From an uncultured Verrucomicrobiales bacterium (GTDB lineage: Bacteria > Verrucomicrobiota > Verrucomicrobiia > Verrucomicrobiales > Akkermansiaceae), in NCBI GenBank assembly GCA_937934595.1, contig CALGZA010000019.1, forward strand, positions 1 to 64,000: 64,000 bases of DNA, in the 5' to 3' direction. Made by a program: the position numbers and the translations under genes. Of this stretch, positions 1 to 64,000 are shown one piece after another. Position 1 is the first letter of the stretch. Each line of letters begins with the position of its first letter. The notes beneath the pieces were generated by a model. That model was given only the letters and a program-made list of their open reading frames with translations. It was not told the DNA's origin and did no database searches.

Positions 1-378
1 GTAGATTTTAGCGGCCTCGAGGCTGACTTCGGTGAAGAGTTTTGTGGTTCCATAAGCCGCTATTCTATCCAGTGTTCTACCTAGTGCGTCGTCATTAAAC
101 TGAGAGCTTTCAATGACTCTGCCAAACAAGATTTCGGTGTCCAGCTCATCATAAAATGACTCGACGTGATAGAGCGGACTTCTTGAGGAAACGGTATCTA
201 AGATCATCGCAAGCGTATTGGTCCCCATGTCGATGTTGGCTTTGGTCGGGATCGCTTGGTTTATGATGTCGATGATGCCAATTTTATGAGCAATGGCAGC
301 TACAGCCGGCAAGTGATCGAGAGATGTAGAGTGAATATCTTTGAACTCAGCAGGAGGCGAAAAGCGAGGATTTGTCAT
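1..378 (-). CDS. IS1634-family transposase, N-terminal part (cut by window edge)
   Basis: The minus strand is open from an ATG at 376-378 to the window edge (126 codons, no stop). The translation resembles the N-terminal DUF4277 region of IS1634/IS1549-type DDE transposases: LDHLPAVAAIAHKIGI near residue 20, TLAMILDTVSSRSPLY near 54, and GRTLDRIAAYG near 100. The catalytic DDE core would lie outside the window. The base composition is balanced, unlike the strongly C-over-G skewed DNA from about 1.3 kb onward, which fits a recent insertion. The IS boundary is not resolved; it should lie between 380 and about 620. The family call rests on remembered motif similarity, and intactness cannot be judged. 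Confidence 0.8.
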   Translation of the reverse strand, partial: MTNPRFSPPAEFKDIHSTSLDHLPAVAAIAHKIGIIDIINQAIPTKANIDMGTNTLAMILDTVSSRSPLYHVESFYDELDTEILFGRVIESSQFNDDALGRTLDRIAAYGTTKLFTEVSLEAAKIY

Positions 379-407
379 ACCTCAATAATGGGTCTTCCTC
401 AAAAAAG

Positions 408-436
408 TACAAGTTATTAATTTTATTTTACTTGTA
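408..436. repeat. Inverted repeat upstream of the IS1634 transposase
   Basis: A perfect 7-bp inverted repeat TACAAGT / ACTTGTA (408-414 and 430-436) encloses an AT-only spacer, 30 bp upstream of the transposase start. It could be an operator or a weak hairpin inside the element's leader. It is not convincing as the IS terminal repeat because the matching other end is outside the window. Confidence 0.25.
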
Positions 437-625
437 AGTAGTTCATTTAGAGTCGATTAAAATTATTGCATTTTTCAATCTAACAGGTGCGGAATGTGTG
501 TTAGAAGAATACATTCATATCAAATTCCTAGCATAGCCGACTCCACGGAGAGAGCAAACTTAGCGAATGGTTAAAGCCTTATAGTTGTCGTAAATATTGG
601 CAAGAAACACGCCATAGGTGGATAG

Positions 626-1129
626 CTACTGCGTATTGTCCTGATTTTTTTTGAAGATGCTAATACTGTCTATTTGTCCTTGTTTAGGGTTGAAATTTAT
701 ACTGATTTCTATGTCACCGGACATCCAAACTCCTCCGTTTCTGTGGCCGTTAGGATCAGGCTTACCTAACATCTTTATAAGATCTTTTTTAAGGCTTGTT
801 CGCTTGATATTAAATGGCAATGCTCCTTTAAAGTGTCTCCAGTGTTTTTTACCTATTTCCTCGGGCCAGGGAGAAATTCGTAGAAAGATTTTGAATATTT
901 TGTTTTTGCTGGACGTTAACGAAAAACTATTATCCTTGGAGCGAAAGAAAGCTAATACATGCTTTTTTGACTTTGATAACTTATGACTCTTAACCAAGCT
1001 TTGCACTTCAGAAGATGATATGTCTTTTCCAAGTATATTTTGCAACTCAGACCATTTCGGGCCCTCACTAGATAATGTTACAGTACTTAGCAGAAGTGAG
1101 AGGATTAGTGTTATTGTTAATGGTTTCAT
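626..1129 (-). CDS. Small secreted protein of unknown function
   Basis: 167 residues with a clear N-terminal signal peptide (hydrophobic residues 4-20, likely cleavage near TLS-SEG), so the product is probably exported. The mature part is lysine-rich. Its C-terminal half has the pattern LGKPDPNG..GGVWMSGDIEISINF..GQIDSISIF, a layout seen in small beta-rich proteins where a folded domain ends in short strands. I do not recognise a named family. The gene is AT-rich and lacks the C-over-G skew of the rest of the window, so it may belong to the same acquired segment as the neighbouring transposase. It stands alone; the next gene on this strand is 375 bp away. Confidence 0.6.
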   Translation of the reverse strand: MKPLTITLILSLLLSTVTLSSEGPKWSELQNILGKDISSSEVQSLVKSHKLSKSKKHVLAFFRSKDNSFSLTSSKNKIFKIFLRISPWPEEIGKKHWRHFKGALPFNIKRTSLKKDLIKMLGKPDPNGHRNGGVWMSGDIEISINFNPKQGQIDSISIFKKNQDNTQ

Positions 1130-1503
1130 TTGTATCAGAACTATTTGTTTATATTAATCTGGAGCAATTCATACCCGCACTACACAGCCAACAACCCAAA
1201 AACCACACTTCAGCAAAAATAGCATACTTCCTCAGAAAATCAGAAGTCACCTAGACCAAATATAAGACGCTCACAAAAAATTGGGAGAATGCGTAAAGAA
1301 TTTGCCTTTCACAAGTGGCGCATTGCCAGAGAAGTTTGGAACTGGCTTAGCATAAAAACAATGATACCCCAGATACAAAAGAATCTTTAATCTAAAAGTA
1401 TCTGGTAAAATGCCACGGCGCGGCTCAGAGCAACTCGCCCATACAGCCCAGTGAAAGATAAGTATCTAGAAGCTACCTTCACAGAGATACTCGCAGAGCC
1501 ACA
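1130..1503. other. Intergenic region; possible composition boundary
   Basis: This 374-bp gap marks the change from balanced DNA (left) to C- and A-rich plus-strand DNA (right). The only open frame is a 33-codon one at 1289-1390 (starting MRKEFAFHKW), with no usable ribosome site and no recognised family; I do not call it a gene. No tRNA, hairpin terminator or repeat was seen. The gap may mark the edge of an acquired segment carrying the transposase and the small secreted protein. Confidence 0.4.
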
Positions 1504-2079
1504 TCACTTCCGCAAAGCTTCTACATCATCATCACTAAGCACCACCCATTTGCCAGGCTCCAAATCACCCAAATCAAACTCTCCAATACTACAACGAATC
1601 AAACGCAACGTTGGATAACCCTGCTTAGCAGTCATGCGCCTTACCTGCCTGTTTTTACCCTCTTTAAGCTTCATCATCAGCCATGAAGAACGCTTGTCAG
1701 ACACAGAATCTACCGCAGGCTCCCTCTTACTCAGTTTACGAGGCTCCCCGCCTAACAACTGAGCATAACAAGGCAGCGTTACATGCCCCCTTATCTCCAT
1801 GCCCCCAGCAGCCAACTCACGCACATCCGTTAAACTAGGCTTGCCCTCCACCTGCACCAAATAAGTACGCTCATGCTGCTTATGAGGTCGTAACAAATCA
1901 GCCTCAAGCTGCTTCTCATCAGTTATCAATAATAACCCCTCAGAATCCATATCCAGCCTACCAACAGGCGTAAACTCAGGAGGCAAGTCGAAATCCCCAA
2001 GCGTCTTCTGACCAGGTTGATCCGGATTCTCATTAAACTGACTCAGAACCCCGTAAGGCTTGTGAAATGCTATAATCAT
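1504..2079 (-). CDS. rluE: 23S rRNA pseudouridine synthase, RluE type
   Basis: 191-residue member of the RsuA/RluE family, which isomerises uridine to pseudouridine in rRNA. Visible landmarks are the start FHKPYGVLSQF, the catalytic motif GRLDMDSEGLLLIT at about residues 41-54 with the nucleophilic Asp, and GKNRQVRRMTAKQGYPTLRL near 145-165. There is no N-terminal S4 domain, which together with length points to RluE (E. coli target U2457) rather than RsuA, RluB or RluF. It overlaps the upstream 338-residue gene by ATGA, implying translational coupling. The exact target base is inferred from the subfamily. Confidence 0.88.
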   Translation of the reverse strand: MIIAFHKPYGVLSQFNENPDQPGQKTLGDFDLPPEFTPVGRLDMDSEGLLLITDEKQLEADLLRPHKQHERTYLVQVEGKPSLTDVRELAAGGMEIRGHVTLPCYAQLLGGEPRKLSKREPAVDSVSDKRSSWLMMKLKEGKNRQVRRMTAKQGYPTLRLIRCSIGEFDLGDLEPGKWVVLSDDDVEALRK

Positions 2080-3092
2080 AATTTCAATAAATAATAAATG
2101 TGTGTCTCCGTGAGCTTGCCCATCGTATCGCAGCCACTAAAGGTATTCGTCTTGTGTATACGGTTCAAATCATTCGCCAAGCGTTTAATGTGCTCATCAG
2201 GTGCCAATTTCTCTTTACGCATGATCTTCAGTAAACCCCTCAACCTCCTCGACTCAGCTGTCGCCCTCTTTGCCATCTGTGATCTCTCCTCCTCAGCATA
2301 CTGGCGTATCGTTCGCCGATTCAACACCTTAAAACTAAGCCGTGTAATTTCCCTATTCGATCGAAAATTATAAGAATGATATACCTTACTCTTTCCCTCA
2401 TAACTCTGTTGATCAAAATCAATAGGCCTTACCCTATACTGAACCTCTTCAAAATCAGGTGTAATATCCACCACATAATTCACAGAACGCATGTCTCCCA
2501 ATAATCGTATAAAACAACGCTCATTAAACTTCACAAACTCCTTCGCTATTCGAACTTCATTGATCTTTTCATGTAACAAATAATCGCCCAGAAAAACATC
2601 TCCAGGCAACCCCGCTATATGATTTTCAATCAATGTATTACCATTAACAATATAGTTCATCCTATTCGGTGAAAGAAGATGCTCTAACTCTAATCCATAA
2701 ATCCGAGACGCATCAGCCACCTTCACATAATAATAATCAGAATTATCATTAAACTGATTCGTGATCTTTATCCTAAATGGCCGAGAATTACCAAACTCAC
2801 CCAGATCAATCCTATCAACAACCAAATGCTGATGATAAATACTCTCACCACCCACCTTTAACATAGCATAAATGCTAGTAAGCTTCACACGCAACTCCTC
2901 CATCACCTCAGGTGAATAGAAAACAGTCAACCATAACGTCTCTTCTCCATCCGGATCTTCATAAGGTATGGCCCCCATGTAACCAGTGAGATCATCATAG
3001 ATCAGGGGAATATCGGACTGACGTCCATAATGATACAAATAGTGCCTTAATGACACATCAATATCATACTGGGTCTTCCTGCGTGAAATCAT
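2076..3092 (-). CDS. Conserved hypothetical protein, possibly kinase-like
   Basis: 338 residues, no signal peptide or membrane segment, so cytoplasmic. I do not recognise a named family. Residues about 190-235 read FNERCFIRLLGDMRSVNYVV followed by YRVRPIDFDQQSYEG, an arrangement reminiscent of the catalytic loop (HxD...N) and metal-binding DFG-like segment of protein-kinase-fold enzymes such as HipA or aminoglycoside kinases; here GDMRSVN and IDFDQ would be the matching parts. The C-terminal 80 residues are basic and helical (KRATAESRRLRGLLKIMRK). The stop overlaps the rluE start (ATGA), so the two are probably co-translated. The kinase idea is an inference from a short pattern. Confidence 0.6.
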   Translation of the reverse strand: MISRRKTQYDIDVSLRHYLYHYGRQSDIPLIYDDLTGYMGAIPYEDPDGEETLWLTVFYSPEVMEELRVKLTSIYAMLKVGGESIYHQHLVVDRIDLGEFGNSRPFRIKITNQFNDNSDYYYVKVADASRIYGLELEHLLSPNRMNYIVNGNTLIENHIAGLPGDVFLGDYLLHEKINEVRIAKEFVKFNERCFIRLLGDMRSVNYVVDITPDFEEVQYRVRPIDFDQQSYEGKSKVYHSYNFRSNREITRLSFKVLNRRTIRQYAEEERSQMAKRATAESRRLRGLLKIMRKEKLAPDEHIKRLANDLNRIHKTNTFSGCDTMGKLTETHIYYLLKL

Positions 3093-3148
3093 GAAGCCCA
3101 GTATGTAAATAAATCAGTATCGAAAAAAGATAAAATAAACACCAAAGC

Positions 3149-4042
3149 TTAACTCACCTTCGCAAGCTTCTTCTGTGCCTTCTTAATCACAGAAGAAGAG
3201 CCCTTCGTATCCTTAGAAGCCCTCAAAAACTCAGCATAGTTTTCTGCCACAGAAGCATATTCATATGACTCAGTCTTGATATGCTTCTCATAAACAGCCA
3301 GTGACTTCTGGAATAGATCCTTAGCTTTCGCACCATCACCAATCTGAGCATAACAAAGCGCCAAATTAGAATATGACTGAGCAGTGTCAGGATGCTCCTC
3401 TCCCAGAATAGATAAGCGAGCCTCTAAAGCCATTGTATGCATCTCACGTGCCTGCCCATCACAGCCAGACTTAAGATACAGCGCACCTACATTATTAAAC
3501 AAAGTCGCAGTCTTCTCATGGTTTTTACCATACTCAGTATGACAAATCTCTAAACCCCTCAAAAACAACGTCTCAGCAGCATCCATATTGCCCAAACTAC
3601 GGTAAATAAAACCTAAATTATTACAAATATCTGCCACCTCTCTAATCTGCGGTGGATCCAAGATCTCATACATAGAAATTGCTCGCTCATAAAAAATAAT
3701 TGCCTCCTCATCATTACCTACAGAATCATAAAGCACACCAATGCTTGCACTAATACGCGCTAACATAGGAGCACAGTTCTCATTGCTGTTAAGCATTTCC
3801 AGAGCCTCTAAATAAACAACTCTCGCTTCTTCCAAATAGCTAAGCTGACGTAACAGATCCCCCTTGATTTCAAGTGTAGCCGCCAAGCTCACTATATCTT
3901 CAAAATCTCCAGTATTCGAGGTGCGCGCCTGATCAATCGCCGCATCTGATGCGCTCATCGCTTCCTCCCATTTACCCGCATTAGCTAACTCTAACACACG
4001 CTCAGAGAGCATTTCCAATAAATTACCTTTTCCTGATTTCAT
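3149..4042 (-). CDS. Tetratricopeptide repeat protein (kinesin-light-chain type)
   Basis: 297 residues made largely of TPR helical pairs spaced 42 residues apart, of the kinesin-light-chain/TPR_12 type: NNLGFIYRSLGNMDAAETLF, FNNVGALYLKSGCDGQAREM, YSNLALCYAQIGDGAKAKDL. No signal peptide or membrane segment. Such proteins act as protein-protein scaffolds; the partner cannot be read from the sequence. It lies 56 bp upstream of the 338-residue gene, so it may belong to the same transcript as rluE. The C-terminal tail (KGSSSVIKKAQKKLAKV) is basic. Confidence 0.82.
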   Translation of the reverse strand: MKSGKGNLLEMLSERVLELANAGKWEEAMSASDAAIDQARTSNTGDFEDIVSLAATLEIKGDLLRQLSYLEEARVVYLEALEMLNSNENCAPMLARISASIGVLYDSVGNDEEAIIFYERAISMYEILDPPQIREVADICNNLGFIYRSLGNMDAAETLFLRGLEICHTEYGKNHEKTATLFNNVGALYLKSGCDGQAREMHTMALEARLSILGEEHPDTAQSYSNLALCYAQIGDGAKAKDLFQKSLAVYEKHIKTESYEYASVAENYAEFLRASKDTKGSSSVIKKAQKKLAKVS

Positions 4043-4118
4043 ACTATTAAAATATATACAAAAACCTCCATGATAAAAGAAAATAGTTAAAAAAATAACT
4101 TATTTTTTAAAATATACC

Positions 4119-4652
4119 TCACCCATCAAACAAACCTTCGCAACTAACCCTACTCATCGGCAACCCTCCAAAAGCCCTCTTAAGACACTCATGCGGCCTA
4201 CTCCTACCATCCCACACCCCCAATAAAATAGCCAATTCCTTCTCATAATGAACCACAGCACTCCACTCCACTTCCTTAGCCGATAAATAACCAAATGCCC
4301 TAACTAACAAGCCATACGCATCATCATCTACCTCACCATCCTCCATCACATACTCCAATAAACCCGTAAAATAACCCGCCACCATCGTATTCTTATATAA
4401 CCTCCTAATCCCCTCCGCGTAATCTAAAACAACCAGCTCCCTCAATGCTCCAAGCTCGCTCTTAGAACTCGGAACCCAAGATAACTCCGCCCTGTAAAAT
4501 AAATCCAACTTTCCCGCAAAACTACTCTTTGGCCTCCTCGCCCCCTTAGCCACAGTCTTCACCAAGCCCACCCCCTCCACACACCATGTCACTATCAAAC
4601 TCGTCTCAGTCAACTTTGTCAGCCTAAGAATCACTCCATAACCTGTCCTCAT
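4119..4652 (-). CDS. recO: DNA repair protein RecO (short form)
   Basis: RecO helps load RecA on SSB-coated DNA in the RecFOR pathway. The N-terminal OB-fold signature is visible: GYGVILRLTKLTETSLIVTW, then GLVKTVAKGARRPKSSFAGKLDLFY, as in known RecO proteins. The product is about 177 residues against a usual ~240; the C-terminal zinc-binding cysteines of many RecO proteins are absent. A GTG at 4661 would overlap the upstream stop as GTGA; I prefer the ATG at 4652 because RecO proteins start close to the GYGVILR strand. It follows the DNA methylase almost without a gap, suggesting one transcript TerC-methylase-RecO. Confidence 0.8.
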   Translation of the reverse strand: MRTGYGVILRLTKLTETSLIVTWCVEGVGLVKTVAKGARRPKSSFAGKLDLFYRAELSWVPSSKSELGALRELVVLDYAEGIRRLYKNTMVAGYFTGLLEYVMEDGEVDDDAYGLLVRAFGYLSAKEVEWSAVVHYEKELAILLGVWDGRSRPHECLKRAFGGLPMSRVSCEGLFDG

Positions 4653-4657
4653 AACAC

Positions 4658-5884
4658 TCACTTAGATAGCAAAACAATCCGGTTCGTATTCGTCCCCTTA
4701 GACTTATTATCAACCCCCCAGCAATTCGCCGTCTTTGTAAACTCCTGCGCATTTATCATCACACCATGAACACTCAAACCAGCATCTAAAGCCGCCTCTA
4801 TCACCATATCCTCCAACATCACTTTAGCGCGCTTCACCTCACCCACCTCAAACGCCACCACACCATCACATGCCAATACCCGCTTAAGCTCCATAAAAAC
4901 CAAACGCATCTTCTCCACCCATGCCTGCTCAGAACGCAGCTTCGATATCGGAAGCTCAGAAGAATCTATTCCATTGAACCAACAACGTAACCAATTATCA
5001 GTCCGGTAATCCACAACATCCAAAAACGGTGGCGATGTCACCACCAACTTCACTGACCCATCAGCTATCCCCCCCGTATCCTCAGCACCCCCAACTGTAA
5101 ACAAAACATCAGAACCAGCCAACTCACGCTCATCAAACACAGTCAACTTACTCAACAATTGCTTAGACTTCTTCAAAATAATCGCCCTCACATCCTTCGT
5201 ACCAGGCACCTGACCACGCTTCTCATTTATAATCCGCTGCCTAGCAGCAGTCACAGCCTGATTCGGTGGCATCGTATAAACAGAAAAAAAGCCAGGAGAA
5301 TGACCCGTTAACCTATTAGTAGCCACCATCCTTACCCATCGGTCAACATCATCTAACTCACCAGCCTCCTCACGAGATAAAAAATAATACCGCAATGCAC
5401 AAATCTCACTCAACGTATCCGGATGATAAAACGCCAACAAATCAGCATCCTCAGCACCCCTTGAACCCTCACAAGAATCCAAAGAAACCTCAGCCAACCG
5501 CGCCACCACATCCTCCTGCCTCGGCGGCCTCAGACGCGGCTCACACAGTATCCTAGACAACGGATTTATATCATTCCCCACCACCCGCCTGCCCATCAGC
5601 GCAGCCTCCAACAGAGTAGTCCCTCGCCCCATAAATGGATCATACACCACATCACCAGCATCAGTCAGCCGCTCCACAAAAAAACGTGGCAACTGCGGCT
5701 TAAAACAAGCACGGTAAGAAACCTCGTGCAATGAATGAGCCACCCGCTGCTTAGACGTCCAGAACTCATTCGTATAAAAAGGAACCCGTAGCCCCCTAAC
5801 CTCCCTGTGGTCAACTAAAGTCCGCTCCCCAAACTCAGAAAAAACCCCTACTTCAGAAAAAAAACTCTCTAACTGGTTACGCAT
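4658..5884 (-). CDS. Orphan DNA methyltransferase (TSPPF type)
   Basis: About 408 residues. An S-adenosylmethionine motif DPFMGRGTTLLEAALMGRR with the following NDINP lies near residue 85-110, and a catalytic TSPPF motif near 280, the TSPPY-like signature of amino-methylating DNA methylases (N4-cytosine or N6-adenine). Motif I precedes the catalytic motif by about 190 residues, an alpha-class-like order. No restriction enzyme gene is near, so it is an orphan methylase or acts on another nucleic acid. The longest frame starts at 5908, but I prefer the ATG at 5884, which overlaps the terC stop as ATGCGTAA, a typical coupled junction. Target sequence unknown. Confidence 0.78.
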   Translation of the reverse strand: MRNQLESFFSEVGVFSEFGERTLVDHREVRGLRVPFYTNEFWTSKQRVAHSLHEVSYRACFKPQLPRFFVERLTDAGDVVYDPFMGRGTTLLEAALMGRRVVGNDINPLSRILCEPRLRPPRQEDVVARLAEVSLDSCEGSRGAEDADLLAFYHPDTLSEICALRYYFLSREEAGELDDVDRWVRMVATNRLTGHSPGFFSVYTMPPNQAVTAARQRIINEKRGQVPGTKDVRAIILKKSKQLLSKLTVFDERELAGSDVLFTVGGAEDTGGIADGSVKLVVTSPPFLDVVDYRTDNWLRCWFNGIDSSELPISKLRSEQAWVEKMRLVFMELKRVLACDGVVAFEVGEVKRAKVMLEDMVIEAALDAGLSVHGVMINAQEFTKTANCWGVDNKSKGTNTNRIVLLSK

Positions 5885-6752
5885 TTCTCTCTGCCTTCGC
5901 CTCCACACGAGCCTTCTCAGTTAGCAACTTCTTCTGATACCTAGTCTGCACAATATCAGTAATAACCAACACCCCTATCACAAAGTAAAATGTCGTCTTC
6001 GTCATCACCTGTATCTCCTCACCAAACAACTGCATCCCACCCAAATGCGCACCCTCAGTCAAAAGCATAATACCCACCACAAACAAAATAAACAGCCCCA
6101 GAACCTCATACATCCTATTCTTCTGCAAGAAATTAGAAACCTTATCAGCCAGCCATATCATCAAAATGCCAGATACCACTATCGCCACCACCATGATCCA
6201 CTCCACATACTGAACCCCTCCATCCACATCCTTATACTGAGCCAACGCCATCGCTGACAAAATAGAATCAAAAGAAAAAATCACATTCATCATCACTATC
6301 CATGTTATCACAGAAGCCACAGACTTCGGCTTCGAATCCACAGCATGACCATGCTCAATATGCATCATATGCATCACCTCCTTAGTCGCTGTATACAAAA
6401 TAAAAACACCTCCAAACAACACTATCAACGAATGCCCATTAAACGTCCCAGAAAACCAGTCACCCTCCACACTAAACAACGGCTTCTGAACCATACTAAT
6501 CAAATTCACCAATCCAAACAACAACACTATCCGTAACACTATCGCTATCCCTATCCCCAGCTTCCTCACTCGCGCCTGATCCCCCTCAGGTGCCCTCTTA
6601 GACTCCAGCGATATATACAACAAATTATCAAACCCAAGCACAGCCTGTAAAATTATTAGCATCACAAGTGTCCCAAGCTGAGCCAGAAACGCAGGCTCAC
6701 CACTCACAACCGAAGCAGAAGCACTAAGTAAAGTATGATAAATCATTTCCAT
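5877..6752 (-). CDS. TerC family integral membrane protein
   Basis: About 291 residues with seven or so hydrophobic segments. Family hallmarks are the acidic intramembrane motifs LGFDNLLYISLESKR near residue 40 and IFSFDSILSAMALAQ near 160, plus a histidine-rich loop (HMMHIEHGHAVD). TerC/Alx/YkoY proteins are implicated in manganese export or metal loading of secreted enzymes; the substrate here is inferred. A TTG at 6758 opens the frame, but ATG codons at 6752 and 6746 are more plausible. It heads a tight gene string with the methylase and recO. Confidence 0.88.
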   Translation of the reverse strand: MEMIYHTLLSASASVVSGEPAFLAQLGTLVMLIILQAVLGFDNLLYISLESKRAPEGDQARVRKLGIGIAIVLRIVLLFGLVNLISMVQKPLFSVEGDWFSGTFNGHSLIVLFGGVFILYTATKEVMHMMHIEHGHAVDSKPKSVASVITWIVMMNVIFSFDSILSAMALAQYKDVDGGVQYVEWIMVVAIVVSGILMIWLADKVSNFLQKNRMYEVLGLFILFVVGIMLLTEGAHLGGMQLFGEEIQVMTKTTFYFVIGVLVITDIVQTRYQKKLLTEKARVEAKAERNA

Positions 6753-7437
6753 GCCCAATATATGAAGACACTATACCCATTAATCAATAAAAAATCTCAT
6801 CAGTGAAAGAAACTTCAGTTCACATCAGTAAACTATAGCCATATTCAATCCATAACACCAAATGATTGAACGATAAAATACAGTTTCTCCCTACAATACA
6901 GACATTCAGACTATTCACACTAACCCACAAGACTACTAAAAAATCAACCACATCACAACAAGACAACCATCAACCAAAAAAAAGTTATGTCCCATCATCA
7001 AACACCAGAAACAACCCACAACCCAGATCACCAAAACCAACACAAAGCAAAAATCCGTCGTGTTCACCTCAATAAATCACTACTCATCAGCGCCAGCATA
7101 AGCTCACTAGCCCTAGCCGCCTGCCAAGCAAGCAAAAATATAACAACACTCAGAGAAAACACCAATCAAACTGCTACAAATCTCCACAAGAAATAATACC
7201 ATTAAAATAATGATTACATAGCACCAGAAAATCAAATGAACCATAACTAGCATAGCAAACAGTAAACACACAGCAGCCTCATCAACTCACGCCAGACAAA
7301 GCGAATGCTGCAATAATAGTTTGCCAAAAAAATCAGCCTTTCCACAAAAATAGATTCCTTAAAATCTCTATGAATCCAAAACAACTATGGAGATAGCATA
7401 ATCTACCCATACATCCCCTCCCCACCCAACACTCCCC
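6753..7437. other. Long intergenic region with one possible small lipoprotein
   Basis: 685 bp between terC and the first membrane gene. Apart from the possible lipoprotein at 6987-7196, the plus strand is A- and C-rich, and its other short open frames look like the by-product of low stop-codon density. No terminator hairpin or tRNA was seen. Confidence 0.4.
6987..7196 (+). CDS. Possible small lipoprotein
   Basis: A 69-codon frame. Residues 24-47 form an exported-lipoprotein pattern: a basic stretch KIRRVHLNK, a hydrophobic core LLISASISSLALA, then a lipobox ending in AAC at about residue 46, followed by QASKNITTLREN. This resembles entericidin-like small lipoproteins. The n-region before the signal core is unusually long if the ATG at 6987 is used; no ATG, GTG or TTG lies closer. 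The mature peptide would be about 24 residues. The strong strand skew makes chance frames common here, so support is modest. Confidence 0.33.
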   Translation: MSHHQTPETTHNPDHQNQHKAKIRRVHLNKSLLISASISSLALAACQASKNITTLRENTNQTATNLHKK

Positions 7438-9339
7438 CTAATCAAAAGCATCACGGATCAACTCCAACCTCCCCCTCGAATCCGCTTTCAGCGCCTGAGC
7501 CACTCTATACTCTACAGCCAGCAGTCCACCCTGCTCAGCCTCAAAAGTTATCTCACCACTCTCCGAGACCCAATACTTCTCCTGCGCATGATACATCAAA
7601 CTCATACCCGCAAACACAACCATGACAAAACCATAGACCGGAAGTATCCCGCTAAATAAAATAACCCTAGTAAACACGTACTTCTTCGAGAAAAGATAAA
7701 CACCTAGCATACAAACACCTAACAAACCCGCCAAAATCAATAACGTAACAGCCAACCCATAAGGTAAAATCTGGCTATCTACGTCATAAAAACCAATAAC
7801 GACGACAGAAAGAAAAGCCATCCCCGTAAGCACCCAAGCCAAAACACTCACCTTCGTAACCAATTTCGGCAGCCTCACACATAAGCGCCACTGCAACAAC
7901 AACACACTCAGCATACAAACACATACCAACATCCCAGCAAATTGGATCGTCACCAACGAAAACTTAGCTACTAAAACACTCCACTCTCTTACACCAAGTG
8001 ACGTATATTCATTAATGATCACATAAAAAACCACAGGCAAAAAAACACCCAGACCTATAATCAGCAAGCCGTCAGCCATCCGTAACGCACCCAGACCATG
8101 CATCGCTAAATGCCGCATTTCCCCACTATAAATGAAAAGAATACTCAAACACAACAACAACAAAACCAAAACAACCATAAAACCAACAATAGACAAAACT
8201 CTACCCGCAAATGCGTGATCCGCAAACCTACCAGCATTAACATCAGGTAAATCTATCTTTTTATCACCTAAACGTGACAAAATATCAGGACAAAAATACT
8301 CCATAATAAATGAATCACGGGAATGAAGCCCCTTATCCCCATATGCTACAGAACCTGTTTTAAGTCTAAGACCTGAACTTCTAGCTAATTGCTCCTTAGC
8401 ATACTCATCTATCAATTTCTCAATCAGCTTAGATTGATCAACCAACCCCACACGCTCACTAGCCGCAAGCATATTACCCAGAGCACTTTTAAGCAAAGCC
8501 TCACTGACAAGTTCGTTCAACAGACTTACATCTGAATTTAACATCATCCCTATAAAAGTCACATATTCACTCACCCAAAGCCGAACTTCTTCAACTGACC
8601 CCTCTACAGAAAGCGCATAAAATTTAGCAGAAAACAACTCCCCCAGAGACAACAAATGAATCATCTTATAAGGGACCATCCCAACTAAAGTCCCAATTGC
8701 CAAAAACTGCCCAGTATTATCTAACTCCTTGTTAACCTTCATCGTCCTAAAACGCTCCAGCATTGCATCTATATCACCACCCAAATGCCAATTAATACCA
8801 TCAAGCTTACCAGCCTCCCGAACATACACCATTGCCTGCTCATACTTCTCATCATCCACCACTTCCCACTCCCTCACATCCCTCATTTCATCAAAGCCAC
8901 CAGCACGGTTAGTCACCTCCTTAACGCAATAACTCATACCTGAAGATTTAAAATACTCAGCAGCTGCTGCATACAAATAAAAACTATTTGCAGGATCAAC
9001 ACGCCTCACCTCACTCATGATTTCATCAGTCACCCACGCATCATCAACATCAATTTTAGAGACCACATAGTCCATCAATTTAACTTTATCATCAGCAGCA
9101 GAATCCATAGCAGCAGATACATCCACCGCATAAGATGCCCCCGTGTCATTAACCACTGCCCACAGTTTCAAACTACGCTGAACAGCAAACAAAGCAACAA
9201 CTCCTGCTACTAAAACCAAAATATACAAACAAACCCGCCACCAAGAAAACCACTTACTCTTCTCACTCCCACTCAACGCCTCAGCCAGCCCACCATTAAC
9301 CCCAAAACCCAGCATCACCTCATCATCTATTCCATTCAT
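7438..9339 (-). CDS. Large unrecognised membrane protein
   Basis: About 633 residues. One hydrophobic segment near residues 35-57, then about 320 mainly soluble, helical residues (probably extracytoplasmic), then five or six membrane segments from about residue 385 to 600, and a short soluble tail with EKYWVSESGEITFEAEQGG. No family recognised; the layout (anchor, sensor-like domain, multi-pass region) is compatible with a sensor or transporter accessory protein but no catalytic motif is visible. The frame opens at a GTG (9345); I prefer the ATG at 9339. The gene upstream ends 33 bp away, so the two are likely one operon. Confidence 0.65.
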   Translation of the reverse strand: MNGIDDEVMLGFGVNGGLAEALSGSEKSKWFSWWRVCLYILVLVAGVVALFAVQRSLKLWAVVNDTGASYAVDVSAAMDSAADDKVKLMDYVVSKIDVDDAWVTDEIMSEVRRVDPANSFYLYAAAAEYFKSSGMSYCVKEVTNRAGGFDEMRDVREWEVVDDEKYEQAMVYVREAGKLDGINWHLGGDIDAMLERFRTMKVNKELDNTGQFLAIGTLVGMVPYKMIHLLSLGELFSAKFYALSVEGSVEEVRLWVSEYVTFIGMMLNSDVSLLNELVSEALLKSALGNMLAASERVGLVDQSKLIEKLIDEYAKEQLARSSGLRLKTGSVAYGDKGLHSRDSFIMEYFCPDILSRLGDKKIDLPDVNAGRFADHAFAGRVLSIVGFMVVLVLLLLCLSILFIYSGEMRHLAMHGLGALRMADGLLIIGLGVFLPVVFYVIINEYTSLGVREWSVLVAKFSLVTIQFAGMLVCVCMLSVLLLQWRLCVRLPKLVTKVSVLAWVLTGMAFLSVVVIGFYDVDSQILPYGLAVTLLILAGLLGVCMLGVYLFSKKYVFTRVILFSGILPVYGFVMVVFAGMSLMYHAQEKYWVSESGEITFEAEQGGLLAVEYRVAQALKADSRGRLELIRDAFD

Positions 9340-9372
9340 ACCCACAACCTAAAAAAAAACCACTTCATGTCA

Positions 9373-9798
9373 CTAACCAAAAAAAGAACCCACTAATTTC
9401 ACCAAAATACCAATCACACCGCAGGAACACAAACTAAGCCAAATCACCCCAGCCCCGCGTGCAAACCAGTTAACACCAACACCATCACCACCCATTTCAA
9501 TAAGCAAACCCATATGATTCAGGAAAAACGAACCCAATATCGCAAATAGAAACAATTCTTCATAATCATCATGAATCAACCCAGGAAAAACCACGCAAGA
9601 TAAAAATAATAACATCAACAGAACAGTCATTATGAAACTATAAAACCCAACTACCCTCAGCACACGCCTAACCAAGACCCTCCTAGGTGTATCCAAAAAC
9701 TTCCCAGGCACAACCCCACCTTGCAACGCCACAGGCTTATAATCCTTACTTGCATTCAACGCCCCAGAACTAACATTTCGCCGTGATATATTATACAT
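9373..9798 (-). CDS. Small unrecognised membrane protein
   Basis: About 141 residues: a polar, basic first 50 residues (cytoplasmic), then three hydrophobic segments (near VVGFYSFIMTVLLMLLFL, LFLFAILGSFFLNHMGLLI and VIWLSLCSCGVIGILVKL) and a very short C-terminus. No family recognised. A GTG at 9825 opens the frame; I prefer the ATG at 9798. It is the first gene of a probable two-gene operon with the large membrane protein downstream. Confidence 0.6.
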   Translation of the reverse strand: MYNISRRNVSSGALNASKDYKPVALQGGVVPGKFLDTPRRVLVRRVLRVVGFYSFIMTVLLMLLFLSCVVFPGLIHDDYEELFLFAILGSFFLNHMGLLIEMGGDGVGVNWFARGAGVIWLSLCSCGVIGILVKLVGSFFG

Positions 9799-9918
9799 AC
9801 GCACACAATACCTAAAAAAAATCACCCCCAGCCATTACAAAAAAACACACATTTTCCACCCCACCAAAACACACAAAAAAACACCCTCCACACCCACTCC
9901 AAAAATTGCCGATAGACA

Positions 9919-9946
9919 TTGCCTAAAACCGCGTAATACTTATACT
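9919..9946 (+). promoter_or_regulatory. Putative sigma-70-type promoter of the PSD1/DUF1501 genes
   Basis: TTGCCT (9919-9924), a 16-bp spacer, and TATACT (9941-9946) match the -35/-10 consensus well. Transcription would start near 9953, leaving a leader of about 16 nt before the ATG at 9969. Confidence 0.42.
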
Positions 9947-9968
9947 ACCTAGCACACACACCCTAGTT

Positions 9969-12900
9969 ATGCGTAAACTTTCTCCACTCACCATCTTTTC
10001 AGCTATCACACTCATAGCAGCGCTCTCCTGTGCCGCCAAAAAAGAGATCATATTCAACCGTGACGTCCGCCCCATCCTCTCCCAGCACTGCTTCGCCTGC
10101 CACGGCCCTGACTCTCATGACCGTAAAGGCGAACTCCGCCTAGACACATTCGCAGGAGCCACAAAAGGAGGAGAATCTCGTAAACCTGCCATCGTCCCAG
10201 GAAAACCAGAAGAATCTGAACTCTACAAAAGACTCATAACCAATGACTCAGAAAAAGTCATGCCCCCACCACACTTCCACAAAGACCTAAATGAAAAACA
10301 AAAGAAAACTCTCCACCAATGGATTCTAAATGGCGCAGAATACCAAGGCCACTGGGCATTCATTACACCTAAAAAACCAACCCTAAACCCAGAACTCAGT
10401 AAAAAATACTCCAACCCAATAGACTCATTCATCGCCACTAGACTCAAAAAAGAAAACCTCACACTATCAAAAAAAGCCGCACCACACGTCCTAAAACGCA
10501 GACTCTCGTTCGACATCATCGGCCTCCCACCACAAATATCCAAACCAACCGAACTCAAACACCAAGACATCCCAGCAGAAATAGACCGCCTACTCGCATC
10601 TCCTCACTTCGGAGAAAGAATGGCCCTCCCATGGCTAGACGCCGCCCGATACGCTGACACCAACGGCTACTCAATCGACGGAGGAAGACACATGTGGCTC
10701 TGGCGTGACTGGGTCATACACGCATTCAACACAAACAAACCATACAACGAATTCCTAACAGAACAAATCGCAGGTGACCTCCTCCCCAACCCCACAGAAG
10801 CTCAGCGCGTCGCCACTGGATTCCAACGCAACAACGCAAACACTCACGAAGGAGGAACCATACCTGAAGAAAACCTCGTCAACTACGTCGCAGACCGCGT
10901 CAAAACCGTAGGTGAATCCATACTCGGCCTCACCACATCATGCAGCCAATGCCACGACCACAAATACGACCCCATCTCACAAGAAGAATACTACAAAATA
11001 TTCGCATTCTTCAACACCGTCTCAGACAAATCACACGACGGTAACATGGGCCGTAACTCACACCCATCCATTAACGCTCTCACCTCACTATCTACACCAG
11101 CAGAAATAACCGAAATCAAACAAGAAATCACCAAAGCAAACAATCAACTCCAACAAATCAACCCCACACACCTAGCAGAGTGGGAAAAATCCATCATCCA
11201 AGACGAAAAAACAAAAGGAAAAAACTTCAAACTCTACGACCTCAAACACCTCACCGCCACCATGCCTAACGGAACACTCAGTGACCTCCACATAGAACCA
11301 AACGGTGAACGCCTCACCATAAAAAGAGGATATGACACAGGCATAAACGTCTGCTGCGAAATCCCAAAAGGAACCCCCTCAGTCAACGGAATGCGCGTCA
11401 CATTCTACCCTAACAAAAACGGAAAAATAGGCTTCGGCAGACAAGGAAACATGATCCTTAACACCATCTCACCATGCTTCTCCAGCCTCCCATCAATGAA
11501 CATCGACCACAACTCACTCATCCAGCCCACCAGACTCACTGCCACTAGCCACAGACCAGGATACGAACCCCACTTCCTAACAGACACCCGCGTCATCAAC
11601 GGATGGTCACCAGCTAATAACTCCTCAGAGCAACACCTCACTTTCACATTCCCTGAACCAATAAACCCCACTACGCAAAACCACCTCATCACAGAATTCA
11701 TATTCAACGCAGGCGCAGCAAACACCGCCAGCCAACTAAAAATACAACTCTTCTCAGGAAACGACACAGACAGCAAACACTCCCAAGAACTTATACAACT
11801 CATCAACACCAACAAAATAAACAGATCACCAGAACAACAACAACGTATCAAACAACTCTTCATCAAACACTCCCCACACAAATCAAGACAACGCACCCGC
11901 CTCAGCAACCTCAATGAACGCCTCGCCGTCCTGACCAAAAAACACCCCACCATGGTCATGAACACAGCCAAAAAACCACGCACCACTCGCTTCCTAGAAC
12001 GCGGTGACTACGCATCACCCAGACACACCGTCACACCAGGAACACCAGCATTCCTTCCTCCACTCAAACCAGCAAAAGAAACAGCCAACAGACTAGACCT
12101 AGCTAACTGGCTAACCAGACCAGACCACCCCCTAACAGCCCGCGTTGCCGTAAATAACATCTGGGCCATATTCTTCGGCCAAGGACTCGTATCCAGTAGA
12201 GCAGACTTCGGATCACAAGGCGCCTACCCCTCACACCCAGAACTCCTAGACTGGCTCGCAGTTCACTTCCAAGAAAGCGGCTGGAACATCAAAGAACTAG
12301 TCAAACTCATCGTCACATCACAAACATACCAACAACAATCAAAACCCACTCCACAACTACTCAAAAAAGACCCACTTAATAAACTACTTGCCCGCGGCCC
12401 CAGATTCCGCCTCCCAGCTGAACACATCCGGGACCAAGCACTCGCACACTCAGGACTCCTAGTCCCACGCATCGGCGGACCATCCGTAAAAACCTACCAC
12501 CCAGGTGACCTATGGAGACAAGTATCCCACTACGGATCCTCAAGAGCCACCGCACAGTCCTACCACAGAGACAACGGAGAAAAACTCTACCGCCGCTCCA
12601 TGTACACCTACTGGAAACGCACACTCCCACCACCATCACTAGCCGTATTCGATGCTCCTAACAGAGAAGTCTGCCTCTCAGGCCGCGGCACCACCAACAC
12701 TCCACTCCAAGCCTTCATCCTACTCAACAGCCCACAATACATCGAAGCATCACGCATCCTTGCCGCCAACACACTCAAGGCAAATCACCCAGATGACCTA
12801 ACGCGTATCCATGCAGTATTCACTCAGATCACTGGACGCCATCCACTAAAACACGAAATAAACATACTCCAAAAAGAACTAAACAAAGAACTCACTCACT

Positions 12901-13043
12901 ACAACACTAACCAACAAGCCGCCAAAAAACTCCTCCTCATTGGCGACTCCCCACCATCAAACCTACCCGCACCACAACACGCCGCCTGGACTAACCTCTG
13001 CCAGCTCCTACTCAACCTCTCAGAAACAGTCACTCGCTACTAA
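9969..13043 (+). CDS. PSD1-type cytochrome c domain protein (DUF1549/DUF1553)
   Basis: 1024 residues, exported (signal peptide residues 1-22). A planctomycete-type cytochrome c motif CFACH sits at residues 41-45 in RDVRPILSQHCFACHGPD. It is followed by a DUF1549 region (NPIDSFIATRLKKENLTLS onward, about 150-360), a middle beta-rich region, and the DUF1553/PSD1 region (RLDLANWLTRPDHPLTARV, about 700-980). These proteins are abundant in Planctomycetes and Verrucomicrobia; their role is not established, and extracellular electron transfer or sugar oxidation has been suggested. It is followed after 8 bp by a DUF1501 gene, the usual partner. The protein is rich in Asn, Thr, Lys, Gln and His, reflecting the A- and C-rich strand. 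Confidence 0.92.
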   Translation: MRKLSPLTIFSAITLIAALSCAAKKEIIFNRDVRPILSQHCFACHGPDSHDRKGELRLDTFAGATKGGESRKPAIVPGKPEESELYKRLITNDSEKVMPPPHFHKDLNEKQKKTLHQWILNGAEYQGHWAFITPKKPTLNPELSKKYSNPIDSFIATRLKKENLTLSKKAAPHVLKRRLSFDIIGLPPQISKPTELKHQDIPAEIDRLLASPHFGERMALPWLDAARYADTNGYSIDGGRHMWLWRDWVIHAFNTNKPYNEFLTEQIAGDLLPNPTEAQRVATGFQRNNANTHEGGTIPEENLVNYVADRVKTVGESILGLTTSCSQCHDHKYDPISQEEYYKIFAFFNTVSDKSHDGNMGRNSHPSINALTSLSTPAEITEIKQEITKANNQLQQINPTHLAEWEKSIIQDEKTKGKNFKLYDLKHLTATMPNGTLSDLHIEPNGERLTIKRGYDTGINVCCEIPKGTPSVNGMRVTFYPNKNGKIGFGRQGNMILNTISPCFSSLPSMNIDHNSLIQPTRLTATSHRPGYEPHFLTDTRVINGWSPANNSSEQHLTFTFPEPINPTTQNHLITEFIFNAGAANTASQLKIQLFSGNDTDSKHSQELIQLINTNKINRSPEQQQRIKQLFIKHSPHKSRQRTRLSNLNERLAVLTKKHPTMVMNTAKKPRTTRFLERGDYASPRHTVTPGTPAFLPPLKPAKETANRLDLANWLTRPDHPLTARVAVNNIWAIFFGQGLVSSRADFGSQGAYPSHPELLDWLAVHFQESGWNIKELVKLIVTSQTYQQQSKPTPQLLKKDPLNKLLARGPRFRLPAEHIRDQALAHSGLLVPRIGGPSVKTYHPGDLWRQVSHYGSSRATAQSYHRDNGEKLYRRSMYTYWKRTLPPPSLAVFDAPNREVCLSGRGTTNTPLQAFILLNSPQYIEASRILAANTLKANHPDDLTRIHAVFTQITGRHPLKHEINILQKELNKELTHYNTNQQAAKKLLLIGDSPPSNLPAPQHAAWTNLCQLLLNLSETVTRY

Positions 13044-13051
13044 CTCATACC

Positions 13052-14494
13052 ATGTCTGATTCACCTGACCTATCCACACTATTCAACCGCCGCGCATTCC
13101 TCAGTACCGTTGGTAACTCCTTCGGAGCCGTCGCCGCTAACGCCATCATAGGTGGAAACACCCTATCCGCAGCAGCACCCACTCTAGGAGCTCCATTCCA
13201 CGCACCTAAAGCCAAACGCGTCATCTACCTATTCCAGTCAGGCGGACCATCACACGTTGACCTATTCGATGGCAAACCATCACTCCAAAAACTCCAAGGA
13301 AAAGCACTCCCAGACGAAGTCCGAGGCGGACAGCGAGTCACCGGCATGACCGCTAACCAAAAAGCATTCAACGTCATGCAACCACTCGTCGGTGGTAAAC
13401 AATGCGGCGATGCAGGCGCATGGATCTCAGACCTACTCCCATACACCCAGAAAATAGCCGACAAATTCTGCCTCATCCGCTCCATGCAGACAGAAGCCAT
13501 TAACCACGACCCCGCAGTCACACTCATCAACACAGGATCCATGCAGCTCGGTAACGCATCACTAGGTTCATGGCTATCCTACGGACTCGGAAGCGAAAAC
13601 GAAAACCTCCCATCCTACATGGTCCTCCTCTCACAAGGAACAGGTAAAAACCCAGGTCAACCCATCTTCTCTCGCCTCTGGGGCAGCGGCTTCCTCCCAT
13701 CAGAACACCAAGGCGTCCTCCTACGCTCCGGAGCAGACCCAGTCCTCTACCTTGATAACCCACCAGGAATTAACCACTCACAAAGACGCAGCCAGCTAGA
13801 CACTCTAGCAGCCATGAACCAGTCATTCCAAAAACAACACTTCGACCCAGAAACAATCGCTCGTATCCAAGCATACGAAATGGCATACAAAATGCAAACA
13901 TCCGTCCCTGAACTAACAAACCTCAAAGACGAACCAGAATCCACCTACGAACTCTACGGCAAAGAATCCCGCAGACCGGGATCCTACGCCGCTAACTGCC
14001 TACTCGCACGCCGCCTCATCGAGAGAGGCACACGCTTCGTTCAGCTCTTCCACCGCGGCTGGGACCAACACGTCGCCCTCGGATCACAACTCCGTAGCCA
14101 ATGCATTGACACAGACCAAGCATCAGCAGCACTCATCACAGACCTAGAAAGACGCGGACTCCTAGACGAAACACTCGTCATCTGGGGCGGTGAATTCGGA
14201 CGCACAGTCTACATGCAAGGCGGCGGTGTCAACGCTGGCAGAGACCACCACGGCAGAGCATTCTCAGTCTGGATGGCAGGCGGCGGAGTAAAACCAGGCG
14301 TCTACGGATCCACAGACGACTACTGCTGGAACATCACAAACCCAGCAGAAGCCGTAAACATCCGCGACTTCAACGCCACCATCCTACACCTCCTCGGCAT
14401 CGACCATAAACGCTTCTCATTCCCCTACCAAGGACTCGACCAAAGAATCACAGGCGTCAAACCAGCACGCGTCATCACAGACATCATCGCCTAA
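13052..14494 (+). CDS. DUF1501 protein (sulfatase-like fold, Tat-exported)
   Basis: 480 residues. A twin-arginine leader NRRAFLSTVG lies near residues 12-21. The body carries DUF1501 hallmarks: YLFQSGGPSHVDLFDGKP near 60, INTGSMQLGN near 158, RGTRFVQLFHRGWDQH near 325, and WGGEFGRTVYMQGG near 380. DUF1501 proteins resemble alkaline phosphatase/sulfatase folds; enzymatic activity has not been shown as far as I know. Co-transcription with the PSD1 gene (8-bp gap) is expected. Confidence 0.92.
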   Translation: MSDSPDLSTLFNRRAFLSTVGNSFGAVAANAIIGGNTLSAAAPTLGAPFHAPKAKRVIYLFQSGGPSHVDLFDGKPSLQKLQGKALPDEVRGGQRVTGMTANQKAFNVMQPLVGGKQCGDAGAWISDLLPYTQKIADKFCLIRSMQTEAINHDPAVTLINTGSMQLGNASLGSWLSYGLGSENENLPSYMVLLSQGTGKNPGQPIFSRLWGSGFLPSEHQGVLLRSGADPVLYLDNPPGINHSQRRSQLDTLAAMNQSFQKQHFDPETIARIQAYEMAYKMQTSVPELTNLKDEPESTYELYGKESRRPGSYAANCLLARRLIERGTRFVQLFHRGWDQHVALGSQLRSQCIDTDQASAALITDLERRGLLDETLVIWGGEFGRTVYMQGGGVNAGRDHHGRAFSVWMAGGGVKPGVYGSTDDYCWNITNPAEAVNIRDFNATILHLLGIDHKRFSFPYQGLDQRITGVKPARVITDIIA

Positions 14495-14531
14495 CAAATC
14501 CACACACCTCTGAACAAACTCAAATTAAACA

Positions 14532-14558
14532 AGACAAAAACAGGAACAATTTTTGTCT
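14532..14558 (+). terminator. Hairpin after the PSD1/DUF1501 genes (weak terminator)
   Basis: A perfect 9-bp inverted repeat AGACAAAAA / TTTTTGTCT with a 9-nt loop starts 38 bp after the DUF1501 stop. The stem is AT-rich and its right arm supplies the T-run, so it could end transcription weakly in either direction. Confidence 0.35.
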
Positions 14559-14958
14559 AATCCTAAGTCACCACCCAAGAACACCACACACAACATAACT
14601 AAAAAGTAACACAACCATTAAACAAAAGCCCCCCCTTCCCCCGTCAAACCCTCGCAGCACAAATTTAAAAAACTGCCAAATCAACACCCCTCCCCGCTCA
14701 ACTGCGATGCACCATTGCTTAAAATACCAAGCTATGAAACCAATCAGACAAATGGCAGAATAGCTTTTATTTCTATCAACAAGCGACCATAGAATAACGT
14801 GCGCATCAAGACTCAGGCATAACGCAAATAGTAACATAAAACAAAAAAACAAATGCCCACCTTCACCCTTTACGAGAAGCAAGATTCAAAATAAATCACT
14901 GCTAATATTTGGTTTCACTAGTTTAAAAGAACCGCATAACTAGCCAGAAATAAACATC

Positions 14959-14986
14959 TTGCATGAAAACCAAGTTCACATATAAT
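14959..14986 (+). promoter_or_regulatory. Putative promoter of the PEP-CTERM genes
   Basis: TTGCAT (14959-14964), a 16-bp spacer and a perfect TATAAT (14981-14986). The start of transcription would be near 14993, about 32 nt before the ATG at 15025. Confidence 0.48.
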
Positions 14987-15024
14987 GAAATTTGTGCATA
15001 TAAACCTATAACAAACACCCAATA

Positions 15025-15852
15025 ATGAAACTACTTAACATAGCACTATTATCGAGTTGTCTAACTTGCTCCATATCAGCAAATGTCAACCTAGGCCCAA
15101 TCTGGTTCATAGGTGACTCCATCACACAGTCAAATGCTGATGGTGACTCCAGCGGTTCTCCACGAGAATCCTTATACCAGCTTCTAACAGCTGGTAACTA
15201 CAACTTCTCATACACCGGCCACAGAACCAACAATACAGACGGGCTCCCCACTTCAGGAAACACCCCTGCCACAAATCTATACCACTATCACTCCGGTGTC
15301 AGCGGCTCTCTCATTGGAACCGATACCGCTGGCAGAACAGACATGACAGCGAACATACCCACTTGGTGGAACTCAGGCCGCCTCCAGTTTGCCGAACCAA
15401 CAATTGCACTCATCATGCTAGGCACCAACGACACAGACATCAATGATGACGTTGCTAACGCACCAGACAGAATGGGAACACTCATAAACACCATCCTCAA
15501 CCAGCCAGGCGGAGATGATACCTCATTCTTCGTCGCTCAAATCCCACCCAACCTTGCCAACGCCACTGAAAATAATCGCGTGATCGACTTCAACAACGGC
15601 CTAGCTACTCTAGTATCTGACCTCCAGAATACCGGATTAGATATTAACCTAGTCGACATGTACACCCCCATTAATGCAGATACAGGCAACCTAATGAGAG
15701 ATACATTACACACCAATGCAGCTGGAAACGACGTGCTAGCTCAGCAATGGTTCAATGCCATCGAAGACAGATTCGCACCAGTTCCTGAACCAACAACAGC
15801 ATTCCTATTCAGCTTTGTCGGCCTTACAGCTCTGATCAGAAATCGCAGATAA
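15025..15852 (+). CDS. Secreted SGNH/GDSL hydrolase with PEP-CTERM anchor signal
   Basis: 275 residues: signal peptide 1-19, SGNH esterase domain, and a C-terminal PEP-CTERM signal. Catalytic blocks are visible: WFIGDSITQS near 28 (nucleophile Ser), LGTNDTD near 132 (Asn) and DTLHTNAAGN near 230 (Asp and His). The tail VPEPTTAFLFSFVGLTALI followed by RNRR is the PEP motif, hydrophobic span and basic end recognised by exosortase. Family members deacetylate or de-esterify carbohydrates and lipids; the substrate is unknown. It is followed after 21 bp by a second PEP-CTERM gene, probably on the same transcript. Confidence 0.88.
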   Translation: MKLLNIALLSSCLTCSISANVNLGPIWFIGDSITQSNADGDSSGSPRESLYQLLTAGNYNFSYTGHRTNNTDGLPTSGNTPATNLYHYHSGVSGSLIGTDTAGRTDMTANIPTWWNSGRLQFAEPTIALIMLGTNDTDINDDVANAPDRMGTLINTILNQPGGDDTSFFVAQIPPNLANATENNRVIDFNNGLATLVSDLQNTGLDINLVDMYTPINADTGNLMRDTLHTNAAGNDVLAQQWFNAIEDRFAPVPEPTTAFLFSFVGLTALIRNRR

Positions 15853-15873
15853 ATACACAACATACTAACAATT

Positions 15874-16590
15874 ATGAAATCTTTGAAAATAACCTTAATC
15901 GCTTCAGCTATAAGCTTATATCATATACTATCACTAACCGCAGCCATAGACATCGCTTCCGTTAACAGCCCGCTTGATGCAGACTACAGCGCAGACGTAT
16001 CAAACTCAGACCTAGTAAACTCAGGATCATCCAGCCTCTCAGCAGTATCTTTCTCAGAGACACCTTGGTTCGGACCAAATGCTCACAACGACGGAACCGT
16101 CGGTATTGTCAACAACACATCCACAATTACATGGTGGAGAGGAGCCATTGCGGGATCAACATACTCAATCACATACCAACTAGACACAACAACCAACACC
16201 TCCGGATATGACATAAACTCCATCCAGACCATTCACGGTTGGACAAATAATTCAGGTAACCAAAAAAACCAAAATTACGTGGTGGATATCAGCGTCGTCG
16301 GCAGCGCCGGATTTAACGCATTAGCCTCAGTAGCATACCTGCCCTTCACTTCAGCAGACAACACAGCCTCCTCTAAAATCAATATCACAGAAGACTCCAC
16401 AGGCATACTCGCATCCGGTGTCGATGAGATCCGCTTCACCTACACAGTACCTCCCTCAGCAGGAAGAAACCCAAGCCCCACTATCAGAGAAATCGACGTC
16501 ATCGGAACACCAACAACCATACCAGAGCCATCAGCTTCCACCCTCTTCGCTATGAGCATCATAGGGTGCCTACTAAGACGCAATAGATAA
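15874..16590 (+). CDS. PEP-CTERM surface protein of unknown function
   Basis: 238 residues with a signal peptide (residues 1-24, ending near LTAA) and a C-terminal sorting signal: IPEPSASTLFAMSIIGCLL followed by RRNR. Between them is a Ser/Thr/Asn-rich beta-type domain (WWRGAIAGSTYSITYQLD, VDISVVGSAGFNALASV, IRFTYTVPPSAGRNPSP). No enzyme motif seen. It is the last gene before a strong terminator and probably shares the promoter of the SGNH gene. Confidence 0.82.
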   Translation: MKSLKITLIASAISLYHILSLTAAIDIASVNSPLDADYSADVSNSDLVNSGSSSLSAVSFSETPWFGPNAHNDGTVGIVNNTSTITWWRGAIAGSTYSITYQLDTTTNTSGYDINSIQTIHGWTNNSGNQKNQNYVVDISVVGSAGFNALASVAYLPFTSADNTASSKINITEDSTGILASGVDEIRFTYTVPPSAGRNPSPTIREIDVIGTPTTIPEPSASTLFAMSIIGCLLRRNR

Positions 16591-16616
16591 TAAAATCTCT
16601 CCATAAACACTACAAC

Positions 16617-16648
16617 AGCGACGAATCTTAACAATTCGTCGCTTTTTT
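16617..16648 (+). terminator. Intrinsic terminator after the PEP-CTERM pair
   Basis: A perfect 10-bp stem AGCGACGAAT / ATTCGTCGCT with a 7-nt loop is followed by a run of six T (16643-16648, its first T shared with the stem). It starts 26 bp after the stop at 16590. Confidence 0.85.
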
Positions 16649-16694
16649 ATTACCCCCATAATAAACTCAAAGAAAAGCATCAGCACACCCACTA

Positions 16695-16722
16695 TTGACT
16701 TAACCCCCCACTATTTTACTCT
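16695..16722 (+). promoter_or_regulatory. Possible promoter of the fused hydrolase gene
   Basis: TTGACT (16695-16700) is a good -35; the best-spaced -10 is TACTCT (16717-16722) after 16 bp, which is weak. It lies just after a terminator and 34 bp before the start codon, where a promoter is expected. Confidence 0.3.
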
Positions 16723-16756
16723 TACAGCACAACCTTACCACAACGTAAAACCCATC

Positions 16757-18178
16757 ATGACCAGAATCAAAATCATCCTACTAACTCTAATTTACTCCAT
16801 AACACTCCTCTCCGCTCAAGTGAAAATCGCCTGTGTAGGAGACTCCATCACATTCGGATCAGGTATCAAACAACGTGAAACCCTAAGCTATCCAAGCCAA
16901 CTCAGATCAATGCTTGGCAAAAACTATGAAGTCAAAAACTTCGGCGTCAGCGGCTGCACCATGCTCCAAAAAGGTGACAGACCATACATGAAAACAACCA
17001 CCTACAAAGCATCACTAGAATATCAACCCGATATCGTCATCATCAAACTAGGCACAAACGACTCAAAACCACGCAACTGGAAACACAAAACAAGCTTCCC
17101 TAGCAGCGCCAACAAACTCATCACCTCCTACCAACAACTCAACTCAAAACCCAGAATCATCCTCTGCAAGCCAGTACCAGTTATCGGATCAGGCCGCTGG
17201 GGCATCACAGAAAAAATACTCAGAAACGATGTAGCAAAACAAATTGCTAAAGTCGCCTCATCCATGAACATCGAACTCATAAACCTCCACATCCCGCTCC
17301 GAGACAAACCAGAACTCATACCAGACACCGTCCACCCAAACGCAGAAGGCGCCAAACTCATAGCACAACACCTAAACCAATACCTCTCACAACCCAGAGA
17401 TAAATCATTCAAATTCGTCACTAGCAACAACTCATCCGAAAGCTATTTCCACGGCTTTAAAATGCTCTCCTGGAATAAAAATAAACATCGTATCGTGATC
17501 CCTAAATTAGCAGCCCAGGGCAAACCCTGGATCTGGCGCGCCAGATTCTGGGGCCACCAACCTCAATTCGATATCCAAATGTTAGAACTCGGCTACCACA
17601 TCCTATACTGTGACGTTGCTAACCTATTCGGAGCTCCATCTGCTGTAAAACGCTGGGACAACTTCTATCAAATCACACAACAAAAAGGCCTTAACCCAAA
17701 ACCCATCCTAGAAGGCATGTCGCGCGGCGGACTCATCATCCACAACTGGGCAGTCGCTAACCCAGACAAAGTAGCAGGAATCATCGGCGATAACTGCGTC
17801 ATGGACTTCAAAAGCTGGCCGGCAGGCATGGGTGCAGCAAATACATCAACGCGCGCATGGAACAATTGCAAATCTGCATACAACTTCAAAACCGATGCCC
17901 AAGCAAAAACCTACAAACTAAACCCCATAGACACACTCAACAAAATCAAACAAGCTAACATCCCCCTTCTCTACCTCATCGGCCTGAATGACAAAGTAGT
18001 TCCTGCCAGCGAAAACGCATCACTAGCAGAAGAAAAACTAAAACCATACCAACACCTAACAATAATCAACAAACCAGGAAAAGGTCATCACCCACACTCA
18101 CTACCCAACCCTGCACCAATCACAAAATTCGCTCTCAAATGCTCAGGATTTCTAAACGCACCCCTCCCCACTAAATAA
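16757..18178 (+). CDS. Secreted two-domain hydrolase: SGNH esterase fused to alpha/beta hydrolase
   Basis: 473 residues. Signal peptide 1-20. Residues about 22-210 form an SGNH domain: CVGDSITFGSG (Ser), KLGTNDSKPR (Asn) and DTVHPNAEGA (Asp, His). Residues about 220-465 form an alpha/beta hydrolase with nucleophile elbow LEGMSRGGL near 325 and a late GKGHHPHS likely carrying the catalytic His. The second domain resembles the separate secreted hydrolase at 37859-38680 (shared PW.W, a conserved FG..., SRGGL and a W followed by NP..V pattern). Two esterase-type active sites in one exported chain suggest stepwise removal of acyl groups from a polysaccharide; substrate not determined. The convergent neighbour ends 2 bp away. 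Confidence 0.85.
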   Translation: MTRIKIILLTLIYSITLLSAQVKIACVGDSITFGSGIKQRETLSYPSQLRSMLGKNYEVKNFGVSGCTMLQKGDRPYMKTTTYKASLEYQPDIVIIKLGTNDSKPRNWKHKTSFPSSANKLITSYQQLNSKPRIILCKPVPVIGSGRWGITEKILRNDVAKQIAKVASSMNIELINLHIPLRDKPELIPDTVHPNAEGAKLIAQHLNQYLSQPRDKSFKFVTSNNSSESYFHGFKMLSWNKNKHRIVIPKLAAQGKPWIWRARFWGHQPQFDIQMLELGYHILYCDVANLFGAPSAVKRWDNFYQITQQKGLNPKPILEGMSRGGLIIHNWAVANPDKVAGIIGDNCVMDFKSWPAGMGAANTSTRAWNNCKSAYNFKTDAQAKTYKLNPIDTLNKIKQANIPLLYLIGLNDKVVPASENASLAEEKLKPYQHLTIINKPGKGHHPHSLPNPAPITKFALKCSGFLNAPLPTK

Positions 18179-18180
18179 AC

Positions 18181-19134
18181 CTACTTCCCTCCCCACTCCG
18201 TTCGCACCAATACCTTGTCAACAACCCCTCTAACAGAACTCAAGTCGCTAAGATCATAATTAATACTTCCAGACTTAAAGGCTCCCTCACCCGTTCCCAA
18301 AAGTGATAAAAGAGTATAAGGATTCGTAGACTCAGGGTCCACTAATCCCACATACAGAACCGAGGGCTGTTCATCACCAGCTACATTAACTTCCACATAA
18401 ACAGCAAACGCATCTCGTGAGCTCAAATTATTAGCCAAATCAAATTTGTGATTCTTTGTCGGACCAGAAATAGCATCATGCAACCCATCCGGCCCCACCC
18501 CACAGATAGCCGTATATCGGTTCCTCCACACTGGCAAAATCTCTCCTCGCTTCACCTCACCACCCTCCCACCCCACATCCTCAGAAAACCTCAAACCCTC
18601 AGAAATATACAGCGTCTCTATCATAGATCCAGACTTCGTCTCCACCCATATCGCCACAGACTTCTCCGCCTCCTCACCAGCCTTAGTCCAATCTAACATA
18701 ACATCAATAGAAGAACGCTCCGTAGCTAACTTAAATGCATACAACCCAGCCTCACCAGCCTCACCTAGCACATCACTCCGATGCCTAAAAATCTCACCTT
18801 TATGCCTAGACTCATAACTAAGACCCACCACCTCTCGTGCACCCGGCCACGCATACCAAGCTGCTGACCAATACAAACCACTAAATAACAAACTCAGCAC
18901 AATAGGCATAATGTTCCAGCCGCCCTTCCCCCGCACCATAGAACGCATCTGCCGCAGCCTACCCAGAATATGCACCCCTATCAACACCGTCACAGCAAAA
19001 CCACAAAGCATGTGAACCCGCGTAACCTCAATGCTAAAAGGCTGAAAAAAACGCACCACACCCGTCACAACAAGCGCAAGAAAATTCAGTAACATACAAA
19101 GATGACTGAACCGATAAAGTGTCTTATTTCTCAT
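18181..19134 (-). CDS. Membrane protein with cytochrome-b561/DUF4405-like N-terminus
   Basis: About 317 residues. The N-terminal 100 residues contain three hydrophobic segments with conserved histidines (RFSHLCMLLNFLALVVTGV, VHMLCGFAVTVLIGVHILG), a layout like b-type-haem membrane anchors. The remaining 220 residues are a soluble, probably extracytoplasmic domain with DVMLDWTKAGEEAEKSVAIW and a DUF2271-like or haem-periphery character; this part is not firmly recognised. The frame opens with TTG at 19149; the ATG at 19134 overlaps the upstream gene's stop (ATGAGAAATAA) and is preferred. The coupling to an FAD oxidoreductase suggests an electron-transfer partner, which is an inference. Confidence 0.6.
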   Translation of the reverse strand: MRNKTLYRFSHLCMLLNFLALVVTGVVRFFQPFSIEVTRVHMLCGFAVTVLIGVHILGRLRQMRSMVRGKGGWNIMPIVLSLLFSGLYWSAAWYAWPGAREVVGLSYESRHKGEIFRHRSDVLGEAGEAGLYAFKLATERSSIDVMLDWTKAGEEAEKSVAIWVETKSGSMIETLYISEGLRFSEDVGWEGGEVKRGEILPVWRNRYTAICGVGPDGLHDAISGPTKNHKFDLANNLSSRDAFAVYVEVNVAGDEQPSVLYVGLVDPESTNPYTLLSLLGTGEGAFKSGSINYDLSDLSSVRGVVDKVLVRTEWGGK

Positions 19135-20932
19135 CCCCTTTAAAACCAATCAAAGCCCTTAACTCTTTGATATGTTTTTCATAAACCCCGCGTGGACTCG
19201 TATCATACTTCTTACACAAAGCAGCAGCATACCCACACGCCACTCCCATCTGACCAGTCGTATTCATCACCCTAGGTCCACATAGCCCAATGTGCGAACA
19301 ACTAAAACAACGACCAGCCATCATGAGATTCGGAATCTCCTTAGAATACAGCGACCGAAAAGGTATATAGTAATGTTTCTTCAACTTACGAAATAAAGCC
19401 TTAGATATAAAATCCACCACAAAACCCTTCAAAACCTTCTGATAATGAGCATCTATCTCACGCTTTTCCACCACCACCGTGTCAGGAAAATAAGTAGCGT
19501 CAATAATATCATTCATCGTATACACATGATCACCCAGCAACCTCCGTGACTCACGCTTACCGCCAATATAAGCCACCCACTCAAGCTTATACTTCGCATT
19601 CAATGGATTCTTCTTCACATTTGAAAAATTCCCATACACCGCCCGGAACATATGATCACGTATCGCCTCACCATCATCTATCTGATGTTTATCATTCGCA
19701 GAATACTCCCAATACCACTCAGACTTCGGCTCTGCATAACTCTTCGCCACATCCTTAGCCCACGGTGTAGAAGGAAACGTCTCCAGCTTATCAGACTGCA
19801 CACTATTCCACATCACCGTTGTCCCCATCACCCTATTATCTTTTTGCTTCGGGGACCACAGATCCCCATGCTTATCCCACCCCTCACCATACGTATCCCT
19901 TGACTCCCGACCATAGCTGGATGTAGCTCCAGCCTTATGCCCCACTATCCCATCACCCGTACAGTCAATAAATCGCTTACCATTGAAAACCATCCGGACC
20001 TGACTTGTGTTACTCCTAGCCTCTAAACTGAATATCTTTCCCCCATGCATATTCACTGCATCCACGGAATAATCTTTATACACAGTAACATTCTCAGCAT
20101 CCCTCATCGTCGCATGACGCTTCGCCTCATCCTCATAAGCCTTCTTTGAGCCATTCGGCCAATGCCTCGTATCCAGCTTCTTTAATATCCTGCCCACCTT
20201 ACCATGTATCCCCAAGGTATGCACCCGCACTTCACTACTTGCATTCCCTCCTAGCACAGGCCTGTTAGATATTAAAGCCACCTTCAACCCCTGCTCACCA
20301 GCTGCAAGAGCCGCAGCACAACCAGCAACCCCTCCTCCAGCCACCACTAAATCATACTCCTCTGAATGCAATGCCATCGTACGATGATATCTCTGCCTCC
20401 AAGCACCTAACGCCTCTAACTCAGCCGGAGGAACAAATGATTCATCCCTCGTAAAATATATCGCATCACATCGCCCCTCAAAGCCAGTAAGATCCACTAA
20501 CTCTATCTGGTTATCACCAGCTTTCAGCTTTACCTTTACCCCCTTCTGCCAGTCCCAACCCGCCTCAGTCCCAAAAACCGTTTCTAACAGAACTCCATTC
20601 ACCTTCAGCTTAAATCTACCAGGCGCATCCCACTCCCCAGGACACCAGTCTCTAGTTCTCACCCATACCCTATACTCACCCACTTCACCCACCGCAAAAC
20701 TAGTCTTAGCATTTGCAACAGGCACACCCATCCCATGAGCCAGCAAATAAGGGCTACCCATTTGCTCTATAAACTGAGGGTCCACCTTCCAGCCTCCCTT
20801 ATCCTCAAAAGTCACAGCATCTAACAAAATAGCTTCTAAACCCCCACCCAGCGGATCAGTATCCGTATCCGCAAGTACCGATGATGCCCCAGCCATACTA
20901 GCCAGCTTAAGAAAATTCCTACGCTTAATCAT
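19124..20932 (-). CDS. Tat-exported FAD-dependent oxidoreductase (FAD_oxidored family)
   Basis: 602 residues. Twin-arginine leader KRRNFLKLASMAG at the N-terminus. A jelly-roll-like region (about 30-150; YRVWVRTRDWCPGEWDAPG) looks carbohydrate-binding. The FAD domain begins near 188 with DLVVAGGGVAGCAAALAAGE (dinucleotide fold) and LGGNASSEVRVH near 230; a late GRCFSCSHIGLCGPRVMNT closes the domain. Homologues of this FAD_oxidored type commonly sit in polysaccharide-utilisation regions beside sulfatases, as here (the sulfatase gene ends 51 bp upstream). It probably oxidises a sugar-related compound and may hand electrons to the overlapping b561-like gene. Confidence 0.85.
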   Translation of the reverse strand: MIKRRNFLKLASMAGASSVLADTDTDPLGGGLEAILLDAVTFEDKGGWKVDPQFIEQMGSPYLLAHGMGVPVANAKTSFAVGEVGEYRVWVRTRDWCPGEWDAPGRFKLKVNGVLLETVFGTEAGWDWQKGVKVKLKAGDNQIELVDLTGFEGRCDAIYFTRDESFVPPAELEALGAWRQRYHRTMALHSEEYDLVVAGGGVAGCAAALAAGEQGLKVALISNRPVLGGNASSEVRVHTLGIHGKVGRILKKLDTRHWPNGSKKAYEDEAKRHATMRDAENVTVYKDYSVDAVNMHGGKIFSLEARSNTSQVRMVFNGKRFIDCTGDGIVGHKAGATSSYGRESRDTYGEGWDKHGDLWSPKQKDNRVMGTTVMWNSVQSDKLETFPSTPWAKDVAKSYAEPKSEWYWEYSANDKHQIDDGEAIRDHMFRAVYGNFSNVKKNPLNAKYKLEWVAYIGGKRESRRLLGDHVYTMNDIIDATYFPDTVVVEKREIDAHYQKVLKGFVVDFISKALFRKLKKHYYIPFRSLYSKEIPNLMMAGRCFSCSHIGLCGPRVMNTTGQMGVACGYAAALCKKYDTSPRGVYEKHIKELRALIGFKGDEK

Positions 20933-20983
20933 GATTTTATATTCTAGAACTAAAAGACATCATCCCCACCTATTCTGAAGCCA

Positions 20984-22594
20984 CTACTTCCGCTTCCGCC
21001 TCGCAGCATGCGCCTCATAACTCGGAGCCTCCACATCCTTGCGGATCTGATGATAACGCCTAACCAAATCCTCCTGAACCTCCTTGTAAGACTCATCACC
21101 ATAAATACTCCGCATCTCCTGTGGATCTTTCTCTAAATCAAACATCTGCCACTCCTTCGTATCAGGTATATAAAATAACTTATATCGCTTCGTCCTCACG
21201 CCAAAATGCTGCGGCACACGGTGCACACCAAGCTCATAATAAGAATAATAAACTATATCCCTTAAATCTTTCTTCTCACCTTTTAACACAGGAACCAACG
21301 ACAACCCCTGAACATCCGCAGGCGATTTCAAACCAGCCATCTCCATAAATGTCGGAGCATAATCAATATTCTGAATCATCGCATCAGGCCTACTCCCTGG
21401 CTTTATCACTCCAGGCCATTTAATCACAAACGGCATCTTAAATGACTCCTCAAACATCCAGCGCTTATCATACCAACCATGCTCACCTAAATAAAACCCC
21501 TGATCAGATGAATAAATCACTATCGTATTCTTACTCAACCCATTCTTCTCCAGATACTTCGTCACACGCCCTACACACTCATCCACAGACTTCACAGTCC
21601 CCAAATAATTCTTCATGTAACGCTGATACTTCCAACGAACCACATCCTTATCACTCAGCTTACCACCCTTAAAATCTTTTATAAACTCCTTATTCAACGG
21701 CCCATAATGCGCATCCCATACCTTCTTCTGCTCAGCATCCATTCTCTTATACTCAATAGGCGGACCCATCGTCCCCGTCAGCTTCGCCCCATCCATCTCC
21801 TCTTTACGTATCTTCAAATCATAAACCCACCAAAAATGACGATCTATCTCCATCTCATTCTTAGGTAACTCACCACTCCTATTCTCATAATTATCAAACA
21901 AACTATCAGGCTCAGGTATATTAACCCCATCAAAAAGATTCAAATGCCGTAACGCAGGTGAAAACGTCCTATGCGGAGCCTTATACTGACACATCAGTAA
22001 AAACGGCTTCTCCTTATCCCTTCCATCCAGCCACTTCAAAGCCTTATCCGTCGTTATGTCCGTTACATATCCATGCTCACGCTTCCTACTACCATCCATC
22101 TGGATAAAATCAGGATTATAATAATTCCCCTGACCCGGCAATATCTCCCAATAATCAAACCCAGTAGGATCCGTCATCAAATGCCACTTACCTATAACCG
22201 CTGACTGATAACCACTCTTGCCCATATCCTTCACAAAAGTCCACTGACTCTGATCAAAACCCTTTCCCTCAGAATTCCTCATAAACCCATTCTTGTGACT
22301 ATGCTTGCCAGACAAAATATTCGCTCGTGACGGACCACAGATCGAATTCGCACAAAATGAATTATTAAAAATCGCACCCTCCTTCGCCAACTGATCAATA
22401 TGTGGAGTCGGTGCCGTGCCCGCTAACCTCCCACCATAAGCAGAAATCGCATTAAGAGCATGGTCATCAGAAAATATAAACACAATGTTCGGCCTCTCAT
22501 CAGACTTCTTGGCATCCTGAGCATCAGACCTCAGTAACCCAATGCCAAATACACAGCTAAATACAGCAACAGATAATATACTAGATAGTTTCAT
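20984..22594 (-). CDS. Secreted sulfatase (formylglycine type)
   Basis: About 536 residues. The start at 22594 gives a typical signal peptide (MKLSSILSVAVFSCVFG); the longer frame from 22684 adds 30 residues of unlikely sequence. Type I sulfatase landmarks: NIVFIFSDDHALNAISAYGG (metal-binding Asp pair), NSICGPSRANILSGKHSH with the C-x-P-S-R motif whose Cys becomes formylglycine, and IVIYSSDQGFYLGEHGWYDKR near the C-terminal metal site. It hydrolyses sulfate esters, in this setting likely on a polysaccharide. No maturase gene is in the window. It is followed by the FAD oxidoreductase. Confidence 0.92.
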   Translation of the reverse strand: MKLSSILSVAVFSCVFGIGLLRSDAQDAKKSDERPNIVFIFSDDHALNAISAYGGRLAGTAPTPHIDQLAKEGAIFNNSFCANSICGPSRANILSGKHSHKNGFMRNSEGKGFDQSQWTFVKDMGKSGYQSAVIGKWHLMTDPTGFDYWEILPGQGNYYNPDFIQMDGSRKREHGYVTDITTDKALKWLDGRDKEKPFLLMCQYKAPHRTFSPALRHLNLFDGVNIPEPDSLFDNYENRSGELPKNEMEIDRHFWWVYDLKIRKEEMDGAKLTGTMGPPIEYKRMDAEQKKVWDAHYGPLNKEFIKDFKGGKLSDKDVVRWKYQRYMKNYLGTVKSVDECVGRVTKYLEKNGLSKNTIVIYSSDQGFYLGEHGWYDKRWMFEESFKMPFVIKWPGVIKPGSRPDAMIQNIDYAPTFMEMAGLKSPADVQGLSLVPVLKGEKKDLRDIVYYSYYELGVHRVPQHFGVRTKRYKLFYIPDTKEWQMFDLEKDPQEMRSIYGDESYKEVQEDLVRRYHQIRKDVEAPSYEAHAARRKRK

Positions 22595-22742
22595 AAAATA
22601 GGAATAATTGATTCTTAGCATAAGTGTATGACTCACCCCCCTATTATCAACAAATAAATTTCCTCCATGTGAATTCCCATCCACTTAGCAGCCGAAACCC
22701 TTATTCATACAAAACCTATTTTAATACCTTCATCTAGAAATA

Positions 22743-23939
22743 CTACCTGATAGTTGTATCACTTGGTAGAATCTGCTTCTTCAACAACTTCTGCACACTC
22801 AACTCAAAAGCATTCTTTGCCACCCCTTTCCCACTCGCCTTCTTCGCCATCTCCTCAGCTATATGCTTTTCTCGGGCTGTAATCAATGCATCCATCTCCT
22901 TCTTGATCTTAACTCGCTGCTTAAGCTTATCATCCAGTAACTTTACCAAATCACCTTGAGCCAACTTCTTATACTTTGCAGGTAAAAAATCAGAATTCAA
23001 ATTCTTCAAGTCAACCTTCTTATCACCCCACTCTGAGACCAAATCATTATCACCAAGAAACGCTTTATAACTACCAGAGTGATTCGATAAACACGCCGCA
23101 CGCCAAGCATTACCCTCAGTATTCTTCTTAAGTATCGCATTAGAATGATCTACCTTCCACTTTGCCTGCTCCTGTCTCTTCAAGTCACCATAAGGGATCA
23201 CAGACAAATTAAGCTGCAAAGTCAAATCCGCAATAGGCTTATCCTGTGGACAACTAATCGCCACCGAACCCCCATCCTGCGGAAGCACTATATACTCCCC
23301 ACCACCCAGTCTAGCAATATGCTTCCATGGCTGTACCGTCTGCCTCATGTTACCACACTGAACCGTATTCACCGTGATCCCTTTCTCTTTTGCTAGATTA
23401 CAACTCACTGTGTAATCAACATCCTGTTTATAATCCATATGAGGCGGCGCATCACCAACTAAGAAAATAATGCGTGAAACATGATTCCCCTCAGTCCAGT
23501 GAACTTTCGTGACAGCCTCATTCAGTGCTTGATTAACAGACTCTGGCATGTCGCCACCACCACCAGCATGAAACTTCATCAACTGAGAATGCACCACATC
23601 TAAATCCTCATTCAAATTCGTCAATTGCGTAACATAAGCATCCCCCTTATCGCGATAAGCCACCAGCGAGAACCTTATCTTTGGCGAACCCTGAAGCTGA
23701 GATATCTGGCTAGCTATACTCCAGATCTTCTGTTTCGCAGCACTGATTAACCCACCCATAGAACCCGTAGTATCCAGCACAAAACATACCTCAACAGTCT
23801 TCTTCTGCTTCTTCGTTACAACCCTGATATCCCCAGTCAAAGACTTACCCATATCCCCAGGTGCAGCCATCAGTGGTGAAATCCCCATAGCGAAGCAAGA
23901 TGTACCAGCTCCAATAATAATCTTCTTTAATGTATTCAT
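22743..23939 (-). CDS. Secreted von Willebrand factor A domain protein
   Basis: 398 residues. Signal peptide 1-25 (ending PLMAAPG). A VWA domain spans about 48-235, with the MIDAS motif VLDTTGSMGGLISAAK near 53, SLVAYRDKGDAYVTQ near 105 and FLVGDAPPHMDY near 165. The C-terminal 160 residues are charged and helical (LKQRVKIKKEMDALITAREK). It binds a divalent metal and probably a protein or glycan ligand outside the cytoplasmic membrane. Monocistronic by position; 148 bp separate its stop from the sulfatase start. Confidence 0.85.
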   Translation of the reverse strand: MNTLKKIIIGAGTSCFAMGISPLMAAPGDMGKSLTGDIRVVTKKQKKTVEVCFVLDTTGSMGGLISAAKQKIWSIASQISQLQGSPKIRFSLVAYRDKGDAYVTQLTNLNEDLDVVHSQLMKFHAGGGGDMPESVNQALNEAVTKVHWTEGNHVSRIIFLVGDAPPHMDYKQDVDYTVSCNLAKEKGITVNTVQCGNMRQTVQPWKHIARLGGGEYIVLPQDGGSVAISCPQDKPIADLTLQLNLSVIPYGDLKRQEQAKWKVDHSNAILKKNTEGNAWRAACLSNHSGSYKAFLGDNDLVSEWGDKKVDLKNLNSDFLPAKYKKLAQGDLVKLLDDKLKQRVKIKKEMDALITAREKHIAEEMAKKASGKGVAKNAFELSVQKLLKKQILPSDTTIR

Positions 23940-24046
23940 AGTAAAATCATATTAGCACCTCATAACAAATTTACTGTAAATTGATTGTAAAGCATACTCA
24001 AAACCACCTTCCCTCCCCATCATAACTATGCTACCAAAGCATCCAC

Positions 24047-27000
24047 TTGAAATACCCAGATCACATCCACCACGCACTTACCCAAGCACTAGAAAACTCA
24101 GACCTCAGCCACGCACTCCACCCGGCTTCCCCCTCATCTGAGATGGCACCACTATGCCTAGCAGACACAGACAGGCACTCCGGCCTCTCATTCATCATCG
24201 CCGCAGCAGCCCACCACCATAAGAAAAACAACAACAAATCACGCGTCTGGTTCATCTCAGAACTCCCACGCCTAAACCAAGCCCTCTCCGCAGAACTCGC
24301 ATTCTGGAACATCCACTCCCATATACTACTCGCTAAAAATTCCCACTCCGCCACCACCGAACTAGACGACCCTGAAGCCAATGCAGACCGCCTAAACACA
24401 CTCGCCAACATCATATCTGGATCCATTGACCTCATCATCACCTCACAGCTTGACTCCCCCTGCCCATCACCAAAAGCACTCTCACTACAAGACACCACCC
24501 TAGAAACAGGAACAGAACAAGACCCAGACCAACTCATCCAGCTCCTCGAAAAAGCAGGATTCGAGCGCGTCGACCACATCCACAACAGAGGACAATACGC
24601 ACTCCGCGGCGGCATCCTAGACACCTACACATGGCAAGCTCCTCTTCCCATCAGAATCGAATTCTTCGACACAGAAATCGACTCCATCCGCGAGTTCGAC
24701 ATCAACACACAAACATCCATCCGCAAACTCAATCAAACAAACATCCACCTAACAGAACCAAAAGAAACAGCAACCGCTGCTGACTACATAGAAAAAAACG
24801 ACCTCATCATCACCCTCGAACACGAAAACCACAACCCACAAACACTCACCAACCACACAAACAACCTCATCATCTCGTCAGACCCACTCGCCAACCTATC
24901 CATTCACCCATCCCCACTCGGCGCATTCGAAGCAGGAGACTTCGTCCTCCAAGAAAACAAACGCCACGCATTCACCAAGCAACTAGCCGAATGGAACAAA
25001 GACCTCTGGAACACCCACATCATATTCTCTAACAACGGAGAAAAAGAACGTTTCACCGAGCTAATGGGTGACTCCAGCCTCAACGGACTAGAAGTCTCCA
25101 TAGCCAACAATAACCAGACAGCAACCCACTCCAGCCCGCCCGCACACGGCTTCATCATCCCCACAGCCAAACTCGCCGTCATCTCATCCGCAGAACTCTT
25201 CGGCCGCTACCAAACATCAAACAACCGAAAAAATAACCACCTCGAACACCAGCGAAAAGCACGAGCACAAACAGACATCCTAGACATCGAAAAAGGGGAC
25301 CTCGTCGTCCACACAGAATACGGTATCGGCAGATTCCAAGACATAACCACAGACACAGACGGAACAGAAGAAATCAACATCCGCTATCACAACAAAGCCA
25401 TCCTCTCCGTCCCCATAGACCAAGCTCACCTCCTCGCCAAATACGTAGGCATGGGAGGTAAATCACCCACACTCTCCAAACTCGGAGACGCAAAATGGGC
25501 CCGCGCACGAAAATCCGCAGAAAAGTCCATCATGGACTACGCCGCCCAGCTACTCCGGCTACAAGCAGAAAGACAAGTCCAAAAAGGCCAAGGACACCCT
25601 CCAGACACCAAATGGATGTGGGAATTCGAAAACTCATTCCGCTACACAGAAACTCCAGACCAGCTCACCGCCATCGAAGACACTAAAGCAGACATGGAAT
25701 GCCCCAAGCCCATGGACCGCCTCATCTGCGGTGACGTCGGATTCGGTAAAACAGAAGTCGCCATCCGCGCCGCATTCAAAGCCGTAACAGGTGGAAAACA
25801 AGCCGCCATCCTAGTCCCCACCACCGTCCTCGCAGAACAACACTGGCGCACATTCCGCGAACGCATGAGCGACTACCCAATCCGCATCGAACTACTCAAC
25901 CGCTTCCGCAAACCAGCAGAAATCCGCTCCACCATCAAAGGCCTCGCAGACGGATCCGTAGACATCGTCATCGGCACCCACAGACTCGTCTCAAACGACA
26001 TCCACTTCCAAAACCTCGGAGTCGCCATCGTCGACGAAGAACAACGCTTCGGAGTCAAACATAAAGAAAAATTCAAAGAACTCTTCGCCGGCATTGACCT
26101 CCTCACACTCTCAGCCACACCCATCCCACGCACACTATACCTCTCACTCATGGGCACCAGAGACATGTCCACCATCGACACCGCTCCACCTAACAAAGTC
26201 CCCGTCCAAACCTCCATCTGCGGATACGATGAACGCATCATCCGCAACGCCATCACAAGAGAAATGGAACGAGGCGGCCAAATCTTCTTCCTCCACAACC
26301 GAGTCCAAACCATCCAAACCATGAGGGACAAAATCAACGCCCTCGTCCCAAACGCCAAAATCCTCATCGGCCACGGACAAATGGAAAAAGACGAACTCGA
26401 AAACGTCATGCGTACCTTCGTCAACGGAGAAGCAGACATCCTACTCGCCACCACCATCATCGAAAGCGGCATAGACATCCCAAATGCCAACACCATCATC
26501 ATCGACCGCGCTGATCGCTTCGGACTAGCAGACCTATACCAGCTCCGCGGCAGAGTAGGCAGAGGAGGAACAAACGCCTACGCCATTCTACTCATCCCAC
26601 GTGACCTCACAGTAGGAGGTGACGCCACCAAGCGCATCAACGCCATCAAACAATACACAGCACTCGGATCAGGATTTAAAATAGCCATGCGAGACCTAGA
26701 AATCCGCGGCGCAGGAAACCTCCTAGGCACCAAACAATCCGGACACATCTCCAGCGTCGGATTCGACCTCTACTGCCAGCTCCTTCGCCAGTCCATCGAA
26801 CGCCTCCGCGGAAACAAAAACGCCATCCGCATAGACGTCACACTAAGAGCAGACTTCCTAAACTTCACCGAAAGCGGAACACCAAACAACAACAACAACA
26901 ACAACAATCACCGCCCCCCCTCCCCCGCTAACCTAAACTGTTTCATCCCGGCCAAATACATGACCGAACCCACCATGCGCATCCGCGCATACAAACAACT

Positions 27001-27283
27001 CGCAGAAGCAACCTCAGAAAACACCATCCAACAACTCAAAGAAAACTGGCAAGACCAATACGGCAAACTCCCAACACCAGCCCACAACCTCCTAGACACC
27101 ACACTCCTAAAAATAGCTGCCAGCAAAGCCAACATCACCAGCATCGAAATCAAAGCCCAGCGCCTCATGCTCACACGCAACAACCAATACATCATGCTCT
27201 CCCAAACCAAATTCCCCCGCCTAACAGCCACAAACCCAAAAGCAAAAATCAAAGAAGCACTCAACATGCTCAAAAGCATCTAA
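24047..27283 (+). CDS. mfd: Transcription-repair coupling factor Mfd
   Basis: 1078 residues. Mfd removes RNA polymerase stalled at DNA lesions and recruits UvrA. Domains in order: UvrB-homology region (1-330; GFERVDHIHNRGQYALRGG near 180), RNA-polymerase-interacting CarD-like domain (GDLVVHTEYGIGRF near 420), translocase with Walker A GDVGFGKTEV near 565 and DEEQRFG near 665, TRG region (LGSGFKIAMRDLEIRGAGN near 880), and C-terminal regulatory domain. The only start in range is TTG at 24047; an upstream in-frame stop at 24023 excludes a longer form. An (AAC)7 tract with a C-run interrupts it near residue 947. It is the main housekeeping gene on the plus strand here. Confidence 0.96.
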   Translation: MKYPDHIHHALTQALENSDLSHALHPASPSSEMAPLCLADTDRHSGLSFIIAAAAHHHKKNNNKSRVWFISELPRLNQALSAELAFWNIHSHILLAKNSHSATTELDDPEANADRLNTLANIISGSIDLIITSQLDSPCPSPKALSLQDTTLETGTEQDPDQLIQLLEKAGFERVDHIHNRGQYALRGGILDTYTWQAPLPIRIEFFDTEIDSIREFDINTQTSIRKLNQTNIHLTEPKETATAADYIEKNDLIITLEHENHNPQTLTNHTNNLIISSDPLANLSIHPSPLGAFEAGDFVLQENKRHAFTKQLAEWNKDLWNTHIIFSNNGEKERFTELMGDSSLNGLEVSIANNNQTATHSSPPAHGFIIPTAKLAVISSAELFGRYQTSNNRKNNHLEHQRKARAQTDILDIEKGDLVVHTEYGIGRFQDITTDTDGTEEINIRYHNKAILSVPIDQAHLLAKYVGMGGKSPTLSKLGDAKWARARKSAEKSIMDYAAQLLRLQAERQVQKGQGHPPDTKWMWEFENSFRYTETPDQLTAIEDTKADMECPKPMDRLICGDVGFGKTEVAIRAAFKAVTGGKQAAILVPTTVLAEQHWRTFRERMSDYPIRIELLNRFRKPAEIRSTIKGLADGSVDIVIGTHRLVSNDIHFQNLGVAIVDEEQRFGVKHKEKFKELFAGIDLLTLSATPIPRTLYLSLMGTRDMSTIDTAPPNKVPVQTSICGYDERIIRNAITREMERGGQIFFLHNRVQTIQTMRDKINALVPNAKILIGHGQMEKDELENVMRTFVNGEADILLATTIIESGIDIPNANTIIIDRADRFGLADLYQLRGRVGRGGTNAYAILLIPRDLTVGGDATKRINAIKQYTALGSGFKIAMRDLEIRGAGNLLGTKQSGHISSVGFDLYCQLLRQSIERLRGNKNAIRIDVTLRADFLNFTESGTPNNNNNNNNHRPPSPANLNCFIPAKYMTEPTMRIRAYKQLAEATSENTIQQLKENWQDQYGKLPTPAHNLLDTTLLKIAASKANITSIEIKAQRLMLTRNNQYIMLSQTKFPRLTATNPKAKIKEALNMLKSI
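26885..26926 (+). repeat. Coding (AAC)7 tract followed by C7 and C5 runs in mfd
   Basis: Seven AAC codons plus AAT (26885-26908) encode eight Asn. They are followed by a run of seven C (26914-26920) and, after one T, five C (26922-26926). The tract lies in the linker before the last domain of Mfd. Both tracts could change length by slippage: AAC in frame, C out of frame. Confidence 0.85.
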
Positions 27284-27305
27284 TCCTCCCTAAAAAGACT
27301 ACCAA

Positions 27306-29072
27306 TCATGTAACGCACCTCTCCCACCCCCGCGCCATCTTCCGCCCCCTAAAACACTCTCGCTCATTCCCTATAAAAAAGATCAACCCAACAGAAAAAA
27401 ACAAAAAACCTAAACCCACATACATCCAGCTAGCACCAGTCACCCCTGGCTCCAAAACACTAAATTCAACATCACTAGGATCATAATACACCTCCACCAA
27501 GCGCTCCACAGGATAGCGCTCCACCACCTTAGCCGCCCTCTCCCGGCTTCCTGAATTCAATTCACTAACCGCCACACTATCTCCCTTATAGCTCCTGTCA
27601 TCCACTACATAACGATAAGTAACGTCCACACCATAAGAGACATCATCTCCGCTATTATCTACAGAAACCTCACTAGCCAAAACCACTCCCTCAACACTAG
27701 GCCAAAACTCACTCTCTTTCGCCTTAACAAGTTCAAACACCCCATTAACAAATAAAAACAACCCCAACAACATAAAGACTACTATAAATAAACGAAGAAA
27801 CCACAAAACCCCCTTCATATCACTAAAATCAAACACAGAATCATATACCAGCACATCACCCGGTTCATAACGATCAGCATCCACTTCCTCCTCCATAGAA
27901 CTCGCTCCGTCTAACATCGAATCATCACCATACGCACCATCCCTCAGCTCATCATCAAAAGAATAATCCACAGGTTTCAACCACTTTTTTATCACATAAC
28001 TTACCACCTCCATCACCCCCTCTTCAGCCCACCTAAAGATCTTCAGCGTTGTATCCGCCCCTCTCAACTGCACAGAATAACGCGCAGAACCGTAGCTGGA
28101 ACCACTAGAATCAACATACAGATTCCTAAGTGCTGATCGATCATACTTCTCTACCCTCTTTATCTCGCCACTTCTCCACCTCTCATTAGTCAACGTATTC
28201 TCACTAAAAATATACCTCTCCAGAACGCCCAGCTTCCTAACACCCATAATAAAAAGCACTAAACCTCCCAAGGCAATAATTCCACCCACAACCAACAGCA
28301 TAATATCCCCCCCATTAAAATCGCAACCTGCCCACCAAAGCCCCAACCCAAACAGCAACAGAAATAAACTAATTAATATCTGCTGAACCCCCAGCCTAGT
28401 CCTATTTTTTTCTATCACATAACCCTTCGCAGAAACCTCATCACCACTAATACGAATCACCCTAACACCCTGCTTTTTAAAAAAACGTTCTAACACACCC
28501 GCGTCATTCTCACTAAAATAAAACCCGTCCATCGCATCATAACAAGGCAAACCTCCCTGCCCAGACAAACTACTCAGCATCTCACTAGCTAACCACCTCA
28601 AATCAGCCTCCTCATGGCCATAACCAAAGTTAATCCGCGTCTTATCAAGCCCCTCCACCACTATACCATAATCAGGCTTATCATTAGTCTCTGATGACGA
28701 ATATAATCCTATCCTCATAACCTCATCTTCCGCAAAAGAACTAATAAAACCCTTATTGAACAACTCTCTCACCACCTCCACCCCACCTCCGCGTATCCTC
28801 ACCTTATACTGAGTATAGCGGCGCTTAATGCCAAAAAATAATAACCCAACACCAAGCATAAAAAGCACCCCTATACCAAAAACAACCATCACCGAAACCC
28901 ATGACATTGAAAAATCAACTATTCCAATAACAACAGCAAGAACTACTAACAAACATAAAACCGCACCCACTATCATCCCACCCCCCAAGCCACATCGTGC
29001 AGGTAATATAAATTCACTACCACCCGCTACTACACCTACCTTAACCCTACTTCTCACATCTTTCTCAAACAT
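27306..29072 (-). CDS. Membrane protein with C-terminal DUF3592 domain
   Basis: 588 residues with hydrophobic pairs near 28-75, 230-275, 425-455 and 555-575. The last 150 residues match DUF3592: WPSVEGVVLASEVSV, then DVTYRYVVDDRSYKGDSV, then RYPVERLVEVYYDPSDVEF, and a final membrane segment. The first half contains two related blocks, each a membrane-segment pair followed by a beta-rich soluble part (VRVIRISGDEVSAKGY; YIFSENTLTNERW), like PH-type domains of membrane proteins. Function unknown. It stands alone, convergent with mfd (22 bp between stops). Confidence 0.72.
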   Translation of the reverse strand: MFEKDVRSRVKVGVVAGGSEFILPARCGLGGGMIVGAVLCLLVVLAVVIGIVDFSMSWVSVMVVFGIGVLFMLGVGLLFFGIKRRYTQYKVRIRGGGVEVVRELFNKGFISSFAEDEVMRIGLYSSSETNDKPDYGIVVEGLDKTRINFGYGHEEADLRWLASEMLSSLSGQGGLPCYDAMDGFYFSENDAGVLERFFKKQGVRVIRISGDEVSAKGYVIEKNRTRLGVQQILISLFLLLFGLGLWWAGCDFNGGDIMLLVVGGIIALGGLVLFIMGVRKLGVLERYIFSENTLTNERWRSGEIKRVEKYDRSALRNLYVDSSGSSYGSARYSVQLRGADTTLKIFRWAEEGVMEVVSYVIKKWLKPVDYSFDDELRDGAYGDDSMLDGASSMEEEVDADRYEPGDVLVYDSVFDFSDMKGVLWFLRLFIVVFMLLGLFLFVNGVFELVKAKESEFWPSVEGVVLASEVSVDNSGDDVSYGVDVTYRYVVDDRSYKGDSVAVSELNSGSRERAAKVVERYPVERLVEVYYDPSDVEFSVLEPGVTGASWMYVGLGFLFFSVGLIFFIGNERECFRGRKMARGWERCVT

Positions 29073-29240
29073 AACCCAAACACCCTTAATCTAACCAAGA
29101 AAATTGTCATCAAAAAAACAATTCATACACGCCTGATATAGATCCTACCCAGTTAGTAGACGCATGAAAATAACCACAATCACCAACCCCTCATTGAAAC
29201 CCAAGAGAATAAGTGCCACCACCCCCAACATAACAAACCA

Positions 29241-29831
29241 TCACCTCCCCTTCTTCTTCAGCTTAGACTTCTTATTCTGGAGAGGTTTAGATCGTGGCCC
29301 ACTTTTACGCTGCTTGTTCCTCGTAGAAACCTTTAACGCATGCTTCGCATACACAAATCCTTCTGCCACAGCCCTCGGAAAACGAACCTCTATCAACTCC
29401 TCCAAACTCTCTAACAACTTATTCCCCTTGGGATTCACAAAACTAAAAACCCTCTCCATTGACGGAGTAAGCACCTGTTCCTCATAATCCTTTATAAGCT
29501 CAGGAAAATCCACATTAATAATCGTCTTCACTCCACTAATATCTAGATTACGCGCGCTAGCCTCCGTTACCACCAGATAGCTTAACCGGCCAGCAACATG
29601 CTCTTCCAATGCAGCCTCCCTAGCCGTAACCTTCTTCTTCCCATGTATAGAATCAACATGAAACCCAGACTGACTCAGCGCAGTCGTCAGCGTATGAACC
29701 TCATCAGTCATTCGTAAATAAATCATCGCTGATCCCATACTCGCATCATGAACAATAAGATGCTTTAGAAGCTCAAGCTTCTCATGATTATATACCTCGT
29801 AAATCGCCTGCTCTGTAGTTTTCCCTGACAT
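29241..29831 (-). CDS. Stand-alone DEAD-box helicase C-terminal (RecA2) domain protein
   Basis: 196 residues that match only the second RecA-like domain of DEAD-box RNA helicases: MIYLRMTDEVHTLTTALSQ (motif IV), DSIHGKK (Ia-like turn), VVTEASARNLDISGVKTIIN (motif V). The arginine-finger motif VI (HRIGRTGR) is replaced by DYEEQVLTPS, and the whole first domain with Walker A and DEAD motifs is missing. The C-terminal 35 residues are very basic (KQRKSGPRSKPLQNKKSKLK), fit for RNA binding. The upstream gene glnD starts 2.8 kb away and ends only 15 bp before this start, so it is not a truncated remnant of a nearby full helicase. Without motif VI it should not be an ATPase; an RNA-binding or partner role is inferred. 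Confidence 0.75.
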   Translation of the reverse strand: MSGKTTEQAIYEVYNHEKLELLKHLIVHDASMGSAMIYLRMTDEVHTLTTALSQSGFHVDSIHGKKKVTAREAALEEHVAGRLSYLVVTEASARNLDISGVKTIINVDFPELIKDYEEQVLTPSMERVFSFVNPKGNKLLESLEELIEVRFPRAVAEGFVYAKHALKVSTRNKQRKSGPRSKPLQNKKSKLKKKGR

Positions 29832-29846
29832 AATAATAACTCTTTT

Positions 29847-32609
29847 TTAAACTAATAACTCCGAAATCATCCCCTCTAACCTAGATAGTAACTCCTCATC
29901 CTCCACCTTCCCCCCATCAGGAGAACTCACATAAATCGTATCTATTGCAGCACCCTTCTCAGTACATATACGCGCATGAACAGTCTGCAACCCACACCTA
30001 CCTATTGCCAGAAAAACATCATGTAACAACCCTATCCTATCCTGAGCCTGAATTTCAATAGCCGTATAATGTATACTCAAATGATTATTCGTATACGCTC
30101 TAACAGGAAATGGAATACCACCCTCAGCCCTATCCTTCCGTAAATAGTTCTTCTTCTTCCGTAAATACAAAGCCGGATCATAATCCTCCTGAAGGACAAG
30201 CTTCTTCACCTTCTCCCCTACCCTACGCTTCACACTAGCATCAGTTACAGGCTTATGATCCACCGTGCAAACCTGGAAAAGATCACACGCCACATCATCA
30301 GTCCTAGTATACACATCAGCAGCTATAATATTCAACTCTTCAGAAGCCAAAGCACAGCAAAACTTCTCTAACAAAAGAGGCGCATTCCAACACGTTACCA
30401 CTATCTCAGTATACGCCCTATCAGAACGAGATATCCAACGTACATCTGCAGACCTCCCATCACCCACCTTACCATCAGCTTCAAAAAACTTAGCCACCGA
30501 CCTCACATGCTTCGCTATATTTACGGGCTCCCTAAATCGAAAATACCGCATCGGCATCGTCTTAAAGTGAACTTCTAACTGATCATGGTACTTAGCATCA
30601 AGACAACCTCGTGTCACCTTAAGTAAAGCCACCTTCTCCTCATCCAATGAAGCATTATAACTCTCCTTCCCATTCCTCAAAAATTCAGCTGTAGAATGAT
30701 ACAGCTGCAACATCAAAGACTCCTTCCATGGAGACCAAGCCTCCTCATTCGTCCCGTTTGAGTCCACATAAGTAAACAAAAATAACATACTAAGGCGCCG
30801 ACGCGAACCCATAATATTTGCGAACTCCTCTATAACAGCAGGATCATCCAGATTCCTATTCGTCGCATAACGCCAAAACGTTAAATGATGATCTACCAAA
30901 AATGTAATTAATGACCTTCGCCCACCATGAATCCTCATGCGGGTACAAACCTTAGACGTCAACAAAGCAGAACCATCAGTATGCTCACGCACATTCTCAG
31001 CTCGTCCAGTATCATGCATAATCAACGCCAAATACAACGCATAAGGATCCGCCATCTTCATCAAAATATCACGGTATATACCTCGCTCCCTTGTATCATT
31101 ATCAACCAACATATCTAACTGATCAATGCACCGCAGCGTATGCTCATCAGCTGTATACCTATGAAAAAATTCATGCTGCACCAAACAATCCAAAGCCCCA
31201 AACTCAGGCAAATAAGCACCCAGAACCCCCACGCGGTGCATCATCCTTAACGTCCTCGCCACGTCACCCTTTCGCTCCAACATTGCACGGAATGTCTCCC
31301 TGTTAGATTTCGACTGCCTAAAAGACGTATCAATTAATCCCAAATTCGCCTTAAATAACTTCCTAATCTGCGGACTCAAACCCAACTCCCTGATCTGACA
31401 ATGCTGAAAAGCACTCATCATCAAATGAGGATTATCACTAAACACCTTACTATTCTGTGGATAAATCAACCCACCCCTCGCAATAAAACCATCAAAAACC
31501 TCACGCTTTTTCCGAGGTGAAAACAACCGTAACCAACCAGACCTCTCCTTCTGAACGACCTCTAACTGGAAAATCTCCATCAAAGAAGAAGCATGCCGAT
31601 ACACATTCCTCGTATGCGTATAATAATCTTTCATGAAGGCCTCACAACGCCTCAATATACTCTCCTGAGGATACTTAAAATTCGTAGCCACCACCCCCTG
31701 CAACCTCAACGTCAAAATATCCGTATTAGAATCATTATAATAATGAAGCTCATTCCTCACCCGATGCAAAAAATCATATCCAGCCACCAAATCTTTATAA
31801 GCCTTCTTAGTCAGAATCTTCTCATCCACTAAAGCCTGAAGATCAGACACCCCACGCTTCGCACGTGCCACCCACAAAATATTCTGATAATCCCTCAGAC
31901 CACCACAACTCTCCTTCACATGTGGCTCCTGTAGAAACACCGTATGCGAATACTTCTGATGTCGTGAACTTATATCCTGTGTCCTCAAATCCAAAAAAGC
32001 CTGCTCATCTCGCCTCAAACAGTCCACCTCAAACTTCTCCACAAAACTACCAAACAAATCCACATCACCTGCCAGTAACCGTGCATCCATCATCGCCGTC
32101 TTCGACTGCTGCTCATCCTTCGCCTCCTTAATACACTCAGCTATCGAGCGTGTCGCATGCCCCACCTTAAACCCCGTATCCCATAACAAATACAAAATAT
32201 TCTGCATCAGAATAGAAGCCCCACTATCTTTACCCACAGACTGCGAAGCCACAGGCAGCAAAAACAAAATATCCAAATCAGAACCAGGATTCAACTGCGC
32301 CCTCCCATATCCCCCAACCGCCACAAGACTCAATCCCACACCATCACCAGCAACCTCCAACTTTTCAGACTCATAAGAAAACGCCGCCTGTAACAAAACA
32401 TCAATCAATGACGCCCTATAACCAGCTACCACTAAACCTCCCTCTCCAGACTCATGCAGAGACCTTATCCTTGAACCCTCAGCACTTATAAACGCCTTAA
32501 TCCCATCCGTCCTCGCCTGCCTAGACTCAGAAGTCAGCGCATCAGCACCTAATAAAGGGCCTAGCTCTGACTCCACTCGGTCACGAACTGATTCTAAATA
32601 ACCTGCCAT
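29847..32609 (-). CDS. glnD: Bifunctional uridylyltransferase/uridylyl-removing enzyme GlnD
   Basis: About 920 residues. GlnD senses glutamine and modifies the PII protein. Domains: nucleotidyltransferase with GGYGRAQLNPGSDLDILFLL near residue 105, a PII-uridylyl-transferase helical region, an HD domain with LALIMHDTGRAENVREHTDG near 520, and two C-terminal ACT domains (near 745, LLEKFCCALASEELNIIAAD, and near 855, QDRIGLLHDVFLAIGRCGL). The longest frame starts at 32681 inside purB; the ATG at 32609 (MAGYLESVRDRV) gives a normal N-terminus and a 13-bp gap after purB. The lone helicase-C gene follows 15 bp downstream. Confidence 0.93.
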   Translation of the reverse strand: MAGYLESVRDRVESELGPLLGADALTSESRQARTDGIKAFISAEGSRIRSLHESGEGGLVVAGYRASLIDVLLQAAFSYESEKLEVAGDGVGLSLVAVGGYGRAQLNPGSDLDILFLLPVASQSVGKDSGASILMQNILYLLWDTGFKVGHATRSIAECIKEAKDEQQSKTAMMDARLLAGDVDLFGSFVEKFEVDCLRRDEQAFLDLRTQDISSRHQKYSHTVFLQEPHVKESCGGLRDYQNILWVARAKRGVSDLQALVDEKILTKKAYKDLVAGYDFLHRVRNELHYYNDSNTDILTLRLQGVVATNFKYPQESILRRCEAFMKDYYTHTRNVYRHASSLMEIFQLEVVQKERSGWLRLFSPRKKREVFDGFIARGGLIYPQNSKVFSDNPHLMMSAFQHCQIRELGLSPQIRKLFKANLGLIDTSFRQSKSNRETFRAMLERKGDVARTLRMMHRVGVLGAYLPEFGALDCLVQHEFFHRYTADEHTLRCIDQLDMLVDNDTRERGIYRDILMKMADPYALYLALIMHDTGRAENVREHTDGSALLTSKVCTRMRIHGGRRSLITFLVDHHLTFWRYATNRNLDDPAVIEEFANIMGSRRRLSMLFLFTYVDSNGTNEEAWSPWKESLMLQLYHSTAEFLRNGKESYNASLDEEKVALLKVTRGCLDAKYHDQLEVHFKTMPMRYFRFREPVNIAKHVRSVAKFFEADGKVGDGRSADVRWISRSDRAYTEIVVTCWNAPLLLEKFCCALASEELNIIAADVYTRTDDVACDLFQVCTVDHKPVTDASVKRRVGEKVKKLVLQEDYDPALYLRKKKNYLRKDRAEGGIPFPVRAYTNNHLSIHYTAIEIQAQDRIGLLHDVFLAIGRCGLQTVHARICTEKGAAIDTIYVSSPDGGKVEDEELLSRLEGMISELLV

Positions 32610-32622
32610 CTCTATCGAAAAA

Positions 32623-34047
32623 CTACAGAATAGAACCAGGTGAATAACTCGCCGCATCAGGGTTCGCCACACAAATCTCACTCACCCTTGAAGAAAAAGC
32701 ACTCACCTGAATACGTGCTGTACCAGCATTCTCCTTACCCTCATCCATCAAGGCCGTTAGCTGTGCTCCATCCAGAGGAATCCTCTCATCAGACGCCAAA
32801 CGCTCCAGTAAATTATTCTCATGTGTCACACCAGAACGCAGATCATCAACAGTAGCAACCGCATTCTCTTTAATCGCCTTATGCGCAGCCTCCCTACCTA
32901 CCCCTGACTTCACAGCCTCCATCATAATCGTAGTCGTCATCAAAAATGGCAAATAACGCCCATTCTCAGCCTCTATCACCGCAGGATAAGCATCCATCTG
33001 ACTCAAAATAGTCAAAAACGTCTCAAACATCCCATCACACGCATAAAACGCATCAGGCAGCATCACACGGCGAACCACAGAACATGAAACATCACCCTCA
33101 TTCCACTGATCACCAGCAAGACCCATCGCCATATTCAAATAACCCTTCAATAAAGTCTGGAACCCATTCACTCGCTCACATGACCTAGAATTCATCTTAT
33201 GCGGCATAGCACTAGAACCAGTCTGACCCTTAGCAAACCCCTCAGAAGCAGTCTCATTTCCAGCCATCAAACGTAACGTCCTACTCATCGAGGACGGCCC
33301 AGCCGCCAAATCCGTTAAAACTGAAATAGTACGGAAATCTAATGATCGCGGATATACCTGACCCACATTAGAATAAACCTCAGGAATACCAAGATGCCTA
33401 CATATCTTCTCCTCAAGAGCAGAAACCTTTTCCAAATCACCATCAAACAGAGAAATCTGATCCATCTGCGTCCCCACAGCACCCTTCAGCCCCCTTACCG
33501 TATAACTCCCAATATGATGATTCAGTGAATCTAACGCACCCAACAGCTCCTCACCAAACATCGCCAATCGCTTGCCAAACGTTGTCGGCTGAGCCGCAAC
33601 ATTATGAGTCCTCCCAGTCACCACCAAATCCTGCCACTGCATCGCCCTATCACTCAACCTCGCCAAAGTTGCTATCGCCTTATCCCTTATGATCAACAAC
33701 GAACGGTAAACCTGTAACTGCTCCACATTCTCAGTAAGATCTCTCGAGGTCATCCCCTTATGAATATGCTGATAACCAGCCAGATCACAAAACTCCTCAA
33801 TCCGTGCCTTCACATCATGCCTCGTCACCCTCTCACGCTCCATGATAGAACTCAGATTCACCTCATCTTTCACACCCTCATAAGCAGCAATAGCCTCCTC
33901 AGGTATATCCAGCCCCAGATCTCGCTGCGCCTTCATCACAGAAATCCAAAATTCACGTTCTAAAACAATGCGGCCCTCAGCGGACCAAATATTAGCGATA
34001 GCTGCAGATGCATAGCGCTCTGCAAGGACATTAGGTATAGCAGTCAT
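32623..34047 (-). CDS. purB: Adenylosuccinate lyase PurB
   Basis: 474 residues. Catalyses two fumarate-releasing steps: SAICAR to AICAR and adenylosuccinate to AMP. The fumarase/aspartase signature GSSAMPHKMNSRSCERV lies near 270; MTSRDLTENVEQLQVYRS near 99 and TVRGLKGAVGTQ near 185 are further family blocks. Cytoplasmic, homotetramer in known members. First gene of a probable purB-glnD-helicase-C transcript, divergent from the Ppx/GppA-like gene. Confidence 0.95.
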   Translation of the reverse strand: MTAIPNVLAERYASAAIANIWSAEGRIVLEREFWISVMKAQRDLGLDIPEEAIAAYEGVKDEVNLSSIMERERVTRHDVKARIEEFCDLAGYQHIHKGMTSRDLTENVEQLQVYRSLLIIRDKAIATLARLSDRAMQWQDLVVTGRTHNVAAQPTTFGKRLAMFGEELLGALDSLNHHIGSYTVRGLKGAVGTQMDQISLFDGDLEKVSALEEKICRHLGIPEVYSNVGQVYPRSLDFRTISVLTDLAAGPSSMSRTLRLMAGNETASEGFAKGQTGSSAMPHKMNSRSCERVNGFQTLLKGYLNMAMGLAGDQWNEGDVSCSVVRRVMLPDAFYACDGMFETFLTILSQMDAYPAVIEAENGRYLPFLMTTTIMMEAVKSGVGREAAHKAIKENAVATVDDLRSGVTHENNLLERLASDERIPLDGAQLTALMDEGKENAGTARIQVSAFSSRVSEICVANPDAASYSPGSIL

Positions 34048-34152
34048 GAACCGCAGTGTGTAGCTGACTCACCATTTTTACAAGGCATTTTACGCACCCC
34101 CATAAGCCACCCACATACCCAGAAATCCAAACACATTGTTACATTTCTTTTG

Positions 34153-34181
34153 TTGTCATGAAGAACAAATAAAAGTATACA
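34153..34181 (+). promoter_or_regulatory. Strong putative promoter of the Ppx-like/ppk1 genes
   Basis: TTGTCA (34153-34158), a 17-bp spacer and TATACA (34176-34181) match the sigma-70 consensus closely. Transcription should begin near 34188, only about 4 nt before the ATG at 34192, so the mRNA would be nearly leaderless. Confidence 0.5.
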
Positions 34182-34191
34182 TCCATACTCC

Positions 34192-35724
34192 ATGGAACCT
34201 CTACTTAACAAACTAAAACTGAATGCAGCCATCCACATCGGCGCCAGTTCCATCTCCTTCCTCATAACCAATGAAGACGGTGAACAAATCGAATACCTAG
34301 AGAAATCCACATCACTCGCTCACGACATCTTCAGCAAACGTGAAATCTCCAAATCAACCATCAAAGACTGCGTATCAATACTAGCAGGATACAACGCCAT
34401 ACTCAAAGAACTCGGTATCAATCCTCAGCATCGAAACGTCCGTATCGTAACCACTAACATACTATCAGAAGCATCAAACAAAGACATCTTCATCAACCGC
34501 CTCCAAATAACCTGCGGAATCTCAGCAGAAGTCCTCGGTGACGGAGAAATGACACGCCTCATCTACATGAAAACCAGGCGCAGACTTCTCGAAGCACCAG
34601 AAATGATGGAGCACAACACCCTAGTTCTTCACGCAGGCCCAGGTAACACCCGCACACTATACTTCAAAAAAGGCAAAATCGAATCATACAAAAGCTACCG
34701 TATCGGAATCTACCGCGCAAAAGAAGAACTCCTCAACAGCTCATATGACGAAACAGATACCAACCAATTCCTATACAACCACATCAACAGCCAACTCGAC
34801 ACCCTCATCGCAGACTTCGCTGATCAAAATATCCAAGACATCATCTTCATCGGCTACGAACTCCAGCTCATTCAACCACACATCATAAACTCAAAAAAAA
34901 CGAACTGCACACTAACCAAAATTAAAAAAATTAGCGACTCCATCATCAACATGGATGAAGACGACGTCGTCTCTCACTTCAACGTAGACTACCACACCGC
35001 TGCAGCCATACCACCAGCCATCGCCATCAACACATCCATAGCAGTAGCCCTCGGCATACAAAAAATAACCATCCCAAGTAACGACTACGAAAAAGAACTC
35101 CTACAAGACATCCACCTATCCTACGAGTCATCCGCATCATTCACAGAAGAAGTCACAGCATCCGCATGGGCACTCGCACAAAAATGCAAAGTAAACAAAA
35201 AACACGCCAAACACGTCACATCAAACGCCACACTCATATTCAAAAACCTTCAAGAACTTCACCAACTAGACCCAAAAGCACTACTCATGCTCCAATGCGC
35301 AGCCATCCTTCACGAATGCGGTGGATTCATCTCAGACTCATCACACCACAAACACTCACAATACATCATCCAGCACAGTGACATCTTCGGTCTATCACAA
35401 ACGGACATCAAAATCATCGCCCTCATCGCCAGATACCACAGAAACTCACCACCAAAAGCCTCCCACCCCATCTACCGTGACCTAGATAATACTCAACAAA
35501 TCTACGTCTCAAAAATAGCCAGCCTACTCAGAATCGCAGACGCACTTGACCGTAACCACGCACAACTACCAAACAAAATCGAAATCAAACTCTCGCCCAG
35601 CTCACTCAACATCCACCTCCACGGCGTTACAGACGCTACCGTCGAACGCATCGCCATGAAATCAAAAGGTAACCTCTTTCAAAACATCTTCGGACTAGAC
35701 ATCCACATCATAGAAGAAATATAA
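34192..35724 (+). CDS. Ppx/GppA-like protein with altered phosphate-binding motifs and HD domain
   Basis: 510 residues with the layout of long exopolyphosphatases: two actin-like subdomains (about 1-300) and a C-terminal HD-type domain (AAILHECGGFI, IALIARYHRN, LLRIADALDRNH at about 365-460). The usual AIDIGSNS loop reads AIHIGASS, and the usual DIGGGS loop reads LHAGPGN, so both phosphate-binding acidic or glycine motifs are changed; the catalytic-Glu region is GDGEMTRLIY. Activity is therefore uncertain; a regulatory binding role is possible. It lies 4 bp upstream of ppk1, the pairing typical of ppx-ppk operons. Confidence 0.8.
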   Translation: MEPLLNKLKLNAAIHIGASSISFLITNEDGEQIEYLEKSTSLAHDIFSKREISKSTIKDCVSILAGYNAILKELGINPQHRNVRIVTTNILSEASNKDIFINRLQITCGISAEVLGDGEMTRLIYMKTRRRLLEAPEMMEHNTLVLHAGPGNTRTLYFKKGKIESYKSYRIGIYRAKEELLNSSYDETDTNQFLYNHINSQLDTLIADFADQNIQDIIFIGYELQLIQPHIINSKKTNCTLTKIKKISDSIINMDEDDVVSHFNVDYHTAAAIPPAIAINTSIAVALGIQKITIPSNDYEKELLQDIHLSYESSASFTEEVTASAWALAQKCKVNKKHAKHVTSNATLIFKNLQELHQLDPKALLMLQCAAILHECGGFISDSSHHKHSQYIIQHSDIFGLSQTDIKIIALIARYHRNSPPKASHPIYRDLDNTQQIYVSKIASLLRIADALDRNHAQLPNKIEIKLSPSSLNIHLHGVTDATVERIAMKSKGNLFQNIFGLDIHIIEEI

Positions 35725-35728
35725 TACC

Positions 35729-37849
35729 ATGCTAAAAAAATACATAAACCGTGAACTATCATGGATAGAATTCAACCAGCGTGTCCTCAGCGAAGCTCAA
35801 CGTGATGACCTACCACTCCTCGAAAGAATCAAATTCCTCGCCATCGCCGCATCTAACCTAGACGAATTCTTCCAAGTCCGCGTTGGCGGACTCAGCGCTC
35901 AAGTCATCGCAGGATCTAACAAAAAAGACATCGCAGGACTAACTCCCACTCAACAACTCAGCGCCATCCGCACCAGAATTAACATCATGTATCACGACTT
36001 CAGTGAACTATTCCTATCCACGCTCACACCACTACTCAACGAACAAAACATACACTTCACCACTCCAGAAAAACTCAACCACTCCCAACAAAAAAACCTA
36101 GCAGACAAATTCATCCTCAACATCTTCCCCACACTAACACCACTAGGATTCGACCTCGCAGAAAACGAACACATAACACCTCACACTCTCCCATCTAAAC
36201 AACAAATCCTCATCCTTACACTACAAGACACAGAAAAAAACACCAGAAACGTCTTCGTCCCCATCCCTCAACTCATCGACAGACTACACTACATCTCAGA
36301 AGAAAAAAATACCTTCATCATCACCTCAGAAGAACTCATCAGCCACCACGCTCACCTTCTCTTCCCAGAAGAAACCATCATCGAAAAATCACATTTCCGC
36401 ATCACCAGAAACGAAGACATCGCACTACATGATGATGAAGCACTAGACATCGCAGGAGAAATGGCAGATGTCCTCAAACAAAGAAAATTCAGCAAAGTAG
36501 TCAGACTAGAAATACCAAATAACACCTCAGATATACTCAGTAATATCATCTCTAACTACACAAAAACTAACGAAATAACTGAAGAAGACCACATCTATAA
36601 AATCAAAGGCCTCATCAACCTCGCCGAGCTCATCAACCTCGCATTCCTCCCAGGAAAAGACAACCTCAAAGACCCCATCTGGTCTCCACAGCCATCACCA
36701 GCATTCCCCGCAGAGAAATCCATGTTCGAAATCATAGCAAAAAAAGACATCCTACTCTACCACCCCTATGAAAGCTTTGAACCAGTCGTCCGCCTCATCG
36801 AAGAAGCATCCAATGACCCACATACACTCGTCATCAAACAAGTCCTCTACAGAACAGCAAGTAACTCACGCATCATCGACGCACTCATCCGTGCTGCAGA
36901 AAATGGCAAACAAGTCACCGTACTCGTTGAACTCAAAGCTCGCTTCGATGAAGCCAGAAACCTACAACGCGCTGACGAACTCCAACGTGCCGGCGTCCAA
37001 ATAGTCTACGGAGTAAAAAACCTCAAAACCCACGCTAAAATACTACTCATCGTCAGAAACGAAAACGGCAACATCAAAAGATACCTCCACCTCGGAACCG
37101 GTAACTATAACGAATCCACCGCCAAAATATACACAGACGCATCATACCTAACAGCACGCAACACATACGGAGCAGATGCCTCCGTCTTCTTTAACGCCAT
37201 CACAGGCAGATCCAAACTCACCAGACTCAAAAAACTCATCCCCGCCCCCACAGAAATGAAACGCTCACTCATCAGCAAAATAGATCGTGAAGCAAAACGC
37301 GCTAAACAAGGAGAACACGCACACATCATCGCCAAAATAAACGCACTCCAAGACCAAGACATCATCGACGCCCTCTACGCAGCATCAAACGCTGGAGTCA
37401 AAATCCAACTCAACATCAGAGGCATCTGCTGCCTCAAAACCCAAGACAAAACACTCTCAAAAAATATCGAAGTCGTCTCCATCATCGACCGCTACCTAGA
37501 ACACTCCCGCATCTTCTACTTCCACAAAGGCGGATCCCCAGAACTATTCATCGCCTCTGCAGACTGGATGACTCGTAACCTAGAAAAACGCGTCGAACTC
37601 ATGATCCCCATCGCCGACCCAAATGCAAAAAAACGCCTAACAGAAATACTAAAAACCGCATTCGAAGACAACCAGAACGCACACATCATCCAAAAAGACG
37701 GCACCTCCATCAGAAAATCTACCCCTAAAACAAAAAACAAAAAAACAAAAACCCGCCTACAAGCCATCCTACAAACATCAGCAGAAAAAACCACTAAGGC
37801 AAACACAGCCATCAGATCCACCACCTTCGAGCCACACACACCCTCATAA
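35729..37849 (+). CDS. ppk1: Polyphosphate kinase 1
   Basis: 706 residues. Makes polyphosphate from ATP reversibly. The N-terminal domain begins INRELSWIEFNQRVLSEA; the active-site histidines of the two phospholipase-D-like domains are in LKTHAKILLI (near 433) and LEHSRIFYFHKGG (near 592), with LGTGNYNESTAKIYTDAS near 455. The last 40 residues are a Lys/Thr-rich tail not present in E. coli Ppk. Co-transcribed with the Ppx-like gene. The convergent hydrolase gene ends 9 bp away, with no room for a separate terminator. Confidence 0.95.
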   Translation: MLKKYINRELSWIEFNQRVLSEAQRDDLPLLERIKFLAIAASNLDEFFQVRVGGLSAQVIAGSNKKDIAGLTPTQQLSAIRTRINIMYHDFSELFLSTLTPLLNEQNIHFTTPEKLNHSQQKNLADKFILNIFPTLTPLGFDLAENEHITPHTLPSKQQILILTLQDTEKNTRNVFVPIPQLIDRLHYISEEKNTFIITSEELISHHAHLLFPEETIIEKSHFRITRNEDIALHDDEALDIAGEMADVLKQRKFSKVVRLEIPNNTSDILSNIISNYTKTNEITEEDHIYKIKGLINLAELINLAFLPGKDNLKDPIWSPQPSPAFPAEKSMFEIIAKKDILLYHPYESFEPVVRLIEEASNDPHTLVIKQVLYRTASNSRIIDALIRAAENGKQVTVLVELKARFDEARNLQRADELQRAGVQIVYGVKNLKTHAKILLIVRNENGNIKRYLHLGTGNYNESTAKIYTDASYLTARNTYGADASVFFNAITGRSKLTRLKKLIPAPTEMKRSLISKIDREAKRAKQGEHAHIIAKINALQDQDIIDALYAASNAGVKIQLNIRGICCLKTQDKTLSKNIEVVSIIDRYLEHSRIFYFHKGGSPELFIASADWMTRNLEKRVELMIPIADPNAKKRLTEILKTAFEDNQNAHIIQKDGTSIRKSTPKTKNKKTKTRLQAILQTSAEKTTKANTAIRSTTFEPHTPS

Positions 37850-37858
37850 AAACCACTA

Positions 37859-38680
37859 TCACTTACCACCCTTACTCGTAACAGCACCAGCTAGCGCCCG
37901 CTTAATAATAAAATCACTCAACCTCCCAGACTTAAACCAACCATCCCACATATTATGCCCCTGCCCCTTAGACAACTGCACCTCAACAGACCCGCCTAAT
38001 TTCCTATAACGTGCAGCCAATAACTGAGTATTCTTCTCATAAGGAACTACCCTATCACTATCTCCATGAAGATGGAAAATCGGAACCCCCTCCTTAGCAA
38101 TCGGCACCAGAAGATCAATCGGATTATGCAGCTTCACCACCTTCATAAACTCATCCTCACCCAGCCCATAAGCCTTAGCCGCCTTCGCCACACCAGGATA
38201 ACTCAAAAGATTACATACCGGATAAATTGCACCCACTCCAGATACCTTCTTAGGATTCTCAGATGCCCAAGTATAAAGCATTAATCCGCCACGACTACGC
38301 GCCAGCAAACATGGCTTCTTAGAAAAATCACGCTCACTCACCAAGTAATCATAAAAATCACTAAAAACCTTACGCCCAGCCACATTCCCAAATGACTCAC
38401 CCACATCAACACCAACTATAGCTATACCCTTAGCTAAAAAACGCCTAAACATCCAAACCTCACTAACAGACGGCAAAACCTCCAAAGTCGGAGCATACCA
38501 CACCCACGGAGTATTCTTGCTCACATCCTTAGGTAAAATAATAAAAGCATCATAACCATTCATCCGAAAGCTCTCACCCTCCATAGGAAGCTTCTTCTTA
38601 CCCTCAGTAATCTTTACCTCACCAGAAGAACAAAGACTAAAACTCACCAATACACTAAAAATAAATAAGTAAAATTTCAT
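37859..38680 (-). CDS. Secreted alpha/beta hydrolase
   Basis: 273 residues. Signal peptide 1-19. Alpha/beta-hydrolase fold with nucleophile elbow LLARSRGGLMLY near 145, acidic residue in FHLHGDSDRVVPYEKN near 220 and catalytic His in KGQGHNMWDG near 250. It resembles the C-terminal half of the fused hydrolase at 16757-18178. A good Shine-Dalgarno (AAGGAGGG, 10 nt before the ATG) is present, rare in this window. Last gene of the SASA-DUF1592-DUF1552 string (17-bp gap), so probably works on the same substrate. Confidence 0.83.
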   Translation of the reverse strand: MKFYLFIFSVLVSFSLCSSGEVKITEGKKKLPMEGESFRMNGYDAFIILPKDVSKNTPWVWYAPTLEVLPSVSEVWMFRRFLAKGIAIVGVDVGESFGNVAGRKVFSDFYDYLVSERDFSKKPCLLARSRGGLMLYTWASENPKKVSGVGAIYPVCNLLSYPGVAKAAKAYGLGEDEFMKVVKLHNPIDLLVPIAKEGVPIFHLHGDSDRVVPYEKNTQLLAARYRKLGGSVEVQLSKGQGHNMWDGWFKSGRLSDFIIKRALAGAVTSKGGK

Positions 38681-38697
38681 AATAAATAATCCCTCCT

Positions 38698-40098
38698 TTA
38701 AATAATAAACTGCTTAATAGAACCAACCTGATCTAACTTCTTCCGAGACATCTCCAAATCCAAATCACCATAATGCTTAATCGGATTCCCATACGCATTT
38801 AACAACGTAGTATACCAATTACCCAGCGTCTTATGCCCCTCAGTACCATGATAAGGTAAACGTATATACCTACCCCTCATAGCCAACCTACACTGATCAC
38901 CCGCCAAAAGAACAATCGGAGCCTCAGTTCCATGACTATGATGCCCCTCACCATTCTCAGGAAAATACATAATCACACTATGATCAAACATACTACCACC
39001 CCCCTCAGGAGTAGCCTTAAGGCGCTCAACAATAGCAGCCACCTGATCAATATGACCCACCCTTATCTTCTCACGTATCTTGTTAGCGGACACACCACTA
39101 TAAGACTCATTATGCCCTACTGAATGAATCGATATAAGATCACCCTCATTACCAGGAAGACCTCTAACAGGAGTAGAAAGCTCATCAATCGTATAAGTAA
39201 CCACATTCGTCAACCCCGTCACCAATGCCGCTATCAAAACATCTGTCATCGCCTTCTGCTTCTCAGGATTAGTCGCAGAACGTCCACCATTCGCATGCAC
39301 CGGATCTATCTTCGGAAGATGCCTCTTTATCGCACCAGACATCTTAACTAACTTCTCATTCCTCGCTCTTATAGCATTAATCGAATGAATATGATTACTC
39401 AGCTTTAACTTCTCATAACCCCGCAGCCTAGCAGACTTAAAATCCTCTTCACCCTGCAAAAACTCTAACATCTGATTGTCAGAATCAACCGCACCCGGAT
39501 TTAACACAGACTTAAATAACTCATTATAAGCAGTCATCGGATCAGCATAACAATAATTCCGCTGATGAGCACCAGGCGCAGAATAACCAGCTACTATTCC
39601 AGATCGAAAAGAACTATAATTACCAGTCAAAGACAACTCCACATGCTCAAAAGGCGAAGGAAAAAGCTTAGCTAACTCAAAATCAATCGTCGCTCGCTTA
39701 ATCCCACTCAATGAATTCCTTCCAGACTTAAAAGCACCCATCACAGAAGAATAAGACCAGTGCCCATTCTCACTCATCTTACAAGAAAGCCCCTGTAAAA
39801 TTGACATATCCGCCTTATGCTTATCTAAACCTCGCAGCCAAACAGGCAAATCATGCTTATCTAAATCCACCTCCATCGGCTGCTTCTTTACATCCAGCGC
39901 CTTCTCCTCAGCTGAAAAAGTAGGCAAAACCAGCTCATCTGGACGTATCCCATTTGACTTACGTATAAATATAAAACGCTTCGGCACCCCCACACCAGCA
40001 CCTGCATCCTTAGCTAGCGCATGCAGCGTCCCCGGTAAAAACATCGCACCACAAGACAGCGAGCTCGCCTTCAAAAAATCTCTTCTGTTATTCATCAT
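38698..40098 (-). CDS. DUF1552 protein (Tat-exported)
   Basis: 466 residues. Twin-arginine leader NNRRDFLKASSLSCG at the start. DUF1552 landmarks: LPVWLRGLDKHKADMSILQG near 80, CYADPMTAYNELF near 185, SIHSVGHNESYSG near 325 and MYFPENGEGHHSHGTEAPIV near 380. DUF1552 proteins are paired with DUF1592-type cytochromes in Planctomycetes and Verrucomicrobia; biochemical function is unknown. It follows the DUF1592 gene after 11 bp. Two ATG codons stand at the start; either may be used. Confidence 0.88.
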   Translation of the reverse strand: MMNNRRDFLKASSLSCGAMFLPGTLHALAKDAGAGVGVPKRFIFIRKSNGIRPDELVLPTFSAEEKALDVKKQPMEVDLDKHDLPVWLRGLDKHKADMSILQGLSCKMSENGHWSYSSVMGAFKSGRNSLSGIKRATIDFELAKLFPSPFEHVELSLTGNYSSFRSGIVAGYSAPGAHQRNYCYADPMTAYNELFKSVLNPGAVDSDNQMLEFLQGEEDFKSARLRGYEKLKLSNHIHSINAIRARNEKLVKMSGAIKRHLPKIDPVHANGGRSATNPEKQKAMTDVLIAALVTGLTNVVTYTIDELSTPVRGLPGNEGDLISIHSVGHNESYSGVSANKIREKIRVGHIDQVAAIVERLKATPEGGGSMFDHSVIMYFPENGEGHHSHGTEAPIVLLAGDQCRLAMRGRYIRLPYHGTEGHKTLGNWYTTLLNAYGNPIKHYGDLDLEMSRKKLDQVGSIKQFII

Positions 40099-40109
40099 AT
40101 CAATCAGTA

Positions 40110-43100
40110 TTAATCTGCTTTGCGGTAAATAAAGGAATCCGAGCTCAGCAGAGAGACAATGACAGCATCAAAGCTCCCACCACTCTCAACATAAGCCCTA
40201 TCTGCATCAATAAGCGTCTTCGAGTCAGATAACAGCTCATTCCTACCCATAAAATATCGAAATGCATGCCGTATCACAGACTGCCTCACTCGAGATGACC
40301 GTGAAAGACGATCCGCCAAATCAATAGCATCACGCACCTTACCATCCAGCTTCTTATCTCCCGTCCCAGAAAGACTCCCTCTACTATCTACAGCCAGTGT
40401 CTTATAAGTATCCCTCAAGTCAACATGAGGCGCCGCTTTCAAAAGTCCCTTTTTAATCAAATTCTCCGGATGCTCCAGTGACTCCTTCTTTCGCATCCTA
40501 CCAAAATCATCATACATCTCAAAAGCATAACCCAGCGGATTCATACGCTCATGACATCGCCAACACGCCTTCTTCTCAGTAAGCTTAGCCAAACGCGTCC
40601 TCAACGTATTATGATGATCTTCAGGAATAACAGCCTCAACCGTAATCGGAATATCTGGAATAGTCCCAGCTAATAGCTTCTCCCTTATCCATTTCCCACG
40701 GTGTATCGGATCCGTCTCAGTATTCTGTGAATAAGCAATAAGCCATGCAGGATGAGTCAACATACCCTTACGATAGGGCATTTTAGCAGGCTGCTCCATC
40801 GGGTAATCCCACTTATCTAATGCAACATTAAAAAACTTAGCCACCTCTATAGAACCTATCCTATCACCAGTCCTCGTCGCCGCATTACTTGGCCCGTGTG
40901 CCGGAAAAGAATCATAAGGCGCAGGAGCCTTCTGACCCTTCTCCAACCTCATCGTAAAACTCTTCATTGCCGCTTTAAATGACCTCAGCGACCTCACCTC
41001 TCCCTTACCTCCCTTGCCATCTAATCCCTTAGCATCAAGCACCCGCATGTTCGCCTTAATCAGAAAATCCTTATGCTTGAACAAATCCCCAGCCTCAAAC
41101 TCCTCCCAGCCTTTATCCTTAAAATACTCATATATCTCCTTAATCCGTAAAGACGCCTTCTTCATCGCCTCATTATCTCCAGAATGAAACACATAAAAAT
41201 CCTCAGTATCTAACAGCCTCTCTATCACATTCTTATCCTTCCGTAATATATGATCCACAAGCATGTCCGCCTCACTAACAAGATGACCCTTAGCATTATC
41301 ATAGTTACCCCCAAATCGCTTATTATCCTTAAAAATAGGAAGTAATTTCTGATAACCAAAAAACTCCCTAAAAAACCTCAACTTCCGGATCGGCAGATTA
41401 GTAATATTCCCCCTACGCAAGCGCTCCACAGACTCATCGATAATATAAAACTGATCACGCTTCTTCAGCATCCTCACAACCTCACGCCTATAATCATCCC
41501 GTGTACTAAGCTTACCCTCACGAACAGCCTTCAATAACTCAACATCAGGACTACTATCAGTAATCGCATAAGCAAGTGCATAACTAGCATCAAATGCAGA
41601 CATCATCCGCCTACCATGCTCATCAGCCTCACCCACACCATGCTCCTGACGGTAAACAAAATCCGAACGTAAAATCAGCGTCTCCAAAAGCTTCTGGATA
41701 GCCCCAAGCTTGCCCAAGTTCGTTATATACTTCTGCATCAAAGACACATACTGCTCACTCTCTTTACCCGTCGGAACTCGCTCATGAACTTTGAAAAAAG
41801 CCTCACTGACCAATTGCTTTAGTAATCTAACATCTAGCAATCCAGCTCTACTCAGCTCAGCTCCAAACTCAGCCTTCCAGATCACATTACACTTATCTAT
41901 GATATCTAAATAACTATCACCCTTCTTCCTGCATTTTAAAATCGTCTTACGCACCACCTCCATCTCAGACTCAGCCAGCGGTCGATAAACGTGCACCCTA
42001 TGTTTTGCATCCAAACGATGTGTCTTGATATCACTCCGCCACTCCTTCATATAATTTTGTAACAACCTCACACGCGCAGTAATATTACGCGCATTATGCC
42101 CAAAATTAAACCACTCCCGCTCACAGCGCCTGATCAAATCAGCATCACTCTTACTCACCTCCTCATGCCTCCGCATCGTACGGAAAATAAGAACCATCTC
42201 AGAAGGACCTAGCTTAGCAGAATGAAAACCTGCCTTCTTAACCTTCCCCTTAGCAGACACAACCTGCTTCTTCTCCACACTAGACTCAAACCTAGGCAAC
42301 AACCCAGCATGTTTTTTACCATAAAGATCAACCAACACCCTCTCTATAAACAAAGACAAAAACTTATTCCTAGATGACAAAACAGCAGCATGCCTATCCT
42401 CCATCGCCATAATCTTATTCACACTCGGCAAATACCCCCTATCCCTCTTAGCCAAGACACCAGTCATATGGATCGCTGCATTCTTCGCATTAGTTAACAT
42501 CGTTAACAAATGCCCTCCATTCAGCGTACTATTCGCATAATACCTCACTCCCGAATTCGTAGGCAAAAGAAAGGGATTTGTAAGACTAACGCGGCGCTTA
42601 TTCTCACCTATCACCAAACGACTCACCCCATCTATCTTCCTCCTTGGCTGATGCCTTAAAATACGATTAAACTTACTATTAAAAATATACTCACTAATCA
42701 ACCACCGCCTATCTCTCGTATAACCCTTAAGACCAGCATAATCACCAGAAAACAACTTCTCATGATCCACATAGTTTCCATACTGCGGCATACGTAACTT
42801 ATCCTCTAACTTAGAAGCATTATACTTCTTCAACTCAGCAGATAACCACTTCAGCATCCCTGCCCGCTCTTCCGCAGTAGGCTGCTCAGTCTCATCACGT
42901 GGAGGCATCTCCTCAAAACTAATTTTCTCCTGCATCTTATTCATCAAGTCCAGCCTCACCTCTAAAGACATTTTATCTAACTGATCCAGCCTCACATCTC
43001 CCTCCTGCTCATACTCGTCATGACAAGAATAGCAATTCGCATACAAAAGCTTCTTCATCTTCTTACTCACCTTGAAATCCACCTCTTTAGGTGAACCCTG

Positions 43101-43199
43101 TGCATAACTAGAAAACATCAACAAAGACGCAGCTAACAAAAACGGTCCAACCCTAATAACAAGGTTGGACCATTTAAAATAAAACAAAATATGAATCAT
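40110..43199 (-). CDS. DUF1592/DUF1588/DUF1585-type cytochrome domain protein
   Basis: 1029 residues. Exported: the n-region contains Lys and Arg, with hydrophobic core FLLAASLLMFSSYA (about 20-34). A cytochrome-c-like site CYSCHDEYEQEGDVRLDQL lies near 56. The rest follows the order seen in such proteins (DUF1587, 1595, 1592, 1588, 1585): SGVRYYANSTLNGGH, FRYFMGRNELLSD, and a late second motif CWRCHERMNPLGYAFEMYD near 905. It is likely a periplasmic or surface redox protein; the donor is unknown. An intrinsic terminator hairpin lies inside codons about 9-20, so expression relative to the upstream SASA gene may be attenuated. Confidence 0.88.
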   Translation of the reverse strand: MIHILFYFKWSNLVIRVGPFLLAASLLMFSSYAQGSPKEVDFKVSKKMKKLLYANCYSCHDEYEQEGDVRLDQLDKMSLEVRLDLMNKMQEKISFEEMPPRDETEQPTAEERAGMLKWLSAELKKYNASKLEDKLRMPQYGNYVDHEKLFSGDYAGLKGYTRDRRWLISEYIFNSKFNRILRHQPRRKIDGVSRLVIGENKRRVSLTNPFLLPTNSGVRYYANSTLNGGHLLTMLTNAKNAAIHMTGVLAKRDRGYLPSVNKIMAMEDRHAAVLSSRNKFLSLFIERVLVDLYGKKHAGLLPRFESSVEKKQVVSAKGKVKKAGFHSAKLGPSEMVLIFRTMRRHEEVSKSDADLIRRCEREWFNFGHNARNITARVRLLQNYMKEWRSDIKTHRLDAKHRVHVYRPLAESEMEVVRKTILKCRKKGDSYLDIIDKCNVIWKAEFGAELSRAGLLDVRLLKQLVSEAFFKVHERVPTGKESEQYVSLMQKYITNLGKLGAIQKLLETLILRSDFVYRQEHGVGEADEHGRRMMSAFDASYALAYAITDSSPDVELLKAVREGKLSTRDDYRREVVRMLKKRDQFYIIDESVERLRRGNITNLPIRKLRFFREFFGYQKLLPIFKDNKRFGGNYDNAKGHLVSEADMLVDHILRKDKNVIERLLDTEDFYVFHSGDNEAMKKASLRIKEIYEYFKDKGWEEFEAGDLFKHKDFLIKANMRVLDAKGLDGKGGKGEVRSLRSFKAAMKSFTMRLEKGQKAPAPYDSFPAHGPSNAATRTGDRIGSIEVAKFFNVALDKWDYPMEQPAKMPYRKGMLTHPAWLIAYSQNTETDPIHRGKWIREKLLAGTIPDIPITVEAVIPEDHHNTLRTRLAKLTEKKACWRCHERMNPLGYAFEMYDDFGRMRKKESLEHPENLIKKGLLKAAPHVDLRDTYKTLAVDSRGSLSGTGDKKLDGKVRDAIDLADRLSRSSRVRQSVIRHAFRYFMGRNELLSDSKTLIDADRAYVESGGSFDAVIVSLLSSDSFIYRKAD
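43138..43175 (-). terminator. Intrinsic terminator overlapping the start of the DUF1592 gene
   Basis: Read on the minus strand: AAAT, stem GGTCCAACC, a 10-nt loop, stem GGTTGGACC, then GTTTTTG. The perfect 9-bp stem (43144-43152 with 43163-43171) extends by U-G and A-U pairs to about 14, and ends in a T-run. It begins 24 nt after the DUF1592 start codon and about 30 nt after the stop of the SASA gene, so it could end SASA transcripts or act as an attenuator. Confidence 0.7.
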
Positions 43200-43202
43200 C
43201 TA

Positions 43203-44438
43203 CTACTTGCTTAGTAACTCTACCATAGCTTTACCCATTGCCTCACCTACATTCATATAAGTCTCAGGGTTCCCGCCATAATGACCACTCGAGCTACCAC
43301 CCTTAGAGTGCGGATGAGCATACACAAAGCCAACCTTACCCTTCAACTCAGGATCAGACTTCTTAGACACAGCCTCCATCGCATCCAAAATCTTCCCAGC
43401 TCCACCACCAGAACCCTTCTTAGTCTGGCCTAAAGAAGCAGCAACAAACTTTGCATCAGGCGCATCAAAATCTTTACGCAAAGCCTTTATAAGCTGAACC
43501 AAATTCTCCTCGTAACGCTCATAATGCGCAGCATTACGCATGTCTTTATCCCCCTGCCACCAGAAAAAGCCCGCTACCTCATAGCTCTTGGCTCCCGGAT
43601 AATATTTATCTAAATTAGCCAAAACCTTCTTAGCTCCTCCAATATCACCGTCATACTGACAACCTGCATACCACGCACCAGGTGCCAGCTTTGCCTTACC
43701 CTCAGGATCAGTAGGTGTACCTTTATAACCAGGCTGAATCTTACCACTATGATTATATGACTTACTCCCAGGAGGCAAAAGATCCCAACCCAGACTGCGG
43801 TTACCTATACAGCTCTTTAGTATCATCACAGGTGCTTCAGTCACATAACCTAGATGATGCCCTATACCTATCTCAGGTCCTATATTGCCATGAATTGACA
43901 TCCAGTCATTCGTTATATCCTTCGCCGCACTATTTCCAGAAGCCATAATACGCACATTCCTTACATCCTTGCGAACAGTCCAGTTACCATCTTCATCAAC
44001 TAAATAAGGATAAGTACCTTTCATCGCCACATCCTTCAAAACATTAGGCTTACCAAATCCCAGCATGTTAGACTGACCTAGTAAAATATATACCTGCACC
44101 GGCTTGCTCATGTCGGCCTCTTCCCCATCTGGGTCAGGTAACTCCTTAGGTAACTTCTTGAACACCCCTTTCTTATTCTTAGGCTTAGCCTTAGCCGCTA
44201 ACTTAACCGCCGCCTCCTTAATATAAGCTATATCTTCATCAGACAATACAGACGCTTTAAATCTCATCGTCCTGCCATTCCTCCTCTTGACCTCTACCAT
44301 ACCAGTCGCTTCATCATAAGATTTCAGCTCCGCTATAAATGTTTTCTCACCATCCGCGCTAACCCATTTACGCGCCTCAACAGCAGGAGAGAATAAGCAC
44401 ATGCCGCACAACAACAAAATTAAGTGTCTCTTTTTCAT
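43203..44438 (-). CDS. Secreted SASA-type carbohydrate esterase with SHD1-like N-terminus
   Basis: 411 residues. Signal peptide 1-22. Residues about 23-75 (RKWVSADGEKTFIAELKSYD and GRTMRFKASVLSDEDIAYI) match the SHD1-like module common in Planctomycetes and Verrucomicrobia. From about 110 the sialate O-acetylesterase (SASA/DUF303) fold follows: VYILLGQSNMLGFGK with the nucleophilic Ser, then FFWWQGDKDMRNAAHYERYE near 275 and FVYAHPHSKGGSSSGHYGGN near 375. Such enzymes remove acetyl groups from polysaccharides. First gene of a four-gene minus-strand string; 3 bp separate it from DUF1592. Confidence 0.88.
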   Translation of the reverse strand: MKKRHLILLLCGMCLFSPAVEARKWVSADGEKTFIAELKSYDEATGMVEVKRRNGRTMRFKASVLSDEDIAYIKEAAVKLAAKAKPKNKKGVFKKLPKELPDPDGEEADMSKPVQVYILLGQSNMLGFGKPNVLKDVAMKGTYPYLVDEDGNWTVRKDVRNVRIMASGNSAAKDITNDWMSIHGNIGPEIGIGHHLGYVTEAPVMILKSCIGNRSLGWDLLPPGSKSYNHSGKIQPGYKGTPTDPEGKAKLAPGAWYAGCQYDGDIGGAKKVLANLDKYYPGAKSYEVAGFFWWQGDKDMRNAAHYERYEENLVQLIKALRKDFDAPDAKFVAASLGQTKKGSGGGAGKILDAMEAVSKKSDPELKGKVGFVYAHPHSKGGSSSGHYGGNPETYMNVGEAMGKAMVELLSK

Positions 44439-45127
44439 TTATTTATTTTTATATCCTTTAAAATTATAGAATCAACTAAGAAGCCAACCATTTACTAAAA
44501 CTAATCCAAGCATACTCAATGATCTGATCTCCAGAAAAATAAACATACTCACATCAACAGAAGATGCCTCTTAACTAACTTAATTGATAACCTAAAACTA
44601 ACCCACTAAATCAACCAGTCAAGAAACAAAAATACCGTAATCCCATATAGTTATACCATTTGAACTGTTAGAATAGATTGATAGCACAACAAGATAGCAA
44701 GAGTACCAAGAGTAGCAAGGCAAGAGGAAAGCGAATAGTGGACTATGCAACTGACGAATAACGAAGCTAATCTTGATATATTGTTTTGCACTTCAAAAAA
44801 TCAGCTCTGCTGCTGGTCCCAAATATATTGAAACTACTATCAACCCAGAATAACTGTGAAAATGGTATTAAACCTAGAGAACATATAAAAGTGCAGCTAT
44901 CCTCCTCACCATAAGAAGGCGAGAAACAACAAGCAATAAAATAGCATGTATCACGAAAAACCCAGATAAATAAATAATGCCCGCCCCTTTTCTAAATCTA
45001 AAACACTACGTAATATTAATCTCAGAACCCATCTAGATTCTCGGTTTTCTAGCTTCAGCCTAGAACGTCCAAGGACACGCTCACAGTAGTGCCCAGTTCA
45101 CTAATACCAAACTCTATACTGTAAATA
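44439..45127. other. Intergenic region carrying MITE copy 1
   Basis: 689 bp between the SASA gene (transcribed leftward from 44438) and the 3' end of the S8 protease gene. It contains the 214-bp MITE at 44654-44867. The segment 44871-45127 has a short hairpin (TTCTAG, 7-nt loop, CTAGAA near 45047-45066) but no T-run; otherwise I see no gene or terminator. Confidence 0.5.
44654..44867. mobile_element. MITE copy 1 (214 bp)
   Basis: Non-coding element bounded by TACCATTT at the left and its exact complement AAATGGTA at the right, and flanked by the 3-bp target duplication TTA (44651-44653 and 44868-44870). The inverted repeats continue imperfectly to 31 bp (23 of 31 matching by my alignment, ending in TTGATAG / CTATCAA). 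It matches copy 2 at 48797-49001 over its whole length in the same orientation, with 9 extra bases (a repeated CAAGAGTA-type unit near 44700). Its G-over-C composition is opposite to the host DNA. No coding capacity, so it needs a transposase supplied elsewhere; TNA duplications are typical of the IS1031 group of IS5. Confidence 0.88.
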
Positions 45128-48100
45128 TTATGGATTCGTGAAATCTAACTTCACTCGGTGGAACAGCTGTGTGCCTTGGACCCTAGTAAATTTTATCCTA
45201 ACTTCTACTTTATCTACCCCAACGCCGTAAAAATCATTAATCGCATTTATGGTGAAACTATTATCCCCTGATGTCCTAACCCAACTTTTCAGATCCGTAT
45301 CGTGCTGACAATAAAAGTCGGCACTCGCATCATTAAGGACAGCATCATTGCGTCGATAACTGAATACATACTCATCCCCTTCAACTTTCGCCGTAGGCAT
45401 CATTCCCGTCATGTCCGAGTCCGGACTATCCGCGCCCAGCGCCCATGCCAATCCATTACTAACTCCATCATTATTCTTATCACCCGTCCGTGCCACCCCA
45501 CCAGACCAACCATCATATGCCCCTGATGCCAACGGCGTAAACGTAACCTGATCTACCCAGCCCGCATCTGCTCCAGTAGAAACAGAAAAATCCTTAACAT
45601 AGCTCCACTTCACAACATTCACCCCCCCACCCAAGACAATGCTTCTCTCTGTCCAACCAACCTCCCCAGATATCTTACCCAGCAAACCAGTCTGCTCAAT
45701 GCCATTAACCGAAAAAATCAAAAAATCGTAAGTCGCTTCAGATGACACTTTCCACTTAAAAGTTAGAGTTCCAGGACCAGTAATATTAGTCTGTATATAA
45801 TTGGACTCGTTGTTGTTGATATCTCCACTTTGGGCTGCATCTTTAGTATCAAATGTCACCGCACTCTGGTAAAACCACTCAGTATTACCTCCTGTAGACC
45901 AAATTAATGCCTCCGCATCCACCGCATTAGCCAAAGTCGGCTTGGCTACTATAGAGAAAAATGCATCACTGAAATCTTGCACCGCCGGATTATTCAAACT
46001 GCTGATCCTAATAGAAAAATTATTACCTAAAGTTATACCTGCTGGTATCTGCCACGTGTATACTCCATCATTCGGCTCGCTAACAGAGATCACTGAACGA
46101 AAATTACCTCCTTGGTATAAATCAATCCTCACATTTCCCTGAACAGTTGCCGCCCATGTAATGTTATGCGCCACTCCAGCCACCCATGACTCGCCATTGT
46201 TCGGTGACCTAACTAGTATAGAATCCGGCTCAGACCGTGAACCTGAAATAATAAGACCGTAATCCTGACTGTTATTGGTAAGCGCACCACTATAGGTAAC
46301 CTCCACCCTCCACTTTCCATTCTGACCTGGATTTGCGATATTGACCTGCTCCACGTTATCTCGCGTATTAGTTGCTCCATTGTTTATCCCCATTGTAGCA
46401 TTCTCATTCATAGACGCTACGGTCCACCTGCCTACAAATGGCATCACATAAGGATAATACTCTGTCCCATCCGGAGCTATTAACTTAAGATCTAGATTAT
46501 TGACCAATTTAGCCGTCCTTAAGTCATGAGATCCAGTAGAACTCCCCGCAGGATCAGTCCACGCGATCGTTGCCTTAATAGGAGAACTCCCATCCCAGAA
46601 AAACTCAGTCACACTAGTACTGCTGTTTGTAGTGACAGACTTCTCTGATATCGCCTCCAGCCTTGGCTGTGAATGATACGCCCTAATTAAATCAACTGCC
46701 GTCCTAACATTAATATGCCCCCAGCCAAAACGGTAATCTGGACCAGGATTCCCTAAATCATCAGCTGTATGTATCAGCAAAGACTTCAACGTACTTGCTA
46801 GCATAGATTTATTGAAAAGCCTATTATACTGATCAACAACAAGGGCCGCAGAACCACATGCACTCGGGCTCGCCATACTGGTTCCTGACGTACTGAAGTA
46901 ACTAGTATCAGAAGTGATCCCCGTAGAAGTTAACCCCACTCCATTTGCCACCAAGTCAGGCTTGATCCGCCCATCATCAGTCGGCCCTACAGAGGAAAAA
47001 AAAGCTAATGAAGCCTTACTCAAATCACGAGCTCCTGAATCCACAGCATCATTAAGCGCTCCAATTGTAACCAAATTTTTACATATCCCATCTCCTGAAA
47101 TATTGTCAAATCCTCCTCTATAAGTTCCATCATTCTGAGGATGAATAGATGAATTATACACCACATCAACGGTACTACCCGACGAAAGCCTGACGTTATT
47201 TCCATTTCGTGGTCCATCATTACCATCATTACCCGCTGCCCAAAAAGGTAATAAATACTTAGAATTATAAAGCAGCTGGTCCATGGCCCGTTGCCACCCC
47301 CCATAACGTCCAAAATCATCCTCAAACGCATTCTGATCAGCACCCGAACCATACCAAGTCCAGCGTGAAGTTTTATTGTTATAAGACCATCCTCCAATTG
47401 GCCCATAACTGTGATTAGATAAATACAGCCTGTTTCCTAGTTGATTATTTGCAGTAGCCGCCGCTGCTGTCATCTCACTATTATCGTTACCCCAGTCACG
47501 TGAATGGATCAAAACCGCATTCGCCATCCCCCTGGCAGTAGCACTGACACCTTGAGCTCCTACTGTGCCCATAACATGCATCGCATGCGAACTCAGACTC
47601 GCAGAATCTAAGTTCGTGATCCGGTTCCCCTGCACAAACTCCCTGTGAGTTGCCAGTCCGCTTCCCTCATCCCACACACCAACAATTTGACCCTGACCAT
47701 CAAGACCATAGGGTGTCTCCCACAGAATATTCGCTCCGCTCGATATAGCAGCATTCAAGTTCTTGGTCTCCCTATAAATGGGATCATTACCTTCAAAACC
47801 AACTATCTCCATAGAGCCGCCGCCTTTCTTATGGATGCGCATAGCTAAACCTCGTAACCTTGCCTTCTCTGCTACCCTCTCTTTTTCTGCTTCTTCTATT
47901 GCACGTATCCTTGCTACAGCTTTCGCTCTATCTTCTGGTTTCGAGAAATCAAGTGCGGGATCATCATGAACAGCTGAGATTTGTTCAGCAGCTGCATCGT
48001 CAGTATCCAATACAGGCAGAGCCTCATTAAATGTTAGCTCACTTACTATCGCTGGTTCTGCAGTCCTTTTTGCCACCCCTCCATGCGCTTCTGGTTGAAC

Positions 48101-48355
48101 CTTTAGCTCATCATCATGACTCAGCAAGCTCTCCTCCGTTTTCTTATCATCAGAATTAACTTCTATCGCATTTTCTGAACCAGAATCAGTAACCCCACTA
48201 TTAATTACCAAGTCATCGCCAAGATCATAAGACTTTGCCTTTCCACTAGTATGCGCTGTATCACTTCCTTCATTGGGCTTTAATGAATAAATAAACACCG
48301 CCAGCATTAAAATCACCAAGGAGCTTAAGATAGTGAGTAAGTATTTAAGTTTCAT
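45128..48355 (-). CDS. Large subtilisin-family (S8) serine protease, exported
   Basis: 1075 residues. Hydrophobic leader or anchor 5-25, an acidic Ser/Glu-rich region to about 110, a charged helical stretch (AVARIRAIEEAEKERVAEKA), then the S8 domain. Catalytic residues are visible: Asp in IVGVWDEGSG (about 225), His in SSHAMHVMGTVG (about 257), Ser in STSGTSMASPSACG (about 492). C-terminal parts: a P-domain-like beta-sandwich (about 590-690), a Kre9/KNH-like module (SPNNGESWVAGVAHNITW) and a jelly-roll (about 800-960). Probably cell-surface or secreted. The gene lies between two MITEs and has weaker strand skew than its neighbours, suggesting acquisition as a unit. Confidence 0.92.
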   Translation of the reverse strand: MKLKYLLTILSSLVILMLAVFIYSLKPNEGSDTAHTSGKAKSYDLGDDLVINSGVTDSGSENAIEVNSDDKKTEESLLSHDDELKVQPEAHGGVAKRTAEPAIVSELTFNEALPVLDTDDAAAEQISAVHDDPALDFSKPEDRAKAVARIRAIEEAEKERVAEKARLRGLAMRIHKKGGGSMEIVGFEGNDPIYRETKNLNAAISSGANILWETPYGLDGQGQIVGVWDEGSGLATHREFVQGNRITNLDSASLSSHAMHVMGTVGAQGVSATARGMANAVLIHSRDWGNDNSEMTAAAATANNQLGNRLYLSNHSYGPIGGWSYNNKTSRWTWYGSGADQNAFEDDFGRYGGWQRAMDQLLYNSKYLLPFWAAGNDGNDGPRNGNNVRLSSGSTVDVVYNSSIHPQNDGTYRGGFDNISGDGICKNLVTIGALNDAVDSGARDLSKASLAFFSSVGPTDDGRIKPDLVANGVGLTSTGITSDTSYFSTSGTSMASPSACGSAALVVDQYNRLFNKSMLASTLKSLLIHTADDLGNPGPDYRFGWGHINVRTAVDLIRAYHSQPRLEAISEKSVTTNSSTSVTEFFWDGSSPIKATIAWTDPAGSSTGSHDLRTAKLVNNLDLKLIAPDGTEYYPYVMPFVGRWTVASMNENATMGINNGATNTRDNVEQVNIANPGQNGKWRVEVTYSGALTNNSQDYGLIISGSRSEPDSILVRSPNNGESWVAGVAHNITWAATVQGNVRIDLYQGGNFRSVISVSEPNDGVYTWQIPAGITLGNNFSIRISSLNNPAVQDFSDAFFSIVAKPTLANAVDAEALIWSTGGNTEWFYQSAVTFDTKDAAQSGDINNNESNYIQTNITGPGTLTFKWKVSSEATYDFLIFSVNGIEQTGLLGKISGEVGWTERSIVLGGGVNVVKWSYVKDFSVSTGADAGWVDQVTFTPLASGAYDGWSGGVARTGDKNNDGVSNGLAWALGADSPDSDMTGMMPTAKVEGDEYVFSYRRNDAVLNDASADFYCQHDTDLKSWVRTSGDNSFTINAINDFYGVGVDKVEVRIKFTRVQGTQLFHRVKLDFTNP

Positions 48356-48584
48356 ATGAAAAATTGAGTAAAATTTTATGCACTAATTCACTAAAGACCC
48401 TCTATGATCTCAGCCAATAAGACTAACATGCATCATACATATATTATAGTATATTAGATTGTTATGTATTATTCAGAATACTATTGTGACTCTTTTTGTC
48501 AACGTAATTCCTCTCCAGAAACAGCCTCTTAGCCGATTTTTGATGACCTCCATTACAAAATAATCCCTCCAAGTTATAGCAATT

Positions 48585-48604
48585 ATTGTATTTACAAATA
48601 CAAT
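48585..48604. promoter_or_regulatory. 20-bp palindrome, possible operator upstream of the S8 protease
   Basis: ATTGTATTT, AC, AAATACAAT: two perfect 9-bp arms around a 2-bp centre, 230 bp upstream of the protease start. Its symmetry resembles a dimeric repressor site; a transcript hairpin is the alternative. Confidence 0.3.
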
Positions 48605-48796
48605 ACTCCCCTTTGTAAGCAAGGCTCAGCCTCTGATAAGACGTAAACGATATTTAGACAACAGATGAAAAACTGGCCACCAAAATAATCCTAAATTTAA
48701 TATAAAAATAAATCTCACCAGACTATTCAAACATCCTATTCACCAAATAATCTATCCACCAAGAAATACTCACTCCCATAATCCACCAGTCAGTAA

Positions 48797-49001
48797 TACC
48801 ATTTGAACCGTTACAATGGATTGATAGCACAACAAGATAGCAAGAGTAGCAAGGCAAGAGGAAAGCGAATAGTGGACTATGCAACTGACGATTAACGAAG
48901 CTAATCTTGATAGATTGTTTTGCACTTCAAAAAATCAGCTCTGCTGCTGTTCCCAAATGTATTAAAACTACTATCAACCCAGAATAACTTTGAAAATGGT
49001 A
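48797..49001. mobile_element. MITE copy 2 (205 bp)
   Basis: Second copy of the element at 44654-44867, in the same orientation, bounded by TACCATTT and AAATGGTA and flanked by the target duplication TAA (48794-48796 and 49002-49004). It differs from copy 1 by scattered substitutions and by lacking one 9-base unit. The differing target triplets (TTA and TAA, both TNA) show two independent insertions rather than duplication of a flanking segment. Confidence 0.88.
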
Positions 49002-49165
49002 TAATCTCACAACTTTGAGGCTTTAAAAACAAACCATCCACTAGCAAATAAAAAAAATTACCCCTAAAAGCAAAGCATAAAGCCAACTACCAAGAAGGAG
49101 CCGCTAATGAATTAACACATCAAAAACTCTCCACGGAACATTCGACCTCATAACCTCACTAGCCC

Positions 49166-50314
49166 TCATCCTATCAAATGCTTAGGAAAGTCCCCCACCC
49201 TCTCGCAAGCAACCTGCTCCATCACCTGCTGAATTTGTCTCTTAAACATTTCAAACACATGGTGCCCGCCATACTCACCCAAGGCCCCTACCCCATACAT
49301 CGGCGCCCTCCCAATAAGTGTAAAATCTGCTCCACTCGCTAACACAGAAGCCACATCAGCACCAGACTCTATCCCACTATCCATCAAAATCGTCAATTTC
49401 CCCTTAAACTCAGGCACCAGCTGCTGTAACGACCGAACCGTAGACTGCCCCCTATCTAACTGCCTACCCCCATGATTAGACACCACCATACCATCCAGCC
49501 CCAAACTCACTGCAACCTCAGCATCCTCAGGATTGACTATCCCTTTGATCACAAGATGTCCTTTCCACTTATCCCTTATCCTAGCTATCCTAGTATGACT
49601 CAACCTACCCGAAAAAGTCTTATTCATAAATTGGGCCAAATGCTTCATACTTAAACCATCTGGTACATAATCCTTCATCGTCTTAAACTCCGGCACTCCC
49701 TCCCTAAGCTGACCAATCGACCACCGTGGACTACGGCACATCTGTAAAATATTCCTTAACGACATTTTAGGCGGTATCGACAGCCCATTCCGTATCTCCC
49801 GTGGCCTATACGCAAACGTCGGCGTGTCAGCCAAAATCAATAATGTCCTACATCCAGCATCCCAAGCACGCTCCAGTAACTTATCGCACAAGGAATCCTC
49901 AGCTGGATGATACAACTGAAACCAGAAATCACCACCAGTTATCTCCCCCACAGCCTCAATACTAGCCGTCCCCACAGTAGAAAGACAAAACGGTATGTTA
50001 TGATCCACAGAAGCCTTAGCTAAATACTCACATGCCCTAGGCCACATCAAACCCTGAAGACCAATAGGCGCCATTCCAAATGGCGCATCATATTCCTTCC
50101 CAAATAACTCAACACACTGCGAAGCACCACTAAAATCTCCCAGATACCGTGGCTGTAATTGAACTTCCCTTAACTCAACTGCATTACGCTCCAGATTAAC
50201 ATCTGAAAAACAACCACCAGATAAATAATCGTAAGCAAAACCAGGCATCCTACGCTTTGCCCCCCTCATCAAATGAGACAACGTCGGATATTCAGAATTA
50301 AAATGATCTAACAT
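49166..50314 (-). CDS. FMN-dependent alpha-hydroxy-acid dehydrogenase (lactate dehydrogenase family)
   Basis: 382 residues, close to the family's usual 360-390. It oxidises 2-hydroxy acids such as L-lactate using FMN. Motifs: APIGLQGLMWPRACEYLAKA near 95, LILADTPTFAYRPREIRNG near 155, catalytic-His segment VVSNHGGRQLDRGQSTV near 278, and the phosphate-binding LMDSGIESGADVASVLASG and FTLIGRAPMYGVGALGEYG near 310-345. Substrate among lactate, glycolate and mandelate cannot be read. It follows a short unrecognised gene after 34 bp. Confidence 0.9.
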   Translation of the reverse strand: MLDHFNSEYPTLSHLMRGAKRRMPGFAYDYLSGGCFSDVNLERNAVELREVQLQPRYLGDFSGASQCVELFGKEYDAPFGMAPIGLQGLMWPRACEYLAKASVDHNIPFCLSTVGTASIEAVGEITGGDFWFQLYHPAEDSLCDKLLERAWDAGCRTLLILADTPTFAYRPREIRNGLSIPPKMSLRNILQMCRSPRWSIGQLREGVPEFKTMKDYVPDGLSMKHLAQFMNKTFSGRLSHTRIARIRDKWKGHLVIKGIVNPEDAEVAVSLGLDGMVVSNHGGRQLDRGQSTVRSLQQLVPEFKGKLTILMDSGIESGADVASVLASGADFTLIGRAPMYGVGALGEYGGHHVFEMFKRQIQQVMEQVACERVGDFPKHLIG

Positions 50315-50348
50315 ATAAAATAAACATATGAATTACAAAATCCACCTA

Positions 50349-50603
50349 CTAACCCTCCGGAAGATCAGGTAAAGAATCCAACAAGGACTTATACCTTACC
50401 AAATCAAAACCACGCTTATCAATAAACATCCTATTAGACTCATCCGCCAAACACAAAGCTATCATCATCTTTACCTCAGACTCTTCCTCCCCGCCTTTAA
50501 CTAACCTCAGTAAAGCCTCTTTGACAAAAGGCGTCTGCTCAGACTCCAGCTGCTGCTCAACTGCCGGCATCAAGTTTTTTACCAAATTCTCTTCCTCAAA
50601 CAT
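50349..50603 (-). CDS. Small hypothetical protein
   Basis: 84 residues from the ATG at 50603 (a GTG at 50609 also opens the frame). It is acidic and helical: MFEEENLVKNLMPAVEQQLE, then VKEALLRLVKGGEEESEVKM, then IALCLADESNRMFIDKRGFD. No signal peptide, membrane segment or known family. It sits just upstream of the FMN dehydrogenase and is probably co-transcribed with it. Confidence 0.6.
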   Translation of the reverse strand: MFEEENLVKNLMPAVEQQLESEQTPFVKEALLRLVKGGEEESEVKMMIALCLADESNRMFIDKRGFDLVRYKSLLDSLPDLPEG

Positions 50604-50802
50604 GCACACCTACATAGCAACTCAACTCCTTCTACTCCAGCTTATAAAAACAACCACCTACTCACACATCTATCTGCTACCCTAAAAATACTCAAACCCC
50701 ACACTGACAAGCATTACACCCCACTCTTAATCAATGGAAAACAACATTCCTACACCCAACAACAACACATCCAAATGATTGATTTCAAACACGAAAAGAC
50801 AC

Positions 50803-50831
50803 TTGACGCATCAAACTAAAATAACTAACTT
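50803..50831 (+). promoter_or_regulatory. Possible promoter of the coiled-coil protein gene
   Basis: TTGACG (50803-50808), a 17-bp spacer and TAACTT (50826-50831). The -35 is good and the -10 is weak. It would give a leader of about 12 nt before the ATG at 50850. Confidence 0.33.
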
Positions 50832-50849
50832 ACCTAAAATATATATATT

Positions 50850-51830
50850 ATGAACAATACTAATCTAACAAACAGCACACCCTCCCCAGCAGCAGCTAAG
50901 ACACCAGCTAACACTCAACCTATCACCCCAAATAAAACCACAGCTACCTCGCCTCCCGTAAAAAACACAGTCAGCCCCAAGCCCGCCCTCAAAACTGCCC
51001 CAACCACCAGCAACCAAACCCCACCAGCGCAACCACAACCTACGAAACCACAACCTACGAAGCCCTCAACCAAAGTAGAACCCAACCCTTCCCCCAGCAA
51101 CAACACAGGATTCAAGAGCATCGAACAAAAACAAAAAATCGTCAAAAAACCAAAATGGTGGCAATTCTGGGCTAAAACCACACCACAAGACAACACCACT
51201 AACCTTAATACCAGCAACACAGCAGAACCCATAAAAACAAACAATCTACAACCTGACATAACCACCGAACCCATACTCCCCGTCAGAAGAGACAAGCTCA
51301 GCGTACTAGATAGCAACAACCAAGACCCAGAAACTCTAGACAGAATGAACTCTGCTAACGTACTCGTCAAAGCCGAGAAAAAATCTCAAGAACAACTCAT
51401 GCAGGTATTCAACGAACTCAAAGCAAACAGCTCAGAGCTCAACCTCACTCTAAAAGACATCTCTCAGCACCTCAAAGCCTCCACTGCCAGAGACGAAAAA
51501 GTCATCGCCGCCATCGAAAGCGTAGATAAATCAGTAGCCAAAGCCGACAAAACATTCACAGAATGCTCAACCGCATTCGAACAATCATCAAAATCAATCA
51601 TCGCTAGCGCTGAAAAATCAGACCAATCCATCGCCAAACTCAGCGAACACGTCAACAATTCATCCACAACCTTCAAAGAAGTCGCCAAACAAATAGAAAC
51701 CAACGACACTGAAAACAGAGAAGCTCTACTACAGCTACAAAAGCGCTCAAACACCCTCATCCTCAGCCTAGGCATCACAATAGCCATCATCGCAATTGTA
51801 GCCCTAATATTATACGTTATGAACCTATAG
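50850..51830 (+). CDS. Proline/threonine-rich, coiled-coil, tail-anchored protein
   Basis: 326 residues. Residues about 1-85 are a low-complexity Pro/Thr/Asn/Lys segment (with a repeated KPQPT unit), followed by a WWQFWAK patch near 100. About 170-295 is a helical coiled-coil region (LMQVFNELKANSSELNLTLK; VAKADKTFTECSTAFEQSSK) resembling the cytoplasmic part of methyl-accepting or BAR-type helical proteins. The C-terminus is a single hydrophobic span LILSLGITIAIIAIVALILY, so it is probably tail-anchored. No enzyme motif; family not recognised. Confidence 0.65.
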   Translation: MNNTNLTNSTPSPAAAKTPANTQPITPNKTTATSPPVKNTVSPKPALKTAPTTSNQTPPAQPQPTKPQPTKPSTKVEPNPSPSNNTGFKSIEQKQKIVKKPKWWQFWAKTTPQDNTTNLNTSNTAEPIKTNNLQPDITTEPILPVRRDKLSVLDSNNQDPETLDRMNSANVLVKAEKKSQEQLMQVFNELKANSSELNLTLKDISQHLKASTARDEKVIAAIESVDKSVAKADKTFTECSTAFEQSSKSIIASAEKSDQSIAKLSEHVNNSSTTFKEVAKQIETNDTENREALLQLQKRSNTLILSLGITIAIIAIVALILYVMNL

Positions 51831-51846
51831 CAACAAACTCAAAAAC

Positions 51847-51872
51847 GCATCCCCGAAACCCCTCGGGGATGC
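51847..51872. terminator. Hairpin terminator between convergent genes
   Basis: Perfect 10-bp stem GCATCCCCGA / TCGGGGATGC with a 6-nt loop. On the minus strand it is followed by GTTTTTGAG, a fair T-run, so it most likely ends argC transcripts; on the plus strand it is followed by CCCTC and A, so it would be weak for the upstream plus-strand gene. Confidence 0.75.
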
Positions 51873-51887
51873 CCCTCAAAAAAAACA

Positions 51888-52937
51888 CTAATAATTTCTC
51901 AATCCTGCCGTCTCCTCCAGCCCATACATAAGATTAAAACACTGAATAGCCTGACCACCAGCACCCTTCCCTAAATTATCCTCAGCACTAAAAAGTAATA
52001 ACCTCCCAGTCCTCGCATCATAATCCCAACCTATATCAATATGATTAGTGCGTGTCACATACTTAGTATCTGCAGGCTTCCCCTTCCCTAACAACCTCAC
52101 AAAATACGAGCCCCCATAAGCACCCTCTAACGCCTCATCCACCCGGCTAAGATCTCCCTCATCACCCAGAAAAGGAACAGAGGTCGTTGTACATATCCCA
52201 TTATGAGCAGGTATCAAATGCGGAGTAAATGACAGAGTCACCTTCTCACCCGCAGCTATCGAAAGCTCCTGCTCTATCTCAGACAAATGCCTGTGCTTAG
52301 GAACACTATACGCCCTCACACTCTCGTTAGCCTCACAGTATGAAAACATCACATTCCCAGTCTTACCCGCTCCACTCACACCACTCATAGAACAAGTCAC
52401 TATAGACTGAGAATCTATTAGATTAACTCCCAAAAGAGGCAACAAAGGCAAACTCACACTCGTAGGATAACACCCAGGAGATGCTATCAACCTCGCCTCA
52501 GCTATCTCCGCTGCCCGCACCTCAGGAAAACCATACACAGCCTCCCTTAATAAATCAGGCGCAGGATGAACCCCTCCATAAAACTCCTCATAAACCAAAG
52601 GATCACTCAACCTAAAATCTGCACTCAAATCTATCACCTTCAACCCCAAATCCAACAAAGCCGCAGCATAATCCGCCGCCACACCATGAGGCAAAGCCAG
52701 AAAAGCCACCTCAGCACCCGTCGCCGCAACACTCTTCGCATCAGGCTCACTAAAACAAAGATCAGCACCCACAGCACCACTATACCTTGGAAAAACATCT
52801 GACAAAGACTGCCCCGCATACTGCCGTGATGTCACACAGCAAAGCTCCGCATGCGGATGCATCAACAACAACCTCAATAACTCCATCCCCGTATAACCAC
52901 TAGCCCCAACCACCGCCGTCTTCACTAAATTAATCAT
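51888..52937 (-). CDS. argC: N-acetyl-gamma-glutamyl-phosphate reductase ArgC
   Basis: 349 residues. Reduces N-acetylglutamyl phosphate with NADPH in arginine synthesis. N-terminal dinucleotide fold TAVVGASGYTGMELLRLL, catalytic Cys in ASPGCYPTSVSLPLL near 150, and histidine in KHRHLSEIEQEL near 218. The longest frame starts at 52979; the ATG at 52937 (MINLVKTAVVGASG) gives the normal N-terminus. No other arg gene is adjacent. A hairpin terminator follows at 51847-51872. Confidence 0.95.
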   Translation of the reverse strand: MINLVKTAVVGASGYTGMELLRLLLMHPHAELCCVTSRQYAGQSLSDVFPRYSGAVGADLCFSEPDAKSVAATGAEVAFLALPHGVAADYAAALLDLGLKVIDLSADFRLSDPLVYEEFYGGVHPAPDLLREAVYGFPEVRAAEIAEARLIASPGCYPTSVSLPLLPLLGVNLIDSQSIVTCSMSGVSGAGKTGNVMFSYCEANESVRAYSVPKHRHLSEIEQELSIAAGEKVTLSFTPHLIPAHNGICTTTSVPFLGDEGDLSRVDEALEGAYGGSYFVRLLGKGKPADTKYVTRTNHIDIGWDYDARTGRLLLFSAEDNLGKGAGGQAIQCFNLMYGLEETAGLRNY

Positions 52938-53013
52938 ACAATAGTGAAAGCAGGAAATTTCTAGCTTGCCAACTACCAACTCCTCAATATGCTCCTTGCA
53001 TCATCAAATGATA

Positions 53014-53090
53014 CGGGACTTGGCGCAGTTTGGTAGCGCGTTGCACTGGGGGTGCAGAGGTCGCAGGTTCGAATCCTGTAGTCCCGACCA
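53014..53090 (+). tRNA. tRNA-Pro (GGG anticodon)
   Basis: 77 nt with the full cloverleaf: acceptor arms CGGGACT / AGTCCCG, D arm GGCGCAGTTTGGTAGCGCG, anticodon stem TTGCA / TGCAG around loop CTGGGGG (anticodon GGG), variable loop and T arm GCAGGTTCGAATCCTG, encoded CCA end. It reads CCC (and CCU) codons. Gene immediately downstream is a tandem 7-bp repeat; no attachment-site duplication was seen. Confidence 0.97.
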
Positions 53091-53102
53091 TTTTATAACA
53101 AA

Positions 53103-53130
53103 CACCCTTCACCCTTCACCCTACACCCTA
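53103..53130. repeat. Tandem 7-bp repeat (4 units)
   Basis: Four head-to-tail units CACCCTT, CACCCTT, CACCCTA, CACCCTA start 13 bp after the tRNA-Pro gene. It may be a simple slippage product. Confidence 0.8.
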
Positions 53131-53180
53131 CCCATCCATCGCTTGAACCTCCTCATCTCAAAATAAAATATCACTATACC

Positions 53181-54014
53181 ATGAAACCTCCTCATAAAAT
53201 GCTAAGCCTCATCTCCGCCCTATCCCTCATTACCACAGCATGTTCTTCCTCTCCAAATAACTACGAGCAAATCATACTCCCATCGCCAACATACACTCAA
53301 ATCCTATCCCCTCTCCCAGAACAACCTACAAGAATCACCCCAGTCAAAAAAACAATAACCTCCAAATCATCAAACAAAACCAAAGACCCACTCGGCCACA
53401 AACCAGGCCCTAAAAACTTCAGCACAGTCATCATCGATGCTGGCCACGGCGGAAAAGACCCAGGAGCTGTCTCCCACGGCATCACTGAAAAAAAACTAGC
53501 ATTCGACATCGCACGCAGACTCAAAGCCAAACTACAAGGACACTTTGAATCCGTTTACATCCGCAGCGGTGACTACTTCGTAGACCTAGACCAAAGAGTC
53601 AAAATCGCTAATAAATATCACAATGCCGTCCTACTAAGCATCCACCTTAACCACACCACCTCCAAGTCCGTCAGAGGACCAGAAACATACTACTTCAGAG
53701 TAGACAGCTACGGACTCGCCAAAAGACTCCAAAAAGCCATGGCAAGCGTCAGCCCAGCTGAAAAAAGCAGAGGCCTCGTCAGACGGCGACTCAGACTCAC
53801 TAGAAACCCTCAAATCCCATGCGTCCTCCTAGAAATTGGATACCTCTCTAACACACAAGAAAGACAACTACTCGCACAAGAAACATACAGAGACCGCATG
53901 GCTACCGCTCTCGCTACAGCCCTCAAAACACAAAAGAAAATCGGAGACTCAGGCATGGGCAAACTACCTCCTCCCATCAATAAACCACTCTCACGTCCCA
54001 CTGACAAAAACTAA
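53181..54014 (+). CDS. N-acetylmuramoyl-L-alanine amidase (Amidase_3)
   Basis: 277 residues. It cleaves the lactyl-peptide bond in peptidoglycan, using zinc. Lipoprotein-like leader (SLISALSLITTACSSS, residues 9-24), a linker to about 85, then the amidase: VIIDAGHGGKDPGAV near 91 (His ligand), a Glu in GITEKKLAFD, LLSIHLNHTTSK near 150 (His) and CVLLEIGYLSN near 217 (catalytic Glu). Followed after 43 bp by the stop of a convergent gene. Family member (AmiA/AmiC type) not resolved. Confidence 0.9.
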   Translation: MKPPHKMLSLISALSLITTACSSSPNNYEQIILPSPTYTQILSPLPEQPTRITPVKKTITSKSSNKTKDPLGHKPGPKNFSTVIIDAGHGGKDPGAVSHGITEKKLAFDIARRLKAKLQGHFESVYIRSGDYFVDLDQRVKIANKYHNAVLLSIHLNHTTSKSVRGPETYYFRVDSYGLAKRLQKAMASVSPAEKSRGLVRRRLRLTRNPQIPCVLLEIGYLSNTQERQLLAQETYRDRMATALATALKTQKKIGDSGMGKLPPPINKPLSRPTDKN

Positions 54015-54057
54015 AAAATGTAGCGAATACACCCCACCACCACTCCCACCACTAACC

Positions 54058-54555
54058 CTACTTAGCCGCAGCCCGCTTACCCTTCAAATAAGCCTCAGCC
54101 TTCGCAGACAATCCCTCCACTGGCCCCCGCACTATCACTACATAACTGCGCCCACTACCCAAGAAATACCTAGTCTCCACATAAGCATAACCAGCACTTA
54201 CCCCAATCAAGCTAGAACCACCAGCTGAGCTAACCACAGCACTCACCAGCTTATTCTCCACATAAGCACTAAACTCCTTAGCACCCAGCAACCGTAATCT
54301 AGCAGGATCAGACTTCATCGCCCCCAGTTCTCTCTCCAGTAAAACTTTAATATCCTTCCCCTCTAATGCCTTCTCCTTCTTTAAGTCTTCCTCACTAATC
54401 TTGCCAGTCAACACATCAACATAAGCCTCAACAGCAGAAAACGTAACCTTCTCCCCTCCCTTATCCCCCAAATCATCCGCAGCATAAGAAAACTGCATAC
54501 CCATACCTAAAAATAAACCCAAAAACACCTCTTTTTTTATAATCATAATCTTCAT
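54058..54555 (-). CDS. Secreted protein of unknown function
   Basis: About 165 residues. Signal peptide (KKEVFLGLFLGMGMQFSYA). The mature part begins with an acidic helical region and ends in a beta-type region with Gly/Ala-rich VVSSAGGSSLIGVSAGYAYV and a lysine-rich tail. No family recognised. ATG codons at 54555 and 54546 are both possible; AAGGA lies 10 nt before the second, and the first is kept as the longer option. It is convergent with the amidase gene and divergent from the TPR gene. Confidence 0.62.
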   Translation of the reverse strand: MKIMIIKKEVFLGLFLGMGMQFSYAADDLGDKGGEKVTFSAVEAYVDVLTGKISEEDLKKEKALEGKDIKVLLERELGAMKSDPARLRLLGAKEFSAYVENKLVSAVVSSAGGSSLIGVSAGYAYVETRYFLGSGRSYVVIVRGPVEGLSAKAEAYLKGKRAAAK

Positions 54556-54746
54556 ATCCTTATAACTAAACACATCATAATAAATCCACTAAATTGATTC
54601 TACCAATACTAGCATCAATTAAATCAATCATCAGAAGCTCTCAAACCACACATCTATAAAAAATAAACTCCCCATAACCTAGAAATGTAAAGTATTATAA
54701 AAAAAACTGCTTCTCCCCCATCCCCAAATCGAATAACCTCCACCAC

Positions 54747-57035
54747 ATGAAGCTAATCTATCTCTATCTAGCCATAATAACCTCGCTACTGCTATCCCTC
54801 CAGGAACACGCACTAGCTCAGGGCACTGACAGAGTGAAAGCAAAACCTGGAACAATTTATGTAACAGGATACTCAGCTATTAATAAAGCAGAAAAACTCG
54901 AAGCCAGCGGTAAATACAAAGAAGCATGGAATAAATACCACCAAGCTCTAAGATATTACAAAACCATCAGTATCAACTACCCAGATTGGAAAAAACTCCT
55001 CGTCGCCAACCGCCTAGAAACAACCAAAGCATCCATCAAACGTGTCGAACCTCTCGCACAAAAAGAACACGTCCAAAAACAAAATAAATACAACAAATAC
55101 CTAGAATCAAACACCTCAGAAAACGGAATCCCCAGCCCTAACAAAGAAATCATTCCAAACCCAAACTCAAAAAAACAAACCTACCAACTAAACCTCAACA
55201 ATAAACAGAGAAAACTCAAACTCCAACTCGATAAAGAAAGACGTGAACACAAACGCAAAATCACCCAACAAGAAAAAAAAATAAGCGAACTCCGTGATAA
55301 ACTCAGAAGAGCAACACACGGCCTCAACAAAGAAAATTCTCAAACCAAACTACTCAACGACCAAATCAACAAGCTCAGTCAATCCCTCAAGTCATCAGAA
55401 CGCCTCTCACGTGCATCACAGCAAAAAACCATCGATACCATAGCTAGACTCACCAGAGAGAGAACCAAGATCGCCACAGCTCCACTAAAACTCGACATAG
55501 AAAACCTCAAACAAAAAAAACAACAGTTTGAAGATGAACTCAAAAGTCTCGTCGTCATACACAAAGAACTAGTCATAAAAAGCAAAAGAATTGCCGATGA
55601 ACGTAACAAACTAACAGAAAAACTCAAATTCGCCCAAGCAGCCTACAAACAACAAACCGACAGACTCGCTCTCGCTAAAAAAAATGGTCACAAAGTCATG
55701 ACCGCACTCAGAGACCAAATAAAAGCTCAAGACGCAGAAATTAAAAGCCTCACAGCTAACGTAAACGCTCTCAAAGTAGAAAACCAAGGACTCATAACTC
55801 AACTAACCACGGCCAATGCTATCAATGCCGAACTCTCCAAAGACCTTGCCTCAGTCACTATAGAAAGAGACCAACTCAAAGAATACCTAGCTCTCAATGA
55901 CAGCGATAGAACAAAAAAAACCATCCGTGAAGCACTCCGCCTAGGCGAAGAACTCAGAAACGCTCAAGACGCCATCAAACAACTACAACAAGACCAAAAC
56001 GCTTCGCAAGACCGTATCATAAAAGCTGAAAATAAACTCGTCGTCGCTAAGAAAAAAATCATCGACCTACAAAATGAAAATACCAATTACATCCGCAGAA
56101 TAGGAGCGCTAGAAGACGACCTCAGAAACACACAAGAGCAACTCAGTAACAAACTCGCCAAAAATAAATCACCACTACAAATAGAAGAAGTAAAAACACT
56201 GAAAACCATCATCAACCGTATCACAACTCAGCTCGAACGCAGAAAACAAGCAGAAAAAATACTCATCGCAGAATACCAAAAAACCAACGTATCAAACCTA
56301 AAACTTAACGATGCCATCGTCAGCCTCACATCAAACAACATCAAACTAACAGCCAAAGAAAATAAAATCCTCAACAACCAAATAAACACAGACTCATTCA
56401 GCATCAATAGCGGCAGATCCAAATCTCCAGAAGCCAGACGCGCCGCTAAAGCAAAATCACGCAGCCAGATCCAATCACTAGAATCACTAGCCAGAAGATG
56501 CGTCGAAAAAGGCAGCCTACAAACAGCCAAAGACATCTTCGATGAAGCCTATGACGCACACGGTCACCACTACCCATTCTTCATAAACCGCGGAGTAGTA
56601 CGCGTCCAAATGAACGAATTCCAAGAAGCCGAAGAAATCTTCGAGTCCGCAGCCCAGCTCAGACAAAATAACGCATACACTCACTTCATGCTCGGATTCT
56701 GTAGATTCAAAAACAACAAAGACATACTCGCTAAAAAATCCCTAGAAGCAGCCATTCACATCAGACCAGACTACACAGAACCATACATCTACTTAGCATT
56801 CATCGCACACGATAGCGGTAACAACAAAAAAGCCAAAGAACACCTACTCAAAGCAGTCAGAGTCGCCCCAGAACACAAAGAAGCTCTTTTCAACCTATCC
56901 CGCATCCATCACCAGCTAGGAGAAAAACAAGAAGCCATAGACACATACAACAACGCACTAAAAGCAGGACTCCCACCCAACCTAGACTACGAAAAACAAA
57001 TAGGCATATTCAAAAGCATCAGCACCAACAACTAA
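54747..57035 (+). CDS. Secreted coiled-coil and TPR protein
   Basis: 762 residues. Signal peptide 1-24 (ending ALAQG). Residues about 35-90 form a TPR-like pair (AEKLEASGKYKEAWNKYHQA). From about 140 to 540 a long, charged helical coiled coil follows (KEHVQKQNK through LDDAI-type heptads; for example RRATHGLNKENSQTKLLNDQ). The last 190 residues are TPR units: FINRGVVRVQMNEFQEAEEI, YTHFMLGFCRFKNNKDILAK, EALFNLSRIHHQLGEKQEAI. An envelope scaffold role is plausible. Its stop TAA overlaps the stop of the convergent NhaC gene. Confidence 0.8.
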   Translation: MKLIYLYLAIITSLLLSLQEHALAQGTDRVKAKPGTIYVTGYSAINKAEKLEASGKYKEAWNKYHQALRYYKTISINYPDWKKLLVANRLETTKASIKRVEPLAQKEHVQKQNKYNKYLESNTSENGIPSPNKEIIPNPNSKKQTYQLNLNNKQRKLKLQLDKERREHKRKITQQEKKISELRDKLRRATHGLNKENSQTKLLNDQINKLSQSLKSSERLSRASQQKTIDTIARLTRERTKIATAPLKLDIENLKQKKQQFEDELKSLVVIHKELVIKSKRIADERNKLTEKLKFAQAAYKQQTDRLALAKKNGHKVMTALRDQIKAQDAEIKSLTANVNALKVENQGLITQLTTANAINAELSKDLASVTIERDQLKEYLALNDSDRTKKTIREALRLGEELRNAQDAIKQLQQDQNASQDRIIKAENKLVVAKKKIIDLQNENTNYIRRIGALEDDLRNTQEQLSNKLAKNKSPLQIEEVKTLKTIINRITTQLERRKQAEKILIAEYQKTNVSNLKLNDAIVSLTSNNIKLTAKENKILNNQINTDSFSINSGRSKSPEARRAAKAKSRSQIQSLESLARRCVEKGSLQTAKDIFDEAYDAHGHHYPFFINRGVVRVQMNEFQEAEEIFESAAQLRQNNAYTHFMLGFCRFKNNKDILAKKSLEAAIHIRPDYTEPYIYLAFIAHDSGNNKKAKEHLLKAVRVAPEHKEALFNLSRIHHQLGEKQEAIDTYNNALKAGLPPNLDYEKQIGIFKSISTNN

Positions 57036-58636
57036 ACCCTCCTAACACCTGTAGCCAAGACACTCAACACACCTATTATCACCAAACCCACCAATAAACC
57101 TACCCACGGCATCACCCCATAAGCTAGCGGTATAAAACCTACAAATAAAGCCATCCCAGCAGCAATCAACGCATAAGGTAACTGTGTCAAAACATGCTCC
57201 TGAGGAGAAACACCACAAGCAAATGCCGACACTATCGTTGTATCCGAAAACGGTGAACAATGATCTCCAAAAACAGCCCCACTAAACACCGCCGCCACCG
57301 CCGCAGCCAACAGCCCCGTCTCCCCACTAGCCAACTCCAAATAAGCCGGTAACGCTATCGGCATTAACAATCCCATCGTCCCCCATGACGAACCCGTTAC
57401 CAACGCCATAACAGCACCAGTCACAAAAATCGCAGCCGGTAAATACTCCACAGAAACATAAGCACCAAGCGAAGACGCAACCCAAGCACCAGTCCCCAAC
57501 GCACCAATAACACTCCCAAACGTCCACGCCAAAACCAACAACAACACAGGCTGCAACATAGAAGACACACCTAACTTCACCGTCTCCGCAAGCTCCCCAC
57601 CCTTGCTCCTTGGAAAGAAAAAACAAGCCGTCAACAAACCAATAAAAGCACCCACAGTCAACGCATAAGGACCCGCACTACCACTAAATGCATCAGAAAG
57701 CTTATCACCCGTTATAGGGAAAAACTTCGCCGTCTCCCATGTATAAAATAACACCAAAATAGACACAGACAGCACCAAAATAGGAATAAGCGCCACCCTA
57801 ACAGGCGTCTCCACCACCTCACCCCTTGCCTCCTCACTCTCACTAACAGGTACCGCCTTAGCCCTCTTCATCGGCCCAATGTCCCACCTGCGCCAAATCA
57901 CAAACACCAATAAAATCAACGTAAACAAACAATAAAAATTATGAGGAACAGAAGAGAAAAACACCTCATAAGCACTCTCCCTAACCTGCGGATATCCCTG
58001 AATAGCCTGCTCTATCAAAGACAACTGAGTCGCTATCCAAGTAGAAATAAACGCAATACAAGCCACAGAACTAGACGTAGAATCAACTATATAAGCAATC
58101 CTCGCCCTCGGAACCCTCACCCTATCAGCCAGCGGCTTAACTATCCTACCCAAAAGCAACGCATTCGCCAAACCATCAAAAAAACACAACAACCCTAAAC
58201 CAGCTGCCGTCCCCTCCAAACTCCTCTTACCATCACCACTCCCCCTTCGCAGTAACCTATTCGTCAACGTCTCAAATCCACCAGACCGCTCTATCACCAT
58301 CGCAAAAGCACCCAAAATCAACGTGAACAAAATAGAACCAACATGCCAATTACCAGAAAACGCAGGAAAAAAATGCTGCTCCGTCAGAGTTACCACCGCA
58401 CCAAAAATATCACCACCAGTCAAAAATAAAACACCAGTCACCGCACCAAAGAACAACCCAATCGCCGCCTGACGCGTCACCACTGTCAATACTAACGCAA
58501 CTAAAGCAGGAAAAAAAGCACGCAAAAAATCAGACCCATTAGCCCAGCCAAAACTCGTCAACATACTGCTAAACAATACAGCCCCAAACAAATACTTATA
58601 AATACTTATATCCTTACGTTTTCCCACAGCTCTCAT
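57032..58636 (-). CDS. nhaC: Na+/H+ antiporter, NhaC family
   Basis: About 534 residues with roughly 12 membrane segments. NhaC-type landmarks: FDGLANALLLGRIVKPLADR near 155, DSTSSSVACIAFISTWIA near 190, SVIGALGTGAWVASSLG near 385, MALVTGSSWGTMGLLMPIAL near 420 and FGDHCSPFSDTTIVSAFACG near 470. It exchanges sodium and protons at the inner membrane. A TTG at 58651 opens the frame; the ATG at 58636 is preferred. The stop overlaps the stop of the convergent TPR gene, and the start is 22 bp from the upstream cytochrome gene. Confidence 0.9.
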   Translation of the reverse strand: MRAVGKRKDISIYKYLFGAVLFSSMLTSFGWANGSDFLRAFFPALVALVLTVVTRQAAIGLFFGAVTGVLFLTGGDIFGAVVTLTEQHFFPAFSGNWHVGSILFTLILGAFAMVIERSGGFETLTNRLLRRGSGDGKRSLEGTAAGLGLLCFFDGLANALLLGRIVKPLADRVRVPRARIAYIVDSTSSSVACIAFISTWIATQLSLIEQAIQGYPQVRESAYEVFFSSVPHNFYCLFTLILLVFVIWRRWDIGPMKRAKAVPVSESEEARGEVVETPVRVALIPILVLSVSILVLFYTWETAKFFPITGDKLSDAFSGSAGPYALTVGAFIGLLTACFFFPRSKGGELAETVKLGVSSMLQPVLLLVLAWTFGSVIGALGTGAWVASSLGAYVSVEYLPAAIFVTGAVMALVTGSSWGTMGLLMPIALPAYLELASGETGLLAAAVAAVFSGAVFGDHCSPFSDTTIVSAFACGVSPQEHVLTQLPYALIAAGMALFVGFIPLAYGVMPWVGLLVGLVIIGVLSVLATGVRRV

Positions 58637-58658
58637 TGTTAGATAATTCAAACAGGAA

Positions 58659-61600
58659 CTACTTGAGTGACTTCAAATAAGCAATCAAATCTTCCATCGC
58701 CTGCCCCACTATCACCCCACTAAAACTAGGCATACTCGCATCATATCCATCACTAATCACCTTAGCAGGATTCAGTATCGACTCACGTAGATGAGCCTCA
58801 CCTCGTAACTTAAAAAGCCCACCCAAAGGCGGCCCATTCAGCTTCTTACCAGCCACAGAATGACACGTCGCACACCCATACTTCTTAAAATGCATCGCCC
58901 CCTTTTTCACACTTCCCTCCTTCAGCTCAGCACCCTTCTCTAACTTAACTAGCCCCGCCAAATCCGCAGCCGTAGGCTCATTCAAATGCACAGGCTGAAC
59001 CACTATCTCCAAAGGAAAATCCCCACCCCCACTCCGCACAGACAAAACCACCTGCAAAATCGAACTCTTAAAAAGATCAGACGTCTTAAAAATCAACTCC
59101 TTCCCATCATCCGAAAGACCCGCCTCATAACCCACCACATGCTCACCCGCACGCCCATCCCAGCGAAAATGACCAGAGCCATACTTCCTACTGCGCCTTA
59201 TATTCCACGCCTTAATCTCAGAACCATCCAGCACTAAACTCACACCCTCACCAAAACCCTTAGAAAACCTAACCCGCACCTTATTCTTCTCCACCACCAC
59301 ACCCACAGGACTAGGAATCGAACCAACCTGGCTAATCTCACACAGCCCCAGCCGGCCCTCAGTATCAGGCTTATATCCAGAAATCCCCAGCCCCACACCA
59401 TAAAATTTCCCATTACCAGGATGAGTCGCACCATTCAACAAAGGAAAACCCAACTGCAACGGAAACCTAACAGAAAAAGGCATCGCCCCGCCCATCCCCC
59501 TCAGTGCAAACATCCTACCATTCCATGACAAATGGACTAACCCATCCGCAAAATCAGCAAAAGCTTTCCCTGACAAAACAGCAAAACCCGCACCCGATCG
59601 ATTTGACTGATAAGGAAACCACAAGCTCGCACCACTCACCTTCTTCATCCTATGATTCGTAGGGTCAAAGCCAAACGCCGGAACCCCTTCACCCACCCTA
59701 TAAATAGGACTACTCGGCATAAAATGCCCCTGCTGATCAGATACATAAACACCACCATCCATATCCATACCCATAAAAGGCATCCGTAACCCATCCGCCA
59801 AAACCAACGCATCACCACCATCTTGAGGCAACCTCAGAACCGCCCCCCTATGCCTAGAATTCTCATCCTTACCCCTAACAGAAATATCCCGGATCCCACC
59901 CTTACTTATCAAAAAATCCCCACCCTTATCCAACACCAACGACATCGAAAAATCTCGCGTATGCAGCGTCTGAACAAACGCATCAGACGCACACCTATAA
60001 AAATCATACACACCATCACCATCATTATCCACCAGCTCCGTTACCTGATCTCGCCCTAAAACATATACCCTATCCCCCCCTGCCACCTCCACGCCCATCG
60101 GCTCATATATCCCACCAGCCACGCGGCGCCACTTCGCACTCTCCTTATCCACATCCTCCACACTCCATACATCACCATCCAGTGTCGTTATAAGCGCCCT
60201 GCCATCAGACAAAAAAGCTATATCAGTTGGACGTATCGGACGCCTAGAAAGATTATCCCCAGGCACCTGTAAGTCCCTCACCATATAAGGAAATTCCTTC
60301 CGCGCATGTAACGAAGTTATCTCCATAACACTCCCAAGCGGATCAGCAAGCACACCAGCCAACACCAGCTCATCACCATCATCACGCTTCTTCATAGAAC
60401 GCACCACCTTCACCACACGCTTCTTACCATACGGCTTAAATTCTAACAAATCACCACGCCTAGCATCACCCACGTGTAACTCAGCCTCCGCCGCATCACT
60501 CACTCGTAACTCAGTAAACACATCCATCTTCTTACCAAGAGAAATAAAAACCCCATGATCACAAGCACCCACCTCTATCTCCCTAACCAACTCACCACCT
60601 CGGTTCACCCTCAAGGTCTCCCTCACCATCGCCTTGCCTACCATATAACGCAGCTCAGGAACTCCACCCTCCACACACACACCCACCCATCGCCCCAGAC
60701 CTCGCGGAAGCCTACCTAACTTCGCACCAGATGAACCACATACAACCTGCCTCGGATCCCCTACCTTAAACTCTCCCATCCCCACCCCCACCTCCTCAGG
60801 CATACTCCCTAACAACTCACCCACAACCCCAGGAACACGCTTAGACTTAGCATCCAAGTCAGGATAAGAAACCCCTGCCATAGAATCCAACGTTATCGCA
60901 CACTCACCTTCCCTACCCCGCCAAACTCCCGAATAACGTAACAAATCAGGATCAAAACACGCAAAAAAACCACCGCCTAACCTCATCAAAACCCCTCGCC
61001 TCGCCCTATTCAACTTACCACCCTCCTCAATAACAAGCGCAGACCGCAGCACCATAAGCGAATCCTCCCAAAAAGGCGCCGCCCGCAACGTATGCCCATC
61101 ATCTATCTTCGCCGTATCACTATAAACCGCAAACCAATCCAACCGCGTACTATCCACAGACTTATTCGGCTTAACAGAATTCACCACACCCAGCGCCCTC
61201 ACACCACCCAAAGCAGGACGCATAACCTTCTCCCCAAACTCCAACGTATCCATATCAAGCCTCACCCAGGATACCTCACCCAGCTTCACCCCATGAACCG
61301 TCCACACCTTATCCTGCCCCACCCCCTTCACATCAACAACCCAACCCGCATCAGTCAACAAGGCCAAATGAATCCGTGAAGACCCAGAATTCCGTGTATT
61401 CAAATCCACTCGACTCTCCACACCACTCAAATCAAGAGAATGCCCAAAATGAAAAGCCAAACCAGTCTTACCACTCGTACGCCCATTCCAAACATAATGA
61501 GGATCACCCGGCTTCTCAGGATGAAAAGACAGCTTATACCTATCTCCACTCTCCCCATGCCGCTTCAAACTCAAAAATGGAGCCATCGTCAGATCCTCAC

Positions 61601-61712
61601 CAGACAAAGGAATATGCGGCTTCAGCGCCCTAAAATCCTCTCGGAAAACCAACGTCTTCCCATAACTAACCAACTGAACCATCAGAAAAATACATACAAA
61701 AAATCTAAACAT
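58659..61712 (-). CDS. Exported beta-propeller protein with C-terminal cytochrome c
   Basis: About 1017 residues. Signal peptide 1-20. The N-terminal 250 residues are beta-rich and lectin-like (LAFHFGHSLDLSGVESRVD), of the kind annotated DUF6797 in Verrucomicrobia, recalled rather than tested. About 490-780 is a beta-propeller like PQQ-sugar dehydrogenase relatives (RRPIRPTDIAFLSDGRALIT; VYVSDQQGHFMPSSPIYRVG). The last 80 residues are a class-I cytochrome c: KKYGCATCHSVAGKKLNGPP with haem motif CATCH and a late Met ligand in ASMPSFSGVI. A periplasmic oxidoreductase is inferred. A TTG at 61718 opens the frame; the ATG at 61712 is preferred. Confidence 0.82.
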   Translation of the reverse strand: MFRFFVCIFLMVQLVSYGKTLVFREDFRALKPHIPLSGEDLTMAPFLSLKRHGESGDRYKLSFHPEKPGDPHYVWNGRTSGKTGLAFHFGHSLDLSGVESRVDLNTRNSGSSRIHLALLTDAGWVVDVKGVGQDKVWTVHGVKLGEVSWVRLDMDTLEFGEKVMRPALGGVRALGVVNSVKPNKSVDSTRLDWFAVYSDTAKIDDGHTLRAAPFWEDSLMVLRSALVIEEGGKLNRARRGVLMRLGGGFFACFDPDLLRYSGVWRGREGECAITLDSMAGVSYPDLDAKSKRVPGVVGELLGSMPEEVGVGMGEFKVGDPRQVVCGSSGAKLGRLPRGLGRWVGVCVEGGVPELRYMVGKAMVRETLRVNRGGELVREIEVGACDHGVFISLGKKMDVFTELRVSDAAEAELHVGDARRGDLLEFKPYGKKRVVKVVRSMKKRDDGDELVLAGVLADPLGSVMEITSLHARKEFPYMVRDLQVPGDNLSRRPIRPTDIAFLSDGRALITTLDGDVWSVEDVDKESAKWRRVAGGIYEPMGVEVAGGDRVYVLGRDQVTELVDNDGDGVYDFYRCASDAFVQTLHTRDFSMSLVLDKGGDFLISKGGIRDISVRGKDENSRHRGAVLRLPQDGGDALVLADGLRMPFMGMDMDGGVYVSDQQGHFMPSSPIYRVGEGVPAFGFDPTNHRMKKVSGASLWFPYQSNRSGAGFAVLSGKAFADFADGLVHLSWNGRMFALRGMGGAMPFSVRFPLQLGFPLLNGATHPGNGKFYGVGLGISGYKPDTEGRLGLCEISQVGSIPSPVGVVVEKNKVRVRFSKGFGEGVSLVLDGSEIKAWNIRRSRKYGSGHFRWDGRAGEHVVGYEAGLSDDGKELIFKTSDLFKSSILQVVLSVRSGGGDFPLEIVVQPVHLNEPTAADLAGLVKLEKGAELKEGSVKKGAMHFKKYGCATCHSVAGKKLNGPPLGGLFKLRGEAHLRESILNPAKVISDGYDASMPSFSGVIVGQAMEDLIAYLKSLK

Positions 61713-61735
61713 ACCCAACTATGACACCCCATCCA

Positions 61736-61751
61736 AAAAGATCTATCTTTT
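61736..61751. promoter_or_regulatory. 16-bp palindrome between divergent genes
   Basis: AAAAGAT, CT, ATCTTTT: 7-bp arms around CT, in the 151-bp gap between the divergent cytochrome and DUF2339 genes. It could be an operator; no second copy was seen. Confidence 0.2.
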
Positions 61752-61863
61752 ATTCAACCATCAAATCCATCAGCCATAACCCACCAACAACATCAGAAAA
61801 ATCGATACCTAGATACATAATATCAATTTCACTAATGATACATACTCAAGCTACATTCCTCTC

Positions 61864-63231
61864 ATGCACAGCTCTACACTTCAGGGAAAAATCAAACTTC
61901 TAGAAACCAGACAGTCCATTCTAGAAACCCACCTAAAAGATCACAGACAAGACATCAATGAACTGAAGAACCAAATAAACACAACAACAGAGCTACCATC
62001 AACAACAGCACATGACCAACCAACAACTGATCCCTTCCAAAAAACACCCCCAACCCCTAAAAACCAAACAACTAAACCCAACAGCACAATAACAAAACCA
62101 AAGACCAAATCCACCCCCATATCCAGCACTAAAACCAAACCAAAACCAAAACGCGATCTCATAAAACTAGAACAAGATTTAGGCAGAATCTGGTTCGTGC
62201 GCCTCGGCATCATCTCACTCCTCACAGGACTCATCTTCCTCAGTAACTTCACCTACCAGAACTACATCTCAGAATGGGGAGCAGGCGCCCGCCTAAGCGG
62301 AATGTACCTCCTTGCATCACTCCTCCTCGGACTCGGCACATACTTTGAAAAAGCCAAAACAGCACTCGCTAACTACGGAAAAGTCCTCGCCGCAGGTGGA
62401 CTAGCCACACTCTACTACACCAGCTACGCTGCCTCACATGTTGACAAACTCAAAGTCATAGACTCACCACTCCTAGGCGGCCTCATTCTTACAGCCAGCG
62501 CAGCAGCATGCCTAACCTACGCTATTTGGAAACGCTCTAACATCACAGCCATCTGCTCCATAGGCCTCGCCTTCTACAGCACCTCCATAAATCCCATCGG
62601 CACATTCTCACTCATATCAGGGCTCATCCTAACTCTAACAGGACTCACATTACTCCACAAACTACGCTCCATCTCCATCGGCTTCGTCTCCATGCTAGGC
62701 GCCTACCTCTCATTCATCTTCTGGCAGCTATTCATCAACCACGGAACTAACCCACACTCCCACACCTCACTCTATATAATCAGCTACTGGCTATTATCCA
62801 CCGCAGCCATACTCATCCCAAGAGCAAAAAACGCCAACCTATTCACCCGCACCCAACTCCTCACATTCGCATCACTCAACAACGCATTCCTCATACTCCT
62901 CACCAGTATCAACTACCAAACCCTCAACTGGCTGGACCCACTCTGGAAAATATCAGCCATCATCGGACCCTCCTTCATCGCCATCTCACTACTCCTACAA
63001 TTTGGCCATAAAATAAACACCCACATCTCTAACATACCATACCGCCACGCCCTCCGCGCCCTCTTCCTCCTCAAAGGATCAGCCCTCATCACACTATCAC
63101 TCTGCCTCAAGCTAACCGGACCCTCACTTGCCCTATCCCTAGCCATACAAGCAGCACTCATCCTCATCGCAGCATGCCGCGCAGAACAAACCCAAAAAAC
63201 CGCACTCACCATACTATCACACTCACACTAA
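61864..63231 (+). CDS. DUF2339 membrane protein, N-terminal part (frame broken)
   Basis: 455 residues as read. The first 100 are soluble and helical (ETRQSILETHLKDHRQDINE, then a Thr/Pro/Lys-rich linker), followed by at least ten hydrophobic segments starting near 118 (WFVRLGIISLLTGLIFLSNF), with GARLSGMYLLASLLLGLGTY and FEKAKTALANYGKVLAAGGL, the core of DUF2339 proteins. Those are usually around 900 residues. The frame ends at 63231 just after an A6 run, and the hydrophobic series continues in the -1 frame from about 63195, so this is the front of a broken or frame-shifted gene. Function unknown. Confidence 0.78.
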   Translation: MHSSTLQGKIKLLETRQSILETHLKDHRQDINELKNQINTTTELPSTTAHDQPTTDPFQKTPPTPKNQTTKPNSTITKPKTKSTPISSTKTKPKPKRDLIKLEQDLGRIWFVRLGIISLLTGLIFLSNFTYQNYISEWGAGARLSGMYLLASLLLGLGTYFEKAKTALANYGKVLAAGGLATLYYTSYAASHVDKLKVIDSPLLGGLILTASAAACLTYAIWKRSNITAICSIGLAFYSTSINPIGTFSLISGLILTLTGLTLLHKLRSISIGFVSMLGAYLSFIFWQLFINHGTNPHSHTSLYIISYWLLSTAAILIPRAKNANLFTRTQLLTFASLNNAFLILLTSINYQTLNWLDPLWKISAIIGPSFIAISLLLQFGHKINTHISNIPYRHALRALFLLKGSALITLSLCLKLTGPSLALSLAIQAALILIAACRAEQTQKTALTILSHSH

Positions 63232-64000
63232 GTTTCGCCTTCTTCATAAACAACAATCAATACCACACCAAGGACTTAACCATCTCACACCTCATCATGG
63301 CATTGCTTTATACCGCATTTTCCATCATCGCCCACACAGGAATACCAAACACTGATAAATCAAAAAAAATCCAGCGCACCATCCCCGCATTCTTCAGCAT
63401 CATAGCCACCTCAGTCTGCGTCATGTCAGCCGGTATCCCTATCATTTCAAAAATCATCATCCTAATAACCCTATACCTCACATTCACAACCTACCAATAC
63501 CTATCTAACAACAAAAACATCCTACCAGAGTTCTGCCACGGAACCCACATATTCTCAGCAATAGCCATCATAACCACACTAAACAACCCCAGCATACTCA
63601 ACCTACAAAACCTAACCATCATCTCCACCCTACTCTTCGCATCAGTCGCCATAAACCTATGCATCCGCATCAAATTCGGTAAAACAAATAAACAACACAT
63701 CATCTACCTCATCCTCGCCACCACATCAACACTGGTAACATTAATTTACACAGAAAATATAGCCACTTTCATAATCATCAGCTCACTCATCCCCCTCGCA
63801 TACCACACCCTCTACAAACTACTCTCAAAACACCGCCTCCATAGCATCGCCATCACTGGATTCAGCATCTACCCCATCGCATGGTTAGCCACCCTCATCA
63901 CATACCAAAACTTCTTCTCTAACCCACACATCAGCATACACCTAGCCACTACCCTCATACCACTCACCCACCTCATCCTCATCAAATACAACAAACTTCC
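63195..64000 (+). pseudogene. DUF2339 membrane protein, continuation in the -1 frame (cut by window edge)
   Basis: The frame one base back from the preceding CDS is open from 63195 to the window edge, over 265 codons without a stop. The translation is a regular series of hydrophobic spans (ITLTLSFAFFINNN; HLIMALLYTAFSIIA; FFSIIATSVCVMSAGIPII; IIYLILATTSTLVTLIY; SIAITGFSIYPIAWLATLI), as expected for the rest of a DUF2339 protein. The switch point lies between about 63190 and 63230, most likely in the A6 run at 63194-63199. It could be a natural frameshift mutation, a sequencing error or recoding. An internal ATG at 63297 is in frame and could start a separate product. Confidence 0.7.

Follow-up and report, generated by a model that had tools for sequence, protein, structure and literature searches.

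A hairpin-bearing, non-coding mobile element with a near-uniform orientation relative to replication in an uncultured Verrucomicrobiales bacterium

Insertion sequences of the IS1031 group, within the IS5 family, generate 3-bp TNA target duplications, and the Y1 transposition pathway is not known to make elements bounded by terminal inverted repeats (TIRs) with matching target duplications of 3, 4 or 5 bp. Chromosomal replication reportedly sets the orientation of insertion sequences, judging by the title of a 2014 paper by Gomez et al. Prokaryotic MITEs are short and non-coding, with TIRs, target duplications and many intergenic copies (PMC10969869), and Y1 enzymes (IS200/IS605, RAYT-like) have hairpins and the lagging-strand template as their substrates (PMC6006769). 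The transposases of some insertion sequences bind the beta sliding clamp (PMC4549789, which cites Gomez et al. 2014 and Parks et al. 2009).

We analysed a window of 64,000 nucleotides, the first of contig CALGZA010000019.1, from an uncultured Verrucomicrobiales bacterium (the host). It carries two repeats on one strand (+), copy 1 (214 bp, 44654..44867) and copy 2 (205 bp, 48797..49001), which are 92% identical; the 9-bp gap in length is a short tandem duplication within copy 1. Both have the 5' start TACCATTT and the terminus AAATGGTA, and the left end set against the reverse-complemented right end gives a 31-bp TIR with 23/31 matches, closing on TTGATAG / CTATCAA (44654..44684, + strand, and 44837..44867, - strand, in copy 1; 48797..48827, + strand, and 48971..49001, - strand, in copy 2). 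Copy 1 lies between TTA target duplications (44651..44653 and 44868..44870) and copy 2 between TAA duplications (48794..48796 and 49002..49004), all four triplets being unstranded, and neither copy holds an ORF of at least 100 aa. Re-measurement thus agreed with the original prediction as to the lengths, outer coordinates and shared orientation of the copies, the imperfect TIR, the flanking triplets and the lack of coding capacity. A possible decayed relic of the element, in the same orientation as copies 1 and 2, lies at 7197..7401 (+ strand, approximate borders); this assignment is tentative, the match being weak (21.6 bits), and its first and last letters are TAATACCATT and AGATAGCATAA.

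Pattern and profile searches identified about 100 copies of the element in the host genome, where further copies had been proposed as a check, and reversed control patterns gave 0 matches there; together these two results exclude a chance origin of the repeats. Identical TNA flanks (TAA, TTA or TCA) were found in 51 of the 69 two-ended host copies, which bears out the earlier claim of independent insertions of a small non-coding element with TNA duplications. The repeats in the window are copies of a non-autonomous, non-coding mobile element of ~205 bp with a 3-bp TNA target duplication, and they resemble MITEs in being <600 bp and non-coding, in their TIRs and target duplication, and in having many intergenic copies. 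The original prediction also gave a count of 18 G and 9 C at 44701-44760, which is exact, and proposed a recent arrival, which is not borne out: full host copies diverge by 2-9% from the consensus (median 4.4%), with a G-to-A-heavy mutation spectrum, as expected for long residence on the C-rich strand.

About 36 bp from its left end the element contains an 85-nt hairpin with strong covariation (44699..44783 in copy 1 and 48833..48917 in copy 2, both + strand; 82.0 and 85.4 bits, respectively, with covariance model R1). In the alignment 91% of cells were paired and 20 of 23 pairs had double changes (0/500 shuffles), and a second set, A3, gave 94.8% of cells paired and double changes in 21 of 23 pairs. 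The stability of the hairpin is modest, and the fold favours the TACCATTT strand, with ratios of G-U to A-C cells of 35:7, 55:8 and 145:42. Among host copies the mutation rate is 0.044 in the hairpin vs 0.041-0.059 elsewhere in the element; hairpin conservation is therefore not kept up once a copy has inserted, and must work through mobility or through the source copies. Searches with Rfam 15 covariance models gave no relevant match (E<=1 and E<=0.5), and the papers searched by sequence and topic gave no account of the hairpin.

With fork direction taken from GC skew, the TACCATTT strand lay on the C-rich strand in 110 of 111 matched pieces of the host genome (5-kb flanks), and a count with 3-kb flanks found all 98 pieces scoring >40 bits locked in this orientation. 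The sole wrong-way piece is at the GC-skew switch of an origin-like contig (C2), and copies adjacent to each other on a host contig had the same vs opposite orientation in a ratio of 43:1. Such near-absolute orientation by replication strand is unlike that of MITEs. It recalls the beta-clamp-linked insertion sequences in being tied to replication, a likeness drawn from the title of the 2014 paper; here 110/111 pieces of one non-coding family share the orientation. We rejected as causes of the lock gene-strand bias (599 vs 556 genes on the two strands), the orientation of neighbouring genes (same/same 20, anti/anti 17), a general orientation bias of repeats (other host repeats do not account for it) and target-sequence asymmetry, which predicts 65% (bootstrap 50-80%).

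The lock recurs partly in relatives and is not universal. The locked orientation was found in 15 of 16 copies in genome G040, in all 7 copies in G083 (with GAACCTG ends) and in 5 of 7 in G150, although for complete genomes the two-arc test is weak alone (random matches in 347/5000 for G040 and 1781/5000 for G083). Neighbouring copies in G081 had a same to opposite ratio of 24:11, and pooled loci of other phyla showed no orientation bias (45:32, p = 0.17), in a test that is weak because skew is low there. That the lock arises by selection seems to us unlikely; on this reading insertion goes both ways, but an orientation that places the hairpin-forming strand in the lagging-strand template would be cleaved, deleted or deleterious, so that a single orientation survives. 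The fold does prefer the TACCATTT strand, which, apart from the piece in C2, is always on the host C-rich strand, and the lagging-strand template, itself assigned from GC skew, thus carries the less foldable complement. However, host copies <3% diverged are locked as well, leaving no wrong-way survivors among the least diverged; copies in G005 are mixed in orientation despite having the same hairpin; and selection would need near-absolute strength against a hairpin of modest stability.

The hairpin was identified at the same offset in 47 of 190 genomes of the order, as well as in other phyla. Hairpin-bearing elements elsewhere are 157-222 bp long and have unrelated terminal repeats, with target duplications of TNA, CTNAG or CTAG. 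Copies in G052, G083 and G040 mostly had TNA or CTNAG flanks that match on the two sides; the G040 element belongs to a different family yet has the same TACCATTTGAA ends and TNA, and sister subfamilies have the same core with other ends and 4-bp CTAG duplications. The element belongs to a larger superfamily defined by the internal hairpin, in which terminal repeats and target duplication vary by subfamily and ends are exchanged between subfamilies. The core had no match in plasmids, phages, viral contigs or E. coli, among which the carrier hosts are poorly represented.

A full-length insertion sequence sharing the 31-bp ends, which the original prediction had proposed to look for, was not found: in the host and its genus, left-end and right-end patterns never paired at a distance larger than that of a MITE, and no TACCATTT-type terminal pair surrounded any match to PF01609 or PF13359 (DDE_Tnp_1 and DDE_Tnp_4). 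Searches of G052, G083 and G163 with their own ends likewise gave no transposase element, most ends pairing at ~206 bp, and TIR pairs at 330-4000 bp across all loci analysed included no transposase-bearing element; the only such pair, L405, was rejected since it resolves to two small elements. The searched genomes are incomplete, and a parent insertion sequence may have been lost from them. The earlier assignment to MITEs of the IS5/IS1031 group stands as regards the small size and the lack of coding capacity, in which the element is like MITEs, and the TNA duplication, in which it is like that group, but not as regards parentage, as we found no IS5-type transposase gene with the element's ends and the sister subfamilies use other ends with CTAG or CTNAG.

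We consider it still less probable that these are ordinary MITEs that arose by deletion from several insertion sequences unrelated to one another, with the hairpin either carried along passively or serving the host as a functional RNA. In size, ends, target duplications and absence of coding sequence the elements fit this explanation, and loss of a parent insertion sequence is common. However, the recurrence of one covarying hairpin at a constant offset, within unrelated ends and in several phyla, is unexpected from independent deletions, and sets the element apart from MITEs, as does the failure to find a partner insertion sequence; the uniform mutation rate along host copies speaks against a host function for each copy.

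Like IS200/IS605 and REP/RAYT the element holds a hairpin, and its replication-tied orientation is what would be expected of lagging-strand transposition (PMC6006769). It differs from IS200/IS605 in having TIRs and target duplications, and from REP/RAYT (a 20-40 nt palindrome with a GTAG or CGTC tag) in being 205 bp long, with TIRs and a multi-part hairpin of 85 nt. Least credible is that the hairpin is the target of such a Y1 (HUH, IS200/IS605- or RAYT-like) enzyme and that a single-stranded DNA move through the lagging-strand template gives the lock, since, although these enzymes use hairpins and that template and the host has two Y1-type genes, TIRs with matching 3-, 4- or 5-bp target duplications are not known to be made by this pathway, and Y1 genes are also present in genomes without the element, so their co-occurrence is uninformative.

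On balance, we favour the reading that these are non-autonomous elements mobilized by a trans-acting DDE transposase that works in step with the replication fork, and that they depend on the hairpin to move. A putative DDE, staggered-cut transposase supplied in trans would recognise the element ends; insertion would take place at the fork or in its wake, always facing the same way with respect to fork travel; and the hairpin, formed by the TACCATTT strand either as RNA or as single-stranded DNA, would be required for the element to move. More speculatively, and with some doubt, the elements may be a separate cross-phylum mobile class that is not derived from insertion sequences, in which the hairpin would be what is recognised, the terminal repeats exchangeable modules, and the fork what dictates orientation.

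A non-coding element locked 110:1 to the direction of replication offers a natural record of fork-coupled insertion; it would also mark fork direction in draft genomes. A conserved hairpin common to elements with unrelated ends would mean either that a structured nucleic acid works alongside the TIRs in cut-and-paste transposition or that a hairpin parasite recruits different transposases. The hairpin elements are common in several phyla, and our results suggest that they form a broadly distributed yet scarcely known class of parasitic DNA linked to the replication fork.

The coordinates, strand, ends, flanks and base composition of the two repeats reported in the window were all reproduced: copy 1 (44654–44867, + strand, 214 bp, TTA on both sides) and copy 2 (48797–49001, + strand, 205 bp, TAA on both sides) each run from TACCATTT to AAATGGTA with a terminal inverted match of 23/31, and 44701–44760 holds 18 G and 9 C. 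They are 92% identical, the 9-bp gap in length comes from a short tandem duplication within copy 1, and an ORF of 100 aa is absent from both, in line with the original statement that they are non-coding. A possible very old relic in the same orientation, with TAA at both borders, lies at 7197–7401. The host genome (3.15 Mb, 123 contigs, with the window on contig C19) does hold further copies: BLAST gave at least 42 scored matches, pattern searches placed the core at 72, the left end at 90 and the right end at 88 places (reversed control patterns, 0 matches), and nhmmer on stretches fetched around all these places returned 115 matched pieces; since part of these pieces represent half a copy, or a copy truncated where a contig stops, we arrive at ~100 insertions. 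The proposed 3-bp TNA duplications likewise hold in most of these copies, with identical flanks in 51 of the 69 pieces having both (mainly TAA and TTA, TCA in some) and identity ending at 3 bp (4 bp identical in 1/69); the other 18 pairs differ by one base, partly TAA vs TTA, a difference that mutation or inter-copy recombination would account for.

At three fetched host loci (L080 8886–9282, L064 6824–7229 and L093 8516–8778) newer copies abut older decayed ones, apparently having inserted into the TNA at the older copy's end. Two near-identical pairs (L131 26–238 and L127 26–229; L114 5 and L084 9131; 1–3 differences), sharing left flanks or a contig-end position, suggest recent duplication or one copy assembled twice. 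One host copy (L258 4081–4209, contig C25 at ~79.6 kb) has a deviating hairpin stem (ATGATGCGGCCATCAT) and possibly represents another subfamily.

An alignment of host copies and genus subfamilies revealed an 85-nt internal hairpin, built from an outer stem and an apical stem, with conserved internal loops that are rich in purines (AAGGC...GGAAGG / GACTGACG...AACGC). Compensatory double changes occur in 20/23 pairs and 91% of cells are paired, a value approached by 0/500 shuffles and by no slid version; a second set from other genera, its alignment fitted to the model, gave 94.8% and 21/23 pairs. Read on the element strand, the alignments hold more G-U than A-C cells (35:7, 55:8 and 145:42), which assigns the fold to the TACCATTT strand, as putative RNA or single-stranded DNA. 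Host copies mutate at 0.044 within the hairpin vs 0.041–0.059 outside, so its conservation is not maintained once a copy is inserted and most likely acts on mobility.

Rfam 15 contained no match to this hairpin. A covariance model of it matched 47/190 genomes and 19/43 genera of the order, many at high copy, and a degenerate exact core pattern found, among the matches listed, records from Acidobacteria, Deltaproteobacteria, Myxococcales, Sphingomonas, Aureimonas, Nitrospinota and Bacteroidota; in this cross-phylum set the loops are conserved by design of the pattern, the stems being free to vary. The surrounding elements measure 157–222 bp, with the left end ~36 nt upstream of the model start, or 50–60 nt before AAGGC in 51/89 cross-phylum loci among the matches listed. 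Among the hairpin loci compared the terminal repeats are unrelated, and include CTAG|TGTCCCGCGCGG, CTAG|TGTAGTCCGCC, CTAG|GAGACTGTTGAAAAACC, CTTAG|AACCTGTTTGGATAAAA, CTTAG|TACTGCGTTTCACAATTACGG and TAA|TACCATTTGAAGAGTG, besides others. Judged against Rfam 15 and the open-access papers searched, this superfamily is apparently undescribed.

The host copies are also locked to one replication strand. With GC skew read from 3-kb flanks, the TACCATTT strand lies on the C-rich strand in 98/98 pieces above 40 bits, and with 5-kb flanks in 110/111; neighbouring copies on a contig agree 43:1. The sole exception, C2:15326, sits at a minus-to-plus change in skew, and the next copy past the switch (C2:24000) is reversed. 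This switch (contig C2 ~15.4 kb, or ~5.4 kb in fetched stretch L062), with a copy right at it, is likely a replication origin, as its sign and an ORF ~6 kb away that we take to be mnmG/gidA-like both fit one. The fetched host sequence has a very strong skew (−0.2 to −0.55 for the + strand of the window), which is not a coding-strand effect, because genes in the window and fetched contigs split evenly (599:556).

Outside the host the lock varies. In G040, a complete genome from a different family within the same order whose copies have TACCATTTGAACGG ends and TNA duplications, the rule holds for 15/16 copies whose skew was measured, and 19/22 fit two arcs. The two-arc test is weak by itself, random orientation matching in 347, 1781 and 4472 of 5000, and more reliance is therefore placed on the skew test. 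In G083 (GAACCTGTTTGG ends) 7/7 copies obey, in G150 5/7 with weak skew, while orientation is mixed in G005, from the host's genus, and shows no significant bias in pooled loci of other phyla (45:32). The lock is thus almost absolute in the host and evident in G040 and G083; elsewhere it is absent or undetectable. Contig C1 of G005 (748 kb to 4.14 Mb) carries second and third subfamilies with right ends CAAGGTAACTG..., rewritten stems, some long hairpin insertions and no clear lock.

A parent element was found neither by left- and right-end searches of host and genus nor around DDE_Tnp_1/DDE_Tnp_4 genes (most host DDE_Tnp_1 genes are broken), by sister ends in G052, G083 and G163 (these mostly pair at ~206 bp) or in any fetched locus; the filing under IS5/IS1031 is therefore unproven. 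The host has two Y1/RAYT-type transposase genes, at C19:65287–65841, just past the window, and C72:37981–38316.

As the duplications match and vary from 3 to 5 bp, insertion would proceed by a DDE-type staggered cut, and the locked orientation suggests coupling to the replication fork. Binding to the beta clamp is a property of transposases from several families (PMC4549789). Left of the inferred C2 origin the element's 5'-to-3' direction points toward the origin, so that forks would meet the right end first; from the GC skew, the foldable strand there is presumably the leading-strand template. Replication and clamp binding reportedly set the orientation of bacterial elements, to go by the title of a 2014 paper cited in PMC4549789. 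The main rival is selection against the opposite orientation. The lock holds also for the 12 full host copies less than 3% diverged; flanking genes show no uniform arrangement (same/same 20, anti/anti 17, same/anti 28, anti/same 10), and the few remaining host repeat families are mixed in orientation bar one of five members. Substitutions among host copies are asymmetric (G>A 149, 0.053 per base; C>T 40, 0.016 per base), a G>A excess expected if all copies have long resided in their present orientation. Y1-type single-strand transposition would account for the lock but leaves the target duplications unexplained. Target-sequence preference was rejected, its model predicting that 65% (bootstrap 50–80%) would have the orientation seen, far below the observed 110/111. 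With staggered, fork-coupled insertion as the preferred reading of its mobility, the element falls, as a MITE-like member, into a superfamily defined by a conserved hairpin, and in this host it is held under a near-absolute replication-strand lock.
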